Source: Astropecten irregularis
Taxonomy: Eukaryota > Echinodermata > Asteroidea > Paxillosida > Astropectinidae
Direction: 5' to 3'
Assembly (NCBI GenBank): GCA_963971285.1
Contig: OZ020247.1
Location: 13,412,614-13,476,613 of the forward strand
Length of the DNA: 64,000 nucleotides
Part shown: positions 1-64,000 of the stretch, in pieces
Layout of the letters: every line of letters starts with the position of its first letter
Position numbering within the stretch: the first letter of the stretch is position 1
Program-made: the position numbers and the translations under genes
Notes under the pieces: generated by a model
Told to the model about the DNA's origin: nothing
Databases searched by the model: none
What the model saw: the letters and a program-made list of their open reading frames with translations, nothing else

Positions 1-887
1 ACACTTCCATCTTCTCATTCATTCCAGAGTTCCCATGTTCAATTCTGCGTGACACGAGTGTAGCTTAACCTACTTTCATGTTTGTTCCATGTCGTGAACA
101 CTTAGTCAAGTGTCAATCGAGTCCCTGCTATATTACCAAATTGAGACTTTGCCAAAGAAGCAGGCTCGGCTCGGGAAGATATTTTAGAATAATATCGCCA
201 CAGGGACCAATCAGGGTATATGCCTACGTCCCGTGTACGTTACATCCTAAGCTTGCCTCACGCCTGAGTCCTATCTGTTATTTAGAACAACAGTTCATGT
301 AAATTGAGAATAACATGTTTCAAACACGAGTTAGGCGCGTGGAAGGTTTATCGTGTTTATTGTGTTATCGGGTTTGGCGGTGGGAAAGATAAATACACGG
401 ATGTACCCTATTTTTTAAAAACAAAAATATCCATTAATCATATTTTCACCTGAATTCCAGGTCACATGGATTTACGACGAGATGTTTTTGCAAAACAACG
501 GAAAATTATGCAAATACGTCTACCAGATAAAAGTTAGGAAATGTATTGATCCCTTTTTTCATGTTCACTGTTCTTTGTTTTGTGCCAAAGTTAATTTATA
601 TTTTAACTAACAGTTTTGTAAATTTGTAACTAGAAATTATCATCTATAGTAATTTATTGTAAACCCAATATTTTGTCGTCTTCGGAGTTTATATTGGGTG
701 GTCTTAATAAACCAAAATTGAAATTAAAATTGAAATTGAAATGCCCTTTCAGAAGGCATGTATGCAACAAAATACTATTTATATAAATGAAGTATAATCA
801 CCTTAGTAATTTTTGGACCAAATTTAGATTTTTGCCCAAATCAGATCTTTATCATAGGCGCCACCTATGGTTAAAGTGTCCAGGGTG
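1..887. other. AT-rich non-coding DNA
   Basis: No gene is recognisable here. The open frames are short and match no family I know. The stretch is AT-rich, with T-runs and no clear terminal inverted repeat. It may be intron of the P2X gene, whose first exon lies further right on the minus strand. Confidence 0.5.
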
Positions 888-892
888 CCAAT

Positions 893-1025
893 TTCTCAAA
901 GCACTAAGATTGATCTTAAGTGTGAAATCATCTTAATTGCTAAGCAGCATGTGATATCACAGTACAAATCACTATGATGATACTGAACAACTTATCTTAA
1001 GATTAATCTTAGTGCTTTGTGGAAT
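893..1025. mobile_element. small MITE with CACTAAGAT inverted ends
   Basis: A ~130-bp non-coding element has ends forming an imperfect inverted repeat of about 24 bp. The left end reads CAAAGCACTAAGATTGATCT and the right end is its near reverse complement (ATTAATCTTAGTGCTTTG). There is no internal coding capacity. I could not define a target-site duplication. Confidence 0.65.
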
Positions 1026-1030
1026 CCAGC

Positions 1031-1888
1031 CCAGGTCAATACTACACACTAAAGTGCAGAACGGTTAAAAGGAATACTTCCTAAGTTAAGCATTTGACAT
1101 TGGCAAGATAGGCGTTTTTGGTAGTTTTTTTCAAAAGTTGTAAAAATTACTTAGGCAATTATTTTTTTGTAACCTGTTTAATAACTCAATCGAACCGAAC
1201 CGTTTTATTCACAACACAACCAAACTAAATGCATGATTATAATTATGCTACAAAGACGCTTGAAAGAAAATCTTAGTGTAATAGTTAAAATATTCTAATA
1301 GTCCTCTTGTGTCAATGACAAGCATACATGCTTGCATTCGAGGCATTTGAAAATATTCCAAAGTTGCTGAACTTATCGAATCATCAAAAAGGTCTAAGAG
1401 AATAACTTTTGTGGAAGAAATTATATCTCATACAGCGTTTATTGAAGAATTCAATTTACCTCTTGAAAGTGAACAAAAATGCAACCAATATAGCTGAAAC
1501 AAACACGAAATGCCAGTTCATGCAGTAGATAATATCAAAGGAGGAAGAACTAGACTGCAGTAATGTTGACTGATGATTTCATTGAAATACCTATAACTCC
1601 GGGACTGTGTAGAGACTGCACTAAGGCGCCCTCTTATATTACCTACACAATTAAATCATGCACTGTCCTGAGAGTTGCCCATAATTACAAATTGATGAGC
1701 AAGAGTATCAACGACGAAAAGCTGTCGTATCATGAATACCCTGCTTATTAAAGAACAATTGCTGATGTTAATTGGTTTTGATAGGAAAGCGAAATCGTTG
1801 TGGCATCATGGTATATGCCTAAGATTGGGCAGGCCTATTCCTCGTCTCTGCTAAACTGCGCTCCTAAATTCAACCAGATGCTCGGTCT
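1031..1888. other. non-coding DNA, nothing recognised
   Basis: Only short, featureless reading frames occur here (for example 1563-1751 plus), with no homology I can name. No inverted-repeat element is obvious until the TAAGCA-type MITE that begins at 1889. Confidence 0.5.
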
Positions 1889-2129
1889 GGGGCCAATTTC
1901 ACCCAGAGCTGCTTAGCACCAAAAATTGCTTAGCACAAAAATGGCGTGTCCAATAAAATAAACCACCATTCAAAATTTGATATTCGTGGTCAGCGAACAA
2001 CAGCCAAAGAAGAATTGCTACAAGTGATACACAACCAATGGAAATTTGATTGTTAATCCTGTTTTTATTAAGACAGAAATGTCATGCTTAGCGAATTATT
2101 GTGCTAAGCAGCTCTATGAAATTGGCCCC
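1889..2129. mobile_element. MITE, 'GGGGCCAATTTCA' family, copy 1
   Basis: Inverted ends begin GGGGCCAATTTCA and end TGAAATTGGCCCC. Sub-terminal GCTTAGCAC motifs face each other. The interior contains a conserved core, GTGATACACAACCAATGG and the GTCAGCGAACAACAGCC block. The same core and ends recur at 47058-47300 and 60403-60749, and diverged relatives lie at 39981-40207 and 41829-42341. It is non-coding and about 240 bp. Confidence 0.8.
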
Positions 2130-2681
2130 AGAGCTCTTTCTGACCCCGATCACGTATTATGCAAATTTCTTGCGGTCTCAGTACGTTATTAAAACGTGCA
2201 AGATCAACAAAGTTGTTCAGCTAAAAAAGACTCTAGTTCATCTCTCGAGTGGCACCATTGCACTTTTGGTGGCGTATTGTCGCACTTCAAAATTGCGGTC
2301 AGTAACGCTTTATCTCGCGAGATTTGGCATCCATACGCCGAGATTTTCTTGGGCAAAGAGACTTATACCCGTGGGGTATAATATATTAGGAAGGTTGGGG
2401 CACTTCAAGCCAGAGCTAAACTTATAGGAGTTAATAAGCTTTCCGGAAAAGCTTGTGAACGTGGACTTATTGGTATAAAGACTGAGTCTGTTCTTTGAAG
2501 AACCAAACCCTACCGTCTGCGATGACGTTGCTGTTTATCCTGACGTTGGAAAATAACAATCATGCTCCGGTCTGCATAACTATGAGATCCCTTAGCTGCC
2601 AAATATAGTTCTTCAAAAAACCGTTTTCAGACATTAAAAGCTTATGAGGAATTATATGCTAGCGTATTACTAAGTAACCTT

Positions 2682-2997
2682 TTAAAGGTACAAGTGAAGG
2701 TAAAAGTGACAGAACAGGACTCACCGTAACACTTTGTCTAATCCAGCAAGTACATGAAATCATAATAGGCCTGTGAACAATTTGAGCTCAATCGGACATC
2801 TGAGTCACGACAAAATAGCAAAAACCCGACTCAATTTTTGAAAACATAAAGAATGGTTTTGATCTTACCCTGAGATCAAAACTTTTTTGGTCTAAGTTTG
2901 CTAATTTCTGGATAAAAACATCACTTCAGGCAGAAATATGGGGAAAAATTGTGTTTGGGTATTGTTACAAATGCTGTATACTGTACGTTGTACTTAA
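2682..2997 (-). mobile_element. MITE family 2 copy, diverged
   Basis: The left end TTAAAGGTACAAGTGAAGG, the internal block GAGCTCAATCGGACATCTGA and the centre TGATCTTACCCTGAGATCA match family 2 copies at 10024-10388 and 15919-16275. The right end (GTACTTAAG) is degraded. Family 2 shares its other half with the more abundant family 1. Confidence 0.65.
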
Positions 2998-3516
2998 GTG
3001 ACTTTGACATATTCCTTGATCAATCATTCTTGAAAGACTCCAATTTAAACATGATGTTTTATAAGAATCAGCAAGTATACCACTGCAAAAAGGGTAACGT
3101 TACACAGATGTCCCCGAACCATGGGGTATTTGCTTTTACCTTATTATCTACATCCAAAGCGGACGTAACGTTACAGAAACTGGAAAAGCTATAGTTCTTC
3201 CACACTTCGTGAACAATGTCATGTGGAAAAACCTTGGTATGATGGATGGGCTAATAAGGAAAGGCAACTTTGCAGACAGATGGCCTGTTCAAAGACGCAC
3301 CTAAACCACTAATTAAACTAAAGTCAGACAGGATGTCGGTGACCGCGGGGCATTATTCCAAGCACGACGTATAAATTATAGAACCAATTATAAGTGGATG
3401 ATGTAAGATGACTTTAATAATAGTACGACGCATTTATACATCATTGTGTGTTTTCTCGTTGGTTTTATAGAAACCTTCATTTCTGTGTCCTTAATTTCCT
3501 CAAATATACACTTGGC
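2998..3516. other. non-coding DNA, nothing recognised
   Basis: No gene, RNA or clear repeat boundary is seen between two MITEs. Reading frames are short and unrelated to known families. Confidence 0.5.
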
Positions 3517-3940
3517 TATACAGGGTGCCCCCAAAACAAAAACGTAACACTTGTTTCGAGAACTATTATATGAAAATTAAACTGTTTGTCACTTCAAGAT
3601 TCAGATATGTGATACAGCTATGTCTTGGCTATCACCATGTTTGAGCAAAATTTGACTAAAATTTAGTGAAATAACTGGACTGAATTACCCAACCTCAAAA
3701 CCCGATTTTCATCTTTTTTTCATCCACCTTATGTGTGTATTGGCCACTATGCGTGTTTTCCTTGCAAATTTGTTCAATTGGTCATAATTTAGCCAATTTC
3801 ATCCCCAATATGCTTAAATTGTACATGGTGATAGCCAAGACATGGCTTTATCATATATCTTAATCTTGAAGTGATAAACAGTTTAATTTTAACATAGTCC
3901 CGACACAGTGTTGCGCTTTTATCTGGAACACCCTGTATAT
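3517..3940. mobile_element. MITE with TATACAGGGTG inverted ends, copy 1
   Basis: The left end is TATACAGGGTGCCCCCAAAA and the right end GGAACACCCTGTATAT, its approximate reverse complement. The two flanks inside (a block reading ACTTCAAGATTCAGATATGTG and its mirror TCATATATCTTAATCTTG) extend the inverted repeat well inward, so the element is a near-palindrome. A second copy lies at 5629-6019. There is no coding capacity. Confidence 0.75.
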
Positions 3941-4164
3941 CCAAATAAGAACTTTGCACAATCGCGCGGTCTGTTTTTTTCCCCATAAAAGAGCAGTTTA
4001 TCAACGCTTAATTATTCCATGGTGATCATTGTACACCATAAATACGAAAACACCATCCATCCGACGCCAGAACCATGTACTTATACTGAACATTCAACCA
4101 ATATGCTACAACACGCACCTAAATCATTCAGGTGTGTAAGGATCCCATCTCGTTCAAACTGCAA

Positions 4165-4530
4165 TTAAAGGTAATATCACACTTTGGTTTTTATCAAAGA
4201 AATACAGATTCATGGGCAAAAATATCAAGGAAGGTACAGTAACAGTCATCTGTGAAAATTTCAGTCCCATACTGTGCCCACTTTTTTCAGAAAACAGTGA
4301 AAAATGACCACGGTATTTCAGTAAGTCTTTTCTCTTCTATTTTTGATCTTTAAAAGATCAAAAATAATTTTGGTCACTGGTTTTACTCTTTTCTGGATAA
4401 ATACAGCATTTCAGGCAGAAAACCTTTAACGGTATGTTTCTACCATCACAATCTTTGTACCCTGTAAGTTATAGGTAAATCTGCGAAGATTTTTGTTTCG
4501 GTATGCTACCAAAGTATGATACTACTTTAA
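4165..4530 (-). mobile_element. MITE family 1 copy, with paralogous empty site
   Basis: This is a full-length copy of the window's commonest transposon, about 365 bp. It begins TTAAAGGTAATATCACACTT and ends CCAAAGTATGATACTACTT followed by TAA. A central palindrome TTTAAAAGATCAAA is flanked by conserved blocks (CCCACTTTTT, TTTCTGGATAAATA, ATCTTTGTACCCTGTAAG). The flanks are duplicated about 870 bp to the right (near 5020-5036), where the sequence reads GCAATTACGACTTGACATG without the element. That empty site supports a TTAA or TA target duplication. TTAA would suggest a piggyBac-type source, which is inference. Confidence 0.85.
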
Positions 4531-4660
4531 GACTCGACATGTTAAGACCTGCAGTACACTGTCACAACACCAAATTTTAATTTCGATATATATGACAAAA
4601 GCTCAGAAGATGAGAACTACATTTTAATCACATGATTGCTCTAGTAATAATCATAATATC
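4531..4660 (+). repeat. direct repeat, unit 1
   Basis: A ~125-bp segment (GACATGTTAAGACCTGCAGT through ATTGCTCTAGTAAT) recurs at 5033-5160 with scattered differences. It marks an old local duplication, into which a family 1 MITE and a SINE have inserted. Confidence 0.85.
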
Positions 4661-4717
4661 GGACATTTTTTATTGCGCAGCTACTATATTAATATGCTCT
4701 ATACTGCGCATCACAAA

Positions 4718-5002
4718 TTTATTATTATCCCTGGTCATCGGGCCATAATTTTCATTCGTGAAACCATCTCAACTCCCTGGGGAGTTACAGCCCTGGCTGC
4801 CGTATGCAGTGCACAGAGGCCAATCATAACCACAAAGCCATCTCTACCCTCGCAGGTACCCATTTATTACACATCTGTGAAGAGGAGCAATAATGTGATA
4901 AAGCGTATTGCCCATGGCTGGATTCTAACCCACAGTCTGTAGATTGACCACAAGACTTTGAGTTCAACATGCCAGACCACTAAGCCACAGCACCCCACCC
5001 CA
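4718..5002 (-). mobile_element. tRNA-derived SINE, type 2 (minus)
   Basis: Read on the minus strand, the element starts with a tRNA-like head. It has a degenerate A box (TGGCTTAGTGGTCTGGCAT) and a B-box-like GGGTTAGAATCC, followed by AGCCATGGGCAATACG, TTGCTCCTCTTCAC, AAATGGGTACCTGCGAGGGT and CTCCCCAGGGAGTTGAGAT. The same order occurs at 48655-48990 on the plus strand. A clean tRNA gene is excluded because the body extends about 280 bp and does not fold as a cloverleaf throughout. Confidence 0.8.
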
Positions 5003-5032
5003 TCATTCACCTATCTCGTTCATATTGCAATT

Positions 5033-5160
5033 ACGACTTGACATGTTAAGACCTGCAGTAGGCCTATATACCGTGACAACACCACATTTTAATCTCGATA
5101 TGTGACAAAAGCTCAGAAGATGAGCACTACATTTTAATCCCAGGATTGCTCTATAGTAAT
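5033..5160 (+). repeat. direct repeat, unit 2
   Basis: This is a copy of the 4531-4660 segment. It carries an extra TAGGCCTATA just after CTGCAG (5059-5068) that the other copy lacks, one of two micro-insertions of this octamer visible in the window. Confidence 0.85.
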
Positions 5161-5628
5161 GCATGTCCTAGGTGTACAATACAGCGGCCTTTTAGAAATT
5201 GCCTTCGAATTCGCATATCTTAATTCCCCGCCTGTACTGCACACACTCTATTGGGACCAGGACGGTATACCAAGGACATGGCTAGTTGCTCTCAGAATGC
5301 GTCATCACGCGCCCGGATAATCAACTACACTGAGAGCGTGTAGAAGGCGGTGCCTTGGCCATCGTGTGGGACGGTCGACAAAATGGGAATTAAAATCACC
5401 TGGGACAAAAATCTCTCTAGCCCCTTTCTTGAAATACAAGTGCCGCACGTTCAGGCCTACAAGTTAATATCGTTCTAGTTCTCTTTGAGAATCTCCGTTC
5501 ACCTTCTGTGTCAGATAGATACCCAATTAATAAAGAAACTCAATCATACCACGAACCTGAATAAAAATGACGTCGTCAACAGTGTAAACTGTATTGCATT
5601 ATCTCAAGTATAGAGGGTACTATACTGG

Positions 5629-6019
5629 TTGTCCCCAAAACACGCCACACTTTGTGTCGAGAACTATGAAAATTAAACTGTTGATCACTTCAAGATTCAG
5701 ATATGCGATACAGCCATGTCTTGGCTATCACAATTAAATGTAGAATTTAAGCAAAATTGTAATGAAATTGAGGAGAAAACTAAGACTGAATTACCCAAGC
5801 TCAAAACCCAATTTCCATCTTTCTTTCAATACACATTATGTGTGTATTGACCACTTATTCTGGAATACTGCAACACCGATTTTGCTTAAATTCTACATGG
5901 TGATAGCCAAGGCATAGCTGTATCATATAGCTGAATCTTGGAGTGATTAACAGTTGAATTTTTAACATAATGGTTCCCGACACAGTGTTGCGTTTTTTTC
6001 TGGGACACCATGTTATATA
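5629..6019. mobile_element. MITE with TATACAGGGTG inverted ends, copy 2
   Basis: This is a diverged copy of the 3517-3940 element. It shares GTCGAGAACTATGAAAATTA, ACTTCAAGATTCAGATATG and GTCTTGGCTATCAC, and ends TGGGACACCATGTTATAT. It is non-coding. Confidence 0.75.
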
Positions 6020-7127
6020 GTATACCTAATTGTCTGCTGAAAAAATATCATAGAAATTAGTGTAGTCAGCTCGCATGTGACAAAATAACACCACCCAATT
6101 CCATCCTACATTGTATAACTATTTGATGTTTTGTCAATTTGGTTCATAAGATAATAATTATGTTTTAAAACAAAATACGAAAATTTGTTTACACTGTGTA
6201 ACCAAGCAGTAGTTAATACATGTGTTATAGGCACGTATTCATACGCACGAAGGTGACAAGACGTCGCTATTGTAGCCGTATTACTTGAGAGAGGCTTTGC
6301 CCCGTAGTGCGGTCGCTGGTCTTGTCAAGTCACGGTTTGACTTGGCTCCAAAACGACCAAGGCGTTATGAAGGAAGTGACAGTTCACCAAATGAAAAAGC
6401 CGCTGTAACACGGAGTTGCGGGCGATATTTAAGAAAACAGTCCCTTGAAATTGAGGAGTGTCAACGAAGGATGTTTTCTTTGGCTTAATATGCAACTTGC
6501 AATGTCCCCCCATTTAGAGTCTGTATATCATAATCTTCCCGCGTCAAAGAGACAACGGCTTGGGGCTTTTATCCGAGTTTCAAGTAATTAATTTATCCAT
6601 CGACCAGTCTGTTGTGGTAAAGCCAAACGGGCAATGATTTCCGTTTATAGCCATTTCTTCGAGAAAATTAAATAAAGTTCCCGAAGCAATGTTCACATTA
6701 CCATCTAAACTTACACACAAACTCACTCATGAAAGTAGAAAATTAGGGGACACAGATATTGGTTACATTTTGTCACAGTCTATACAATTGCTATTTGTAA
6801 ATAACCTTGTGAGGCAGACTTCGTTAAGGTCCGTCACCAAAAGAGCTGAAATACACAGGCAGAATGTGGCATTTTGTTTTGAAACCAACTCGATACTTTA
6901 CTTCATAAAAGCTTAACATGTAGCCGAAACACTAGCCGGAGTCGAAAGCGAAGCTGGCATTTTGAAAAAAAAATATAATAATAAACCGAGATAATGACTA
7001 TGGTCTTCAAGTAATAAATGATTTCTTAATCATTATCCAAACTATTCCGATCCATCATTCGTGGATGAAAAGGACAGAAAATAATGATAACTGTTCCTCT
7101 GCCCTGACGTGAACTTACTTTGGAGGA
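6020..7127. other. non-coding DNA with weak open frames
   Basis: Open frames at 6285-6488 and 6689-6916 (plus) show no recognisable domain. I see no RNA gene. A C->T-like or transposon origin cannot be judged by eye. Confidence 0.4.
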
Positions 7128-7141
7128 TTACGAAACGAATA

Positions 7142-7219
<78 letters not shown>

Positions 7220-7426
7220 ATCCATTTCGTAAATCCATCGTAAAATAACGAATATCAAAATACAGGCTTTTGGCTGCGGCTCGGAAGTAGATTCTCTGGT
7301 TAACTGGTTTGAAAAGGAAAACAGTTGTGAGCTTCAGCTTCAATGGAAAAACCACAACCTATATTTTCAGCATTTGGATGCCAGAGCTAGAGTCTGAGCC
7401 TGAGCCTGAGCCTGAGCCTGTCAAGT
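7128..7426. mobile_element. MITE with hexamer-array ends, copy 1
   Basis: The left end is a pure CTCAGG hexamer array (7142-7219). The right end carries GAGCCT repeats in the opposite sense (about 7394-7420), so the inverted ends are made of the same hexamer. The interior (GGCTTTTGGCTGCGG, GTTTGAAAAGGAAAACAG, CACAACCTATATTTTCAGCA) is found inverted at 9019-9255 and 33534-33712. There is no coding capacity. Confidence 0.75.
7142..7219 (+). repeat. (CTCAGG)13 hexamer array
   Basis: Thirteen uninterrupted CTCAGG units form the left arm of the surrounding MITE. In the two other copies of that element the arm is short and degenerate, so the array expanded locally. Confidence 0.95.
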
Positions 7427-9018
7427 AGGAAGCTATGCCAACGACGATGCATTCTTTCTTACAAGCCTGCCTCTAAGATAATGTCTCGCCAGTTCTGATA
7501 AAAAGAGCACTTCACAATCATTCATATAGGCCTCCACTTCCAGGCCTGTCTTCCTTTACCAAAGCTATACCTCCTATATAATGGTTCTTGAGTGTTTGAT
7601 GGGAGATATTGGTGGTCGAGTTGTGACGTCTTTGAGAGGTAAATCTTGTTTGTCGATCGAACAGCTGACAGGACTCTGCGAGTGCTCACCTCTCTCATAC
7701 ATGGCGAATCGCATGAGCCGGTTGCATACGTCTGCGTCTCGCGCGGGCAAGGCTATAGGCCATAAGAGGTTTAGCTTAATAATAGATTTTCCTAAAATCT
7801 GGGACCACGAGAAAGGTTTCCCCTACATACTTTGCTTAATAGCTTGGCAAACCTCAAGAGGTGAACATTGTCCGTCAACGATATGATCTATCGGAAGTCG
7901 ACTAATCACCTAATGCATTTTAATCGGGCCAATTTGATTACACTGTGAAGTGACACTGCCATGGTAAGACACTGCTCTCTGACTTCGCATTTCTGCCGTA
8001 AAAACATGCACCGATAAAATACAAGTACTCAATCATGACAAACACGAAAACGAGGCTGTAGACTCGCTATCACATCCATTCTATGATAGCTTCACTAGTG
8101 GGCGGAAATTGAAATTAATGTGCGTAACATTTTTTTTTACAACCTGAATTTCAACACATTGGTGCACCTTCGGGGACACCGTACATTCATACACATTAGA
8201 CATGCACAGACATCCCTTTGTTAAAAGAACATGAATAAAACAATTCTGTCTAATGATAGGCCGATCAGAAGTGTCTACGGAAGGCAATTATGGCATTTGA
8301 AAGTGACACGTGGACACATTAATCGCACCACATGCATCCTATAAGCAATGATAGTGGTCTGACTATATCGTTTCTATACGTGATGTCCATCACCTATGTC
8401 TTCAACTGATAGTAATTGGTATAGGGATATACCACGCTGTGCCACATGCTAACAATTATGTCCAAACAAAGACGCCATTGCATGCAGTCATTCAATTACG
8501 AAAGAAATATTGTAATTCTTCACCGACAGTTAAACAGTGTGATGACTTGCAACACGTGCTGGCCCGTTACGTTTCCTTTCTTTATGGATTTATATTACAA
8601 GACAGCCATAAAAAAAAAAGATATACACCCCGTCATATGTCATCACCAGTCCTTAAAAGGCAACACGACTCCGGTCGGACTCACCCTTATAGAGTGATTG
8701 AGCTTCACGTTAGAGGCAGAAACGAGAAATATAATTTGTCTTGCCTTATTGAAAGAGAACGGCGTGTGTCCATCCATCCATCTAGCCAGCTAGCCAGCCA
8801 GCCAGCCAGCCGGCCGGCCGGCCGAGCGGGGAGCCTGCAGACAGCTAGTCTTGGGGCAGGCCTCTCTTTAATATTATGGTCAAAGTTACTGCTCAGAACG
8901 TTAACGCCCTCACCATGCATGCATGTACGTGTAGTCTAATCACCCACCACCATTAAATCTCATTCTTGCCACAAAGTTAAGATGCCTCCATTCATTCAGT
9001 CAAACTTTCAAAATAAAA
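7427..9018. other. non-coding DNA with simple repeats
   Basis: Open frames at 7581-7886 and 8439-8939 (plus) have no recognisable domain. The second crosses the CCAT/CCAG/CCGG tandem at 8769-8823 and is low-complexity. No splice-consistent exon is recognised. Confidence 0.4.
8769..8823 (+). repeat. tetranucleotide tract (CCAT/CCAG/CCGG)
   Basis: This compound tetranucleotide repeat shifts from CCAT to AGCC to GGCC units. It creates repetitive open frames on both strands that should not be annotated as protein. Confidence 0.9.
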
Positions 9019-9255
9019 CCTTTTCCAAACCTCGGCTTCGGCCCAGGCTCCGGCTTCGTCTCTGACGTCTATATACTGAAACAATAAGTTGTGGTTTTTC
9101 ATAGAATCTGAAGCTCTGTTTTCCTTCTCAAACCCAGATAATCTACTTTCAAACTGCAGCCAAAAGCCTCAATTTTGATAACCGTTATTTAAAGATGGAT
9201 TCACGAAATGGAGATGAAGCCGGGAGCCTGAGCCGAAGCCAAGGTTTGGAAAAGG
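9019..9255. mobile_element. MITE with hexamer-array ends, copy 2
   Basis: This is the best-preserved copy of the family, 237 bp. The left arm CCTTTTCCAAACCTCGGCTT and right arm AAGCCAAGGTTTGGAAAAGG are near-perfect inverted repeats of about 38 bp. Their inner part consists of degenerate GGCTTC/GGCTCC hexamers. The interior matches 7128-7426 in reverse orientation (GTTGTGGTTTTTCAT, TCAAACCCAGATAATCTACT). Confidence 0.85.
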
Positions 9256-10023
9256 CCCCTGGCAAGCAGGAAAAGTTATGGTGTGATTATATAATTTCGT
9301 AACTTATACAGGTCAATCAAGAGAGAATTGAACACTTGACATTGGAAGTTGGCCTACGGTTGGTAATTTTTTACACTTTTAGTGAAATGCGCATCAAACT
9401 GCTATGATTACTGTACAAACAGTAAAAGTGAAAATGGGATAATGCCAAAGAAACCCACATAGAATCACAATCACACTTGCCAAACACTGCCGCAGAAGGC
9501 AAATTAGAATTCAGATTTCTGTCAAAAAGCCAACTCTAATAATAGATCGAAGATGATTTACGCAAAGACATCACTATCAATTTTAAATGTACAGACATGG
9601 TATGGTCTCAGGTAAGAGATAAACAAAACACCGAAATTATAGGTAAAGAATCCGCCGTCTGGAAAGCGTGTAAAATGTCTGTTATAACCAAACTCTGGTT
9701 GTGCCCGAGTATTTATTTATTCAACACTTTGCTTGGATCTCCTTAGGAATTCATGGAAATGCATTATTGATTAATTGTACATCAATAATAGGCGGTTTTT
9801 CGTAATTAAATATCAGAAATGACCTTTAAAAGGACGTACGCAAGTCAAATGCATGGTATATTACTGAGTGATCATTTTACATCCCTAAATGTAATCTTGC
9901 AGGCGTCTTGGTTAAAAAGATTGTAGCATAAGATTTCTTGTCGATGAAATTGTGACGTTTTAACCTGCAACCTTCCTTTCTCATAATATATTTCAAACAT
10001 ATTCCATATGAAATATATAATGA

Positions 10024-10388
10024 TAAAAGGAACAGTACAGGACTGGTAACATACCCAAACAGAAATGTTCACAGATTTATGTATAACTAACAGGGTATGA
10101 AGGTGGTGGTGGTAGAAACGTACCGTTCAAATATTTCCGCCTAAAATGGTGTATTTATCCAGAAATGAGTCAAACAAAGACCGAAAACAGTTTTGGATCT
10201 ATAGGGGTAAGATCAAAACCATTATTAATGTTTCATAAGAAACTTTGAGTCGTTTTTCGGCATTTGCTTGCAACTCAGATGTCCTATTGAGTTCATATTT
10301 TCACAGGTGTGTTATTTTATGTACATGTTGAATTAGAAAAAATGAGTGTTGTTTCGTGACCTTTAACCAATCGTGTATTATACCTTTA
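10024..10388 (+). mobile_element. MITE family 2 copy
   Basis: It begins AACAGTACAGGACTGGTAAC and ends AACCAATCGTGTATTATACC. Its left half (TTCACAGATTTATGTATAAC, AAATGGTGTATTTATCCAGA) is shared with family 1. Its right half (TCAGATGTCCTATTGAGTTC, TTTTATGTACATGTTGAATT) is specific to family 2. It is non-coding. Confidence 0.8.
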
Positions 10389-10420
10389 TTATATAAATCG
10401 CGCATCGACGGGCTTCTTGA

Positions 10421-10795
10421 ATTAAAGGTATAATAATACTTTGGGTTTTGTCGAACAAATACAGATTCATGGGTAAAAAATATCAAGGAAGATACAGAAA
10501 CAGTCATGTGTGAAATTGCAGTCCCAATCATACGGTGCCCACTTTTTGAAAAACAGTGAAAAACGGCCACAGTGTTTCTTAAGTCTTTTGTCTTTTATTT
10601 TTGATCTTTTAAAAGATCAAAAAGATTTTTGGTCGTTGTTTTACTAATCTCTGGATAAATACACAATTTTGGGCGGAAAAATGTTAACGGTATGTTTCTA
10701 CCACCACCATCTTTATACCCTGTAAGTTATGCGTAAATCTGTGAACATTTCTGTTTTGGTTTCTTACCAAAGTATGATATACTACCTTTAAAGAA
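10421..10795 (-). mobile_element. MITE family 1 copy
   Basis: A full-length copy on the minus orientation with the TTAAAGG left end, TTTTAAAAGATCAAAAAG central palindrome and ACTACCTTTAA right end. It lies just downstream of the P2X first-exon donor, inside that gene's first intron. Confidence 0.85.
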
Positions 10796-10849
10796 ATACA
10801 AGGGTAGTTTTATACAGGACGGAATATAAATAGAAAATGTGGAACTTAC

Positions 10850-11073
10850 ATGACTACGTAAGCGATGACGCATATCTGCACCACTCTGTTGATAAGGCCA
10901 ACCTTTTTGCTCTTGATCTGCACCATCTTAGGAGTGTCATAGTCAAAGAATTGATCGGACATCATTCCCATGTACGAACCGATCCTGGAGCCGAAACTCT
11001 CCAAACCTTTCCCCATGCTGCTTGCTTGAGAAAGTTTACTGATGCTAGTAGTAGAGTTGGAGATATTATCCAT
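10850..11073 (-). CDS. P2X purinoceptor, first coding exon (partial gene)
   Basis: This exon encodes the cytosolic N-terminus and the start of TM1 of an ATP-gated cation channel of the P2X family. From the ATG at 11071-11073 it gives 74 residues. The diagnostic block is FFDYDTPKMVQIKSKKVGL followed by INRVVQICVIAYVV. It contains the conserved T-x-K motif (TPK) and the VGLxNRxVQ entry to TM1. The exon ends AT|GTAAGT, an ideal donor in phase 2. The segment before YDTP is about 43 residues, Ser/Gly/Met-rich and longer than in vertebrate P2X subunits. The remaining exons (ectodomain with ten cysteines, TM2) should lie at lower coordinates. I did not find them, so the first intron may reach the left edge. 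The upstream frame stays open without an ATG. Confidence 0.88.
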
Positions 11074-13322
11074 ATACACAAAAAAACAAAACAACGGTCA
11101 GTTGTGTCCAACGCGGTGGACTTCTATACTGCTAGACTACCGCGTTGGGAAGGCTGACTGCTAGACTGCCGAAGGAAGTTCTCGGTTGTTTCGCCAATGA
11201 AATAGATTTATTGAAGTGAAGAAGAAGACGTATGCAGATTACATGCCATTTCTCGTCTGACGAACAACTCGGTGTCGCCTTGCCGAAATCCGCCCGTGTT
11301 TTGAGTGTTTGGGTTTCTATAATATTGAGTTTTTTGCAGACGCTCCTTTGAAAAGTCCACTTTTCATCAAATCGAATCAACAGAAGCTTGTTGTCCTTTC
11401 TCTAAAGCAGAGTCCGTCTCATCCGAGCCCACTCCTCTAATGACTTTATTCACAAAATGATCCGATTAACTGAATATTCGTCTTTCGCGCCTTTTTTATT
11501 TTTACCTCCCTTACTTGGCAAACTGGAGTTGAAACGCACGTGTTAATAACAGGAAAAGTTTGATTGCTGAACAGCATCCAAAGATTGTCCTGGCTATACC
11601 GCGATCACAGGAGATGGCTGGAAATGCCTCGAAAGATGTTGAAACCACGGCAATTATAACGAAGAATCACGGTCCCGGTCTGCAGCTAATAACATGAAAT
11701 GTCCAGGTAAATTCCTTGGCGGGAAGGGAAGGAAGGAATAAACACCAAACTCGAGGGGTTTTTTTTCTTCCGGGGCAGAAATTTGCTCCGTCTTGTCCGT
11801 CCTGCGACGTCGCAGAAACGTGTCCTAAAATAAGCCGTATGTATTATCCTCCATCAACAGACAAAAAGGCACGAACTTATACTGCGTAAATATTTCACGC
11901 GGTCACATCGGCCAATCCGGAAAAATTTCAACTAGCGCCCCTCCTCCCCGAAAAAAAAAACACCAAGGCAGATTTCCCGACAGACAAAATCGATTCAAAA
12001 CATCTTCGGGGTTTTTTATCCTTGAATTATAGACTAGTCGTTCTCCACACACATACACTGCACACTACACACAGTCAAAGAGCAATGTCCCACGAGTATG
12101 TGATGCCTTCTTCCTCCATGCAAGCAAGCAAGCAAGCATCGGTGTTGGTTCTTGTGTGACTCTTGCAAGCACACAGGCCGGTTTGCAGGGAGTGTGGCAG
12201 TTAGTTGTGTACCGAGTGCCTTTTTAATGCAAGCAACGTCTTACCAGACAGACATCGTGTAACTTCAAGTAAATGACAAGCGACGCAAAGCCCATCCGTG
12301 CATGGGCTATGGGCGTCTCTCTCTCTATGCGTGCTGTGTGTGCTCTGATGCTCACATTAATGCCCAACTGCGCAGTCCTTCCTGAACTTTTAATAAGACA
12401 CGCGCTTTCTTATACTCGACATTATTTTACCGCGGAGGAATTTAACAAAACAAAAATCCTGACCTAAGTATCTGAAGTATGCCATTCACATAATTACTAA
12501 CAATCATGACGAAAAATAAATGAATAGCAGTAATAATGACTATCAAAATGGTTGCATTCCAAGAATATGATCAAGACTAATATCAAACGTTGTCGAAGAG
12601 TCTTTTTAATACAAAATGAGGCTTGAGGCTAGACTTGGGATTTATTTTGCGACCGCCGTATTGTGTCCTCAGTGAAAATGAAGGGCTTGAGATACAATGG
12701 CGAAGCTGGAGCCTTTCCTCGGCTTCGTCTTGTGGCCAAATCCCTTCGTTTAATTGTCTGGTCCTAAACATGGCGGTAGCGAAACACATCCCAAGCCTGT
12801 ATTGCCTCGAGAAACGTTTGAGCGATTCCTCACTGCAGAAAATATCTTCCTTTAAACTGAATTACCTCAACGAATGAACAAAAAATGATGGCATTAACAC
12901 GTTTCCTACTCCATTAAAAAAAAGTGAAATGCCATCGAACCATTTTGAAGGTTCAATTTGGACTTCAAATCTATATAATACTTTCAATTTGAGTGATTAA
13001 TTGGCTCTGTAAGTGAAGAGACGTGTTTGGGGGTCTTTTTAGACCATGGCAGACATCTGTCATATGTCCATTACTCTTTAGATGACTCCGTAAAGGCACA
13101 ATCTACTCAGAAAAACGAACCATTCAGAACGAAGCCTGCTCTTCGCACAGAAGAAATAATCATTGACAGATGTCGCTGAGGGCGCCAAACATAATAATTG
13201 ACAAAGGTCGCACTGAAAAAAACGTAACTCAAATTGGAGGAGTCACGCATGAAAGAAAATGTGGGAGGTTCTTATTTTTTTAATTGAAAAATGATAAATT
13301 CATACCAGTTGATTATGTCAAA
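11074..13322. other. upstream region of the P2X gene
   Basis: No coding exon is recognised. This is where the minus-strand P2X promoter and 5' untranslated region should lie. CpG content is somewhat higher around 11770-12010. Short CAAG repeats (12120-12140), T-runs and CT runs occur. No TATA box could be assigned with confidence. Open frames at 12273-12467 and 12583-12877 show no known domain. Confidence 0.4.
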
Positions 13323-13693
13323 TTAAAGGTAGTATCATACTTTGGTAGCACACCGAAACAGAAATCTTCACAGATTTACCTATAACTTACAGGATATAAA
13401 CATGACCTGTGTGATGGTAGAAACATATCGTTAAAATATTTCTGCATGAAATGCTGAATTTATCGAGAAAAGAGTAAAACAAGTGACCAAAAATAATTTT
13501 GATTTTTTTTCAAGATAAAAAATAATGGTGAAAAGATTAAAACAAAAATATTGCAGGCGTTTTTCAATGTTTTCTCAAAAAGTGGGCACCGTATTGGACT
13601 AGGAATTGTACAGATTACTGTTACTGTACCTTGATCTTTTTGCCCATGAATCTGTATTTCTTTGGACAAAAATCAAAGTATGATATTACCTTA
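13323..13693 (+). mobile_element. MITE family 1 copy
   Basis: Complete, with left end TTAAAGGTAGTATCATACTT, internal CCTATAACTTACAGGATATA and GAATTTATCGAGAAAAGAGT, and right end AAAGTATGATATTACCTTA. It sits in a TTAA context on the left, with a degraded right terminus. Confidence 0.85.
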
Positions 13694-13896
13694 CATGATT
13701 AATTTGGCCTAGAAAAAAAAAATGGATGAAAATTATGGTATCGACAATTCTTTATAATTAATTTTAACTGGTATACTTGTATGTAGATTTTCGAATATTC
13801 CTGGCGGATAGATGCACGCTTTCTATACACAAGCACTAAGCTGATTCAAACTGCTCACCAACCAAACATTATCGGCCTTAAATATATAAAAATGCT

Positions 13897-13946
13897 TGGA
13901 GTTAGGAGTGCCTGACGTTTCGATCCTAGCAGGATCTTTCTCAAGA
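13897..13946 (-). ncRNA. hammerhead-ribozyme-like remnant in a dispersed repeat
   Basis: On the minus strand the sequence reads GAUCC-UGCUA-GGAUC (stem II hairpin), then GAAAC, GUC and AGGCACUCCUAACUCCAA. Hairpin, GAAA and the GUC cleavage triplet are in the order of a type I hammerhead. The CUGAUGA box is decayed to UUCUUGA and the 5' strand of stem I is missing, so self-cleavage is unlikely for this copy. Related copies are at 29229, 30512, 46630, 57065 and 59200. Confidence 0.5.
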
Positions 13947-14030
13947 AGGAAAGAGCTTTTGCCTTTTTTTTTTATACAATGAATGCCAAACGAACAAAAA
14001 TAGTTGACTATTGGGGTCACCACCAACGTA

Positions 14031-14125
14031 GGGCTGGAAGGCGCAGTTGGTAGAACGGTGGTATTCAGGAGATCGCTGGTTCGAATCCCGCTCCAGTCAA
14101 TTTTTCTTTGTTCACTTTTAAATGA
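14031..14125 (+). mobile_element. tRNA-derived SINE, type 1 (plus)
   Basis: The tRNA-like head has GGCGCAGTTGGTAGAACGG (A box) and GGTTCGAATCC (B box), 36 bases apart. The common tail CAATTTTTCTTTGTTCACTT follows. The same unit occurs at 44522 (plus), and at 29568, 44284 and 47571 (minus). The flanking CCAAACGAACAAA and GTCACCACCAACGTAGG belong to the repeat, which excludes a simple tRNA gene. Confidence 0.8.
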
Positions 14126-14819
14126 CTTTATACAAAGGAGTTAGAATTCAAAACGCATAACAGACACTTTTTATTGCGTTCTTTCAACCAACAGGATACT
14201 CAGACCGAAGACCACGGTCGGGTGGCCCTATAGTCACCTAACCCTTCGTGGTGAACCGGGGATGTACTGCCCACCAACCACTACTATTGACAAGACTAAT
14301 ATAGCCGACTGATATTGACGAGATTAATTAAAGAATTTCGGATATTGGTGCGAGCAAGCCAGCAGGCCTAAGTGACATGCACTTAAACCAACGTCGGTTC
14401 CTCTGATTGCATTTTGCCTCCCGTTGTGCAGCGCTGCAGCCCGGCGAGCCTATACCGCAGCTCAAGTCATGAGCGAGTAATTCATTGATGTGTTAAGCTA
14501 CAAATTTGAGCGTATCGTATGAGGACCATTTTCTGGAATTATTTCAAGATCAGTGCCTTTGAAACGGAGAGAAAATGGATGCAAACAGACTTTTATCATG
14601 GCTCAATTTTGGGTCAACACCGTTACGGGCTCCGTGTATTATAACCTAGACTGAACTCGCTGTGCCAAGTTACACTCCCAACTGGATCCTCATTTTAAAA
14701 AAGAGGATGAAGTAATTGGAGGATGACGCCTATCAAGGGTGTCTCCCAAAAAACCATACCCATTTTCAAAATTTTATTAAAATATGTATGTTTTCAGCTA
14801 TCTCATTTGGCAATCAGGC
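14126..14819. other. non-coding DNA, nothing recognised
   Basis: No gene or repeat boundary can be supported between the SINE and the long AAGC microsatellite. Confidence 0.45.
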
Positions 14820-15468
14820 GAGCAAGCAAGCAAACAAGCAAGGGAGCAAGCGCGCAAGCAATCAAGCAAACGAGCAAGCAAGCAAACAAGCAAGGGAGCA
14901 AGCACGCAAGCAATCAAGCAAACGAGCAAGCAAGCAAACAAGCAAACAAGTAAGGTAACAAGCAAGCAAGCAGACAAACAGGGCAGCAAGCAAGCAAGAA
15001 AACAAGCAAGGGGAGCAAGCAAGCAAGTAAACAAGCAAGCAAGCAGGCAGGGGAACAAGCAAACGGGTGGGAAGCAAGCAAGCAAGCAAACAAACAAGCA
15101 AGCAAGCAAGCAGGCAAGCAAGCAAGCAAGCAGGCAGGCAAGCAAGCAAGCAAGCAGGCAAGCAAGCAAGCAGGCAAGCAAGCAAGCAAGCAAGCAGGGG
15201 AGCAAGCAAGCAAGCAAACAGGCAAGCAAGCAAGCAAGCAGGCAAGCAAGCAGGCAAGCAAGCAAGCAAGCAGGCAAGCAAGCAGGCACTACAAGCAGGG
15301 GAGCAAGCAGGGGAGCAAGCAAGCAAGCAAGCAAGCAGGGGAGCAAGCAAGCAGGCAAGCAAGCAAGCAAGCGAACAAGCAAGCAAGCAAGCAGGGGAGC
15401 AAGCAAGCAGGCAAGCAAGAAAACAAGTGAGCAAGCAGGAGAGCAAGCAAGCAAGCAATCAATCAAGC
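14820..15468 (+). repeat. ~650-bp AAGC microsatellite
   Basis: An almost continuous AAGC tetranucleotide array interrupted by AAAC, AGGC and AGGGG variants. The higher-order pattern is irregular, and the 14820-14945 part shows a ~60-bp duplicated block. All frames on both strands stay open because no in-frame combination of the units gives a stop. The resulting SKQA- and LACL-repeat polypeptides (up to 267 codons) are artefacts of the repeat. Confidence 0.97.
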
Positions 15469-15918
15469 AGCCAAGCCAGCAACCAGCCCATCCCAATAGT
15501 ACAATCGCCATGTAACTGAATACCCTACACCAACATCTCGCTATAATTAATGCACTTTTTACTCCCATAAATCTTGCCATGCACACATCCTCATTATTCA
15601 CAATATCCGTAGACAGATTGGCCTGGTGCTTTCATGTTACCGCTATACCTACGGGCTCCTGTACGCAAGCAATGCACCATCACATCTCAGACGAGTTATT
15701 GAAGATATTCAAGAAATAATTTTTACATTATTAAAAAGGAATCCCGTCAATAATTCAGTTTATTATTAGTGATAGACGTGTATGAAATCTGTTATGTTAC
15801 TTGGGGGACTTTAGGAAAGTCTGAGAGGGAAAATGATTATTAATTTTTTTTATTAATAAGCTATAAGGAGAGAAAAGCACTATCACGATTATTTCAATTA
15901 TAATTTGAAAATTTAAAG
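15469..15918. other. non-coding DNA
   Basis: AT-rich, with no gene or repeat boundary recognised. Confidence 0.45.
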
Positions 15919-16275
15919 TTTAGGTACAGTACAGGATTGGTAACCTACCAAAACAGAAATGTTGACAGATTTACGTATAACTCAAATGGTATAAAGATCA
16001 ACACGATAGGAACCCCCTTCTAAAATATTTCTGCCTGAAATGCTATGTATTTGTTTAGAAAAGTGGAAAACAAATAATTTACGTCTTGGCGAAATCAAAT
16101 ACATTATTTATGTTTTATAAGAAAACTAGAAGTCATTTTCACGCTATTTCCTCGTGACTCAGATGTCCGATTGAGCTCAAATTTTCTACAGGTTTATTAT
16201 TTTATGTACATGCTAAATTGGAAAAAGTGTGGGTGCTGTTCTGTGACCATTGCCAATTATGTATTATACCTTTAA
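15919..16275 (+). mobile_element. MITE family 2 copy
   Basis: The left end is GGTACAGTACAGGATTGGTA and the right end ATTATGTATTATACCTTTAA. The internal TCAGATGTCCGATTGAGCTC and TTATTTTATGTACATGCTAA define the family. It shares its last bases (ACCTTTAA) with the family 1 element that starts at 16272, so the two inserted at the same or adjacent TTAA. Confidence 0.8.
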
Positions 16276-16457
16276 AGGTAATATCATATATACATCTGTG
16301 AAAGTTTCAGTCCCATACGGTGGCCACTTTTTGAGAAAACAGTATTTCTTAATTCTCTTCTCCTTTATTTGTTATCTTTAAAATATCAAGTTATGGGTAA
16401 ATCAGTGAAGATTTCTGTTTCGGTACGCTACTACCAAAGTATGATACTACCTTTAAA
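16272..16457 (-). mobile_element. MITE family 1 copy, internally deleted
   Basis: Both ends are present (TTAAAGGTAATATCATAT and ACTACCTTTAA), but roughly half of the interior is missing around TTTAAAATATCAAG. It abuts the family 2 copy on its left. Confidence 0.8.
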
Positions 16458-17117
16458 TCAGTTTGTGGGAAACCGTTCGATCATAAAACGTATGACCGAA
16501 ACATGTATGAATAAGGAATAGTGTTATCATTTACACACTATGATGGAGGTACAATACATACCTGAACGCACTGCACACAGTCATGTCTGTCTTTATTGAA
16601 TTGACAAATAATTAAATTTTGCATCAAAAAAAGAAAAGAAAAGGCAGTGTGTATTTGTATCTGTCCAATTTCATTACTATTGACATCCAAGGCGTCCTGA
16701 ATAATATATCCAGAGACATCGTGTCTATAGAAAAAAGCACTGTGTACTCATGTGCTGGTCGGGCCTGTGTGGGATAGATGAGGAGCTCCCTTGCGCAACT
16801 TCTCAGGAGCAAGGTAGCGACCGGGCTATACACTTGTGTGTAGGGAGTGAATTACAATTCTAGCCATGTATCTTTTGTGGAAATAAGAGCGCCAGTACTT
16901 CATGAGCCTCTTACTCGAGATATTTTGGTCTCTTTCTGTCTGAACAAGCAGGCAAGTCCGAGCTCTGCTTCTAAAGGAACTTGCCGACCGGGGATCTTGG
17001 AGATGCAAGGTATAACTAGCCTTTCGAGAATATAGGTGTGCCATTAACCCAACTTCAATTACTATGACGTGTATTGGCAAAGTGCGTTATAATGTCAGCG
17101 AACTATCCTGTCTCATG
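16458..17117. other. non-coding DNA with an unassigned open frame
   Basis: The minus-strand frame at 16826-17080 reads through an arginine- and serine-rich segment without a domain I recognise. No splice sites support it strongly. Confidence 0.35.
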
Positions 17118-17762
17118 TTAAAGGTAGTATCATACTTTGCTTTTTGTCAAAGAAGTACAAATTCATGGGCAAAAATATCAAGGAAGATACAGTAACAGTC
17201 ATCTGTGACAATTTCAGTCCCATATGTTGCCCACTTTTTGAGAAAATCACGAAAAACGGCCACAGTATTTCTTAAGTCTTTTCTCTTTTATTTTTGATCT
17301 TTTAAAAGATCAAAAAGATTTTCAGTCGTTGTTTTTGCTAATTTCCGGATAAATAAAACAATTTTAACGGTAGGTTTCTACCAGCACCGTCTTCTATGGT
17401 GGCTTTAAAGGGACATCGCAAACAAATATTGACGCCAATATTGACGCCAATATTATTCGCGACGTTTGCCCCAAGTCGCAAATATTGACGCCAATATTTA
17501 CGATATGGCATCAAGTCGCAAATTTTGACGCCAATATTGACGCCAATATTCACGACTTGACCGAAGTCGCAAATATTGACGCCAATATTGACGCCAATAT
17601 TTACGACATGGCCTCAAGTCGCAAATATTGGCGTCAATATTGGCGTCAATATTTGTTTGCGATGTCCCTTTAAAGCCACCATAGTCTTCATACCCTGTAA
17701 GTTATACGTAAATCTGTGAACATGTCTGTTTTGGTTTCTTACCAAAGTATGATATTACTTAA
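17118..17762 (-). mobile_element. MITE family 1 copy interrupted by a nested element
   Basis: The outer element begins TTAAAGGTAGTATCATACTT and ends AAAGTATGATATTACTTAA. It is split after ACCAGCACCGTCTTC (17394) by a 289-bp element and resumes at GTCTTCATACCCTGTAAG. Confidence 0.9.
17395..17683. mobile_element. nested inverted-repeat element with internal minisatellite
   Basis: The ends start TATGGTGGCTTTAAAGGGAC and form a perfect inverted repeat of about 60 bp. It is flanked by a 6-bp direct repeat GTCTTC (17389-17394 and 17684-17689); the uninterrupted family 1 consensus has ATCTTC here, so this is a target duplication. Between the arms are tandem ~50-bp units containing AATATTGACGCCAATATT and AAGTCGCAAAT. 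These give a repetitive open frame at 17485-17673 that is not a gene. Confidence 0.92.
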
Positions 17763-18615
17763 GCCGGCAAATGGTTTTATTGCAGACTTCAAAATCTTGC
17801 CGGTTCGTTCCCAAAGAGGGTATAGGCCTATGTGGCATCCCTGTTTGCAGGCCGGGAATGAATTAGCTTATAAACTCGGCAGGAAATGTCTACCAAATCA
17901 TCTAGAACAGCTACAGGCTTAAGCACGGTACATGAAAGAAAAGATTCCAGGAATAATCTTGCTCCGGTAAACGGGGAGTTCAGACAAGGAACGGTCTAGA
18001 AGACTCCCTGCAAAGACCGATGACATTTTCATTTGTTTTCGGGGCTGTAATAAAACTGAATGACAGGTTGACATTTCCACAAGACCTTGGCAACGACCCT
18101 AAAGCGAATTCAGGTTATCAAGCCAAGTCAGCGACTGGGTTTAATATGATAACGGGTACTGAAAACGTTGACCGAGTTACATACAGCTCCTGGTGGCTGG
18201 TGAGTTTTTATAAGGACATCGCATCATTCTTTCAGTATTTAGTTGCAATTTTGAAGGGGAAAGATGGGAAAGGAAACGCGATTCCAGAAATAAAATGTCG
18301 GTTTTGAATTTAGAGTTAATTCGCTTTAGCAACGTTTATACAATTGCCTTCTTCGTCAATTTAAGCAAAAACAAATCTCCTGTTGTAACAGTTGTGCTAA
18401 CCTCGTCGTGAAGTAAATGGGCACATTGCCAGAAGAACTGCCTCAACAGATAAAGTTCAATGGCCTCATTCAGAATGCGAACCTGGAACTAATGGAACGG
18501 TAATGGTTTAACTCGATTTCAATTCAAGAATTTGGCTCATTCGCCAAAATCGACCGAGAAAACCCATCACACTGGGAGTTTCAAACCTGCAACCGGTTTC
18601 ATTGAAACACACCTT
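17763..18615. other. non-coding DNA with weak open frames
   Basis: Frames at 17716-17922 and 18020-18307 (plus) show no domain I recognise. Part of the first belongs to the MITE. No other repeat boundary is clear. Confidence 0.4.
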
Positions 18616-18950
18616 TTAAAGGTATAATACATGATTGGTAAAGGTTACAGAACAGCACTCACACTTTTTTTGATCCAGCATATGTATGAAATGATAAACA
18701 AATAGGACAAGGTCACGAGAAAAAACAAATCCGACTCAATTTTTCTTATAGAAAATAAGGAATGGTTTGGATCTCACCCCGAGCTCGGTCTTTGCTTGGC
18801 TCATTTTTTGATAAATACGCCATTTGAGGCGGAAATGTTCTACGGTATTATGTTTCTACTAGCACCATCTTCATATCCTGAAAGTTATACGTAAATCTGT
18901 GAACATTATTATTTTGGTATATGTTACCAATCCTGTATACTGAACTTTAA
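18616..18950 (-). mobile_element. MITE family 2 copy
   Basis: It begins TTAAAGGTATAATACATGAT and ends TTACCAATCCTGTATACTGA, with TTAA on both sides. The final TTAA (18947-18950) is also the left target base set of the next element. Confidence 0.85.
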
Positions 18951-19321
18951 AGGTAATATCATACTTTGGTTTTTATCAAACAAATACAGATTCATGGGCA
19001 AAAATATCAAGACAGATAGGCCTATACAGTAACAGTCATCTGTGAAAATTTCAGTCCAATACGGTGACCACTTTTTGAGAAAACAGTGAAAAACAGCCAC
19101 AGTATTTCTTAAGTCTTTTCTCTTTTATTGTTGATCTTTTAAACAATCAAAACGATTTTCGGTCGTTGTTTTACTAATTTCTGGATAAATACACCATTTT
19201 AGCCCGCGGAAAAATGTTAGCGGTATGTTTCTACCATCACCATCTTCATACCCTGAAAGTAATAGGTAAATCTGTGAACGTTATTATTTTGGTATGTTAC
19301 CAATCCTGTGCTGACCTTTAA
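18947..19321 (-). mobile_element. MITE, family 1/family 2 chimera
   Basis: The left half and left end (TTAAAGGTAATATCATACTT) are family 1. The right end (GTTACCAATCCTGTGCTGAC, then CTTTAA) is that of family 2. It also carries a TAGGCCTA octamer at 19017-19024 inside GATA/CAG that is absent from all other family 1 copies in the window. Confidence 0.8.
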
Positions 19322-19739
19322 TCATAATGTGGCGCGAAATTTGATTCAACCGTTTGCCGTACCTTTGCTATGGTATATAAATCTACCGTGTTCGAATTAC
19401 AGGCGGATGAAGAGAAATACCCTCTATAACTTAACAATTTTAGACGAAAAGAGGCAGGTATAATAAACTCTGGGAGAAACAGGAAAGACGGTAAAAGGGC
19501 AAGTTCTTACGGACAAAATAGCAATGAATGAAGCGACGGAAATTGCAAACGACGGACTTGGATCCACGCGCCAATATTTTGGGCGGGACAAGACAGACTG
19601 TTTGCACTGTACGTAGATCAAACATGTAGTACATCAAAGTAATTATATGCCAATCAATTATAGCAGGTTAATATCCATTGATGAAAGAACTTGATGTATT
19701 ATGTCTCTTGTGCACCGAAGAAGTGTAGCCATATCATAA

Positions 19740-20350
19740 TTATGACCATACTTTGGTTTTTGTCAAAGAAAAACATTTTCATGGGCAAACAAGGAAGGTA
19801 CAGTAACAGTCATCTGTGTCATTTTCAGTCCCATACGGTGCTCACTTTTTGAGATAACAGTGAAAAACGCCCACGGTATTTTTTAATTGTTTTTGGTCAT
19901 TGGTTTTACTCTTTTCTGGATAAATAAAGCATATCAGGCAGAAAAAAACTGGTGTCGATTTCTTTTCATGATTGGGGGGGGGGGATGATTGGTGATTTGG
20001 TGTCCTATGCGAGGTTGGGATACCCCCTCCCAAACCAGGGACTTTTAAATAAAAAACAGAGTCGAAAAGTCGCATTTTAGAGTATTTAAAAACGATATTC
20101 AGAAGAATTAAACATTTCATGTGTAGTATATATTCACTGCGAAGACACAACAAAAAACAAGGATCATGTAATATTTCTATTCAATAAACTTGAATGACAT
20201 CAACCTCAAAATATTGGGGGGGGGGGGGTGATAATACACGCCATCCCTCCACCTTAAATATTGGGGGGATATATCCCATCCATCCCCCCGGGATCGACAC
20301 CCATGAACATTTCTGTTTTGATAATATGCTACCAAAGTATGATACTACCG
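19740..20350 (-). mobile_element. MITE family 1 copy with nested insertion
   Basis: Family 1 sequence runs from TATGACCATACTTTGGTTTT to about 19950 and resumes at CATGAACATTTCTGTTTTG near 20302, ending AAAGTATGATACTACCG. The intervening ~350 bp (19952-20301) has GGTGTCGAT and ATCGACACC at its ends and includes G-runs of 11 to 14 at 19974 and 20217. Confidence 0.7.
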
Positions 20351-20956
20351 TTATAACACGATCGTGATTATGGGTATTGCAAGTAACCGAAGACAAAATG
20401 TCATCAAATTCAGCTACATGTTCCTAATTATTGTCGACGTGGAGACACAGTTATAGGCCCCACAGTGTCTTCGTTTCTTCTCCGTTTTTAACAGACATTT
20501 GTTGTTGTTTTTTTACAGCCATTTTTTTTTACAGACATTTGTTTTTTTTACAAACATTAATGGGTATTAGAGATAGGCCTAGCCTATGACCAATAATCAT
20601 CAAATGCAGCTACATACACCTAATAGTCGTGTGTGGAGACACAGTTAGGCTATAATGGTGTCTGGTTTTCTTTTCTTTTTTAACACAGACATTCATTCCT
20701 TTACAGATATCAATGGGTATTAGAAGTAGCTTATGACAAATAATCATCAAATTTAGCTATACCTAATTGTCAATGTGGAGACATTCGAACAGAGTCATTT
20801 ATCTATAAAATATTAATCACTTCCACATAGTCATTATTGGATTTGATTACGAACAGAAATGACGAACAGAACATACTCTTCGCAACGTCGGGAGTTAATC
20901 GTAAGATATCATACGTTTTTCTCAAAGCGATTATGCAGATTCATGGACAAAATATT
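20351..20956. other. non-coding DNA with a degenerate tandem
   Basis: A segment with TGACAAATAATCATCAAATT, TTAACAGACATT and GTGGAGACACAGTTA recurs two to three times between about 20395 and 20790 as a diverged ~140-bp tandem. No gene is seen. Confidence 0.55.
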
Positions 20957-21303
20957 AAACGTAGTATCATACTTTGGTAAGAAACCAAAACATAAATGTT
21001 CACAGATTTACGTATAACTTACAGGGTATGAAGATGGTGGTGGTAGAAACGTACCGTTAAAATGTGTCTGCCTGAAATGGTGTATTTATCCAGAAATTAG
21101 TAAAACAACGACCGAAAATCTTTTTGATCTTTTAAAAGATAAAAAATAAAAGAGAAAAGACTTAAGAAATACTGTGGCTGTTTTTCACTGTTTTCTCAAA
21201 AACTGGGTAACGTATAGGACTGTAATTTTCACAGATGACTATTACTGTATAGCCCTTGATATATTTGCACACGAATCTGTATTTCTTTGACAAAAACCAA
21301 AGT
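20957..21303 (+). mobile_element. MITE family 1 copy followed by a partial second copy
   Basis: It starts ATTAAACGTAGTATCATACT and runs to TTTGACAAAAACCAAAGTG, where it fuses with a partial, oppositely oriented copy that continues to about 21517 (GAAGATACAGTAGCAGTC through AACCAAAGTATGACAG). Confidence 0.8.
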
Positions 21304-21881
21304 GAAGATACAGTAGCAGTCGTCTGTGAAATGTTCAGTCCCTCACTATACCCACTTTTTGAAGGGAAAAAAAAGTGAAAAACGTCTACTGTATTAAAAG
21401 AAAATATCCTTTCACCGTTATTTTTGATCTTTGAAACATCAAAATTGTTTTGGAAATTAGTTTTACTCCTTTTTTGGATGAATACAGCATTTCAGAAAGA
21501 ACCAAAGTATGACAGTCCGTTGAACCCTCTTCTCAGAACCACACACTTTTACAGATGAAATAATATCTTTATGAAATTAAGCCCCTCACTCGGATATTTA
21601 CACTTTTACGACAGGTTATCTTTATCCTCCGGATTTATTTTGCATTTTGTTTTAGCGATATTTCTTTTCTTTTTTTTTCAATAATTATTAATATGCAAAT
21701 TAGGCTTGCCCTTCACCCACATGGATGAGTACTGTATACTCAGTGCTTGTGAGTGCGCGTGAAAAAAAATTAAAAGTAGTTGAAATAATCATTTATCATT
21801 AAACTATTGAATGTTTCTTCATTCATTACTCACCATGCTACCTATAGTATTCTTGAATAATATAATCTTAACATTGCCAGG

Positions 21882-22246
21882 TTTAAGGTACTATCATACT
21901 TTGGTAGCATACCGAAACAGAAATCGTCACAGATTTACCTGAAACTTACAAAGTATAATGAAGATGGTGATGGTAGAATTATACAGTTGAAATTGTTCTG
22001 TTTGAAATGCTGCATTTATCTAAAACGAAAGAGTAAAACCAATGACCAAAAGATCAAAAATATATAAAAAAAAATAAAAAAAATAAAGAGAAAATAATTT
22101 TATTTGAGAAATACTGTAGGCCTTTTTCACTGTTTTCTCAAAAGGTTGGCAGCGCATATAGGACTGAAATTTTCACAGATGAGTGGTACAATATCTTCCA
22201 TGATATTTTGGCCATGAATCTGCATTTCTTTGACAAAAACCTTTAA
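21882..22246 (+). mobile_element. MITE family 1 copy
   Basis: The left end is TTAAGGTACTATCATACTTT. The interior has the expected blocks with poly-A variants at the central palindrome. The right end is truncated to GACAAAAACCTTTAA. Confidence 0.8.
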
Positions 22247-23038
22247 TTTGTACCTTCTCAGTTTAAACAAGAGATTATATTTAGTGCTCTTAATGTATAC
22301 AGAATACAGCGATGCAGCACATTATTTGAATTTAAAAATGGGGCTGCAATAATTATTTTCACATGCAAAGTCTACTAACAGAGGGCGCTAATTCAGCTTT
22401 ATGGGGGTACGGGGATATGCACGACACTATTAAAATGAACTCCCATTGATCTTAGTGTAAAATCTCACACAGTTCACAGTTCAAAAAACCTCATCCAGGA
22501 GTCTCTCAGTTTTTGGTGTAAAACTGTAAATGATAGTTTGAACCCACATCTACCCAATTCTTTTCAATTTTTTAAGTCATTGAAAAGTGAACAAAGAAAA
22601 ATTGACTGGAGCGGGATTTTCAATTTTTTGTTTGTTAGCAAAAGAAATTCTCCAAAATTCCTTTTTCCGTATCCGACTTGCTGCAAGTTTACATGAAGCA
22701 ATGTATATATTACATATATTACAGGCCTATATTTTAAAGCAAAACATTAATGATTTAAAATTAAATTTCGTATTGAATGATGCAATTATACAGGTTGAAT
22801 TATTGGCATACATGAAATTGCCAGGGTATGACCTGGTCTGCCATCTTATCAGAAAGTGACACCTTTCCCCAAAACTGTCTAAAAAATCCTTTTCAAAACA
22901 TAAGATCATCCAATAAATTTAAGCGATATATACAAGAAAAAGTGTTAGCCCATGCAATAACTCCCTGTCAAAATGTCATAAAAGTATTCTTTGTGAACCT
23001 CGCCCCCTCCTCCCAAACCCATGTAAACATAAATAATC
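22247..23038. other. non-coding DNA with a SINE fragment
   Basis: A minus-strand type 1 SINE fragment is visible at about 22515-22625 (AAGTGAACAAAGAAAAATTG and GACTGGAGCGGGATTTT), broken before its B box. Frames at 22587-22909 include it and show no domain. Confidence 0.6.
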
Positions 23039-23140
23039 AAGGTATAATGCATGATTGGTAAAGGTCACAGAACAAGACTCTAGCTTAGTCTATACTCTAA
23101 TCTATAACATTAATTTTTACGTAAAATGTGAAGATTTGAG
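23039..23140 (-). mobile_element. MITE family 2 fragment
   Basis: AAGGTATAATGCATGATTGG and AAAGGTCACAGAACAAGACT match the left end of family 2. Only the first ~100 bp are recognisable, ending about 120 bp from the 3' end of the DUF1647-like gene. Confidence 0.7.
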
Positions 23141-23263
23141 CTCAATCGCGGACATCCACGGGAACACAGAAAGAAAGGAGCGGAAGAGAACGGAAATCAC
23201 GGAGCTCTTCAAGTGCCATCTTACTTTACACAACCTTGACTTTAACTAGCAAGCTCCGATTAC

Positions 23264-25212
23264 TCAAGCTCGGCAGTATTTGGCCTTTTTCCAGCCTTCG
23301 GTGTTCCGAAATAATGGTACCAGACGATTGAGCAACTTAGACGGGTCATTTTCCTCTGTCCAGTATCCCCTCAGTTTCTTGTAGATGACCAGCGACAGGG
23401 CAGCTTGGTCGTACCGATGGGTGTATTGTTTTGGCCCGTGGCGTTGTTGTTCTAAAACGCTTCCTGCAGGACTGATGCATTCTTCTCTCAGTGCGCAGTT
23501 TACCCAAGGCAGGAGAATCTTCTCGTGTATCAGGGCTGTGTTCACCATCAGTACTCGGTTGCCCTCGAGACACAATGCGTAGCCGTCGTCTTTTCTGAAC
23601 GTCTCAATGTCCACCCCAAGTTGCTTAAACATCTCCGGGTGGGTACGGATCATCATGAACTCTGATTTGAACTGCTGAGCGTGTGCTATAAAACCCCTGC
23701 GCTCTTTCAGGGCTGCAAAGAGGGCAAGGGGATTTGCTGTGAAGCGCGTCGAAGAGTCACACCAAAACACGATGCCAAATTCCTCCAGAGTGTCCTGCAA
23801 TCAAAGAATAAAATGCTGTTAATCTTCTCTATTCCAATTTTACTTCAGATATTTATGAAATCTGAATGAAAAAGCTTATTGAAATCTGTCCAATTCAACT
23901 TCAGTTTTTTTCGAATTCACTATAAGCATTGTGTAACCCACAATATAGTATGTTGTACATGTAAAACTACAGACAGACCAATAACATTACCCTTATAATA
24001 ATCGGCTTCCACGCGTACTTAAACAGGTTTTTGAAGTGAGGCGGGTATTTTGTAAAGTTGAAAGATCGCAGCTCGACGTTACACAGTCGTTTCACCTTTG
24101 AGGGGAAAAGAGCAATGTGATTAATTAAAATTAATACCGGAACATTTACAGAATATCATAACCATACAACTTGACACGCAATTTTTTAGCGATATAGGCT
24201 GTAGTACTTTAAAGGGTTCCTGCAGTGCTTTTTTTTAGTAAGCTTATTTTATTGCCTTTATACAGAGAATATACTGACAAATAATTAATGCCAAGTCTTA
24301 TTTTGGTTTCAAACCAGCATTTGGTTTTCCTTTGAATGGCTTTGTAAAACGGGGGATTTTCACGCATACTCATGCATGGAACCAACAGCAAAAATGTAAT
24401 GAAAAAAAAAATTTAAAAAAAATGAAGAGGCAAACTTGACCTACAGAAATAGTTTAGCTCTTTTTTGGCTAACTGTAGCACGGGTGAAACATTTATACAC
24501 GAGTTGTCTTGTACTTTGCATGACCTCGAGTGACCTGTCGAAAAAAGCCGACAGTCCACGTAACTATCCGAAGTCTGACGAAAACGAGTTCGTAATGTTT
24601 CGGATAAATCCGTAAAAAGTCAAAAATTTACTTTTTTGGTCACGTGACCCCCCAGTGAATTTAGCCGATACCTGACCCTATATTTGACAGACAATAGTCG
24701 GGAGCTTTTGGGGTCCGGAAACCAGACTAAGTTAAATTGCTCCCCGGCGACCTTTTTCATTTTCATGGCCCAAATTCGGGAAATACACATCTCACGTCTC
24801 ACCCTCACAGACCATGTTGATTATTCAATCATACCTCTTTGACACCGTCTGGAGTCAAGCCTAGGTCATACATGATGATTGTCTTATTGGGCATCATTTC
24901 CTGTACGCTACCGACCATGCCTTTGCTTTCTTCCAGGTGATTCTGGGAAACGCCGGTCACAATCTGGGTCCGTTCCAGTAGCTCCTTGGGGTCTGCAGTC
25001 GCTAGATCCATCCTACGTTTACCGACCCCCTCCACGTGTACACTGAAGATGTTTTGGTCAGTGTGGGTTTTTGTAAAGCGAGCGGCATCTTTGGGTTTAG
25101 GTCTCTGTAGGTGCTCCGTAGTATTATGCCTGACAGCACAGCGCCCAATTAAAATATAAAGTGCTACTGTCACGGTGACTATTGTTACAAACAAAGTCCT
25201 TAACTTAAGCAT
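23264..25212 (-). CDS. DUF1647-like type II membrane protein, probable glycosyltransferase fold
   Basis: Three exons on the minus strand: 24835-25212 (ATG at 25210-25212), 23991-24095 and 23264-23794. Donors are GAG|GTATGA and AGG|GTAATG; acceptors are TCAAAG|GTG and TTGCAG|GAC. Both introns are phase 0 (739 and 196 bp). The 337-residue product has a short basic N-terminus, one hydrophobic anchor (about residues 5-23) and a lumenal region. The conserved core starts [13 protein letters not shown], passes through [20 protein letters not shown] and YAWKPIII, then FWCDSSTRF (residues 171-179) and [11 protein letters not shown]. This order is that of the DUF1647 family of invertebrate proteins; the Asp-Ser-Ser element could bind metal as in Golgi glycosyltransferases. 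The function is inferred, not shown. The exon structure is well supported. I did not see a polyadenylation signal. Confidence 0.88.
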
Positions 25213-25730
25213 GACGGATTGTAAAGATCAATGTATTACTTTAATTGTCACTAAGTATATAGAGAGACTAGGAATAGGAAATATCTCAAGAGAATGTCTT
25301 CAGTCAAGTTCTGTCCGTATTTATCAGGATCTGCATCACAAAACGAATAAGAGGCTTTGGTTCAGGTCCGAATTCAACATATGCCCTTGCGATGAACACA
25401 CTGTCCTGGAACAAACAAACAATCAAACAAAAATAGATGAAAACAACGAAATAATTAAATACGCGAAAATTGAAGTGCAAACTCTACCAATCAATATATC
25501 CCCTAAAAAAACTTGTCGCGACACCACACTTTTACAGCACCACACTTTTGGGAATCCCAAAAGCAACACTTGGGGAACGTGGTTTTTCATTATGTACCAG
25601 GATTATGAAATGAATAAGGCATCATCAGATCTTAGGCAATCGCATTGAGCTCATTTATATCAAAGTTAAAAAGCCTCATCCTCTTTGAGTGGTCCCCCAC
25701 GTTCTATTTCTTAGGTTGCAGCTTTGGTAA
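25213..25730. other. upstream of the DUF1647-like gene
   Basis: The probable 5' flank of the minus-strand gene. The long plus-strand frame 25175-25648 runs antisense over its start codon and shows no domain, so I do not annotate it. Confidence 0.5.
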
Positions 25731-25812
25731 TGTAACGGACAATTAATTCCGGGTTTCATAATTCGCTGGTTGTTGCTGATCGGAAGGACAGGGCTCCAAG
25801 GTTCACACTACA
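25731..25812 (+). mobile_element. possible short LTR remnant before a primer-binding site
   Basis: The stretch begins TGTAACGG and ends CTACA, in the TG...CA form of LTRs. It is followed at once by TTGGTGGCAGCGGTGGGAT, which resembles the primer-binding site of Ty3/gypsy elements. At 82 bp it is too short for a full LTR, so only the 3' portion may remain. No matching 3' LTR was found. Confidence 0.4.
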
Positions 25813-26164
25813 TTGGTGGCAGCGGTGGGATCGTTCATATGATTTACGGGACGGTGGAGAACAGTGGCACCTGAGCTCGGAAAAGACAAAATCTAGGGAC
25901 TCCGCACCAGTTACAGACCAGGTGACACCAATGCTGGAGAAACTGTTGCAGTTAAAACGACGTGGCCAACTGACAAAGAAGAACGAATGGACGCCGGTGT
26001 GTTGGAGGTGTGGCAGTCTGGAACCCTTTCGAGCCAAATGGCCGGCGATGGGCGAACAGCCACCGTTAAATGCAACAGGGCTGGCCGGGTTCGGACAATG
26101 TTGTAACTGTCATTACCATGCAGGCAGCAGACCAGACGGAACTGGACGCCCCGCCATTGACTGA
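25813..26164 (+). pseudogene. Ty3/gypsy retroelement, leader and gag remnant
   Basis: After the primer-binding-site-like sequence, the plus frame 25922-26164 contains a decayed zinc knuckle (CWRC, then GSLEPFRAKWP) in which the expected His is Pro and the last Cys is Trp. That position is typical of the end of gag. The following ~190 bases are shifted and carry stops. Protease, reverse transcriptase and RNase H are absent, because integrase sequence begins only about 200 bp further on. Confidence 0.6.
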
Positions 26165-26357
26165 GGCAGCTGAAACCCGCAATTTAGCAGCGTAACTTGG
26201 CGACAGAAGCCAATCCTCGGATCACAGCACCTTCAGACACAGAACCCCAGACCTGTCCTTGAAGCCAGTGCGTCAACCTCGGATAGGTACTCCTGCGAAG
26301 GACAAGAGTCCGTCAGACACAACAGAATGATGGAGACCTCTGCCTCACCACCCAGAT

Positions 26358-26915
26358 ATGGGTGGTGAGGCAGTGTATGGGTCAAGGTCAACGACCACCC
26401 TGGAAGAATGTATAGCATCCTTGTACACGGATTCGAAGTTCTGGTTGGCTCGCTTCGAGCAACTGGTGATTGAACGTCGAGCCCTTTGCGTCAAGTGGGA
26501 ACCAAACAGGCCGACCGAAGCACCTTGCCTGCGATTCCTTGTGCCACGAGACTTGCAACCAGCCATTCTGCGACATTTCCATCACGACGAAAAGACTGCC
26601 AGACACTTAGGCATTGCGAAGACCTTTTCAAGGGTATGCCGATCGAAGTGATTTCTACTAGCCTTAGATGAGGCAGTCTGCCCGTACATGGGTTCAACAC
26701 GATGCCAGTGGTGCCAGAGGCGGAAGACACCTGCGAAGCGCGGATGGAGTGCTACGTATCAAGTTGGAGCGCCGATGGAGAGAATCGCAGTTGATGTTGT
26801 TGGGCCACTTCCACACACATGACGAGGCAACAGGTACATCGTCGCCGTCGAGATGAGTACTTCACTAAGTGGACAGAATGCTATCCAGTTTCAGACCACA
26901 CTGCTAAGACGTTGG
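26358..26915 (+). pseudogene. Ty3/gypsy integrase remnant
   Basis: The frame 26358-26651 reads RFLVPRDLQPAILRHFHH and KTARHLGIAKTFSRV, the HHCC zinc-binding part of a Ty3/gypsy integrase. A frameshift later, 26690-26830 reads WCQRRKTPAKRG and ERIAVDVVGPLPHT, the start of the catalytic core with its first Asp. A further shift gives YFTKWTECYPVSDH before the sequence ends at the next repeat near 26915. Stops and at least two frameshifts show it is dead, and the rest of pol is missing. Confidence 0.8.
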
Positions 26916-26929
26916 CAATAGGCGGGCAT

Positions 26930-27900
26930 AGGTGGCAAGTGCGTTAGGCACTCGCCTCTCACCAATGTGGCCCGGTGTGGCGGTCTCAGCTGACTCCCCG
27001 TCTCAGCTGCCCCCCTTACTAGATATATTACCAATAAGTCATGTTATATCTGCGCACAACAACGGTAAAGTCGTCCGTTTAAGTGTCGTACTGAGCTGTG
27101 GTCGAGCTGTGCATTCCACGCTACACAACACAACAGGTTTTTTCCTTCTTTTGAAGGCCATTGCTTCTGTGTGATTTATTACACAATACTACAGGAAAGG
27201 AATGGACACGCTACAAAAACACTGAACCAGGGTTTTTAACGTAAAGACATGGAAGTCAAGGAAAGGGGAGGGGGTGAATAAGGGAAGAAACAGAAAGAAG
27301 GGGGAGAGAAGACAGGCATGGGAAAAGAAATGGGGGGGGGGGTTGGTTTGGTTTAATAGTTCGGGGTCAAATGGTTGAAGGTTGACTGATGGAACAGTGG
27401 GTAGACATAAATTAACCCAACACAGGATGTAGGACGAAGTGCTATTTGTTTGGACCTGTAGACCCTTATATAAATTGACGAATATTCCCCAGAGAATGCT
27501 CACTCACTACGTAACCAAAAGAATACTTCATTAAAGTAATTATTGAATTAATAGCATCAACTAATCTCTCGCTATATGAGGCACGGTACCGTGCGATAGT
27601 TACTGTAGTCATGGGGGGACATCTCAGCACGGGAGACCAACGAGACCATGCACGTGTCGGACTGAACTGTCTCCCTAAGTCAGGGGAGACAGCTGAGACG
27701 GGGAGTCAGCTGAGACCGCCACACCGGGTTCGATCTCGGCTTGGGTCATATGTGAGTAGAGTTGTGCGTTGGTTCTCTCCTATGCTACGAGGGTTTTTCT
27801 CCGGGTTCTCCGGTTTTCCTCCCTCCACAAAAATCAAACACTTTCGATCTCAGGCTGTGCTCAGTGATCATATATGGGTTGAAGTTTGCGGGCTGCCGTA
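26930..27900 (+). mobile_element. SINE split by an inverted-repeat element
   Basis: The left part (about 26930-26973) has a tRNA-like A-box region (AAGTGCGTTAGGCACTCGCC, ACCAATGTGGCCC). The right part resumes at 27726 with GGGTTCGATCTCGGCTTGG, a B box, then CTACGAGGGTTTTTCTCCGG and CTCCGGTTTTCCTCC. Joined across the insertion they make one SINE head, so the element between them landed immediately before the B box. Confidence 0.7.
26976..27723. mobile_element. 0.75-kb element with ~36-bp perfect inverted ends
   Basis: The left arm (26974-27009) begins GGTGTGGCGGTCTCAGCTGA and the right arm (27690-27725) is its exact reverse complement. Overlap of the SINE halves suggests a 4-bp CCGG target duplication, but CCGG is itself palindromic so this is uncertain. 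The interior has no transposase. It includes a G-rich stretch near 27290-27345 and no frame with a known domain. Confidence 0.8.
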
Positions 27901-29228
27901 GGCGCTGCTGTCAAGTGGATCACGTTGTAGCCGCATCCTTCGCAATTCAGCACCCCAGCTGCGAGTAAGGATAATTAGCCTCCCAAATGTTATTATTAAA
28001 CTTGTAGATGAGCCCCACGCGTACCTACAATACCTCATACCTATTAGGCATTGGTTATTGTACAGACATTGATTAATTGTTAATCCACGGTATTTCATAG
28101 GATTTAATTGCAAACACAGAGTAAAACGTGACAGGGAAGTGAGGAACTATTGAATTTGAACTAAACAGCTGTTGTTGTGAAGTGTCATTAGCTGTTTCGC
28201 AGACCGCGAAACAGCCTTTGTTTTTTTAGCTGTTTCGCATGCAGCGGAACAGCTTTTGTTTTTCTTTTGTTATTCCACTTTTTCCCCATAGACATGACAG
28301 GGTTTTTATAAAGTCACTTCTACCCTTACGCCAATTCCGGTCAACTTCATCATACTTGGCACATAGTTAGACCACCACCCCGAATAGTGTCCCGCGTATG
28401 TACGTCATCGTGACGTCATCACGTGCACAATTACGTCATCATAAAAGTGCAAATTTTAGGGCTCTTTATCTCCGGAACGGCAAGTCCGATAGGCTATGCA
28501 CAAGTGCACAACCATACATACTATGCGTGCTGGCCTATAGTAGACTCGGCCATTTATACATGTATGTTTCTCATTGGCACATGTATGTACATGTATGTGT
28601 GTATTGATGGACGACTGACACGCTCCTGATAGTTGTTCACGGCAATGAAGACACCACTGATTTGCTATTTTTATGTACTGGGCAAATTGCGTTCATGTTT
28701 ATTCTTCATATTATTTACAAAACATACGCAAAACAGCTCAGTGTTTGTCAACAAACACATGTCTAGTTTCTCTATGTATTGTGCATACATTGTTTGTAAC
28801 TCTACAGGTGGTTATTCAAATGAGGTGCTGTATTAAAATTACTTACAATAGCAGCTGCTATAATGTTCTCAGAGATTCATTTCATTTCAAGGGCATGCTT
28901 GTGTTCAATGCACAGGATCACGGATTCTATACTGGTACGGATCCCATTTTACCCCGCATAGGACGTGGATCCCCAAATCTGGGATCCTGTGTGTTAAACA
29001 AACAGGCCCCAAGTTTACCTTGAAATCAAACATGCCAACCGATTGAGTTCATGTGTAATATATGTATTTGCACTTGCAGCAAGAATCTTTGTGCGAAGTT
29101 GGCATCACGTTATCGTGCATGTCGTTAATACGCATAAGTGTATAACATTATTATCTAATTTTCAAACTTGGTTTACTTTTTTAACTTGGTTATAGTTTTT
29201 GTCTTTGTCTTTTCCCTCTTTGAGAAAT
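27901..29228. other. non-coding DNA with hairpins and a CRE cluster
   Basis: At 28189-28252 two short palindromes (AGCTGTTTCGC...GCGAAACAGC and a variant) precede a repeat-like block with TTTTGTTATTCCACTTTTTC. At 28401-28443 ACGTCATC, TGACGTCATC and ACGTCATCAT follow one another, a cluster of CRE/ATF-type half-sites and one full site. No exon is recognised; frames at 28398-29023 lack known domains. Confidence 0.5.
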
Positions 29229-29280
29229 CGAGACCTCAGTTGAAACGATATTTCCTGCGAGACAAAAACGTCAGGTCTCG
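29229..29280 (+). ncRNA. hammerhead-like remnant with intact stem I
   Basis: The ends CGAGACCT and AGGTCTCG pair perfectly (8 bp, stem I). Between them are CAGTTGA (in place of CUGAUGA), a poorly paired stem II region, AAAAC (in place of GAAAC) and the triplet GTC directly before the 3' strand of stem I. The layout is that of a type I hammerhead; the core substitutions should abolish cleavage. Confidence 0.4.
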
Positions 29281-29567
29281 TTCTCATGTCATTATTTGTG
29301 ATGTTTAGTTTTGATCATGTAAAAAAAAGGTTGGTTACATTATGAGAATTACGTTTGTTAATTAGCACTTGGTGTCTTTGCAGTCCTGCATTGCACTTTG
29401 TATATGAAAATTTCAATCATTGTTAAGGATAGGAAGATGAGGTTAGTAAAAGCTAGGGTTTAAAATTTAAATTAGTTCATTGTTTATTAATGGCTATTTT
29501 AATGGATTTCATTTGTTCATGATGTGTAAAAAGATCAAACGTATATAGACTAAGTATAAAATATTAA

Positions 29568-29705
29568 ATGGTGAACAAAGAAAATTGACTGGAGCTGGAT
29601 TCAAGCCTGCGACTCCCGGTGAAATACCGGCCGTACCGGCCTAATTCTTCCAATTAAAGAGCCAACCAGCACTATTGTTGTTCTTTGCGCGTAGTTTTGC
29701 AGTCA
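29568..29705 (-). mobile_element. tRNA-derived SINE, type 1 (minus), diverged
   Basis: On the minus strand the tail GTGAACAAAGAAAATTGACT (as written on plus) precedes a B-box-like GGATTCAAGCC (plus orientation) and a disturbed A-box region. The far end has the CAGTCAGAAGACAGAACT block seen in other copies. Confidence 0.65.
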
Positions 29706-29789
29706 GAAGACAGAACTCTGAAATGAAACCACCCGTATACCTCCTGTCTTTAAAAGAGACGAAGATCTACTGGAAAGGTACAACAGAGA

Positions 29790-30185
29790 GCAACTAGGCT
29801 TCTGCCTCATCTCCGTCATATCCTGAAAGACTAAAGGCTTTGAGACTACCTACACTGTCATACAGAAGACAAAGAGCTGAATTAATCCGAATATACAAGA
29901 TTTCAAGAGGACTTGATCAAATTGACATCAACAACTTCTTTGAAATTGATGCTCATGGTAGAACTAGAGGTCATAGCATGAAACTAAAAAAGCACAGATG
30001 CAAATTGCAGATAAGGCAAAATGTCTTTTCAATTAGAAGTATAAATAATTGGAATGCTTTACCAGAAGAAGCAGTTTCTGCATCCAGTGTGAATGTTCAA
30101 ATCAGCTATTGAGAGACACTGGAAAAACCATCCACTAAAGTTTTTACCCTACCAGAGACTATCCAACGTGACGAGGGGCAAATAA
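29790..30185 (+). pseudogene. non-LTR retrotransposon (CR1/L2-like) reverse transcriptase C-terminus
   Basis: The frame at 29840-30112 reads LRLPTLSYRRQRAELIRIYK, then GLDQIDINNFFEID, TRGHSMKL and NVFSIRSINNWNALPEE. That is the conserved tail region of LINE ORF2 proteins, usually written as 'tRGHslkl ... f..R.i..WN.LP'. One frameshift lies just before 29840 (YPERLKAL is in another frame) and another near 30092, after which FKSAIERHWKNHPLKF continues to a stop. It is a 5'-truncated dead copy. The 3' end (CCAAGTAAATCCAAATAAGT) resembles a LINE tail. Confidence 0.85.
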
Positions 30186-30511
30186 GCTGTAAGCTTTACG
30201 TCTCTACATCCAAGTAAATCCAAATAAGTAAAATACCGCTTTATCCCAGGATCAATGCTGCATGCAACCTGAGAAATGGTACATATGGGGGATTATGCAA
30301 AGAGAATGTGCCTTGTTTTGACTGGATAAAATCCAGTCCTTTTCCCATGTGGTTATCTGATGACTTATGTTAGAAAAGTACCCATTCAAATAATTCACCC
30401 CAAAGCCAACTGAAACGGTATTAAAATTATCGATGCACCATTATTTTCCAAGAGCTACTCGGTGTTCACACATTAAAAATAATAATGATGTGCAATCATT
30501 ATATAAAATAC

Positions 30512-30589
30512 TTGGAGTTAGGAGGGCCTAATGTTGATATCCTTAGCACATCCCGCTATGATCCAAACGTCAGGCAAGCCTAACTCCAA
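30512..30589 (+). ncRNA. hammerhead-like remnant with long stem I
   Basis: The flanks TTGGAGTTAGG and CCTAACTCCAA pair over 11 bp, followed by a small internal loop and CCT/AGG. Inside lie ATGTTGA (CUGAUGA position), a decayed stem II ending TGATC, then CAAAC and GTC. The 3' flank is the same sequence that follows the cleavage-site position in the 13897 and 46630 copies, so this copy shows what the complete repeat looked like. Confidence 0.5.
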
Positions 30590-31240
30590 ACAGTCTAGAT
30601 AAAGAAAAAAAAAAGGGAAATGTAGAGCTAACGAATCCAAACTTACCCAATTTGTCCGATAACACGCAGGCTACTACAGCAAACCAAATGCTGTGCAGTG
30701 TATTTCCTAATACATCAAATTCATTACGGCACAGCCGTCCCATACAATGTATTGTGGTCGATAAAAAAAACAATAAAATTATGATAATTAATCTATTGTG
30801 AATACACCGCGCAAAATCAATAATTAATCTTCATTAGCATCCAGTCAGTCGGCAGTGCACGTGAAAGCTGCTCGGTTTATTTGCTACATACGTATGCATC
30901 CGCAGTACGCGCAAGAAATGAATATTCATGAGTTTGACTTCGACGCGAATTTCACTGACTATTCTTATTTCAGCGGGGTTTCATGTTAAAAAAAATGCAG
31001 AATAAAAAGTTCTGCCATAACAGTGACGCAATTGTTTTTTCAAAGAAAAAGTTATAGACTTTAATTGTCATCACGCGTTTAACTACACGTGAAAATGTCA
31101 CTCTTTTGTTCTTATTTTGAGGACAAATATTCTAAAAAATGCACGACTATGATGAGTAAAAGCGACATGGCATTGTACTAAGCTAGTTCAGACGATCTAG
31201 GAAATTGTATTGCCTACCTGCCTACAAAAATGCCCAATTA
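30590..31240. other. non-coding DNA, nothing recognised
   Basis: AT-rich sequence with an ATTAATC motif near 30790-30830. No gene, RNA or repeat boundary is supported. Confidence 0.45.
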
Positions 31241-31531
31241 CACGATTCCACGTCAGTCGCATTACTCATTTGTTGGGTAAAACCTTCCCATATAACTCTG
31301 CACGAAACGGTGGTGCGGCTGGCCGCGGTCTATCGGATGCAGAAACGTCTGTATGACACGTTATTCTGAGGGTAAATACCGCGCCTATGACGTGGCATTT
31401 TATTCCAAAGATGGAGGCATTTTGACGTTCTCCCGCTGGAAAAGGGGAGAACTACCCGACACGCCAACCAAACAGAAATCAATGGGAAACTTTTACCCAA
31501 CAAACGAGTAAACTGACATACGTGGAATCAC
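31241..31531. mobile_element. inverted-repeat element with GATTCCACGT ends
   Basis: The left arm ACGATTCCACGTCAGTCG, extending through ACTCATTTGTTGGGTAAAAC, is mirrored by the right arm GGGTAAAA complement near 31489-31531 (ACCCAACAAACGAGTAAACT, CATACGTGGAATCACC). The arms are about 50 bp with a few mismatches. The interior is ~190 bp, GC-richer than the flanks, and non-coding. Confidence 0.75.
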
Positions 31532-32739
31532 CTAAATGCATCGATTGCTATGGTTGATCCGGCATTACCTTGCGTGTAGTGCACCGCGGCGGGAAAACGC
31601 TAATATAGCGCAATTTGTACAGCCATACGACCGCGTGGTTGCATAGTGCAATGCGTGTAGAATAGGTCCCCGTATGACCGGTTACGGCACCATTTCACCA
31701 CCACACACACTCCCATTGCTAATACACACAGCCGCGCCGTGAACGCGGACGAAGTGGCCAAGATGGGCGAACGACCAAATGACTAACAATTTGCCTCCAC
31801 AACGATTCCACACACGCTACAAAGGGTGAACCCAAGTAAAATAGTCCGAAAAACCGTCCGCCGAGCTCATTAATCAAATTTAAGCACTCAATATATTTTA
31901 AACAAGAGAGTTGTGAGAGCTATGGAAATGATGGATTGAAGAAAAATGGCACTGGACCTCCTGCTTGGACTCTGGGCTTTCCATTTGTGACCATTTGTGA
32001 TGCAATTGGGTGAGAAAGTGGGTCTATTTCAGCTGCTTTGCAGAGATATGCTTTTTTTTAATGGCTTCTTTGACTGGAGTGATCCATATACCTTGTTTTA
32101 GGGGTGGTCAGCTGAGAATGAGTATATCCCAAAAATCCAATGGTCAACCCACCATAAAATGAAACGAAAATGAAAGGTGACATGTTCTTCGTCATTTTTC
32201 TGTGCAACTTGAACACCTGTGAGAGTTCTGAGTATTTTTAAATGATTTTTGAATTATTAGGATTTATCACTGTTGTCTATGGGAGTTTATTTAATTGGGT
32301 GCAACCCAAAACGTCCCGGCCCACCGGGCCTGAAGGAGACCAGTTTTCTTGAGCCAGCTCAATAAAACCTTATTACTCCAGTGGGGCGGTAATCATTTTG
32401 AGGGCAACTTGCTAATTGCCATTTATTAGCTTTTGATGAAAATCAATCTTTTGCCCACCAAGCATCAAATAGTTTGAGTACAAAGCCATTAAAAGAGCAA
32501 TTCATTTAAAGCTGATCGTTTTATTGGACAGTTTATTGCAGTCATTACATGAAGTGCAAATCATATCTTTTCAAGCTGTTTAACTCAAACAAGATGGTGT
32601 CGCAACGGTAAAATCGAACACAGGTTATTAAGTAATTACGAGCACAATTCGATGATTAATGGCTCATAAAACTGACCTAATTAAAGTGCCAGAGTCTGCT
32701 TTTACGGTCAGTGTTTACTAATATAACGCCAAAAAAGAT
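31532..32739. other. non-coding DNA, CpG-richer at the left
   Basis: 31550-31850 is relatively CpG-rich (GCACCGCGGCGGGAAAAC, CAGCCGCGCCGTGAACGC) and includes CCAAGATGGGCGA, close to a YY1 site, so a promoter is possible. I found no exon downstream on either strand to confirm it. The rest is AT-rich with no recognised content. Confidence 0.35.
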
Positions 32740-33000
32740 TTTTTTTTTCTCCGAGTCCTAAAGACAGTATAAAAACTCACCATTTTTGACAGAAAATGTA
32801 AGATTTAGCAGTAAAAAAGCGTGTCTCCTCAAAACGACCCAAGACTGTTGATTTATAAGCCCTGGTGTCCATACATCCTGTATTTATTCTAAAATGTTTG
32901 AAAGTCGGCAAAAAAAAAAAATTGAAAAATCGACCGACCGACCCAAAATTTTAATTGTTCCACTTGAGGGCAACACAACAATTATTTTTTGGCCTAATCG
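32740..33000. mobile_element. inverted-repeat element with CGACCGACCGACC block, copy 1
   Basis: This shares CGAGTCCTAAAGACAG, ACTCACCATTTTTGACAGAA and GCGTGTCTCCTCAAAACG with 33938-34108. It also shares the sub-terminal GAGGGCAACACAACAATT before TTTTTTGGCCTAA. Poly-T and poly-A runs lie at its inner boundaries. It is non-coding. Confidence 0.65.
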
Positions 33001-33058
33001 ACCAAGTACTCATAGTGCACGATATTATTTTACCTTTGTACGTTAAACTGTATATAGG

Positions 33059-33060
<2 letters not shown>

Positions 33061-33092
<32 letters not shown>
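33061..33092 (+). repeat. (TA)n dinucleotide tract
   Basis: An uninterrupted alternating TA tract of about 30 bases directly follows a TAGGCCTA octamer (33055-33062). Confidence 0.95.
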
Positions 33093-33094
<2 letters not shown>

Positions 33095-33533
33095 GTTACA
33101 CACGGTAAAATTACAACATAATGTCAATGAAGTCAAAGTTCACTGGAATCAGTGCATAGGCCCATCGGATAATAACAGACACGACGTATATAAATACGCC
33201 CCTTGATACTGACTGATCATGTGGAGGTGAACTGATCAACAATATTGAGACCAATATCGCGATTGGCCTTTCATTCATATCCCGACACGAGTTTGAGTTC
33301 AGTTCAACGTTCTAGTATTCATTTCAAGTTTCCAACATAGCTATGATATACCTGCTAAATTCGTCAGTTAAAAAACAATAATTATATGGGGTGCCGTACT
33401 TAAAAAAACAAAATACATGTATAGTTTTTTTTTTATGGAGTTCTTGTACTAAGTGCATGAATAATTTGCACAAAGCGTGGATTGCAGTTTTAACGATATA
33501 AATTTTCAGTTAGGCCTAATTGAGCGAGTAGCG

Positions 33534-33712
33534 TTTACGAAACGGAGGCTTATGCTCAGGCTTCAGCTCTGACATCCATATGCTGAAAATATAGGTTGAG
33601 ATTTTTCATTGAAGCTGAAGCTCTGTTTTCCTTTTCAAACCAGAAAGTCTACTTCAGAACCGCGCTGAGAAAATCCTTCTTTTTCGATACCCGTTATTTT
33701 AGGGGAAAACAT
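33534..33712. mobile_element. MITE with hexamer-array ends, copy 3 (truncated)
   Basis: The left arm GGAGGCTTATGCTCAGGCTT and interior CATATGCTGAAAATATAGGT, GAAGCTCTGTTTTCCTTTTC, AACCAGAAAGTCTACTTCAG match 9019-9255. The right arm is lost after GATACCCGTTATTTTAGG. Confidence 0.75.
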
Positions 33713-33937
33713 AATACAAAATTCCCCGAATAGATTTTTGAAAATAAGCTATCATTAGTTGTCATATACACACCACATCGCACGAAAGGTTTAGTTATTA
33801 TTATCTACTGGCGTTAAATTAATTTGGATGGCCAGACTATAGCCTAGTCACTTCACAACAGTAATGTAGGTGAAAGGTAAGCTGCGGCGCGCGTCTGTTG
33901 TGACGGATGACAAAATGCCTTGTTTTGTACATACATA

Positions 33938-34108
33938 CATTAGGCCTACAGAAAAAAAAATGTTGTGTTGCCCTCAGCGACCGACCGTAAAATGCCAAAA
34001 CTTTGGGTCGGGATTTTTTTTTTCTCTGAGTCCTAAAGTATAAAAACTCACCATTTTTGACAGAAAATGTAAGATTTAGCGGTAAAAAAGCGTGTCTCCT
34101 CAAAACGA
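33938..34108. mobile_element. inverted-repeat element with CGACCGACC block, copy 2
   Basis: It starts TAGGCCTACAG, then an A-run, TGTTGTGTTGCCCTCAGC, GACCGACCG and GGGTCGGGATTTTTT. It continues with the same CTCACCATTTTTGACAG block as 32740-33000. Its right end is replaced by a family 1 MITE fragment at 34110. Confidence 0.65.
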
Positions 34109-34109
34109 C

Positions 34110-34302
34110 CCAAGATCTTTTAAAAGATCAAAAATAAAAGAGAAGAGAAGTTACGGTGGCCGTTTTTCACTCTTCCCAAAAAGTGGGCACCATGGGACTA
34201 ACATTTTCACAGATGACTGTTACTGTATCTTCCTTGATATTTTTTGCCCACGAATCTGTATTTCTTTGACAAAACCGAAGTATGATAATTATTACCTTTA
34301 AC
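34110..34302 (+). mobile_element. MITE family 1, right half only
   Basis: The fragment begins at the central palindrome (GATCTTTTAAAAGATCAAAA) and runs to the right end TATTACCTTTAA. The left half is missing. Confidence 0.85.
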
Positions 34303-34697
34303 GCAACACACGATGACGTTTTAATTTGATGTCCAGACTAGTACAAGTCTATACTTGACGTGTAATGTAGGTGAAAGGTAGGCCACAGCGCGCGCCTATT
34401 GTGACGAATAACAATAAAAGACCTTGTCGTGTGTTATGCCATGTTTGCATAATATACTATACGGGGCGTCCTCACAATGTTGACCAAAGATGATGTACTG
34501 TGTGTTGATTGCATAAGACCGGTGAACCATACACACACACCAAGCATATAAAATGAGATGATATGACAAAATATATCTCATTCACAAAATTGACTTCACT
34601 CAGATCAGACCAGCTGTTCATCGTTGCACAGTGCACCTGCTTTTAGCAATCAACCCTCTCAGGTATATACGAATTGCCGTCTCCCTTGAAGTAAACC

Positions 34698-35114
34698 ATG
34701 GCCCCGATCGACCTGAATGGAACCTGGAAGCTGGTCAAGAATGAGAACCTGGATGCCTTCCTCAAGGCGATGAACCTGAACATGGTCGTCCGGAAGATGG
34801 CAGCTTCGGCCACCCCTGTCCTGGAGATCACCCAAGACGGAGACACCTTCAAGGTGATCACCAAGGGCGTCAAGACCAACGAGGCCAACTACACCGTGGG
34901 CCAGGACTTCACCGACAAGAACCCGTTGAAGGACAAGGAGATGAGCACCTACTCGCCGTCCTGGGACGGCAACAAGCTCCGAGTCGTCAACAAGAGCAAC
35001 CCGGAGGCCATCCATGTCGTCAGGGAGCTGGTGGGCGATCAGCTGGTGCAGACACAGACCATCGGGAGTGGAGACAAGGCCGTGGTCAGCAAGAGGTATT
35101 TTGAGAGGAAATAG
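34698..35114 (+). CDS. intracellular fatty-acid/lipid-binding protein, intronless
   Basis: A complete 138-codon frame encodes a cytosolic lipid carrier of the FABP/CRABP (calycin) family, which holds one fatty acid or similar ligand in a ten-strand barrel. The N-terminal signature NGTWKLV (G-x-W at residues 8-10), the helix-turn-helix region around DAFLKAMNLNMVVRKMAAS and the strand pattern through FKVITKGVKT fit the family. So do the alternating strands to KRYFERK and the usual length of 130-140 residues. Near the end, R133-x-F135 takes the place of the common ligand-binding R-x-Y. Third codon positions are strongly G/C, unlike the AT-rich surroundings, which suggests high expression. Family genes normally have three introns; here there are none, so this may be a retrocopy or an intron-loss gene. 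The start sits in AACCATGG, a good initiation context. No poly-A tract follows the stop. Confidence 0.93.
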   Translation: MAPIDLNGTWKLVKNENLDAFLKAMNLNMVVRKMAASATPVLEITQDGDTFKVITKGVKTNEANYTVGQDFTDKNPLKDKEMSTYSPSWDGNKLRVVNKSNPEAIHVVRELVGDQLVQTQTIGSGDKAVVSKRYFERK

Positions 35115-35715
35115 ATTCTCGACGGAGGACCCCCTCGGCCGGGTGGGCGTGCTTCATGATCCCTAGCTCTTTTACATGATATCTCCTCGCTCGCCGCAAG
35201 CCTTCATCACAACCACACAGTCCTCTGATCTTCCACGCCATGCTCAAACGTAGCCACATAGAAACGTTTTTCTCACAGATTACACTAAAAAGAAACCAGG
35301 CCAGAACACGTTACCGGGACAACCATGCACACAACCGTCGTCATGGAAATGGGATGGATCGAGAGTCTCGACTTGAGACTGGTGAACTTCCTGAACTTCT
35401 TTCAACCATGATCTGAAAACTATTATTAATGCGTGGGACAAGTTACAAATCTTATTATTATTCTGAAAGGGAACACGCCCATAGCACTGCATATCCATCC
35501 CTGGTACATAACTTAAACTACATGTAATGGACCTTTCTAGCGTCTAAAACTTATAATTATAATGACCAAAGCCCCACTGGCGATACATGAATCTCCAGTC
35601 CCCAAAAACTTGAAAACTGTGGAGTTGAGAGTATAACACTTCATATTTTGAAACCGATGTCGTGCTTGTCAAATTTTGTAATAATGAATTTAAAACACGG
35701 CTATCTACATGTATA
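35115..35715 (+). other. 3' flank of the FABP gene
   Basis: Probable 3' untranslated region followed by non-coding DNA. No canonical AATAAA was seen in the first 400 bases. No other gene is recognised. Confidence 0.5.
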
Positions 35716-36002
35716 TAGGGCGCCTCTTTTTATAACTTTGGTTCTCATTTCTTTTTCACCTCGAGGGAGGGTCGGTCGGTCGAAAACAAAAAACGTTGGG
35801 TAAAAAAAATATGGCTGAATACACACAAACCTCAAGAAAATGATGAGAAATGTTCATTGTATTTTCATACTGTAATCTCGCTTGAATATTTGTTTATTAT
35901 TTTTGTGAAGTATAATAATGTAAGACTATTGGCAAAATTTGTCTCCAGAAATTCTTCGAAATTTGAATTATAGGCCTATAATCATTCTGGACAGGGTCGG
36001 CG
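35716..36002 (+). mobile_element. element with TAGGGCGCC end, left half
   Basis: TAGGGCGCCTCTTTTTATAA and TTTGGTTCTCATTTC, then GAGGGAGGGTCGGTCGGTCG, match the left part of the complete copy at 52471-52917. The right arm is missing. It is followed by CGTCAGGCCCTCCTAACTCC, the 3' flank of the hammerhead-like repeat. Confidence 0.75.
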
Positions 36003-36310
36003 TCAGGCCCTCCTAACTCCAAGCATTTTTTTAATTTTTTTTTATAGATATCAGGTCAATATTTTGGCTGATGAGCAGTTTCCAGTTTATACAAAATGTG
36101 TTAGTTATTCAGCTCAGGTGACTGACTGACTGACTGAGATATTGCGATTCACATTATTACAAAATCCTATAAAATCCTGCGATTTATTTTAATTTTCATT
36201 GAGTAAAACTTTTTCTTAAGCTTGAATTACTGTGTCTGCCTTTCATAAAAAAAAAGTTCAGTGCCATTTCGTTTGATAAAATATTGCAGAAATTAATGTT
36301 ATTTGAAATG

Positions 36311-37494
36311 GATTCAATTGTTTACTGATTTAATTTAGGGGTTAAGTATAGTTTAGGGGAACCCTCTACATTGTATAAAACTTGTCATTTTATGTGGAGT
36401 TAGTTGTGCCGAGTATTAATATAACTTTATATCGAACCACTCATTTTGATGAAGTTTTGTATTAAATCTCTTTGTTTCTGATTTTGCTTTGTTTTATTTT
36501 TGTTGTTTGTTTGTTTGTTTGTTTGTTTGTTCTTATCCGTCTGGGTAAAAATTGTCTTCTTTTTCTTTCTTTTATCATTTTGTTTGCTTGTAAAAAGCAA
36601 AACTTCTCACTGGCTGAATGATCATTTATTTTATTTTTAAGGAAGTATCATACTTTGGTAAGAAACCGATACAGAAATCTTCACAGATTTACTTTTAACT
36701 TACAGGGTATGAAGATGGTGATGGTAGAAACATACCGTTTAAAGTTTTCCGCATGAAATGGTGTATTTATCCAGATTAGTACTAAAACAACGACCGAAAA
36801 TCTTTTTGATCTTTTAAAAGATCAAACTGAATAAAAGGGAAAAGACTTAAGAAATACTGTGGCCGTTTTTCACTGGTTTCTCAAAAAGTGGGCACCGTAT
36901 GGGACTGAAATTTTCACAGATGACTGTTACTGTATCTTCCTTGATATTTTTGCCCATGAATCCGTATTTCTTTGACAAAAACCAAAGTATGATACTATGA
37001 TATTACCTTCAAAACACAAGTCATGATGTGTATGTTTCCTATCCGTATAAAGGGATTCTATAGTTTGCTCAAGTCATAGAGTTATAAATAACTCTATGGC
37101 TAAGGATGCATCACACTAAATAGCTCAAAAATCAATGCGCCGAGCTGATTATCATAATGTGTGTACCCTCAAATATTTTTTTAAATATGCAATTTGGGGG
37201 TCGTGCAATTAATATATTGTGTAATTTTGACTGGTTATGACAACCTGGGGGTTCAGTGCTTTAGCCTGTTGTGGAGACTTGAGATATTTTTGTTTAAAAT
37301 CCGGTCCTACATTGTCTTGAACGTGGAGGGTTAATTGCTTCATGAAAACTCGTAGCAAGTCGGTTACCGTAAGAAAGACATTTTACACAAATTCCAATCG
37401 GTTACCCATCCAAAAATTGAAAAGATGATTGGGTAGATGAGAGTTCACACTATCATTTACACTATTGCACCAACAACTGAGAAACTTCTGGATG
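36311..37494 (+). repeat. 1,184-bp tandem duplication, unit 1
   Basis: The unit is repeated immediately at 37495-38678 with a constant offset of 1,184 and no difference in the parts I compared, including a six-unit TTTG tract. The junction has ATGG microhomology. Each unit contains a family 1 MITE (36637-37012) and flanking unique sequence. Confidence 0.95.
36637..37012 (+). mobile_element. MITE family 1 copy (in duplication unit 1)
   Basis: The left end is TTAAGGAAGTATCATACTTT, the centre GATCTTTTAAAAGATCAAAC, and the right end AAAGTATGATACTATGATAT then TACCTTC. The identical copy at 37821-38196 was carried along by the tandem duplication, not inserted separately. Confidence 0.9.
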
Positions 37495-38678
37495 GATTCA
37501 ATTGTTTACTGATTTAATTTAGGGGTTAAGTATAGTTTAGGGGAACCCTCTACATTGTATAAAACTTGTCATTTTATGTGGAGTTAGTTGTGCCGAGTAT
37601 TAATATAACTTTATATCGAACCACTCATTTTGATGAAGTTTTGTATTAAATCTCTTTGTTTCTGATTTTGCTTTGTTTTATTTTTGTTGTTTGTTTGTTT
37701 GTTTGTTTGTTTGTTCTTATCCGTCTGGGTAAAAATTGTCTTCTTTTTCTTTCTTTTATCATTTTGTTTGCTTGTAAAAAGCAAAACTTCTCACTGGCTG
37801 AATGATCATTTATTTTATTTTTAAGGAAGTATCATACTTTGGTAAGAAACCGATACAGAAATCTTCACAGATTTACTTTTAACTTACAGGGTATGAAGAT
37901 GGTGATGGTAGAAACATACCGTTTAAAGTTTTCCGCATGAAATGGTGTATTTATCCAGATTAGTACTAAAACAACGACCGAAAATCTTTTTGATCTTTTA
38001 AAAGATCAAACTGAATAAAAGGGAAAAGACTTAAGAAATACTGTGGCCGTTTTTCACTGGTTTCTCAAAAAGTGGGCACCGTATGGGACTGAAATTTTCA
38101 CAGATGACTGTTACTGTATCTTCCTTGATATTTTTGCCCATGAATCCGTATTTCTTTGACAAAAACCAAAGTATGATACTATGATATTACCTTCAAAACA
38201 CAAGTCATGATGTGTATGTTTCCTATCCGTATAAAGGGATTCTATAGTTTGCTCAAGTCATAGAGTTATAAATAACTCTATGGCTAAGGATGCATCACAC
38301 TAAATAGCTCAAAAATCAATGCGCCGAGCTGATTATCATAATGTGTGTACCCTCAAATATTTTTTTAAATATGCAATTTGGGGGTCGTGCAATTAATATA
38401 TTGTGTAATTTTGACTGGTTATGACAACCTGGGGGTTCAGTGCTTTAGCCTGTTGTGGAGACTTGAGATATTTTTGTTTAAAATCCGGTCCTACATTGTC
38501 TTGAACGTGGAGGGTTAATTGCTTCATGAAAACTCGTAGCAAGTCGGTTACCGTAAGAAAGACATTTTACACAAATTCCAATCGGTTACCCATCCAAAAA
38601 TTGAAAAGATGATTGGGTAGATGAGAGTTCACACTATCATTTACACTATTGCACCAACAACTGAGAAACTTCTGGATG
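37495..38678 (+). repeat. 1,184-bp tandem duplication, unit 2
   Basis: The second unit of the duplication described at 36311. It ends within CTTCTGGATGG, after which unique sequence resumes. Confidence 0.95.
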
Positions 38679-39631
38679 GGGTTTTTTGAACTGTGAAGTT
38701 GAGGGATTTTACACTAAGGTAAATGGGAGTTTATTTAGTGTGGTGCACCTCTAAAGTGCCAAGCGCCCTCTACCCCTGCGGGTCGTGGATGTCATCGTGA
38801 TATCTCTGCTGTCAACCTTTGCTCCCAAAGCGCGCGCCTCCATGACTCCATCTATTTGAATTCACACATGACACAGTCTATGACCCCGGAAGCGCCATTG
38901 TAGACATCGCCGTGTGTACACACCCGAGGAGAAATAATCCTTCAGTAGTGCACGTGCAGTACGTGTCACTCGATCAAGATTTGAGTTAATTAAAACGTAA
39001 CAAAATCAACGGCAAGATTGTCTTCCTCCATTTAAGACTAAGAGGCAAATAATTAGTTCATCAAACACAAGGCGTGGCACAGAATAATACGTTCGACTGG
39101 TGGAAGACATCACTAGGCTATATCAGCAACAACGCATAGGCAGGCCTAACTTGACGACAATACTCAGTGGGCCTGTATAGATGATGAATACTGTGCCATG
39201 GTAGCTGATGAGGATGGTTGATGGTGGTACTGATGACTGGAGTTGATGATGTTGATGACCTCTCGATCTCCATCAGTGATCGTTCAGACGTGACGTTTCG
39301 CATCACCGACTCTCCTCATGACTGGAAACTGACGTACACGACCAAAGCAGAGAAGTAAATTTTATACAGCCAGACCGCATTATTACACTGGGTGAAAAGC
39401 TCATGAATACGCCAGGTAATTAAATACAGTCATGGCACCGTTACTTTTGTAATTGTAAAAAAAAATTCCTGACATTCACTCAGCGCGCGCGCGCGGTATA
39501 TGTATTAGTGCGTGATTTCTGTTTTGGATGAGGTTTCCCGCGGTTGCATGTACCGTGTGTGAGATGCACACCGTTGACCTCGCTGTCGTTTTCATCAGGC
39601 GCTCCGAATTCGTGGATGTGTACGTTGTAAT
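38679..39631. other. non-coding DNA, nothing recognised
   Basis: Includes a GCGCGCGCGCGC tract at about 39482-39495. Minus-strand frames at 39118-39306 and 39476-39661 are short and without domain. A promoter for the downstream gene is possible but unsupported. Confidence 0.4.
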
Positions 39632-39825
39632 TAAAGGTAGTATCACACTTGTTTTTATCAAAGAAATACAGATTCATGGGCAAAAATATCAAGGAAGATA
39701 CAGTAACAGTCATCTGTGAAAATGTCAGTCCCATACGGTGCCCACTTTTTGAGAACACAGTGGAAAACGACAACAGTATTTCTTAGGTCTTTTCTCTTTT
39801 ATTTTTGATTTGTTTAAAGTTTGAG
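39632..39825 (-). mobile_element. MITE family 1, half copy
   Basis: It begins TTAAAGGTAGTATCACACTT and breaks off in the centre after TTTTATTTTTGATTTG. The other half is absent. Confidence 0.8.
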
Positions 39826-39980
39826 TGGGGGTAACATTCAAGTTTGCAATAAATTAGGAAAATTGATAGGGCCTACTATTTCTTGGAGAAAAAAAGAAAG
39901 AAAGTCAAACTGGAAAGTAGAACAAATCACGAAGTAGTGGTAGATGGAAGAATTTCTAGTTTCTCTGGAGTTAAGAATCC

Positions 39981-40207
39981 GGGGACCAATTTTACAGAGC
40001 TGCACCAACATACTCGGTAAATAAAATCATTATGCCAGCCAAAACTCCTTGTGAATGTTATGCTCAGCAAACAATGGCCGAATACAAGTCAAAAGCAGTA
40101 AACATCACATGAACATTCGATTGGTAAATCCTGTTTGATCAAAGAAGACTTTTCATGCTTTAGGAATATTATTTTATTCTTAAGCAGCTCTATATGAAAT
40201 TGGCCCC
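39981..40207. mobile_element. MITE, 'GGGGCCAATTTCA' family, diverged copy
   Basis: The ends are GGGGACCAATTTTACAGAGC and GCAGCTCTATATGAAATTGG. The interior (AAAACTCCTTGTGAATGTTA, ACATCACATGAACATTC) matches 41829-42341 better than the other copies, so these two form a subfamily. Confidence 0.75.
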
Positions 40208-40259
40208 TGGCCTGGCCCCGAGATGTTCCTTCATACAGTTACAAGGAGAAGATGCTCTA

Positions 40260-40622
40260 TTAAAGGTAGTATCATTGGTAAGAAACCAAAACAGAAATGT
40301 TCACAGATTTACCTATAACTTACAGGGTATCAATATAGTGGTGGAAGAAAAATATACCTTTAAAATTTTTCCGCCTGAAATGGTGTATTTATTCAGAAAT
40401 TAGTAAAATAACGACCGAAAATCTTTTTGATCTTTTAAAAGATCAAAAATAAAAGAAAAAAGACTTAAAAAATACTGTGGCTGTTTTTCACTGTTTTCTC
40501 AAAAAGTAGGCACCGTATGAAACTGAAATTTTCACAGATGACTGTTACTGTATCTGTCTTGATAAGTTTGCTCATGAATCTGTATTTCTTTGATAAAAAC
40601 CAAAGTATGATATTACCTTTAA
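40260..40622 (+). mobile_element. MITE family 1 copy
   Basis: Complete, with TTAAAGGTAGTATCATTGGT at the left, AGATCTTTT-type central palindrome, and AAAGTATGATATTACCTTTA at the right. It ends about 130 bp before the start codon of the IgGFc-binding-domain gene, so it lies in its promoter or 5' region. Confidence 0.85.
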
Positions 40623-40748
40623 ACACGCGTGTATAGTAACATAAATTCCTTCCCACTCAGTCAGGAAATATTTCACCTTGAGCCTTGGGGCGGTCAATCT
40701 AAATATATCTGCATTCTATACTGTGTTGTTTGCAGCAGATCTGTTGTG

Positions 40749-43700
40749 ATGATGCAAACCCCTTACAAGATGTACACTTTGGAATGGATAGCAAGCTGCT
40801 TGACTGCTATGCTGGTAGTTTTACAAGGAGTGAACTGCTTCAACATCACAGGTTCGTTGGACTTAGGCCTATAATCTTTATGTGTGGTCAGTTTCAAACT
40901 AAGACAAAATGTATGAATCAATTAAGGTAATATTAATCTGTTTTATAATCATACTTTGGTTTTTATCAAAGAAATGCAGACTCATGGGCAAAAATATCAA
41001 GGAAGATACAGTCACAGTCATCTGTGAAATTTTCAGTCCCATACGGTGCCCATGTTTTGAGAAAACTGTGGAAAATGCCCACAGTATTTCTTAAGTCTTT
41101 TCTGTTTTATTTTTGATCTTTTAAAAGATCAAAAAGATTTTCGGTCGTTGTTTGACTAATTTCTGGATAAATACACCATTTCAGGCGGTATGTTTCTACC
41201 ACAACCATCTTCATACCCTGTAAGTTATACGTAAATCTGTGAACATTTCTGTTTTTGTTTCTTACCAAAGTATGATACTACCTTTAATGATCATCAATCT
41301 AAATCAGAATACAATAAGACATTGCTGGGGTCTTCTAGCCCCCCCCCCCCAAAAAAAGAAAAAAAGAAAATGGCTCTTCTAGCCCCCCAAAAAATATTGG
41401 CTCTAGAACTGCGCCTGGATTAAGTATAAATTCAACCAATCAATTTGTGTCGATGATGATTAATTAACAATTAAACCATCAATAATAAAAATAACAAACT
41501 CCATGATACTGAATGGGATGCATTGGTGTGGACCATTCTATCATTTGCCAAATTAAATATCAGGAAAATAAAACATATCCCCCCAAGTGCAATGACCTGT
41601 AATTAAAACATGGCTCCTAATTTGAAAAGCCCGTCCACCAATTAACATCATCAATTATTCTAATTTAAACACTTCCACGAGCCACAAGGCCAACAAATCA
41701 TCATCACATTCGAGCAGTGCCTGAAATTTATGTTCTTGGCAGAACTCAGGAATCTATACACAACTTAGGTATAAAGTTGTCCTTCCTGTTCCATTTCTAT
41801 AATAATAATACACTCTGAGCCAGCCTGTGACAATTTAATTGAGCTGCTTAAGCACAAAAAAACATCAATTATCGGTTAATTAAATCAGCATATCAGCCAA
41901 AACTCCTTGTGAATGTTATTCTCAGCAAATAATGACCGAATACAAGTCAAAAGTAGTCCACTTCCTGGACTGTGTTCGTTTTACGACGCGCGCCCCCTAT
42001 ACGCACCTCTCAGCACGTGCGTACATATACGCCACCACCATACATACACAATTGCATGATATTTTTGAACGGCTGCGGTTTCGCGACGCGCACTACATAC
42101 ACTATACAGGGGGCTGTGTGTACGTGTACATACATGTACATGTACGTACATGTACGTGCAACGGGCCTGTAATGTGGATAGGTCGTGGGGGGGGGGGGAT
42201 ATAAAATAATATCGAACAGAGTCTGTTATAGTCAAAAGCAGTAAACATCACATGAAAATTTGGTTGGCAATCCTATATTTGATCAAGGAAACCTTTTCAT
42301 GCTTAAGAAAATTGTGTGCTTAAGCAGATGAAATTGGCCCTATATGACATTGCTATGAATGGACGAGTGATTAATGGGAGTACTGCCTGCAAACCACATT
42401 ATGTACTGTATGGCTCAGAATTGATAGTGTTTACAGCAATAATATGCAGGGATCAGCTTTAATACCTTGGCCCTTAGGCCATAAAAAAAAAAATTGTTGT
42501 ATTGGCGTAACAGAGGTTTGGAAAATAGGGTAGGGCGGGCGGATTTTTTTTTTTTTTATTTAATTTTTCCTGGGGTATTAAATGCTTTTCCCCCTGAATA
42601 ATCACAGTATTTGACGTGTCAACTTAAGACAAGAAATGACATAACAACTTTAACCAGTCTGGTTTCCATCTTTTGCTCCTTTTAAGCTTTTAATCTGCAT
42701 ACAAATTTGCGAATTTTTTTTTCCCCCGATTTTTATTTATTTATTTATTTATTTTTTTTTTTGGTTTAAAATGTTTACGGTCGGGGCATATTTTGTGGGT
42801 CGGGCGGGTTACGCCAATACAACAATTTTTTTTTTATGGCCTTATTGACTGCAGTCAAGCAGAACACATGATCATATTATTCATTATGCATGCCCAAGTG
42901 TAATCTCAATGGTTACATGTGTGACCTCTCTGTATTAAATCAAGTTATACAATTTGCAATCTCCACTGCACATTATTAACAGTTCATGTATTTTAGATGC
43001 ACAGATTTATTTAAATATATTTTGGATTTTTTAAATAATTTTTGAGGCATCTTATCTGTTTTTTTTTTACAATGTTACATGTACTTTGAAAAAAATCCCC
43101 ATTGTCATACATGTAAGATTCTATAATTTTTTATGGGTGGAGTTCAAAATATGCAGGAAGAAAAATCAAATTTTCAATTTAAAGGTAGTATCAAACTTTG
43201 GTAGAAACGAAGTTTACATTTACAGAAATCTTCACAGATTTACCTATAACTTACAGGGTATAAGATGGTGATGGTAGAAACATGTTAAAACTTGTCTGCC
43301 TGAAAGTGCAGTATTTATCTAGAAAAGAGTAAAACCATTGACCAAAATTATTTTTGATCTTTTAAAGAAAGTGGGCACCGTATGGGGCTGAAATTTCAGT
43401 TTACAGATGTCTGCATAACTGTATCTTCCTTGATGTTTTTGCCCATTAATGTGTATACACAAAAAACCAAAGATTTTGACAAACACCAAAGTATATTACC
43501 TTTAACAATCCTCATTGTGATAAGATTCTATAATTTTATGGATGGAGTTCAAAATATGCAGGAAGAAAAATCAAATTTTCAATTTAAAGGTACTATCAAA
43601 CTTTGGTAGCAGTATTTATCCAGAAAAGAGTCAAACCAATGACAACAATTATTTTTGAACTTTTAAAGATCAAAAATAAAAGAGAAAAGACTTTCAGAAA

Positions 43701-46700
43701 CACTGTGGCTGTTTATCACTATTTTCCCATAAAGTGGGCACCATATGGCACTGGGAATTTCACAGATCAAAAATAATTTTGGTCACTGGATAGATACAGC
43801 ATTTCAGGCAGAAACATTTTAACTGTATGTTTCTCCTATCACAATCTCTATACCCTGTAAGTTATAGGCAAATTTGTGGAGATTTCTGTTTCGGTATGCT
43901 ACCAAAGTATGATGTTACCTTTAACTGGAAGAGAATTATGCATTGTAATATTTTATGGACCATTATTTTTCTATTTCACAGAACCAGGCAGGGAAACAAA
44001 GATCTATGGGCGTAATTTCTTCATTGTGATACCCCTCCGTGGAGGTAATCCGGAGAATGGATCTTCTCTTCAAATTGGCTGTGTTTCTTGTCCTGGGTAA
44101 AACATTTTTGGAATTAATTTAGATTTTGTTAACAATCTGGTAGCTTTTTACTCAATTAATGTAGGTATGTTTTCAAGGTTACCCCCCCCCCCTTTCTCAT
44201 AACAGTTGAAATATATATGCTGACTGAGAGTTGTACAATCTTGTACGATGTAATTTCTAGTATTCAGGCATGCTTTCTAACTTTCATAAATTTACTGGAG
44301 TGGGATTCGAACCGACGACCTCCTGAATACCGTACAGGCGCTCTACCAACTGAGCCATCCAGCCCTACATGTATGTTGGTGGTCAATTATCTTTGTCAAT
44401 TTATTTGACATTATCAAATAACCATGCACAAGGGAAACTGACTGAAATTTGTGTTGCAGCATTGTTGCGCATATCGATGAAATGATCCTTGGGATATAGC
44501 GGTATGTGAGTGGTTTCATGGCTTCTGACTGCCAAACGAACAAAGATAATTGACTACTATTAGGGACACCACCAAAGTAAGCTCAGTTGGTAGTGCCTGA
44601 CCGCCTATACTGTATTTTGGAGGTGGCTGGTTCGAATCCCGTTCCAGTCCAATTTTCTTTGTTCAACTTTCATTTATTTCTTCAGCAGGGAATTTGCCTC
44701 CTTGACAAAAATGCATTGAAGGTGCATTGCAGAAATCTCTAACATTATCTAGATACATGTATCCACATGAAAACCTGTTACTGTCCCAAATGACGGACAG
44801 ATTTGTGTTTTCTTTCAGCTCACAAGCAACAGGCAGCATTACACCTTTATGGAATGGGTCTCTGCAAGCTTTCACCGCAAGCCCAACGGCCTCTGTTTTG
44901 CTGAGTGCCTTCGAGCCCTTCTACAGCAATAAGACAGCGGTCCTCAACATCACATCAGATGCTGACATAACGGTTGCCGTCATTCTCAAGATGAGCAGTG
45001 GTACGCTCAGCGCATACACCGCAGTCCCTACGACGGCATTAGACAAGTACTATCCAGTTGTCTCCAACCCTGCCGGAGAGAATAGCTTGTCCGAGCTGAC
45101 GGTGTTGGTTTACCAACCGGACACAGATGTGCGATTCGATTCACAAGATAAGAATTTGACAGTGGATGGCAACCCCCATGATTTGCAGACCGGGGAATCG
45201 GTGACGTATCGAACAAACAAAAACTTCAAGGGAGGTAAACTCATATGTCACAGGCCAGTCACTGGCCTTGTCGAAACGAGATGCAAGTCATCCGTGGAAG
45301 GGTGTCCACATTCTTTGAACTCCCTTTTTCCTTTTGTTTCCTTGGGGACAAGATATGCCGCAATGCCTGTCGGTAAAGAGCAAGACAGGCTCGGGAATAT
45401 CTTACATATTTTTGGCATTTTTGATGAAACCGACATTAATGTGTCGATATCAGGTTCGAATGAAACCTTGAGACTCAATAAAGGCAAGGATTTTGAGAAA
45501 GGCTTTGACCACATGGTGGTAGCCCAAGGTTCGAAACCCTTCCTAGTCCTTCACGTTATCAACAAAGGCATTCCTATCCAGGACATGGCAGCAGTAACAG
45601 TGCCGCCGATGGAGCAGCTGACTCGACAAACAATGACCTTCTCTACGTTCAGCGACATCGACCCCAAGAAGGACGTTCAGAATTACATCAGCATCACTGC
45701 ATCATGCAATGACATTGAAAACATCTGGATACAGCCTAATTCCAATTCCAAATCTAAAACCACCTCAACATCTACGACGAGAACCCCAAAAGTCGGCGAA
45801 ATCTGTGGGAAGTCTGTTCCACTCCTGACTAAGGGCACGCACACCATCGGTCCGAGCCCAGAATCCCCAGATGCGGCGTACTCGGCTATTCTGTACGGAG
45901 CGACCGATACGGGCGTCTTCGCGCACATTCTTGCCACGGAGCTCTTCCAGGTAATCTGCGGGGTCAGTAGTACCCAGGAGGTGACACTCTGCCCTCCGGA
46001 AACACCTCTTCAAGGAACCACCGTCCCACCGACCTCATCATCTGCATCCAGCATGCCGGTATCCCCCACTGCACACAGGAAGAAGCATACGAGCAACGCT
46101 GGCACAAGTAAGTCTCTTGATTCTGAAATTTCTTAGACAATGAAAGAGATATTTATTACTCAGAGATGCAACTGATGACCAATGCTCTAAAGAAAATCTG
46201 AAAATGACTGTTATGGCTAGTGCTGTGTAGATACGCAGCACGATCTAAGGCAGTGCCGCAGAAGATTTTAAAGTGAATATGATCAAAGGAGACTTGAAAA
46301 TAAATTGTACAATTCAAAACATTTGAAGGGGAAAAAATCGGAATTAGGGTGAAAAAAAAACTGGTTTCAAATTAAAATCTGAAAGTTGCTTACTCGGCAT
46401 TAACCTCAAAACTACGGAAGTGTATTTAGGACATAATGGAAATATTGTGCTCCAATATATTGCCCGGGGCGGAATAGCAGGTCCCAAATTTATTTGTAGT
46501 CATGTCCTAACATGCCTAAATACACTTCTGTACAAAACCGGTTTTCAATACATATACTAAAGTAATAAACTACTGCAAACTGCTCATCAGCCAAAATAAC
46601 GACCTGAAATTTACAAAATGCTTGGAAATGTTTCGATCCTAGCAGGACCTTTATCGAAGCCCTTCGATAAAGATCCTGCTAGGATCGAAACGCGTCAGGT

Positions 46701-49083
46701 CCTCATAACTCCAAGCAAAACAGTTTTCAGTCGAAGTATGATAAAAAGTCTGTTGGAGAGTGTCATTTGACTGAGTAAGGAAAATGGGACATGACCTCTC
46801 ATTATTGCCACAGTATTTCTGAAGTCTTTTCTCTTTTATTTTTGATCTTTTAAAAGAGTAAAACAAATTTTGGTCGTTGTTTTACTAATTTCTGGATAAA
46901 TACACCATTTCAGGCGGAACAATTTTAACGGTATGTTTCTACCAGCACCATCTTTATACCCTGTAAGTTATACGAAAATCTGTGAACATTTCTGTTTTGG
47001 TGTCTTACCAAAGTACATGTATGATACTACCTTTAACTACACAAATCCACAACTCCAGAGGCCAATTTCATAAAACTGTTAAGCACAAAAATTTGCTAAG
47101 CATGACATTTCTGTCTTAATAAAAACAGGGTTAACAACCAAATTTCCAAGTGTTGTGTATCACTTGTGATTGTTCTTTGGCTGTTGTTCGCTGACCATGA
47201 ATATCAAATCGAATGTTCAATGGTGGTTTGTTTTATTGGGCGAGACATTTTTGTGCTAAGCAACATTTTGTGCTTAAAACAGTTTTATGAAATTGGCCCC
47301 AGATCATCCATGATGCTAAACTCTGGAGTAGACATTATTAACTAGAAAATCCTTTCACTATGGTCTTTTTACAGTAGCTGCTGTGATTGTTTTAGTGATA
47401 AGCATCGTTGCTGGCATAGGAATTATTGGCTTCTTTGTATTTCGTTACTGCAAAGGGTGAGTATATGGGCTTTCCTATTAAAAGTAAGGACAAAAAACAA
47501 AAATTAATGATCATCAAATAACCACTAGCATGACTATATAGGGAAAGTGACTGAATTTCTAAGTCATTGAAAGGTGAACAAAGAAAAATTGACTGGTGCG
47601 GGATTTGAACTGGCGACCTGAATTGTAACCATATAGGCGCTCTACCAATTGAGATATCCAGCCCAACGTTGGTGGTGTCCCTAAAAGTCAATTATCTTTG
47701 TTCGTTTGGCAGTCAGAAGCCATGAAATCACGCACATTTTAATTGATCAATGATAATCAATGACTTCCACTATGTCCACAGCAGGCGTGGTTCTACGGGG
47801 GGGCTTGGGGGGGGGGCTTGAGCCCCCCCCAAAATTATTTTGTCTAGCCCCCAAAAATAAAATGCAATTGAAAAAAAAATCTTGAAAATACTGGATTTTA
47901 TTCAGTTATTAAGCGCCAATTACATAAAAAACGTGTTGTGTGGGCTCTAATGTGCATGTTTTTCGACCCCTAATAAGATATAGCAGAAGCGAGCGTTAGA
48001 ACCCAAAATATTGGGTCTTCTAGCCCCCCCCCCCCCCCAAAAAAAAGTAATGGCTCTTCTAGCCCCCCAAAAATGTTGGCACTAGAACGGTGCCTGGTCC
48101 ACAGTTACAGATGTGGCTTTATTTCACCACCTGGGGAACCATATGATTTGTGATGGTGTACCATCTCTCTTTATAAACTAGGAGTGCACATATTATGCAC
48201 AGTTTGATTGAGTTTAATCAGTGTACAATGGTAATGCGCGGTATTTTTGAACGCTTGAGGGCGCTTCGAATTACTTCCGGGGGTCATTTGACAATGCCTT
48301 GTTCTTGTGTACCGCTGTGTCAGAAAAAAAAGTACATACGTGTCGTAGTAAAAATATACACTTCTATCGTACCCCAAACGCCAAAATTGTCCGTAAATGA
48401 CCTCTGCTCATTTGACAATTAACCAGACCGTACCCCGGAAGTAAATAAAGTTGTACACCTAACAGCGCCCTCATGCGTTCAAAAATACCGCGCATTGACA
48501 ATTTAAGACATAGCCAAGGGCCAAATAGCCCATTTGGCAGAGAACTGGTACGTTTTTCCGAGGGTAACAGGTTAGAATACTGTTCTGGTCCATTTTTCTT
48601 TAGCATCTGCTCACTAAAGGAAGGAAACTGTTTCTCCTTGGCCTAAAGCATGTGCGGGGTGCATGCTGTGGCCTGTTGTGTCCTACTCAAGGTCTTGTGG
48701 TAAATCTACAGATTGTGGGTTCGAATCCAGCCATGGGTTACGTCCTTAGGCAAGACACCTTGTGACATATTGCTCCTCTTCACCCAGGTGTAAATGGGTA
48801 CATTCGAGGGTATAGATGGCTGTGTGCCCTTGATTAGCCTTCATGCACTTTAAAGTAGCTGGGGATGTATACTCCCCAGGGAGTTGAGATTGTTTCAGGA
48901 AAGTAAATAATAGCCCAATGACCAGGGGATAACAGTTATACGCGCATATCTCACGTGGATTGTGATATGTGTAGGTTTATTATTATTATATGTCAACTTT
49001 TCTATTTCAGCCGTCAGTGGAGGCGTCTGGATGAATCAGAATGCGCAGAAGATCAGCCGATACAACTTCAGCCACTGGCGTGA
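40749..49083 (+). CDS. type I membrane protein with IgGFc-binding N-terminal domain
   Basis: Five exons: 40749-40851, 43982-44096, 44819-46107, 47375-47456 and 49011-49083. All introns are GT-AG with phases 1, 2, 1, 2, giving 553 residues. Residues 1-30 form a signal peptide (hydrophobic WIASCLTAMLVVLQGVNC). The ectodomain starts GRNFFIVIPLRGG and contains the pattern of the IgGFc-binding N-terminal domain, notably LNITSDADITVAVILK, YTAVPTTALDKYYPVVS and LTVLVYQPDTDVRF. A Ser/Thr/Pro-rich stalk follows (about 460-500). A single membrane helix lies at 503-525 and a 28-residue tail ends QLQPLA. The domain is known from mucin-like IgGFc-binding proteins; here it is alone on a membrane anchor, which suggests a surface adhesion or recognition role (inference). 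The start is the first of two adjacent ATGs; the frame is open further upstream. Confidence 0.9.
40922..41287 (-). mobile_element. MITE family 1 copy in intron 1
   Basis: The left end ATTAAGGTAATATTAATC has a small insertion before CATACTTTGGTTTTTATC. The right end AAAGTATGATACTACCTTTA is intact. It sits about 70 bp after the intron 1 donor of the receptor gene. Confidence 0.85.
41829..42341. mobile_element. MITE, 'GGGGCCAATTTCA' family, interrupted copy
   Basis: Left part TTGAGCTGCTTAAGCACA through GACCGAATACAAGTCAAAA, right part GCAGTAAACATCACATGAAA through GCAGATGAAATTGGCCC. The two halves are continuous in the copy at 39981-40207. The break holds a 276-bp insertion. Confidence 0.8.
41954..42229. 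mobile_element. insertion with 9-bp target duplication
   Basis: The insertion is bounded by AGTCAAAAG on both sides (41945-41953 and 42230-42238); the uninterrupted paralogue has a single copy. Its sequence is CpG-rich, includes TATTTTTGAACGGCTGCG (related to the ends of the 48233-48496 element) and ACATGTACATGTACGTAC runs, and ends with a G-run. No clear terminal inverted repeat is visible. Confidence 0.75.
42476..42843. mobile_element. inverted-repeat element with AGGCCATAAAA ends
   Basis: The left arm AGGCCAT, A-run, TTGTTGTATTGGCGTAAC is mirrored by GTTACGCCAATACAACAA, T-run, ATGGCCTT at the right. The interior has GGGTAGGGCGGGCGGAT and GGTCGGGCGGG blocks and long T-runs. It is intron 1 sequence of the receptor gene. 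Confidence 0.85.
43179..43505 (+). mobile_element. MITE family 1 copy within a local tandem duplication
   Basis: The left end TTAAAGGTAGTATCAAACTT follows GCAGGAAGAAAAATCAAATT. That same flank precedes the next copy at 43584, so flank plus MITE were duplicated. The centre is deleted after TTTTTGATCTTTTAAAG. Confidence 0.85.
43584..43924 (+). mobile_element. MITE family 1 copy, rearranged, before exon 2
   Basis: It begins TTAAAGGTACTATCAAACTT, is deleted early, and in its second half switches to the opposite orientation (TTTCTCCTATCACAATC, ACCCTGTAAGTTATAGGC). It ends TACCTTTAA only 57 bp before the exon 2 acceptor of the receptor gene. Confidence 0.8.
44284..44440 (-). mobile_element. tRNA-derived SINE, type 1 (minus), in intron 2
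   Basis: The plus strand shows GGATTCGAACC (B box reversed) and GCGCTCTACCAACTGAGCCA (A box reversed), then CATCCAGCCCTACATG. The tRNA-like head is well preserved. With the plus copy 80 bp downstream it forms an inverted pair. Confidence 0.85.
44522..44680 (+). mobile_element. tRNA-derived SINE, type 1 (plus), in intron 2
   Basis: CTGACTGCCAAACGAACAAA and GGACACCACCAAAGTAAG lead into AGCTCAGTTGGTAGTGCCTG (A box), then GGTTCGAATCC (B box) and the tail CCAATTTTCTTTGTTCAAC. It is similar to 14031-14125. Confidence 0.85.
46630..46691 (+). repeat. palindrome containing two hammerhead-like stem II hairpins
   Basis: A 62-bp inverted repeat (31-bp arms, one mismatch) begins GTTTCGATCCTAGCAGGACC and ends GATCCTGCTAGGATCGAAAC. 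Each arm holds the GATCC-TGCTA-GGATC-GAAAC hammerhead-like core. The right arm continues GCGTCAGGTCCTCATAACTC, the cleavage-site flank. It lies in intron 3 of the receptor gene. Confidence 0.85.
46802..47035 (-). mobile_element. MITE family 1, partial copy in intron 3
   Basis: It starts inside the element (GCCACAGTATTTCTGAAGTC), crosses the centre TTTTAAAAGAGTAAAAC and ends ATGATACTACCTTTAA. The left end is missing. Confidence 0.85.
47058..47300. mobile_element. MITE, 'GGGGCCAATTTCA' family, intron 3
   Basis: The ends AGGCCAATTTCATAAAACTG and TTTATGAAATTGGCCCC, with internal TGTGTATCACTTGTGATTG and GGCTGTTGTTCGCTGACC, match 1889-2129 in reverse orientation. Confidence 0.85.
47571..47735 (-). 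mobile_element. tRNA-derived SINE, type 1 (minus), in intron 4
   Basis: The tail GGTGAACAAAGAAAAATTGA precedes GGATTTGAACTGGCGACC (B-box region) and GCGCTCTACCAATTGAGATA (A-box region, plus-strand view), then CATCCAGCCC-like sequence and CCAACGTTGGTGGTGTCC. The far end is TCGTTTGGCAGTCAGAAG. Confidence 0.85.
47790..48095. mobile_element. G/C-homopolymer element (possible inverted-repeat transposon)
   Basis: The left end GGCGTGGTTCTACGG followed by G-runs faces GCACTAGAACGGTGCCTGG at the right, a loose inverted repeat. Blocks TCTTCTAGCCCCCC and CCCCCCAAAAATGTTGGC recur, and a related fragment lies at 41327-41420. The G7-G10 runs could form quadruplexes in the intron 4 RNA. Confidence 0.6.
48233..48496. 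mobile_element. 264-bp inverted-repeat element, AATGCGCGGTATTTTTGAAC ends
   Basis: The left arm AATGCGCGGTATTTTTGAAC, continuing GC-TTGAGGGCGCT, is matched by AGCGCCCTCATGC and GTTCAAAAATACCGCGCATT at the right. The inner ACTTCCGGGGGTCATTTGAC is also mirrored. It is in intron 4 and non-coding. Confidence 0.88.
48655..48990 (+). mobile_element. tRNA-derived SINE, type 2 (plus), in intron 4
   Basis: The B box GGGTTCGAATCC is followed by AGCCATGGGTTACG, CTTAGGCAAGACACC, TTGCTCCTCTTCACCCAGG, GTAAATGGGTACATTCGAGG and CTCCCCAGGGAGTTGAGATT. It is the same order as the minus copy at 4718-5002 and ends about 20 bp before the exon 5 polypyrimidine tract. Confidence 0.85.
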
Positions 49084-49115
49084 AGATGCTTGACATCCAA
49101 TGCGGACAACGGGAC

Positions 49116-49121
49116 AATAAA
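49116..49121 (+). promoter_or_regulatory. polyadenylation signal AATAAA
   Basis: AATAAA lies 33 bases after the stop codon of the IgGFc-binding-domain gene. This would give a very short 3' untranslated region; a second AATAAA follows near 49300. Confidence 0.6.
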
Positions 49122-51747
49122 AAGCCTTGTGAGTTTCAGTTTTGGGTGTTTTCTTGTCTGAATTTTTTACCAGCTTAACGTTAATATGTGTAACGTTAAC
49201 TGTGGTCCTTAGGCTGGCTAGGGTCGCAATGCTGCACATACAAGCAGCTTTACTTACTCAGACATGATAAAATGAATTATTTTGACCCTGATGCCGTAAA
49301 ATAAATGTTGAATTCTCCAGAGATGGGACATGTTGGACATAATAGCGCTCTGTACTATAATGACATCATATAAGTGTACAAAATTCTGGGATGTCAGACA
49401 AACATTGACTCACACACGCAGTGTACACACCACACATTTGCATGGTTGCAATGTTTGTCTGAGCTAGTGTGCTATTTTTAGCGCAAGTGCGGAGTGCTAT
49501 TGTCAATGTTTAGTTAGATTATACTAGTGATGACCATGCTAATTTTACAAGTTGTCCTCCAGTCATTTCTGTGACAATGAAAACTTCAGCAGAATGTCCA
49601 GACTAACATAAGAAACGAGTCGAAGCCGACTTGTTGTTCTTTCGTCCTTCCATTAAAACTTTCATGGATATTACTCAGTGTTTGCAGTTACTTTTTTTAA
49701 TCATTTTGTTTTTGCAGTTTGATTCTTTGATTAGAACTGTTTAATATGTTCATGAGCTGTGTTTAGAAAAACAGTTTTTTAAATAAAAAAAAAAAGAATA
49801 AATCTGTAAGCATTACAGGTTTGTAAACCATATGAATGGGTCAACCATTTTGCAATTATTAACTTGAAGTAGGTGCTGCTTGTGCATATCCTGTGCTTTA
49901 GTCTTGGGTGCTGTAAATTACCCACCGACTGACAGACAAGACACACAGTTTTATCATGCCTAGTACATTGTGCAAGTGCATTTTTAAGTAGGATCAGAGC
50001 TCAAAGCCTATTCATATATGCCATGTATTCCTATTACATGCACATATGTTCCGTATGCTGAATTAATAAATTAATAAATCACAGCATATGTCCGGTATAC
50101 ACAATGACTACAATGCAATCATTATGCATCCATACAATAAAGACCGGGCATACATTTGTATATCCATGTCAAACATTACGGATGTATACATTAGGTTTAT
50201 CACAGGAGCGGATTTGCACATCAGCTTGTTCTGTGTACCTTGTGTAGAGATCTACCGGGAGTGTTCCATGGTGTAATGTGATTACTGGATATAAGGGCCC
50301 ACGTCCCACGAGGGAATTTATACAGACAATCAGTTCCAGGCAACCTTCAAGGTGAAATGATATTGGCCTTTTAATATTTACAACTTTTTTTTGTTTGTTG
50401 GGGGTGAAAGGGAGGGGGCAAATAGACTGATACAGTACGACTTTGTACTGTCACAAAGACTGTTGTGCTGTTCTTTGTGCCAACAAAGATTTCCTTTGTA
50501 ACATTGCATTGTTGGTTTATAATTACCTCCAAGTTGCCTGTGAAAATGACCTTGTGTGAAATGGCCTCAAGATTTACAAAGTGGAGTCCAGTCTTTCCTG
50601 TACATGTATCTGGAGTCATGTGACCGAACCCCCTAAACTGTTCTGAGCTGAAAATCGGCCTTCCAATGTATTAGGCCTAGTACTTAACATTATGTACTGT
50701 ATTTATTTAATTATGTGTTACAATGTATTGTTTGTGTAACTATTACAGGAAATTGTATTTTTTCAACTTTTTTCAAGTGTGCCTGGAGTAATAAGTTGAC
50801 TTGGCACTTTACAAATGGCATGTAATTATTATGTACAGTACTACTAATTAAATTGTTCTATTGTTTGTTTGGAGTGTGTTTAATACAAAAAAGGATTAAT
50901 TCTTTAGGATCTAGTCCTATATTGCAAAGCATAAATGCAAACCACCACCTGGATATTGTAGTGTTCACATTTCTGCCAAAACAACAAGCAAGAATTGCTG
51001 CTTAAGATTATACAGTAGTTAATTTAATTTCTGCTGCTGCAACCACATTGTGGCATAATCTGCTTTTGTAATTTCTCTGGTTTTCAATTGCAATGTTTCG
51101 AAAAAATTACAGCGTTCACACTTCAAAGCATTCAAAGAAAAATTAATGCAGCCATATTGGCCCTACTGTGAACCTTATTTTTATTTTTTTTTACACTTAA
51201 CTAAATATTAGCGTTTTGAAACTGTATTGGATTCTACTTTGCTTATTTCATGTTGCATACATGTTACTGTACAGTACTTGTAATGAGTAAAAATACAATT
51301 GAGCATTCAAAAATGTAAGAAAAAGAAGAGCTAAGAATATATCTGTACATTTTTTACACAGAAAATTGAAAGGGACCAAGCATGATAGCATATGCATGTG
51401 AAATTAACTAAAGCCATATGTTTACTCCTACATGTACATGTACATGTCTGACCCGCCAATTGTAATGCATGATAGCACCTAATAAGGGACACAAAACAAT
51501 TATACACAGCATATAAATATCAATTTTTGATCCAATGTGCAATTTCACATATATGTAGTCTTTGCCTGGAGCGAATAGAAAACCAAAAATGTGCAGCGTC
51601 AAATTTCCCAGATGGTATAAAAATAACAACATTCAGCTTCCCTGAATGTGGAGAAATGCTTCTCTACTTCCCTGTGTTTCATTTCCTGGGGCCTTATAGC
51701 AATAATAATAGGCTTAGGGGTTAATATGATAACCTTCCATTAAAGTG
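49122..51747. other. intergenic DNA, nothing recognised
   Basis: AT-rich DNA, probably including the receptor gene's 3' end. The minus frame 50371-50619 and plus frame 51527-51724 lack known domains. No RNA gene is recognised. Near 49440-49500 and again near 54255-54320 a block (GCAATGTTTGTCTGAG, TATTTTTAGCGCAAGTGCG) is present in opposite orientation, a dispersed repeat. Confidence 0.45.
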
Positions 51748-52123
51748 TTAAAGGGATGGTACAGAACTGGTGTTTGCGACAAAACTGTTGCTGACACTGA
51801 AAGCACATTATGTAATCCATCATATACCTTAACTGACTAACCTGTAAAAGTTTGAGGTCAATCAGCCATCTGGGTCACGAGAAAATAGTGAAAACCCCGT
51901 GTACGGAGAACTGTACACATTTCAACGAATGAATAAAACGCTTCGAATCGATTTATTCCAATCGGAAAATAGTTTCATTTATTTCTCAACGAATATGGCA
52001 TTTCAGACAAAAACATTTCATGGGATGTTTTCTCCTATCATCACCATTATACTGTGTAAGTTTTATGTGAATCTGTGATTATGAAGTGTATTTTGCCTTA
52101 CCAATTCTGTACCCTCCCTTTAA
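51748..52123 (-). mobile_element. MITE related to family 2
   Basis: The ends are TTAAAGGGATGGTACAGAAC and CCAATTCTGTACCCTCCCTT then TAA. The interior keeps GAGGTCAATCAGCCATCTGG, GGGTCACGAGAAAATAG and TATACTGTGTAAGTTTTATG. The termini differ from family 2 (GGGATGG versus GGTATAA), so it is a separate subfamily. Confidence 0.75.
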
Positions 52124-52139
52124 GCAATAGTTTATATCT

Positions 52140-52990
52140 AAAGCCGTACTGCATGTTCTTTTCTTTTTTTGCTAAAGAAATGTAGATTCATTATAGGTAG
52201 AAATATCAAGAAAGATATCAGTTATTGTGACGGTCATCTGTGAAATTTTTCCAGTTCCATACAGTGCCTACTTTTTGAGAAAACAATGAAAAATGCTCAT
52301 GGTATTTTCAAAATTATTTTCAGGAGTTTTTATTTCCCGGAGATTTTCCCGGATATCAGAACTACTTTGGTGTCATTGATTTTACTCTATTCTGGATACA
52401 ATAATACAGCATTTCACAGGCAAATTTATTTTAATTTTTAATGGTATGTTTCTACCAGCACCATCTTTATTAGGGTGCTCCTTTTTATAACTGTGGTTCT
52501 CATTTCTTTTCAGCTTGAGGGAGGGTCTGTCGGTCGAAAAAAAAAAAAAAAGTTTGGTGGAAAAAAAAATCTGGCTGAATACGGTACACAAAAACATAAA
52601 GAAAATGATGAGAAATGTGCATTGTATTCACTGTAATCTCGTTTGAATATGTTTTTATTATTTCTGTGACAGAAAGTATATCTTTGCACCGAAGGCAAAG
52701 TCATGTGTGTTTAGTAAGTTCAAAATGTAGGCCTTTTGGCAAAAATTTTCTCCAGAAATTCTGGAAATTACGTGTATTACTTTTTTCTTGAATTTATATT
52801 ATGTCATTGTGGACAGGGTCGGCGGCAAAAAAAAAAAGTTTTTTTTTTTCTTCGGTCGGAGCCCAAAATATGGGTCAGTCGGAAATGAGAACCACAGTAA
52901 TAAAAAGGGGCGCCCTTAGCAAAGTTATACATTATGTACATTGTATGTATGTGATAACTAGTTTTGGTATGCTACCAAAGTAATGTATGA
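52140..52990 (-). mobile_element. MITE family 1 relic with nested element
   Basis: Decayed family 1 sequence (GTAGATTCATTATAGGTAGA, GACGGTCATCTGTGAAATT, CTACTTTTTGAGAAAACAAT) runs to CACCATCTTTAT at 52470. It resumes at AAAGTTATACATTATG after a 447-bp insertion and ends near GGTATGCTACCAAAGTAATG. Confidence 0.7.
52471..52917. mobile_element. 447-bp inverted-repeat element, TAGGGTGCTCC ends
   Basis: The left arm TAGGGTGCTCCTTTTTATAA with CTGTGGTTCTCATTTC is mirrored by GAAATGAGAACCACAG and AATAAAAAGGGGCGCCCTTA. Sub-terminal GGGTCTGTCGGTCG and GGTCGGCGGC blocks flank A-runs. A half copy lies at 35716-36002. Confidence 0.88.
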
Positions 52991-53052
52991 TGTGCAGTAT
53001 TGATGTTACCTAATAATAGAACATCTTGTTCTAAAATAGTTTATATGTGGTG

Positions 53053-53445
53053 TACCGTAATTTTCGGAATATAGCCCGCGGCTAATGTGTTGATTCTCAC
53101 CCTGAAAAATGTCTCTGCGGTTTATATTGCGGGCGGCTAATATGGCAACATCTGAAGAATAAAACCAACTTTAGGAAGTTTAGGGTATTCATAGATTAGT
53201 TTAACCAACAAAAGAACCCAAGCAAGTCAAAACCATCAAAGTTGTCCTCTCGCTGTCCCTGCAGAACATGGGCCGAACCTTTCCTTTTGTGTTGCGAACG
53301 CGCGACTGATAAATGCTACGCTTTGTCCGTGCAGGTGCGGCTTATAAACCATTGCGGCTTATACAGTATATTTAAATCTTAATTTCCTGATTTTGGCGTG
53401 CTGCGGCTTATAATCCACGCGGCCTATATTCCGAAAATTACGGTA
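53053..53445. mobile_element. 393-bp inverted-repeat element, TACCGTAATTTTCGGAATAT ends
   Basis: A perfect 22-bp inverted repeat (TACCGTAATTTTCGGAATAT plus AG) marks both ends. Sub-terminal GCCCGCGGCTAAT / TGCGGCTTATAA repeats continue inward. Sequences of this kind are, from memory, widespread non-autonomous DNA transposons in animals. It is non-coding. Confidence 0.9.
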
Positions 53446-53667
53446 CTAAACATACTGCTTAAGTTCTGTTGCAATAATGCTGTGTGTTGTTCTATAGCAT
53501 ATCATTACTAGTGTGCAGTGATTGTTTTAATCAAAAAGTATTTCTTAAAATATATTATTATTATATGCCATGAAAGGACGAAGTGCAATGGCTTGATTTT
53601 AATTGGTTTTTGCTTTTATACAGAGGCTGTAAAAATGCTAAGATTATATGAAGATACAGAAGGCTAA

Positions 53668-53927
53668 GGGGCCGTCCATAAGGTATGTACGCACGAAATG
53701 CCCACTTTTTGACCCCCCCTCCCCCTCTGTACGCATGGCGTACGCAATGGTCTTTTTTTCATGTTTTTTACCTCTTTTTTTGCGCGATAATGCTATGCAA
53801 AATTTTCGTTTGCGTACGGTACGCTTTGGCCTTAACCCCCCCTCCCCCCTGTACGCATGGCGTACACATCGGTATCAACCCCCCCCTCCCCCCCCCCTTC
53901 GTGCGTACGTACTTTATGGACGGCCCC
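53668..53927. mobile_element. 260-bp inverted-repeat element, GGGGCCGTCCATAA ends
   Basis: The left end GGGGCCGTCCATAAGGTATG with TACGCACGAA is mirrored by TTCGTGCGTACGTACTTTAT and GGACGGCCCC. The interior contains three TACGCATGGCGTACGC-type palindromes separated by C-rich runs. Proline-rich frames over it are artefacts. Elements with a GGGGCCGTCCATAA end are, as I recall, common in animal genomes. Confidence 0.88.
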
Positions 53928-55206
53928 TAACGTAATGCAAATTAAATGATTATACTGTATAATGTACAGTGGAATGCTGATTATATAAATTAACAAAGTA
54001 CATGCCGTACGGCGGGATCCACAGCTATTTAAGCGGTCTTTCGATACAGCGATTATAAGGTGCCAGTACATGTACTTTGGCATTAAGTATGTTTTCAGTG
54101 GACACAAAAAACTGGGGGCCAAGGGTGATGTTTGATACAGCCGGATGTTCCGTATAGCTGTGTTCGTTATAGCGGCGTTCCACTGTTTATGTAGGCTAGT
54201 AATCCTACAATCATTCAACAATCCAAAACTTGACAAAAATTTGGCAGTTGCCTTGGAATAGCACTGCGCACTTGCGCTAAAAATAGCAACGAACCTCGGA
54301 CAAACATTGCAACGTGGCCATGCAAACGTGTGGTGAGTGGGGGTATACACCTGTATGCATGCATGCATGGTGTGACGTCATTAGTGCGGAACGCTATCGA
54401 ACAGATATGCCATGATGAAATGATGTGAAATAACACAAATAACTACCTTTGAGTGTTCACCGTCACATATTTGAGCATTCATCTTTTGAAGTACATACTA
54501 CAAAGTTATTTTTTGTTGTTTAAATTTGTCTGATGCTTTCAGCTTTTACATATATGATCTTTAAGTATTCTTTGCTTATGTAATATTACAATGTCATAAT
54601 TGTTTAAATTTTACATTGTGACTTTCTGTTTCTTGTAAGTGTTAAAAAGAATTTACAAATCATGTACATTGATAGCAGAAGAGAGTTTAAAACATTGCTG
54701 TAAAACTGTTAATACATATAGCAGCTTGTATAGTTGTACGTTCTTTAATTAGTGTGCTAATTGCTCATTTTATTTTTTCAAAAAATTAAGAGGTCATTTG
54801 TGAAAGTATAAAGGAAGGAAATGAGCGGTAATCACACTGTGTTGATTGCATGAAAAGGCAATTCAACGAAAAACCGACACAGCACAAGATTTATTTATAA
54901 TTTCAGTAAGCTTAATTTCAATTAGAGTGATTACAAGAGATGCATTTGCCAATGCAGAACTTTACTCTAGATTTGATAATTGTTTCTACTTAGCTACTTT
55001 TAGCCTAGTTCTCACATTTTGTATACAATGAAAAAATAATAATATGCCCTCCTTCTGTATACCGATAGTTAATTTTGACATGGTTGAATGAACAGTGTGT
55101 CTGGTACACTGACTTCAACTGATGTTGTAGGCACTGCAAAGGCACAAGTTCCCCAGACTGGTGGCACTGTTGCCATGTCACATGATTCAGGGCAACCTAT
55201 CACACA
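53928..55206. other. intergenic DNA downstream of STN1
   Basis: AT-rich. The minus frame 53832-54368 overlaps the element to its left and a dispersed repeat near 54255-54320 and has no domain. No gene is recognised. Confidence 0.45.
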
Positions 55207-55300
55207 ATGGGAGACTTTGGAGAACCGGTCTTCAAGTCAACAGCGCACTCGCACACACACAACAGCGCAGGCGCAAAACAACGCGCGCATGCTCACAATA
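55207..55300 (+). mobile_element. ATGGGAGACTTTGGA element, partial copy
   Basis: ATGGGAGACTTTGGAGAACC, GTCTTCAAGTCAACAGCGCA and GCGCAAAACAACGCGC match 55812-55930, but no right inverted end is visible. Confidence 0.7.
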
Positions 55301-55571
55301 TTGCACACAATTAAGAGCATCATATCAAATTTCATGATCGGTCTTGTGTATAATGCAAAAATCGCTAAAAAACAGAAGCTGAAAAAAATATCAATATTCA
55401 TTTTGTCAAGGTGATATTTTTGCATACACCATATACACTGCACTGTAGTTCCTCTTCACCGCGACAATTCAATTCTGTTGAGTCAGTTGAAATATAACCC
55501 GATATTGCACTGACCTTTAGACCTGTCAGGTCAATGACCTCAGTTGAACTGTGACCTGGCAGAGTTAGGGG

Positions 55572-58500
55572 TCAGTCGACCAGCATGAAATGCCTGTTGG
55601 TGGTGCTGATGACCTCGCTCCGTTCCTCCAGCCTTGTCAGGGTCAGTCTCACGGTGTCTGCCGTGATGTTGCGGAAGTCGAAGTGAGACGCTCGCAGCCT
55701 GTCCATGACGTGCAGGTAATGACAGCCATTCTCATCTGGGAATTCATGACGCAGATAGGAGACAAGGATAAACAAATCACTCACACCTAGTATAATGCAA
55801 TGGGACTTTTTATGGGAGACTTTGGAAAACCGGTCTTTAAGTCAACAGTGCACGCGTACGCATGCGCAAAACAATGCGCATATGCTCACAGTGCACGACT
55901 GCACGTGCACTGTTCTCCAAAGTCTCCCATTATGACCTCATGATGATACAGAAATGGAATACGTTTAGCTCGATCCTAAGTTTGCATGATTGAAATGCTG
56001 GTCCATCCAGTGATCGCATAAGTAGGGGAATATTTCACGCACTTCAGGTACATGTATATCCATGCGTTATACAGTGGTGAAATCGCAATAGCCACTGCAC
56101 TAGCCAAATTCCTAAAATGCAGGGTACGTAGAGGACAAGCGTAGTTCGGCGGGTTTGCATATATACATGGTAGCATATATACATTGATTGGCGGGTCAGA
56201 CCCACGAAATACGGGTCACTGTTTGCCACACGTTTTTTTCCTGTGGTAAGTGTGGTATCCTGAATACCACAATACACCACAGTCGGTTTGTATGGTAATG
56301 CATGGTTTATGATCCAGTCCCAGCCCCCTGTGGAGACTGTGGTAGCTCTTTTCTTGTGTGGTAGGTGTACAAGGTTAGGCTCAAAGCAAGTTTGATCTGT
56401 ATGAAAAAATTTGCTCTCACCATTACAGGGTTTGGGGTTGGAGAGGTCAGGAGATTTTACACACATTTCAGAGTGTTGGACTAATTATTATACCTTCCCC
56501 ATCTTTGTCTTTGCGTTGGTCAACTTGTATGAACAATTAATCAGAAAGTGCCTGAGAGTGTGGAATTTTTGTATTGTCATGTAACCAAGATTCTTCTAAT
56601 TGTATATTTGATCGGACACAAAAAAAGCAAAGGAAATAAAAATCAGCAATGATGAAGCTGTACTTGCTATGAATTATTTCTTCTCAGGCCTTTTGACTGT
56701 TTTTGTTTGTCCAGCGTTGTTCAAAATGAACTGTTCATTTTTAGTAATCATCTAGTGATATCGAAATAATCTCCTTTCATCCATGTACATTGTATGTCTA
56801 TATGTTGTGAATCGTGTGGAATTTTTCATACAGACGTACATTTTTTTAGGCGGCAGTCCTTCCGGAGAATCTTCAGAATCTTGCGGTCTAGTCTCAACCT
56901 CTGTTCTTCACGCACCACCTGAAGAACGTAAACAACAGTACATGTACTTTAAGAAAGATTTGAGGCTTTGCATGGTGACTATAGGTATGTGGATAGGTTT
57001 GCAGAAACATCATGTAAGAATCGTTTGTACTTTCGCACTTATATTTGCTTCGCACTTCTCGTAAGGTCTCAACGTTTCGACTAGCCTGCTCTCGTCCTCA
57101 TCAGGAGACAGTACTTTAACTTTATAGAGCTTGAATCATATTGATGTTCTGCTGACCATTTCATTTTGCCTCTATCTTTGATTTCATACTAGTTCTTCAC
57201 TTTGCAAAGCCTACTAGTGGCTGGCTCTACCGAAATGAATCACATCTGAGAATGCCTATTTACTACTTATGAGCCGTTCAGAATAAAGAGAACTCATAAC
57301 ATGTCATGAACAAATTGGATGCTCAGATGAACGTATCTCAACAAAAGGGATGACATTGACCAATGACAAAAACAAAATCTGAAAACAACTGACAGGGGGC
57401 ATACAAAATCTGAACTCTGAAAATCTCATATATTTTTGCAGACAGCCTTTGAGGAAAACAATCTGAAATGAAATCCAGAACAAAAAAGTCTGAAATCAGA
57501 TAAAAATTGGAGAAATCTCATCCGTACAACAACACAGCATGCTGAAGACCTCCTCAGTTAACCACATTCATCTTTAGTATGCACTCTTGTCATTCATGTT
57601 GCTAACTCAGTTTTTCAAATTTGCAACTCATGCCTCATTTTCTCAGAGCCAGTCATAATTTACCTCGTACATGTCTTTACCGTTGCCACTGCAGCACACG
57701 AAACCCTCTCTGTCCAGTTTCTGCACTGCTTGCCTGATGACGCTGTGGATTTGCTTCAACGAGGCTGCTCCGTTACCAAGCCTCTGTGGTGGAACAAGGT
57801 ATAAAGATGATTCATATGATGTCAGCAATGGAACAATAATTGGCAATTCTCTGTAGTGTGACAGTGCCTTGTATTTAGCGTGTAAGTTTGTGTTATGGGT
57901 GAGTACCGCATGCAAAATGCATAAATTCCACAAGCTCCTTTAAAGATTGGTCGGTAAACAGCTCCAGCTGCACTTTAAATTCTTGCGCATGATGCTGCAA
58001 CACACCGGCATGACAGGACACAAATACACCAAACATGGCCGTCTGCTGCAAATGGTGTATTGGCCAATGGACCAAGAACACTCTTAAGCCCAGCTCATTC
58101 CTCATATCAATTTGGAAAATGAAGCAAATGTTCTTGCCTCTATTAGAAGAGACAAGCGCCTATAGATTGTTGTGTCATCAAAATTTGCTTTGTGCTATTG
58201 CAATTTGCAGGAAGTAGTGAAGCAGGCTTTACTCAAAAGAAGGGCAAAGCAAAGCAAGACTCTTTTGGAGTATGATTCATTTGCAAAGAAGAACCAATCA
58301 AAGTGGGTTCAATTCAGCACTCCAGCTTGCAAGGAAGGATAATTAGCCTCCCACATAAAAAGTAAATATACTCACATGATGTCTGTATTCTAGACACGGC
58401 CCAGATGCTATCTCCATCACAGGCTCAAGCATTTGGAGTTCATTCAGGTAGAAATTGCTGACTTTGTTCGATTTGTCGTCTAGGTAACTCCGAAGAAAAT

Positions 58501-61490
58501 CATACAATCTGTCGATCAACTGTGCCTAGAAACACAAAGAAACAATTTACCGGTATATAAGATTAGTATCACCTTCAACACATAGTGCTCGATTCGTAAA
58601 ACAATTCTGTTTCACAGAGTTATGAAGGATAACCCATCGTATTCTTCTATGTGGGACTGCAATGCATCATAATTCCTATACGATTGATCATAAGTTATGA
58701 TGAATTTGGCAAAATCGACCTCATAGTAGTTTTTAAAACTTATGAAGGTTCTTTGCCATCCTTGAGGGATCGAGTTAACTGGGAAGGAAAAAAAGAGGCT
58801 CTCAACTTGAAGCAAGGAATCATCTTTGATTTCCCACGGCTTTTCCTTTAATAATATTCTTCACCTCTCTCTTCAAGCCAGTCTCTTTCTCAAGAGACTC
58901 CAGACGAAGTTCTTTCAGCGCGTGGCTGGGGAGGATGAAGGGCGGGTCGTAGCAACTCTTGTAGAGTCGAGGCAGCTCCTCCATGTTGTAGATCTCTGAT
59001 GCACAGGCTGGGTCTTCCAGTTTTTCTGAAAGATTTGAATGACTCTGATTAACAGCGAATAGGGAAGGCTTTTCAAAATAAATTTTTGTTTTATTCTCAG
59101 GTGTTAAAACACACAAAATTAAAATATTTCAAAGTAAGTATTAAACTTCTGCAAACTGCTCAAAAAGCAAAAGATCAACCTAAAATATATAAAATGCATA
59201 AAGTTAGGAGGGCGTGACGTTTTGATCATTGCAAGATCTTTCCCAAAGGCTGTTGACACTTCGATCCTTGCAGGATCTTTCTCAAAGGCTGTTGACACTT
59301 CAATCCTTGCAGGATCTTTCTCAAAGGCTGTTGACACTTCAATCCTGACATGACCTTTCTAATAAAAAGGATTTCTCAAAGCCTTTGAGAAAGATCCTGC
59401 TAGAATTGAAACATCAGATCCTCTTTTAATTAACTCCAAACATAATTTCAAAGTAGTTACCGGTACATATCTTGTCCATGTTGACAATTGATGAATGATG
59501 GATAAGGTAATGTAGGTATAAACAATGGTTTTCCGATGGTTTGAAATGGACTGGTGGGACCAGGGGGTCAATTTCACCAAACTCATCACAAATTACTATC
59601 AATGGTAGAACTTATGATGCATTGCAGCCCTATATAACTCAAGTTACGATCGTTCATAGGGCTTCGTGAAATCGACTCCTGGCCATATATTTCTTGTGAA
59701 AAGGAGGGATTCATACACCAAAAGACTCACTGAAATATGATGCGGATACCTCCTTTTTGCCCCAGTAACGTTTCACACGACCCTTCACATGGATCGTGTC
59801 CCCGAGGTCCATACGTGGGAACGGTTGGTCTTCGTCAACACCGTCTGTATCAAACAAAAGAGAGATCTTTATGTTGAACACTATTGGTTCCAGCTAGGAA
59901 CCTCTTCACAAGACTCCAAGGATACTATAAAGCATATAATAAAAAACACAACATGAAATGTTTTCTGCACAAACAGTACTGTACCTTTTTTTATTTAGAT
60001 ACAGGTACATGTACATGTTTGAAATTTGATATTTCTGACTACCTTTTTCATTGTCTGTCTCCTTTGGCTTCCAACAGCAACAATTGATCACTCCTGTGCC
60101 ATCGTCAACTGCCAGAAGAGAACAATATAGTGGAAATTGGAAATTGTTATAAAAATGGTTGGGGCACACTTTTGGACTCATTCTCATTTGAAGAACTGCG
60201 ATTGTGCACCATCAAGTGAGGGATAATAAATTGTGCAAGTTCAGTGTAAAGCAACCATCACAAATCGTGCCCCGGCTTAGAAAAACGACCCAATTTAACT
60301 TGGAATAAACTGTGCAAGCTTCTACAAGACGCAGGAAATTGCGGGTAAAAATTTTGAAAATGACAGAAATGTTGGATCTACAAAGAGCAACTGAGACCCC
60401 CTGGGGCAAATTTCACGGTCATGCTTAGCATAAAGATTGGCTAACCAATGTAACCATGAAATGTTCATGTGTTGTGTATCACTTGTGACTTTTCTTTGGC
60501 TGTTGTTCGCTGACCATGAATATCAAATGGAGTTTTTAATGGTGGATAGTTTCATTGGGCAAGATATTTTTGTGCGAAGCAATTTGTTGTGCTTATAGCA
60601 GGTCCATGAAAAAGATAGATAGATAGATAAAAACTTTATTGTCCCACCAGGGGAAATTAATTTGACCTTTGACATAAAACATAAAAAATACACACATTAT
60701 TTAAAATAAAACATAAACAAATACACACATTGTTTTTGAAATTGGCCCCTGTTCAACCTGCCACATGCCGGTACAATCAGTAAGCAGGCTTCCACACTCA
60801 TGTCATTGGATGTCATTCTGAGATGTTGCAAATAGAGAACCTCCATACTAACCTCCATACTGATGCATGCGAGGCTTCTCTTCAACTCGCACCACCCAAC
60901 CCACGATGTCTACTTTGTAGATGGGATGATTCTTATATGCAAATGCACCTGTGCACAAAGGTATAAATAAGACAACAAAAACAAATTAGAACGAGTCGGT
61001 TAGTAGGTGTCAGTGTGAGCACAAATACATTATAAATGCCAATTTGCTTCCTGGTTAAATACTGACCAAAACTCTAAAATCTTAACTTCAAAATCTAAGA
61101 ATAACACAAATGTCGCGAACATGTTCGGATATGTTCGGAACGCACACTTGGTTGCGACTGCTTTTCAGCTGAAAATTAGTAAGCATCAATTATTTAACTG
61201 CTTAATTGGACCCGGTGGCTGGTAACCCAGAGTATAATGATATACATACATTATAAACTATCGGTGCTTGGTGAATTTACGTGCTTAGCAGAGATCTTTA
61301 ATCTTTAATATGAAATGGGTATTTGTCCTTCCAATGGAACGTTTCAATATTTACCTTCACCAGTCGGATAGTCCATCATCTGTAGAATGTCTGCGACATA
61401 TAGTTTGGCAAATGCCCTATATACGGGGTCCATGTACCAGTACCGTTTGGGGATATACTCAAAGCTCCCCATCTCTTGCTGATCAGGCAT
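55572..61490 (-). CDS. STN1: STN1, CST complex subunit (telomere replication)
   Basis: Nine exons (5' to 3'): 61355-61490, 60853-60948, 60043-60108, 59731-59844, 58865-59025, 58376-58525, 57664-57783, 56840-56918, 55572-55735. All are GT-AG, with phases 1,1,1,1,0,0,0,1, giving 361 residues (human STN1 is 368). STN1 pairs with CTC1 and TEN1 to bind single-stranded DNA and support lagging-strand fill-in by DNA polymerase alpha at telomeres and stalled forks. The N-terminus has DPVYRAFAKLYVADIL. The OB fold follows (NHPIYKVDIVGWVVRVEEK, DDGTGVINCCCWK at 79-91, GDTIHVKGRVKRYWG). YNMEELPRLYKSCYDPPF links to the C-terminal winged helices (SLKQIHSVIRQAVQKLDREG; NGCHYLHVMDRLRASHFDF), ending STTNRHFMLVD. 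Exon 8 is small but matches the expected linker (VVREEQRLRLDRKILKILRK) and its donor is GTACGT. The chosen ATG is the first in the exon. Confidence 0.95.
55812..55930. mobile_element. 119-bp MITE, ATGGGAGACTTTGGA ends
   Basis: ATGGGAGACTTTGGAAAAC at the left and TTCTCCAAAGTCTCCCAT at the right form an ~18-bp inverted repeat. The interior is rich in GCGCA/TGCGC and GTGCAC. It lies in the last intron of STN1, 77 bp upstream of the last exon. Confidence 0.88.
57065..57110 (-). ncRNA. hammerhead-ribozyme-like motif with intact core
   Basis: On the minus strand: GUCUC, CUGAUGA, G, GAC-G-AG...CU-A-GUC (stem II with one G-A mismatch), GAAAC, GUU, GAGAC. GUCUC and GAGAC pair as a 5-bp stem I. CUGAUGA and GAAA are exact, and GUU is an allowed NUH triplet. 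The ACGU-like minimal stem III is as in hammerheads of Penelope-like elements and retrozymes. One extra G next to CUGAUGA makes the stem II register uncertain. It lies in intron 7 of STN1 on the sense strand. Confidence 0.6.
59200..59445 (-). repeat. 39-bp tandem repeats derived from the hammerhead-like repeat
   Basis: About three units of GTTGACACTTCGATCCTTGC plus AGGATCTTTCTCAAAGGCT lie at 59250-59345. They are flanked by a TTAGGAGGGCGTGACGTTTT unit on the left and an inverted unit (GAAAGATCCTGCTAGAATTG) on the right. Each unit contains the GATCC/GGATC stem II motif. The repetitive minus-strand frame 59119-59337 is not a gene. It lies in intron 4 of STN1. Confidence 0.85.
60403..60749. mobile_element. 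MITE, 'GGGGCCAATTTCA' family, interrupted, in STN1 intron 2
   Basis: The left end GGGGCAAATTTCACGGTCAT, core GTGTTGTGTATCACTTGTGA and GGCTGTTGTTCGCTGACC, and right end GAAATTGGCCCC match the family. It is broken near the right end by a LINE tail. Confidence 0.85.
60609..60735 (+). mobile_element. LINE 3' tail inserted in a MITE
   Basis: A GATA microsatellite followed by AAAACTTTATTGTCCCACCA and GGGGAAATTAATTTGACC lies between the two parts of the MITE, with TGAAA at both junctions. This motif, with its tetranucleotide end, resembles the 3' end of LINE families in fish and marine invertebrates (from memory). Orientation is presumed from the GATA tail. Confidence 0.6.
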
Positions 61491-61694
61491 TTTAATTCAA
61501 TCGTAGCAATTACATGTACACCATCTCCGATGGTACCTGCCCGGTGTGATCAGATTTATCCCTCAGGTCAATTCACAACTCGTTAGGAACCTGTTCAATG
61601 GAAAAAGATCATTAGTCACTCCAAGTATTAACACAAAAATTAAATGGATCAACTTCTGGTCTTGTTTCTTAATAATAATAGGCCTAGTAACCAA
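61491..61694 (-). other. STN1 5' flank
   Basis: Probable 5' untranslated region and proximal promoter of STN1. No TATA box is evident and the transcription start cannot be placed. Confidence 0.4.
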
Positions 61695-61913
61695 CCCTGG
61701 GGAAGAATTCCACTGACGGCCATCACTTGTATGCATTCGAAGTGTATAATTGTAGGTCCAAAAAACCTGAAAATCTCACTTTTTAGATAAGCTACACCAG
61801 TTTTCACTCCTGAGATTGAAGTTCATCATGACTTGCATCAAATAAGTTAACTCTTGGAGGAAATAACCCTGTTTCCGTCATGGCCGTCAGTGGAATTCTT
61901 TCCCCAACCCTGG
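61695..61913. mobile_element. 219-bp inverted-repeat element, CCCTGGGGAAGAATTCC ends
   Basis: The left arm CCCTGGGGAAGAATTCCACT with GACGGCCAT is mirrored by ATGGCCGTCAGTGGAATTCT and TTCCCCAACCCTGG. The arms are about 30 bp. It is non-coding, upstream of STN1. Confidence 0.85.
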
Positions 61914-61949
61914 ACCAAATATATCATGAAAGCTTAATTCTGGGTAATT

Positions 61950-62115
61950 GCGATGATTGTAACCCTAGGTCTGACATGGGAACTGGGACCTTACTGTCCT
62001 TAGGTCCCAGTTCCCATGTCAGACCTAAGGTTATGATCATCTAAGGTCCCAGTCCCCATGTCTGACCATGGCATGGAGCCATGGTCAGACCTAGGTTACG
62101 ATCATCGCAAATGAA
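61950..62115. repeat. compound palindrome (AGGTCTGACATGG)
   Basis: GGTCTGACATGGGAACTGGG and its reverse complement CCCAGTTCCCATGTCAGACC lie 20 bp apart, followed by a third, degenerate copy and by CCATGGCATGGAGCCATGG. The outer ends GCGATGATTGTAACCCTAGG and CCTAGGTTACGATCATCGC also pair. The whole block can fold as nested hairpins. Confidence 0.85.
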
Positions 62116-62213
62116 CTAAATTCTGGGTTAAAGTTTAAACTAAAGTAACTTGGATCCCCAAAACAGATTTAAGCGATTCTCTGATTTAATCAATCCAATC
62201 GGTCAGGGGTGAG

Positions 62214-62265
62214 GTGGGCAAGTTGGTAAGGGGCGAGTTGGTAAGGGGCGAGTCGGCCAGGGGGC
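62214..62265 (+). repeat. short tandem (GGGCGAGTTGGTAAG)
   Basis: Three to four imperfect 15-16-bp units with GGGCAAGTTGGTAAG, GGGCGAGTTGGTAAG and GGGCGAGTCGGCCAG. Frames across it are low-complexity. Confidence 0.85.
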
Positions 62266-63605
62266 GAGATGAATTGTATTGTAATCGAATGGATTGGGTT
62301 CGTGCGCACCGCAGCTGCACCACTGGCATGGCACCGCATTGTGTGGGAATGCCAATGGCAATGCATATGTGCAGTCTGCAGTCTGCATGGACGAAGTGAG
62401 AAGTCATGATCAGTCAAGTCACGGTTACAAAAGTAGTAAAGCTTTCCAACAAGAAACAGCATATCTAGTAAAAGTGAACGTGCTAAATCAAAACACAAAA
62501 CTAAAAGTTTTTACTTTACCAGTATTTTGACTGTGTACCCAAACCATTGATTGATGATGACAACATGAAATTCCAAGCGCAAGCTACCGCGCGTTGTTTT
62601 GATTTTCCCGCAACTGAGGTGAAAGGTCAGCCTCGTTTACGCATTTGATTTTTGAAAACGATTCAATCTATAAAAACACAATTTAAAAAAGAATGACTAC
62701 CATAATTTATTCATCAATTAATATTTTTGCCCAAATAATATTACTATTTTTATGATGCATTGACAAAATGGTCAATAAATGTTAAAAATGTAAATGAATG
62801 TTGTCAACTTTTCCACTTTTTCAAACGCCTTTGGCCTGTTTGGTACCTGATATCACCATCGCGTAATTTGCCCTGTTTATTGGAAGGGGTACAGACTAAT
62901 TCCTGGTTGCTGTGTGGCGCTTTTGCAGACCAAAGTTTCAAAATCTTGGGTTGTGTTTACCTGCATTTTAAAGGTTGCTGGACGCCTGTAAATTGCGATG
63001 AAGGTGAATTAAATGTAATTTAATTGATTTAATGTGTTAAGATTTTGTGCTGTATCGTGCGATAAATTAAATGTTGATTTAGGTGTGGAATTCGATTGTT
63101 TTGACAGTTTGCCCACTTTCCGGACATATGTAATGTTTTTATCACACATCTCTTCTCCAGCTCCGGTCCAGACTTAGCTAGGCCTATACTGGAAATGGCA
63201 AAATATGAGCTCCTGTAAAGTAGACGTGTATTATTACTGATTTAGTGTCGTGTCGTGCGAGCCTAATTAGGGTTGCTTCTTGCGAAGCCGGGGTGTTCAC
63301 CAATCAAGGATTGAGCTGAAGAATTAATTGAGATGACAAACAATATTGAAACATTGAAACAATTTAACTTGCAAAATCACTTACTTACTAACTTAAATGT
63401 TTTAATTTTATGGTTTTATTACAATGCTCCTAAGTTAACCTCCTGTAAATTCAGAAGCTTCTCTTTCCACCCGATCAGTCTTTGACTGAATTATTATCTT
63501 AACACAATAACAGTCGACATCTCTTGTTTTTATTCTTGTTCTCAAACTCAAAGTAAATACTAATAGGCCTACTAGTATCAGTATCAGTGATAGTGATAGT
63601 GCTAT
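62266..63605. other. non-coding DNA upstream of STN1
   Basis: No exon is recognised. The plus frame 62760-63023 has no known domain. 62575-62640 is GC-richer (CTACCGCGCGTTGTTTTG, TTTTCCCGCAACTGAGG) and could be a promoter for STN1 or a divergent gene; nothing confirms it. Confidence 0.35.
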
Positions 63606-63757
63606 TAGCCTTATCGCAAATACCGCCTGGTTGATTTTGGACAATGGTGGAAAGGCACCATGGGAAGGAAAAGGGGCATATTTTGTCCCTTTTCCCTTCC
63701 CACAGTGCCTTTCGACTATTGTCCAAAATCAACCAGGCGGTATTTGCGATAAGGCTT
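63606..63757. mobile_element. 152-bp near-perfect palindrome (foldback element)
   Basis: The left arm TAGCCTTATCGCAAATACCG continues CCTGGTTGATTTTGGACAAT and on to GGGAAGGAAAAGGG. The right arm is its reverse complement with few mismatches; the spacer is about ten bases (CATATTTTGT). It would form a ~70-bp hairpin. No internal coding sequence. Confidence 0.9.
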
Positions 63758-64000
63758 ATTACATGTATTAGTGATCACGTTGGTGCTCATGCATGCTAGC
63801 ATGATCACGCATATCTTACACTAAAATCATATTTAATATCTTTAAAAAAATTGCATCAATTGTGTTTCCAAAAGGTAAGGTTTACCAGAAAAATGTGTTC
63901 CATTCAGAATTCACCATTTTAATTACCAGCTCTAAATGATCGATTTGCTATTTGATTAATATTTTACAAATTACAGTACATGTATTCATAATTTCAAGTG

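Follow-up and report, generated by a model that had tools for sequence, protein, structure and literature searches.

A hammerhead-like motif in an STN1 intron of Astropecten irregularis is probably the 5' end of a short Penelope-type retroelement copy

Does an intron of STN1 in Astropecten irregularis carry a ribozyme able to cut the pre-mRNA of its host gene? The initial annotation of the window (the whole stretch of 64,000 nucleotides analysed here) had described a hammerhead-like sequence on the sense strand of this gene, with an intact core, a paired stem I and a very short stem III, and had suggested that cleavage could occur within the intron. The letters on which it relied are present. 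CTGATGA, GAAA (57078-57075) and GTT (57073-57071) lie on the minus strand in type I order, and GTCTC (57109-57105) pairs with GAGAC (57070-57066) as stem I. The strand is also as described: the motif is flanked on either side by a minus-strand open reading frame with a Pfam STN1_2 match, at 55575-55841 (E 6.8e-8) and at 57646-57939 (E 0.033, a match below the curated cut-off), so that the motif strand is sense to STN1. Read on the minus strand from 57109 to 57066, the sequence divides into the following parts.

57105..57109, minus strand: GTCTC, 5' strand of stem I (from the sequence)
57098..57104, minus strand: CTGATGA, core (from the sequence)
57097..57097, minus strand: extra nucleotide at the junction of core and stem II, G in the window copy (from comparison of copies)
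57079..57096, minus strand: stem II, GACGAG, loop AGCAGG, CTAGTC (from the sequence, folding and comparison of copies)
57076..57078, minus strand: GAA, conserved core nucleotides preceding the place of stem III (from the sequence)
57072..57075, minus strand: ACGT palindrome occupying the place of stem III (from the sequence)
57071..57071, minus strand: H17 (T), with predicted cleavage between 57071 and 57070 (from the hammerhead fold)
57066..57070, minus strand: GAGAC, 3' strand of stem I (from the sequence)

This anatomy supports the hammerhead-like character of the motif as regards the core letters, their order and stem I; it does not do so for stem III. Only C and G separate A15.1 from U16.1, and hence the hairpin attributed to this place cannot close. 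The ACGT palindrome, the commonest form among the sampled copies, would need a second molecule or a second unit as its pairing partner, and two copies could in principle share a four-pair ACGU stem III. Two further features were absent from the initial annotation: the extra G at 57097, and a mismatch in stem II, where G faces A at the fourth pair (the commonest family form reads GACTAG).

How close, then, is the motif to a hammerhead? The window copy has the letters of the type I core (CUGANGA, GAAA and UH before the cut, in this order), and the core is intact in 48 of 110 sampled copies, with 19 further copies of the array at locus L006 omitted. In the usual hammerhead consensus, A9 directly adjoins stem II, with no nucleotide between. 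Here one nucleotide does intervene: it follows CUGAUGA in 683 exact copies and is missing from none, and among the 110 sampled copies it is G in 45, T in 44, A in 18 and C in 3. One molecule offers stems I and II only, instead of three stems, and the combination of the core, these two stems and no closed helix III is that of the stem-III-less Penelope-type variant. The check proposed by the initial annotation, a search with the Rfam hammerhead models, gave no hammerhead in the window at the gathering score and none even at E up to 5, which for this copy is one of the two outcomes that the annotation had jointly named as refuting. When ten loci were compared with Rfam, only the L006 array gave anything, namely two sub-threshold matches to Hammerhead_3 (28 bits for a gathering score of 48.5, E 0.047). 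A genome search with RF00163 returned 0 matches, as did its controls, and is hence uninformative. To our knowledge, the Rfam hammerhead models were not built for variants lacking stem III.

Folding and covariation bear on the same question. ViennaRNA, whose scoring leaves out tertiary contacts and protein help, favours a simple hairpin in which some of the core nucleotides are paired; the isolated window motif folds at -9.9 kcal/mol, versus -17.0 and -17.6 for two common family forms. With two copies it returns a long duplex, not a double hammerhead, and the ACGU pairing is worth only -1.7 kcal/mol. Covariation in support of the stems was not seen: at each of the 12 stem pairs, the six most frequent letter combinations included no double change. 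None of three letter strings taken from the motif turned up in the collection of papers searched. Because of the extra nucleotide, the lack of a stem III in cis and the lack of an Rfam call, we do not call the motif a canonical type I hammerhead; judging from its letters, we would file it as a minimal type I variant, with the stem-III-less forms of Penelope-like elements (PLEs). Both the extra nucleotide and the lack of a stem III speak against efficient catalysis.

The letters alone do not carry much weight. A loose hammerhead descriptor matched once in the window versus a mean of 0.11 matches per dinucleotide-shuffled window, and at least one match occurred in 11 of 100 shuffled windows; since shuffled sequence also produces such matches, the motif taken by itself is weak evidence. 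What makes it more than a chance sequence is that its 34-mer had no match in the 100 shuffled windows and that the genome holds thousands of copies. With up to 2 mismatches allowed, 5,281 places in the 476-Mb genome match a 21-mer taken from the motif, and 0 match the reversed control. The 64-kb window contains just one of these copies, and there the motif forms the 5' end of a 158-bp insertion, whose divergence from the family's majority sequence, made by hand, is 6.9% and which is composed as follows.

56953..57110, minus strand: short retroelement copy of 158 bp, long type (3' end ...CAAATCTTTC) (from the sequence and family alignment)
56953..57065, minus strand: element body 3' of the motif, including a 3' tail of ~35 nt (from family alignment)
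56944..56952, no strand: target-site duplication GTACTTTAA at the element 3' end, 9 bp (from the sequence and end analysis)
57111..57119, no strand: target-site duplication GTACTTTAA at the element 5' end, 9 bp (from the sequence and end analysis)

To describe the family we used 80 stretches: 40 with BLAST matches, including the window's own, and 40 places of the exact 21-mer, taken from the first 100 places listed for contig C1 with array copies skipped. The sample is therefore biased by both routes of choice and selected for the 3' half of the motif. Its ends were analysed in 75 loci aligned to the majority sequence, leaving out four loci with arrays and one without a good anchor. The 5' end lies at positions 1-4, i.e., in the 5' strand of stem I, in 58 of the 75 loci. 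The 3' ends concentrate at two sites ~35 nt apart, 122-130 in 28 loci and 156-159 in 22 (together 50/75), and the shorter one falls in CCGATCCACATACCAATTG, which is AC-rich. Of 53 single-motif loci, 7 (one of them the window copy) are flanked by direct repeats of at least 9 nt, and permuted pairings gave none; one of the seven, L017, is weaker, its repeat lying 8 nt off the 5' boundary. Two further duplications were recognized by eye, in L089 and L119. No clear duplication was seen in 46 of the 53 single-motif loci, nor in 20 of 27 head-to-head pairs.

A single copy was found in 47 of the 80 loci. Adjacent copies are arranged head-to-head in 27 cases versus tail-to-tail in 2, and repeats of at least 8 nt at the outer ends flank 7 of the 27 head-to-head pairs, with 0.06 expected (at L021, which is among the seven, the repeated sequence may belong to the element tail). 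Neighbours on the same strand number 31, of which 30 lie in arrays (20 in L006, 5 in L080, 3 in L039 and 2 in L011) and 1 in L082. Such tandem arrays of the motif occur in 4 of the 80 loci: at L006:1526-2654 the unit is ~54-55 bp, with 21 copies counted, and at L080:332-652, L011:897-1103 and L039:914-1136 it is ~55, ~80 and ~59 bp, respectively.

Short duplications, head-to-head arms and a tail on one arm are the marks of a Penelope-like insertion, and all three are found here, the duplications in a minority of loci (7/53 and 7/27). The initial annotation had pointed to PLEs as one of the places where hammerheads with so short a stem III are found, and a Penelope-like origin is likely right, since the ends, the head-to-head pairs and the duplications match published Penelope anatomy. 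We consider it highly probable that a 158-bp non-autonomous Penelope-type copy, with the motif as its 5' end, was inserted in the STN1 intron with a 9-bp duplication. The likely route is the following. A CCAAT/TATA-like piece located just upstream, and kept in a few copies, would start an RNA that begins with the motif. A Penelope-type reverse transcriptase with a GIY-YIG endonuclease would cut the DNA, and copying would begin internally, at either of two RNA positions ~124 and ~159 nt from the 5' end, and continue as far as this end. One cDNA would yield a single-arm copy such as the window's, and two cDNAs joined by their ends would yield head-to-head pairs. In active elements, the stem-III-less motif might act as a dimer or with the help of a protein.

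The putative promoter can be recognized in some loci. The sequence directly 5' of the motif is common to ten loci, to which L120 adds an eleventh, and nearly the whole upstream segment is present at 92-98% in L009, L014, L015, L029 and L120. It includes CCAATCA plus TATAATTATAAGG (first base 36 nt upstream of GTCTCC in the query sequence), and a genome search with the segment gave at least 41 matches, with 40 of 317 candidates scored. We infer that it is the promoter of a pLTR, in which case the RNA would begin right at the motif. We also considered whether copies start at the predicted cleavage site and rejected this idea: with up to 2 mismatches, the pattern for the start of the body is found at 3,553 places, and with up to 3, a longer one extended into the 3' part of the motif is found at 3,061, so that copies starting at the cut are in no large excess. 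As there is no such accumulation, the template of most of them was probably an uncleaved RNA, or a circle.

Could the motif nevertheless be a working hammerhead that cuts the STN1 pre-mRNA and regulates the gene? Its core letters are intact, in the right order and on the sense strand. Yet a stem III cannot form in cis, stem II carries a mismatch, an extra nucleotide follows CUGAUGA, Rfam gives no match, and the motif is one among thousands of dispersed copies. Since the window holds a single copy, the 64 kb offer no second copy with which it could form a dimer in cis, and this, together with the mismatched stem II, makes self-cleavage of the STN1 pre-mRNA unlikely on the sequence. We thus find the suggestion of intronic cleavage unsupported and regulation of STN1 very improbable; the window copy is most likely an inert passenger. 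That a candidate gene-specific ribozyme becomes a retroelement copy is an ordinary outcome. A further question is whether the 5' end of this retroelement RNA is a plain hairpin, either a hammerhead look-alike or a dead hammerhead. The extra nucleotide shared by all 683 exact copies, the missing cis stem III, the lower-energy alternative folds for one and for two copies and the lack of an Rfam match to the window at the gathering score would all fit. Against this, all core residues stand in order between stem I and a stem II that, in its commonest form, has 6 bp; hammerheads made up of stems I and II have been published for PLEs, and one of them cleaves once protein is added (PMC11167929); and a viroid hammerhead with an extra nucleotide in its core is on record (PMC3705267). 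We take the plain hairpin as a serious possibility, while leaning against it.

The tandem arrays raise another alternative, an animal retrozyme, a small element propagated as circular RNA that its hammerhead produces by cleaving and ligating itself. Such elements are short and non-coding with a type I motif, as here, and a circle read once from a 3' priming site would also give copies beginning at the motif edge. However, the published metazoan retrozymes have canonical type I hammerheads, which in amphibians have a weak helix III and act as dimers, and tandem repeats of 150-450 bp (PMC7229834), whereas the array units in the four loci are only ~54-80 bp, most of the sampled loci (47/80) hold a single copy, and the ends show the Penelope pattern. 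A retrozyme therefore seems improbable to us.

The head-to-head pairs raise an additional question: how are they produced? We classified the arms of 24 pairs, taken from loci with at most 3 matches, as short (117-134) or long (143-159), classes that were set after the data had been seen. Both ends could be classified in 16 pairs, and all 16 consist of one short and one long arm; the other 8 comprise 5 with a long arm and another type, 2 with a short arm and another type and 1 with two arms of other types. Single-arm loci (n=47) include 21 short, 16 long and 10 other arms, from which half of the pairs would be expected to be concordant. A hand-computed chance of 16/16 discordant pairs is 0.49^16, or ~1e-5, for classes drawn post hoc. 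The junctions between arms vary from locus to locus, with differing truncation of each arm and with filler. Arm identity is 0.904 within 17 pairs versus 0.896 between loci (829 comparisons), and values so close do not decide between one template and two.

Since the junctions vary and the arms end at different sites, we prefer two cDNAs, one for each target strand, as the source of the pairs. In its complete form, the proposal is that two cDNAs from opposite target strands start at two template sites ~35 nt apart and have their far ends joined, that the template is uncleaved and that the ribozyme plays no part in insertion. The two start sites would account for the short-plus-long composition of the 16 classifiable pairs, and the whole motif kept at the RNA 5' end in the copies would point to an uncleaved template and to a ribozyme not involved in insertion. 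Its odds are lowered by the indecisive arm identity and by the proposal made for Adineta vaga, where palindromes at inverted junctions are read as the result of self-priming on an antisense template (PMC3846280). Self-priming could have produced the pairs seen here in place of two target-strand cDNAs, but the junctions are locus-specific, with unequal arm truncation and filler, and the arms end at different 3' sites in 16/16 classifiable pairs; we hold it to be quite conceivable without favouring it. The complete two-cDNA proposal is tentative and, with all its parts taken together, rather unlikely. If true, the family would amount to thousands of natural experiments in Penelope integration. 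Many palindromic copies could also suggest a MITE or a fold-back DNA transposon, given the head-to-head pairs and the inverted repeats around the window copy. This is hardly credible, because the junctions between arms are not constant across loci, the end repeats range from 8 to 15 nt and single arms occur with duplications of their own.

Which element might supply the enzymes? The genome carries PLE open reading frames with reverse transcriptase and GIY-YIG domains (RVT_1 E 1.4e-6, just below the curated cut-off). In the search for an autonomous parent, neither the motif nor the body was found in 39 GIY-YIG stretches (L041-L079), most of which span only 1.5 kb past the endonuclease and miss the 5' leader. 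These stretches include some that are not PLEs: L041 and L073 are UvrC, and in L042 and L047 the domain lies in TRIM-like frames. Long frames with reverse transcriptase and GIY-YIG mark a PLE family at L072:5128-8469 and at other PLE loci among L044-L070, with one pair of this family in tandem at 3,267 bp. The leader of the L072 family has a second hammerhead-like hairpin, whose core is different, UUGAGAA (in L045, CUGAGAA), and which includes the palindrome ACGCGU and then a C. Relics of this leader motif lie in the window at 59179-59329 (minus strand, in tandem units of ~39 bp), 59380-59412 (plus), 13876-13944 (minus) and 46661-46717 (plus).

Other GIY-YIG loci have a different nature. On contig C24, stop-free frames of 545 and 526 aa at L074:3898-5532 and L075:3474-5051, with GIY-YIG domains ~6.5 kb apart, join B-box zinc fingers to a C-terminal GIY-YIG in a TRIM-like arrangement; one has a RING match below the cut-off and the other an NHL match. 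By eye, their GIY-YIG end resembles the PLE endonuclease, and they are possibly a host gene with a captured Penelope endonuclease. The frame at L073:6014-8875 encodes a UvrC-type excision nuclease (UvrC RNase H, UVR, GIY-YIG and HhH), so that its 24-kb contig, C94, may be bacterial DNA in the assembly.

The closest parallels in arrangement come from Adineta vaga (PMC3846280). As in the present family, inverted pLTR pairs occur there, head-to-head is the most frequent arrangement, one arm is shorter or tailed (an inverted pLTR is 37 bp shorter than full ones, and a 31-bp tail is optional on one inverted pLTR), duplications are short (8-10 bp in several insertions and absent from others) and a TATA lies in a pLTR, in A. 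vaga together with an initiator-like sequence. The A. vaga pLTRs differ in being attached to open reading frames and low in copy number, whereas here short copies occur in thousands, and the word hammerhead does not occur in that text. The Poseidon element PAc of Anolis offers parallels in mechanism (PMC11167929). Like the present family, it has stems I and II of a hammerhead near the element start; in PAc this hammerhead does not cleave without protein. As would be the case here, PAc reverse transcription begins within the RNA, at a stem loop rich in AC, and each of the two DNA strands is cut and then extended. In PAc, cleavage by the hammerhead is dispensable for insertion in vitro. It differs in being autonomous, with a ribozyme that overlaps its own frame. 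The sites at which Penelope-type elements start reverse transcription and their use of both strands have so far been poorly known, and a family with many short copies, clear ends, duplications and pairs may help to show them.

The metazoan non-LTR retrozymes share with this family a small size, the lack of coding capacity, a type I motif and multiple copies (PMC7229834). Minimal type I hammerheads are closer still. They number thousands in many animal genomes, are mostly dispersed, with some in PLE pLTRs, usually do without the non-conserved helix III nucleotides and might function in dimeric form (PMC7761336, which cites Cervera and de la Pena 2014 and Lunse, Weinberg and Breaker 2017 for the minimal PLE hammerheads). 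The core, stems I and II, the lack of a real helix III, the thousands of dispersed copies and the possible dimeric action are alike in the two (PMC7761336). Hence, minimal hammerheads of such a type have already been published, and the present family is new. It differs from them, as they are described in that source, by the nucleotide that follows CUGAUGA in every exact copy counted, and this addition to a hammerhead without stem III provides a ready set of natural variants for testing activity.
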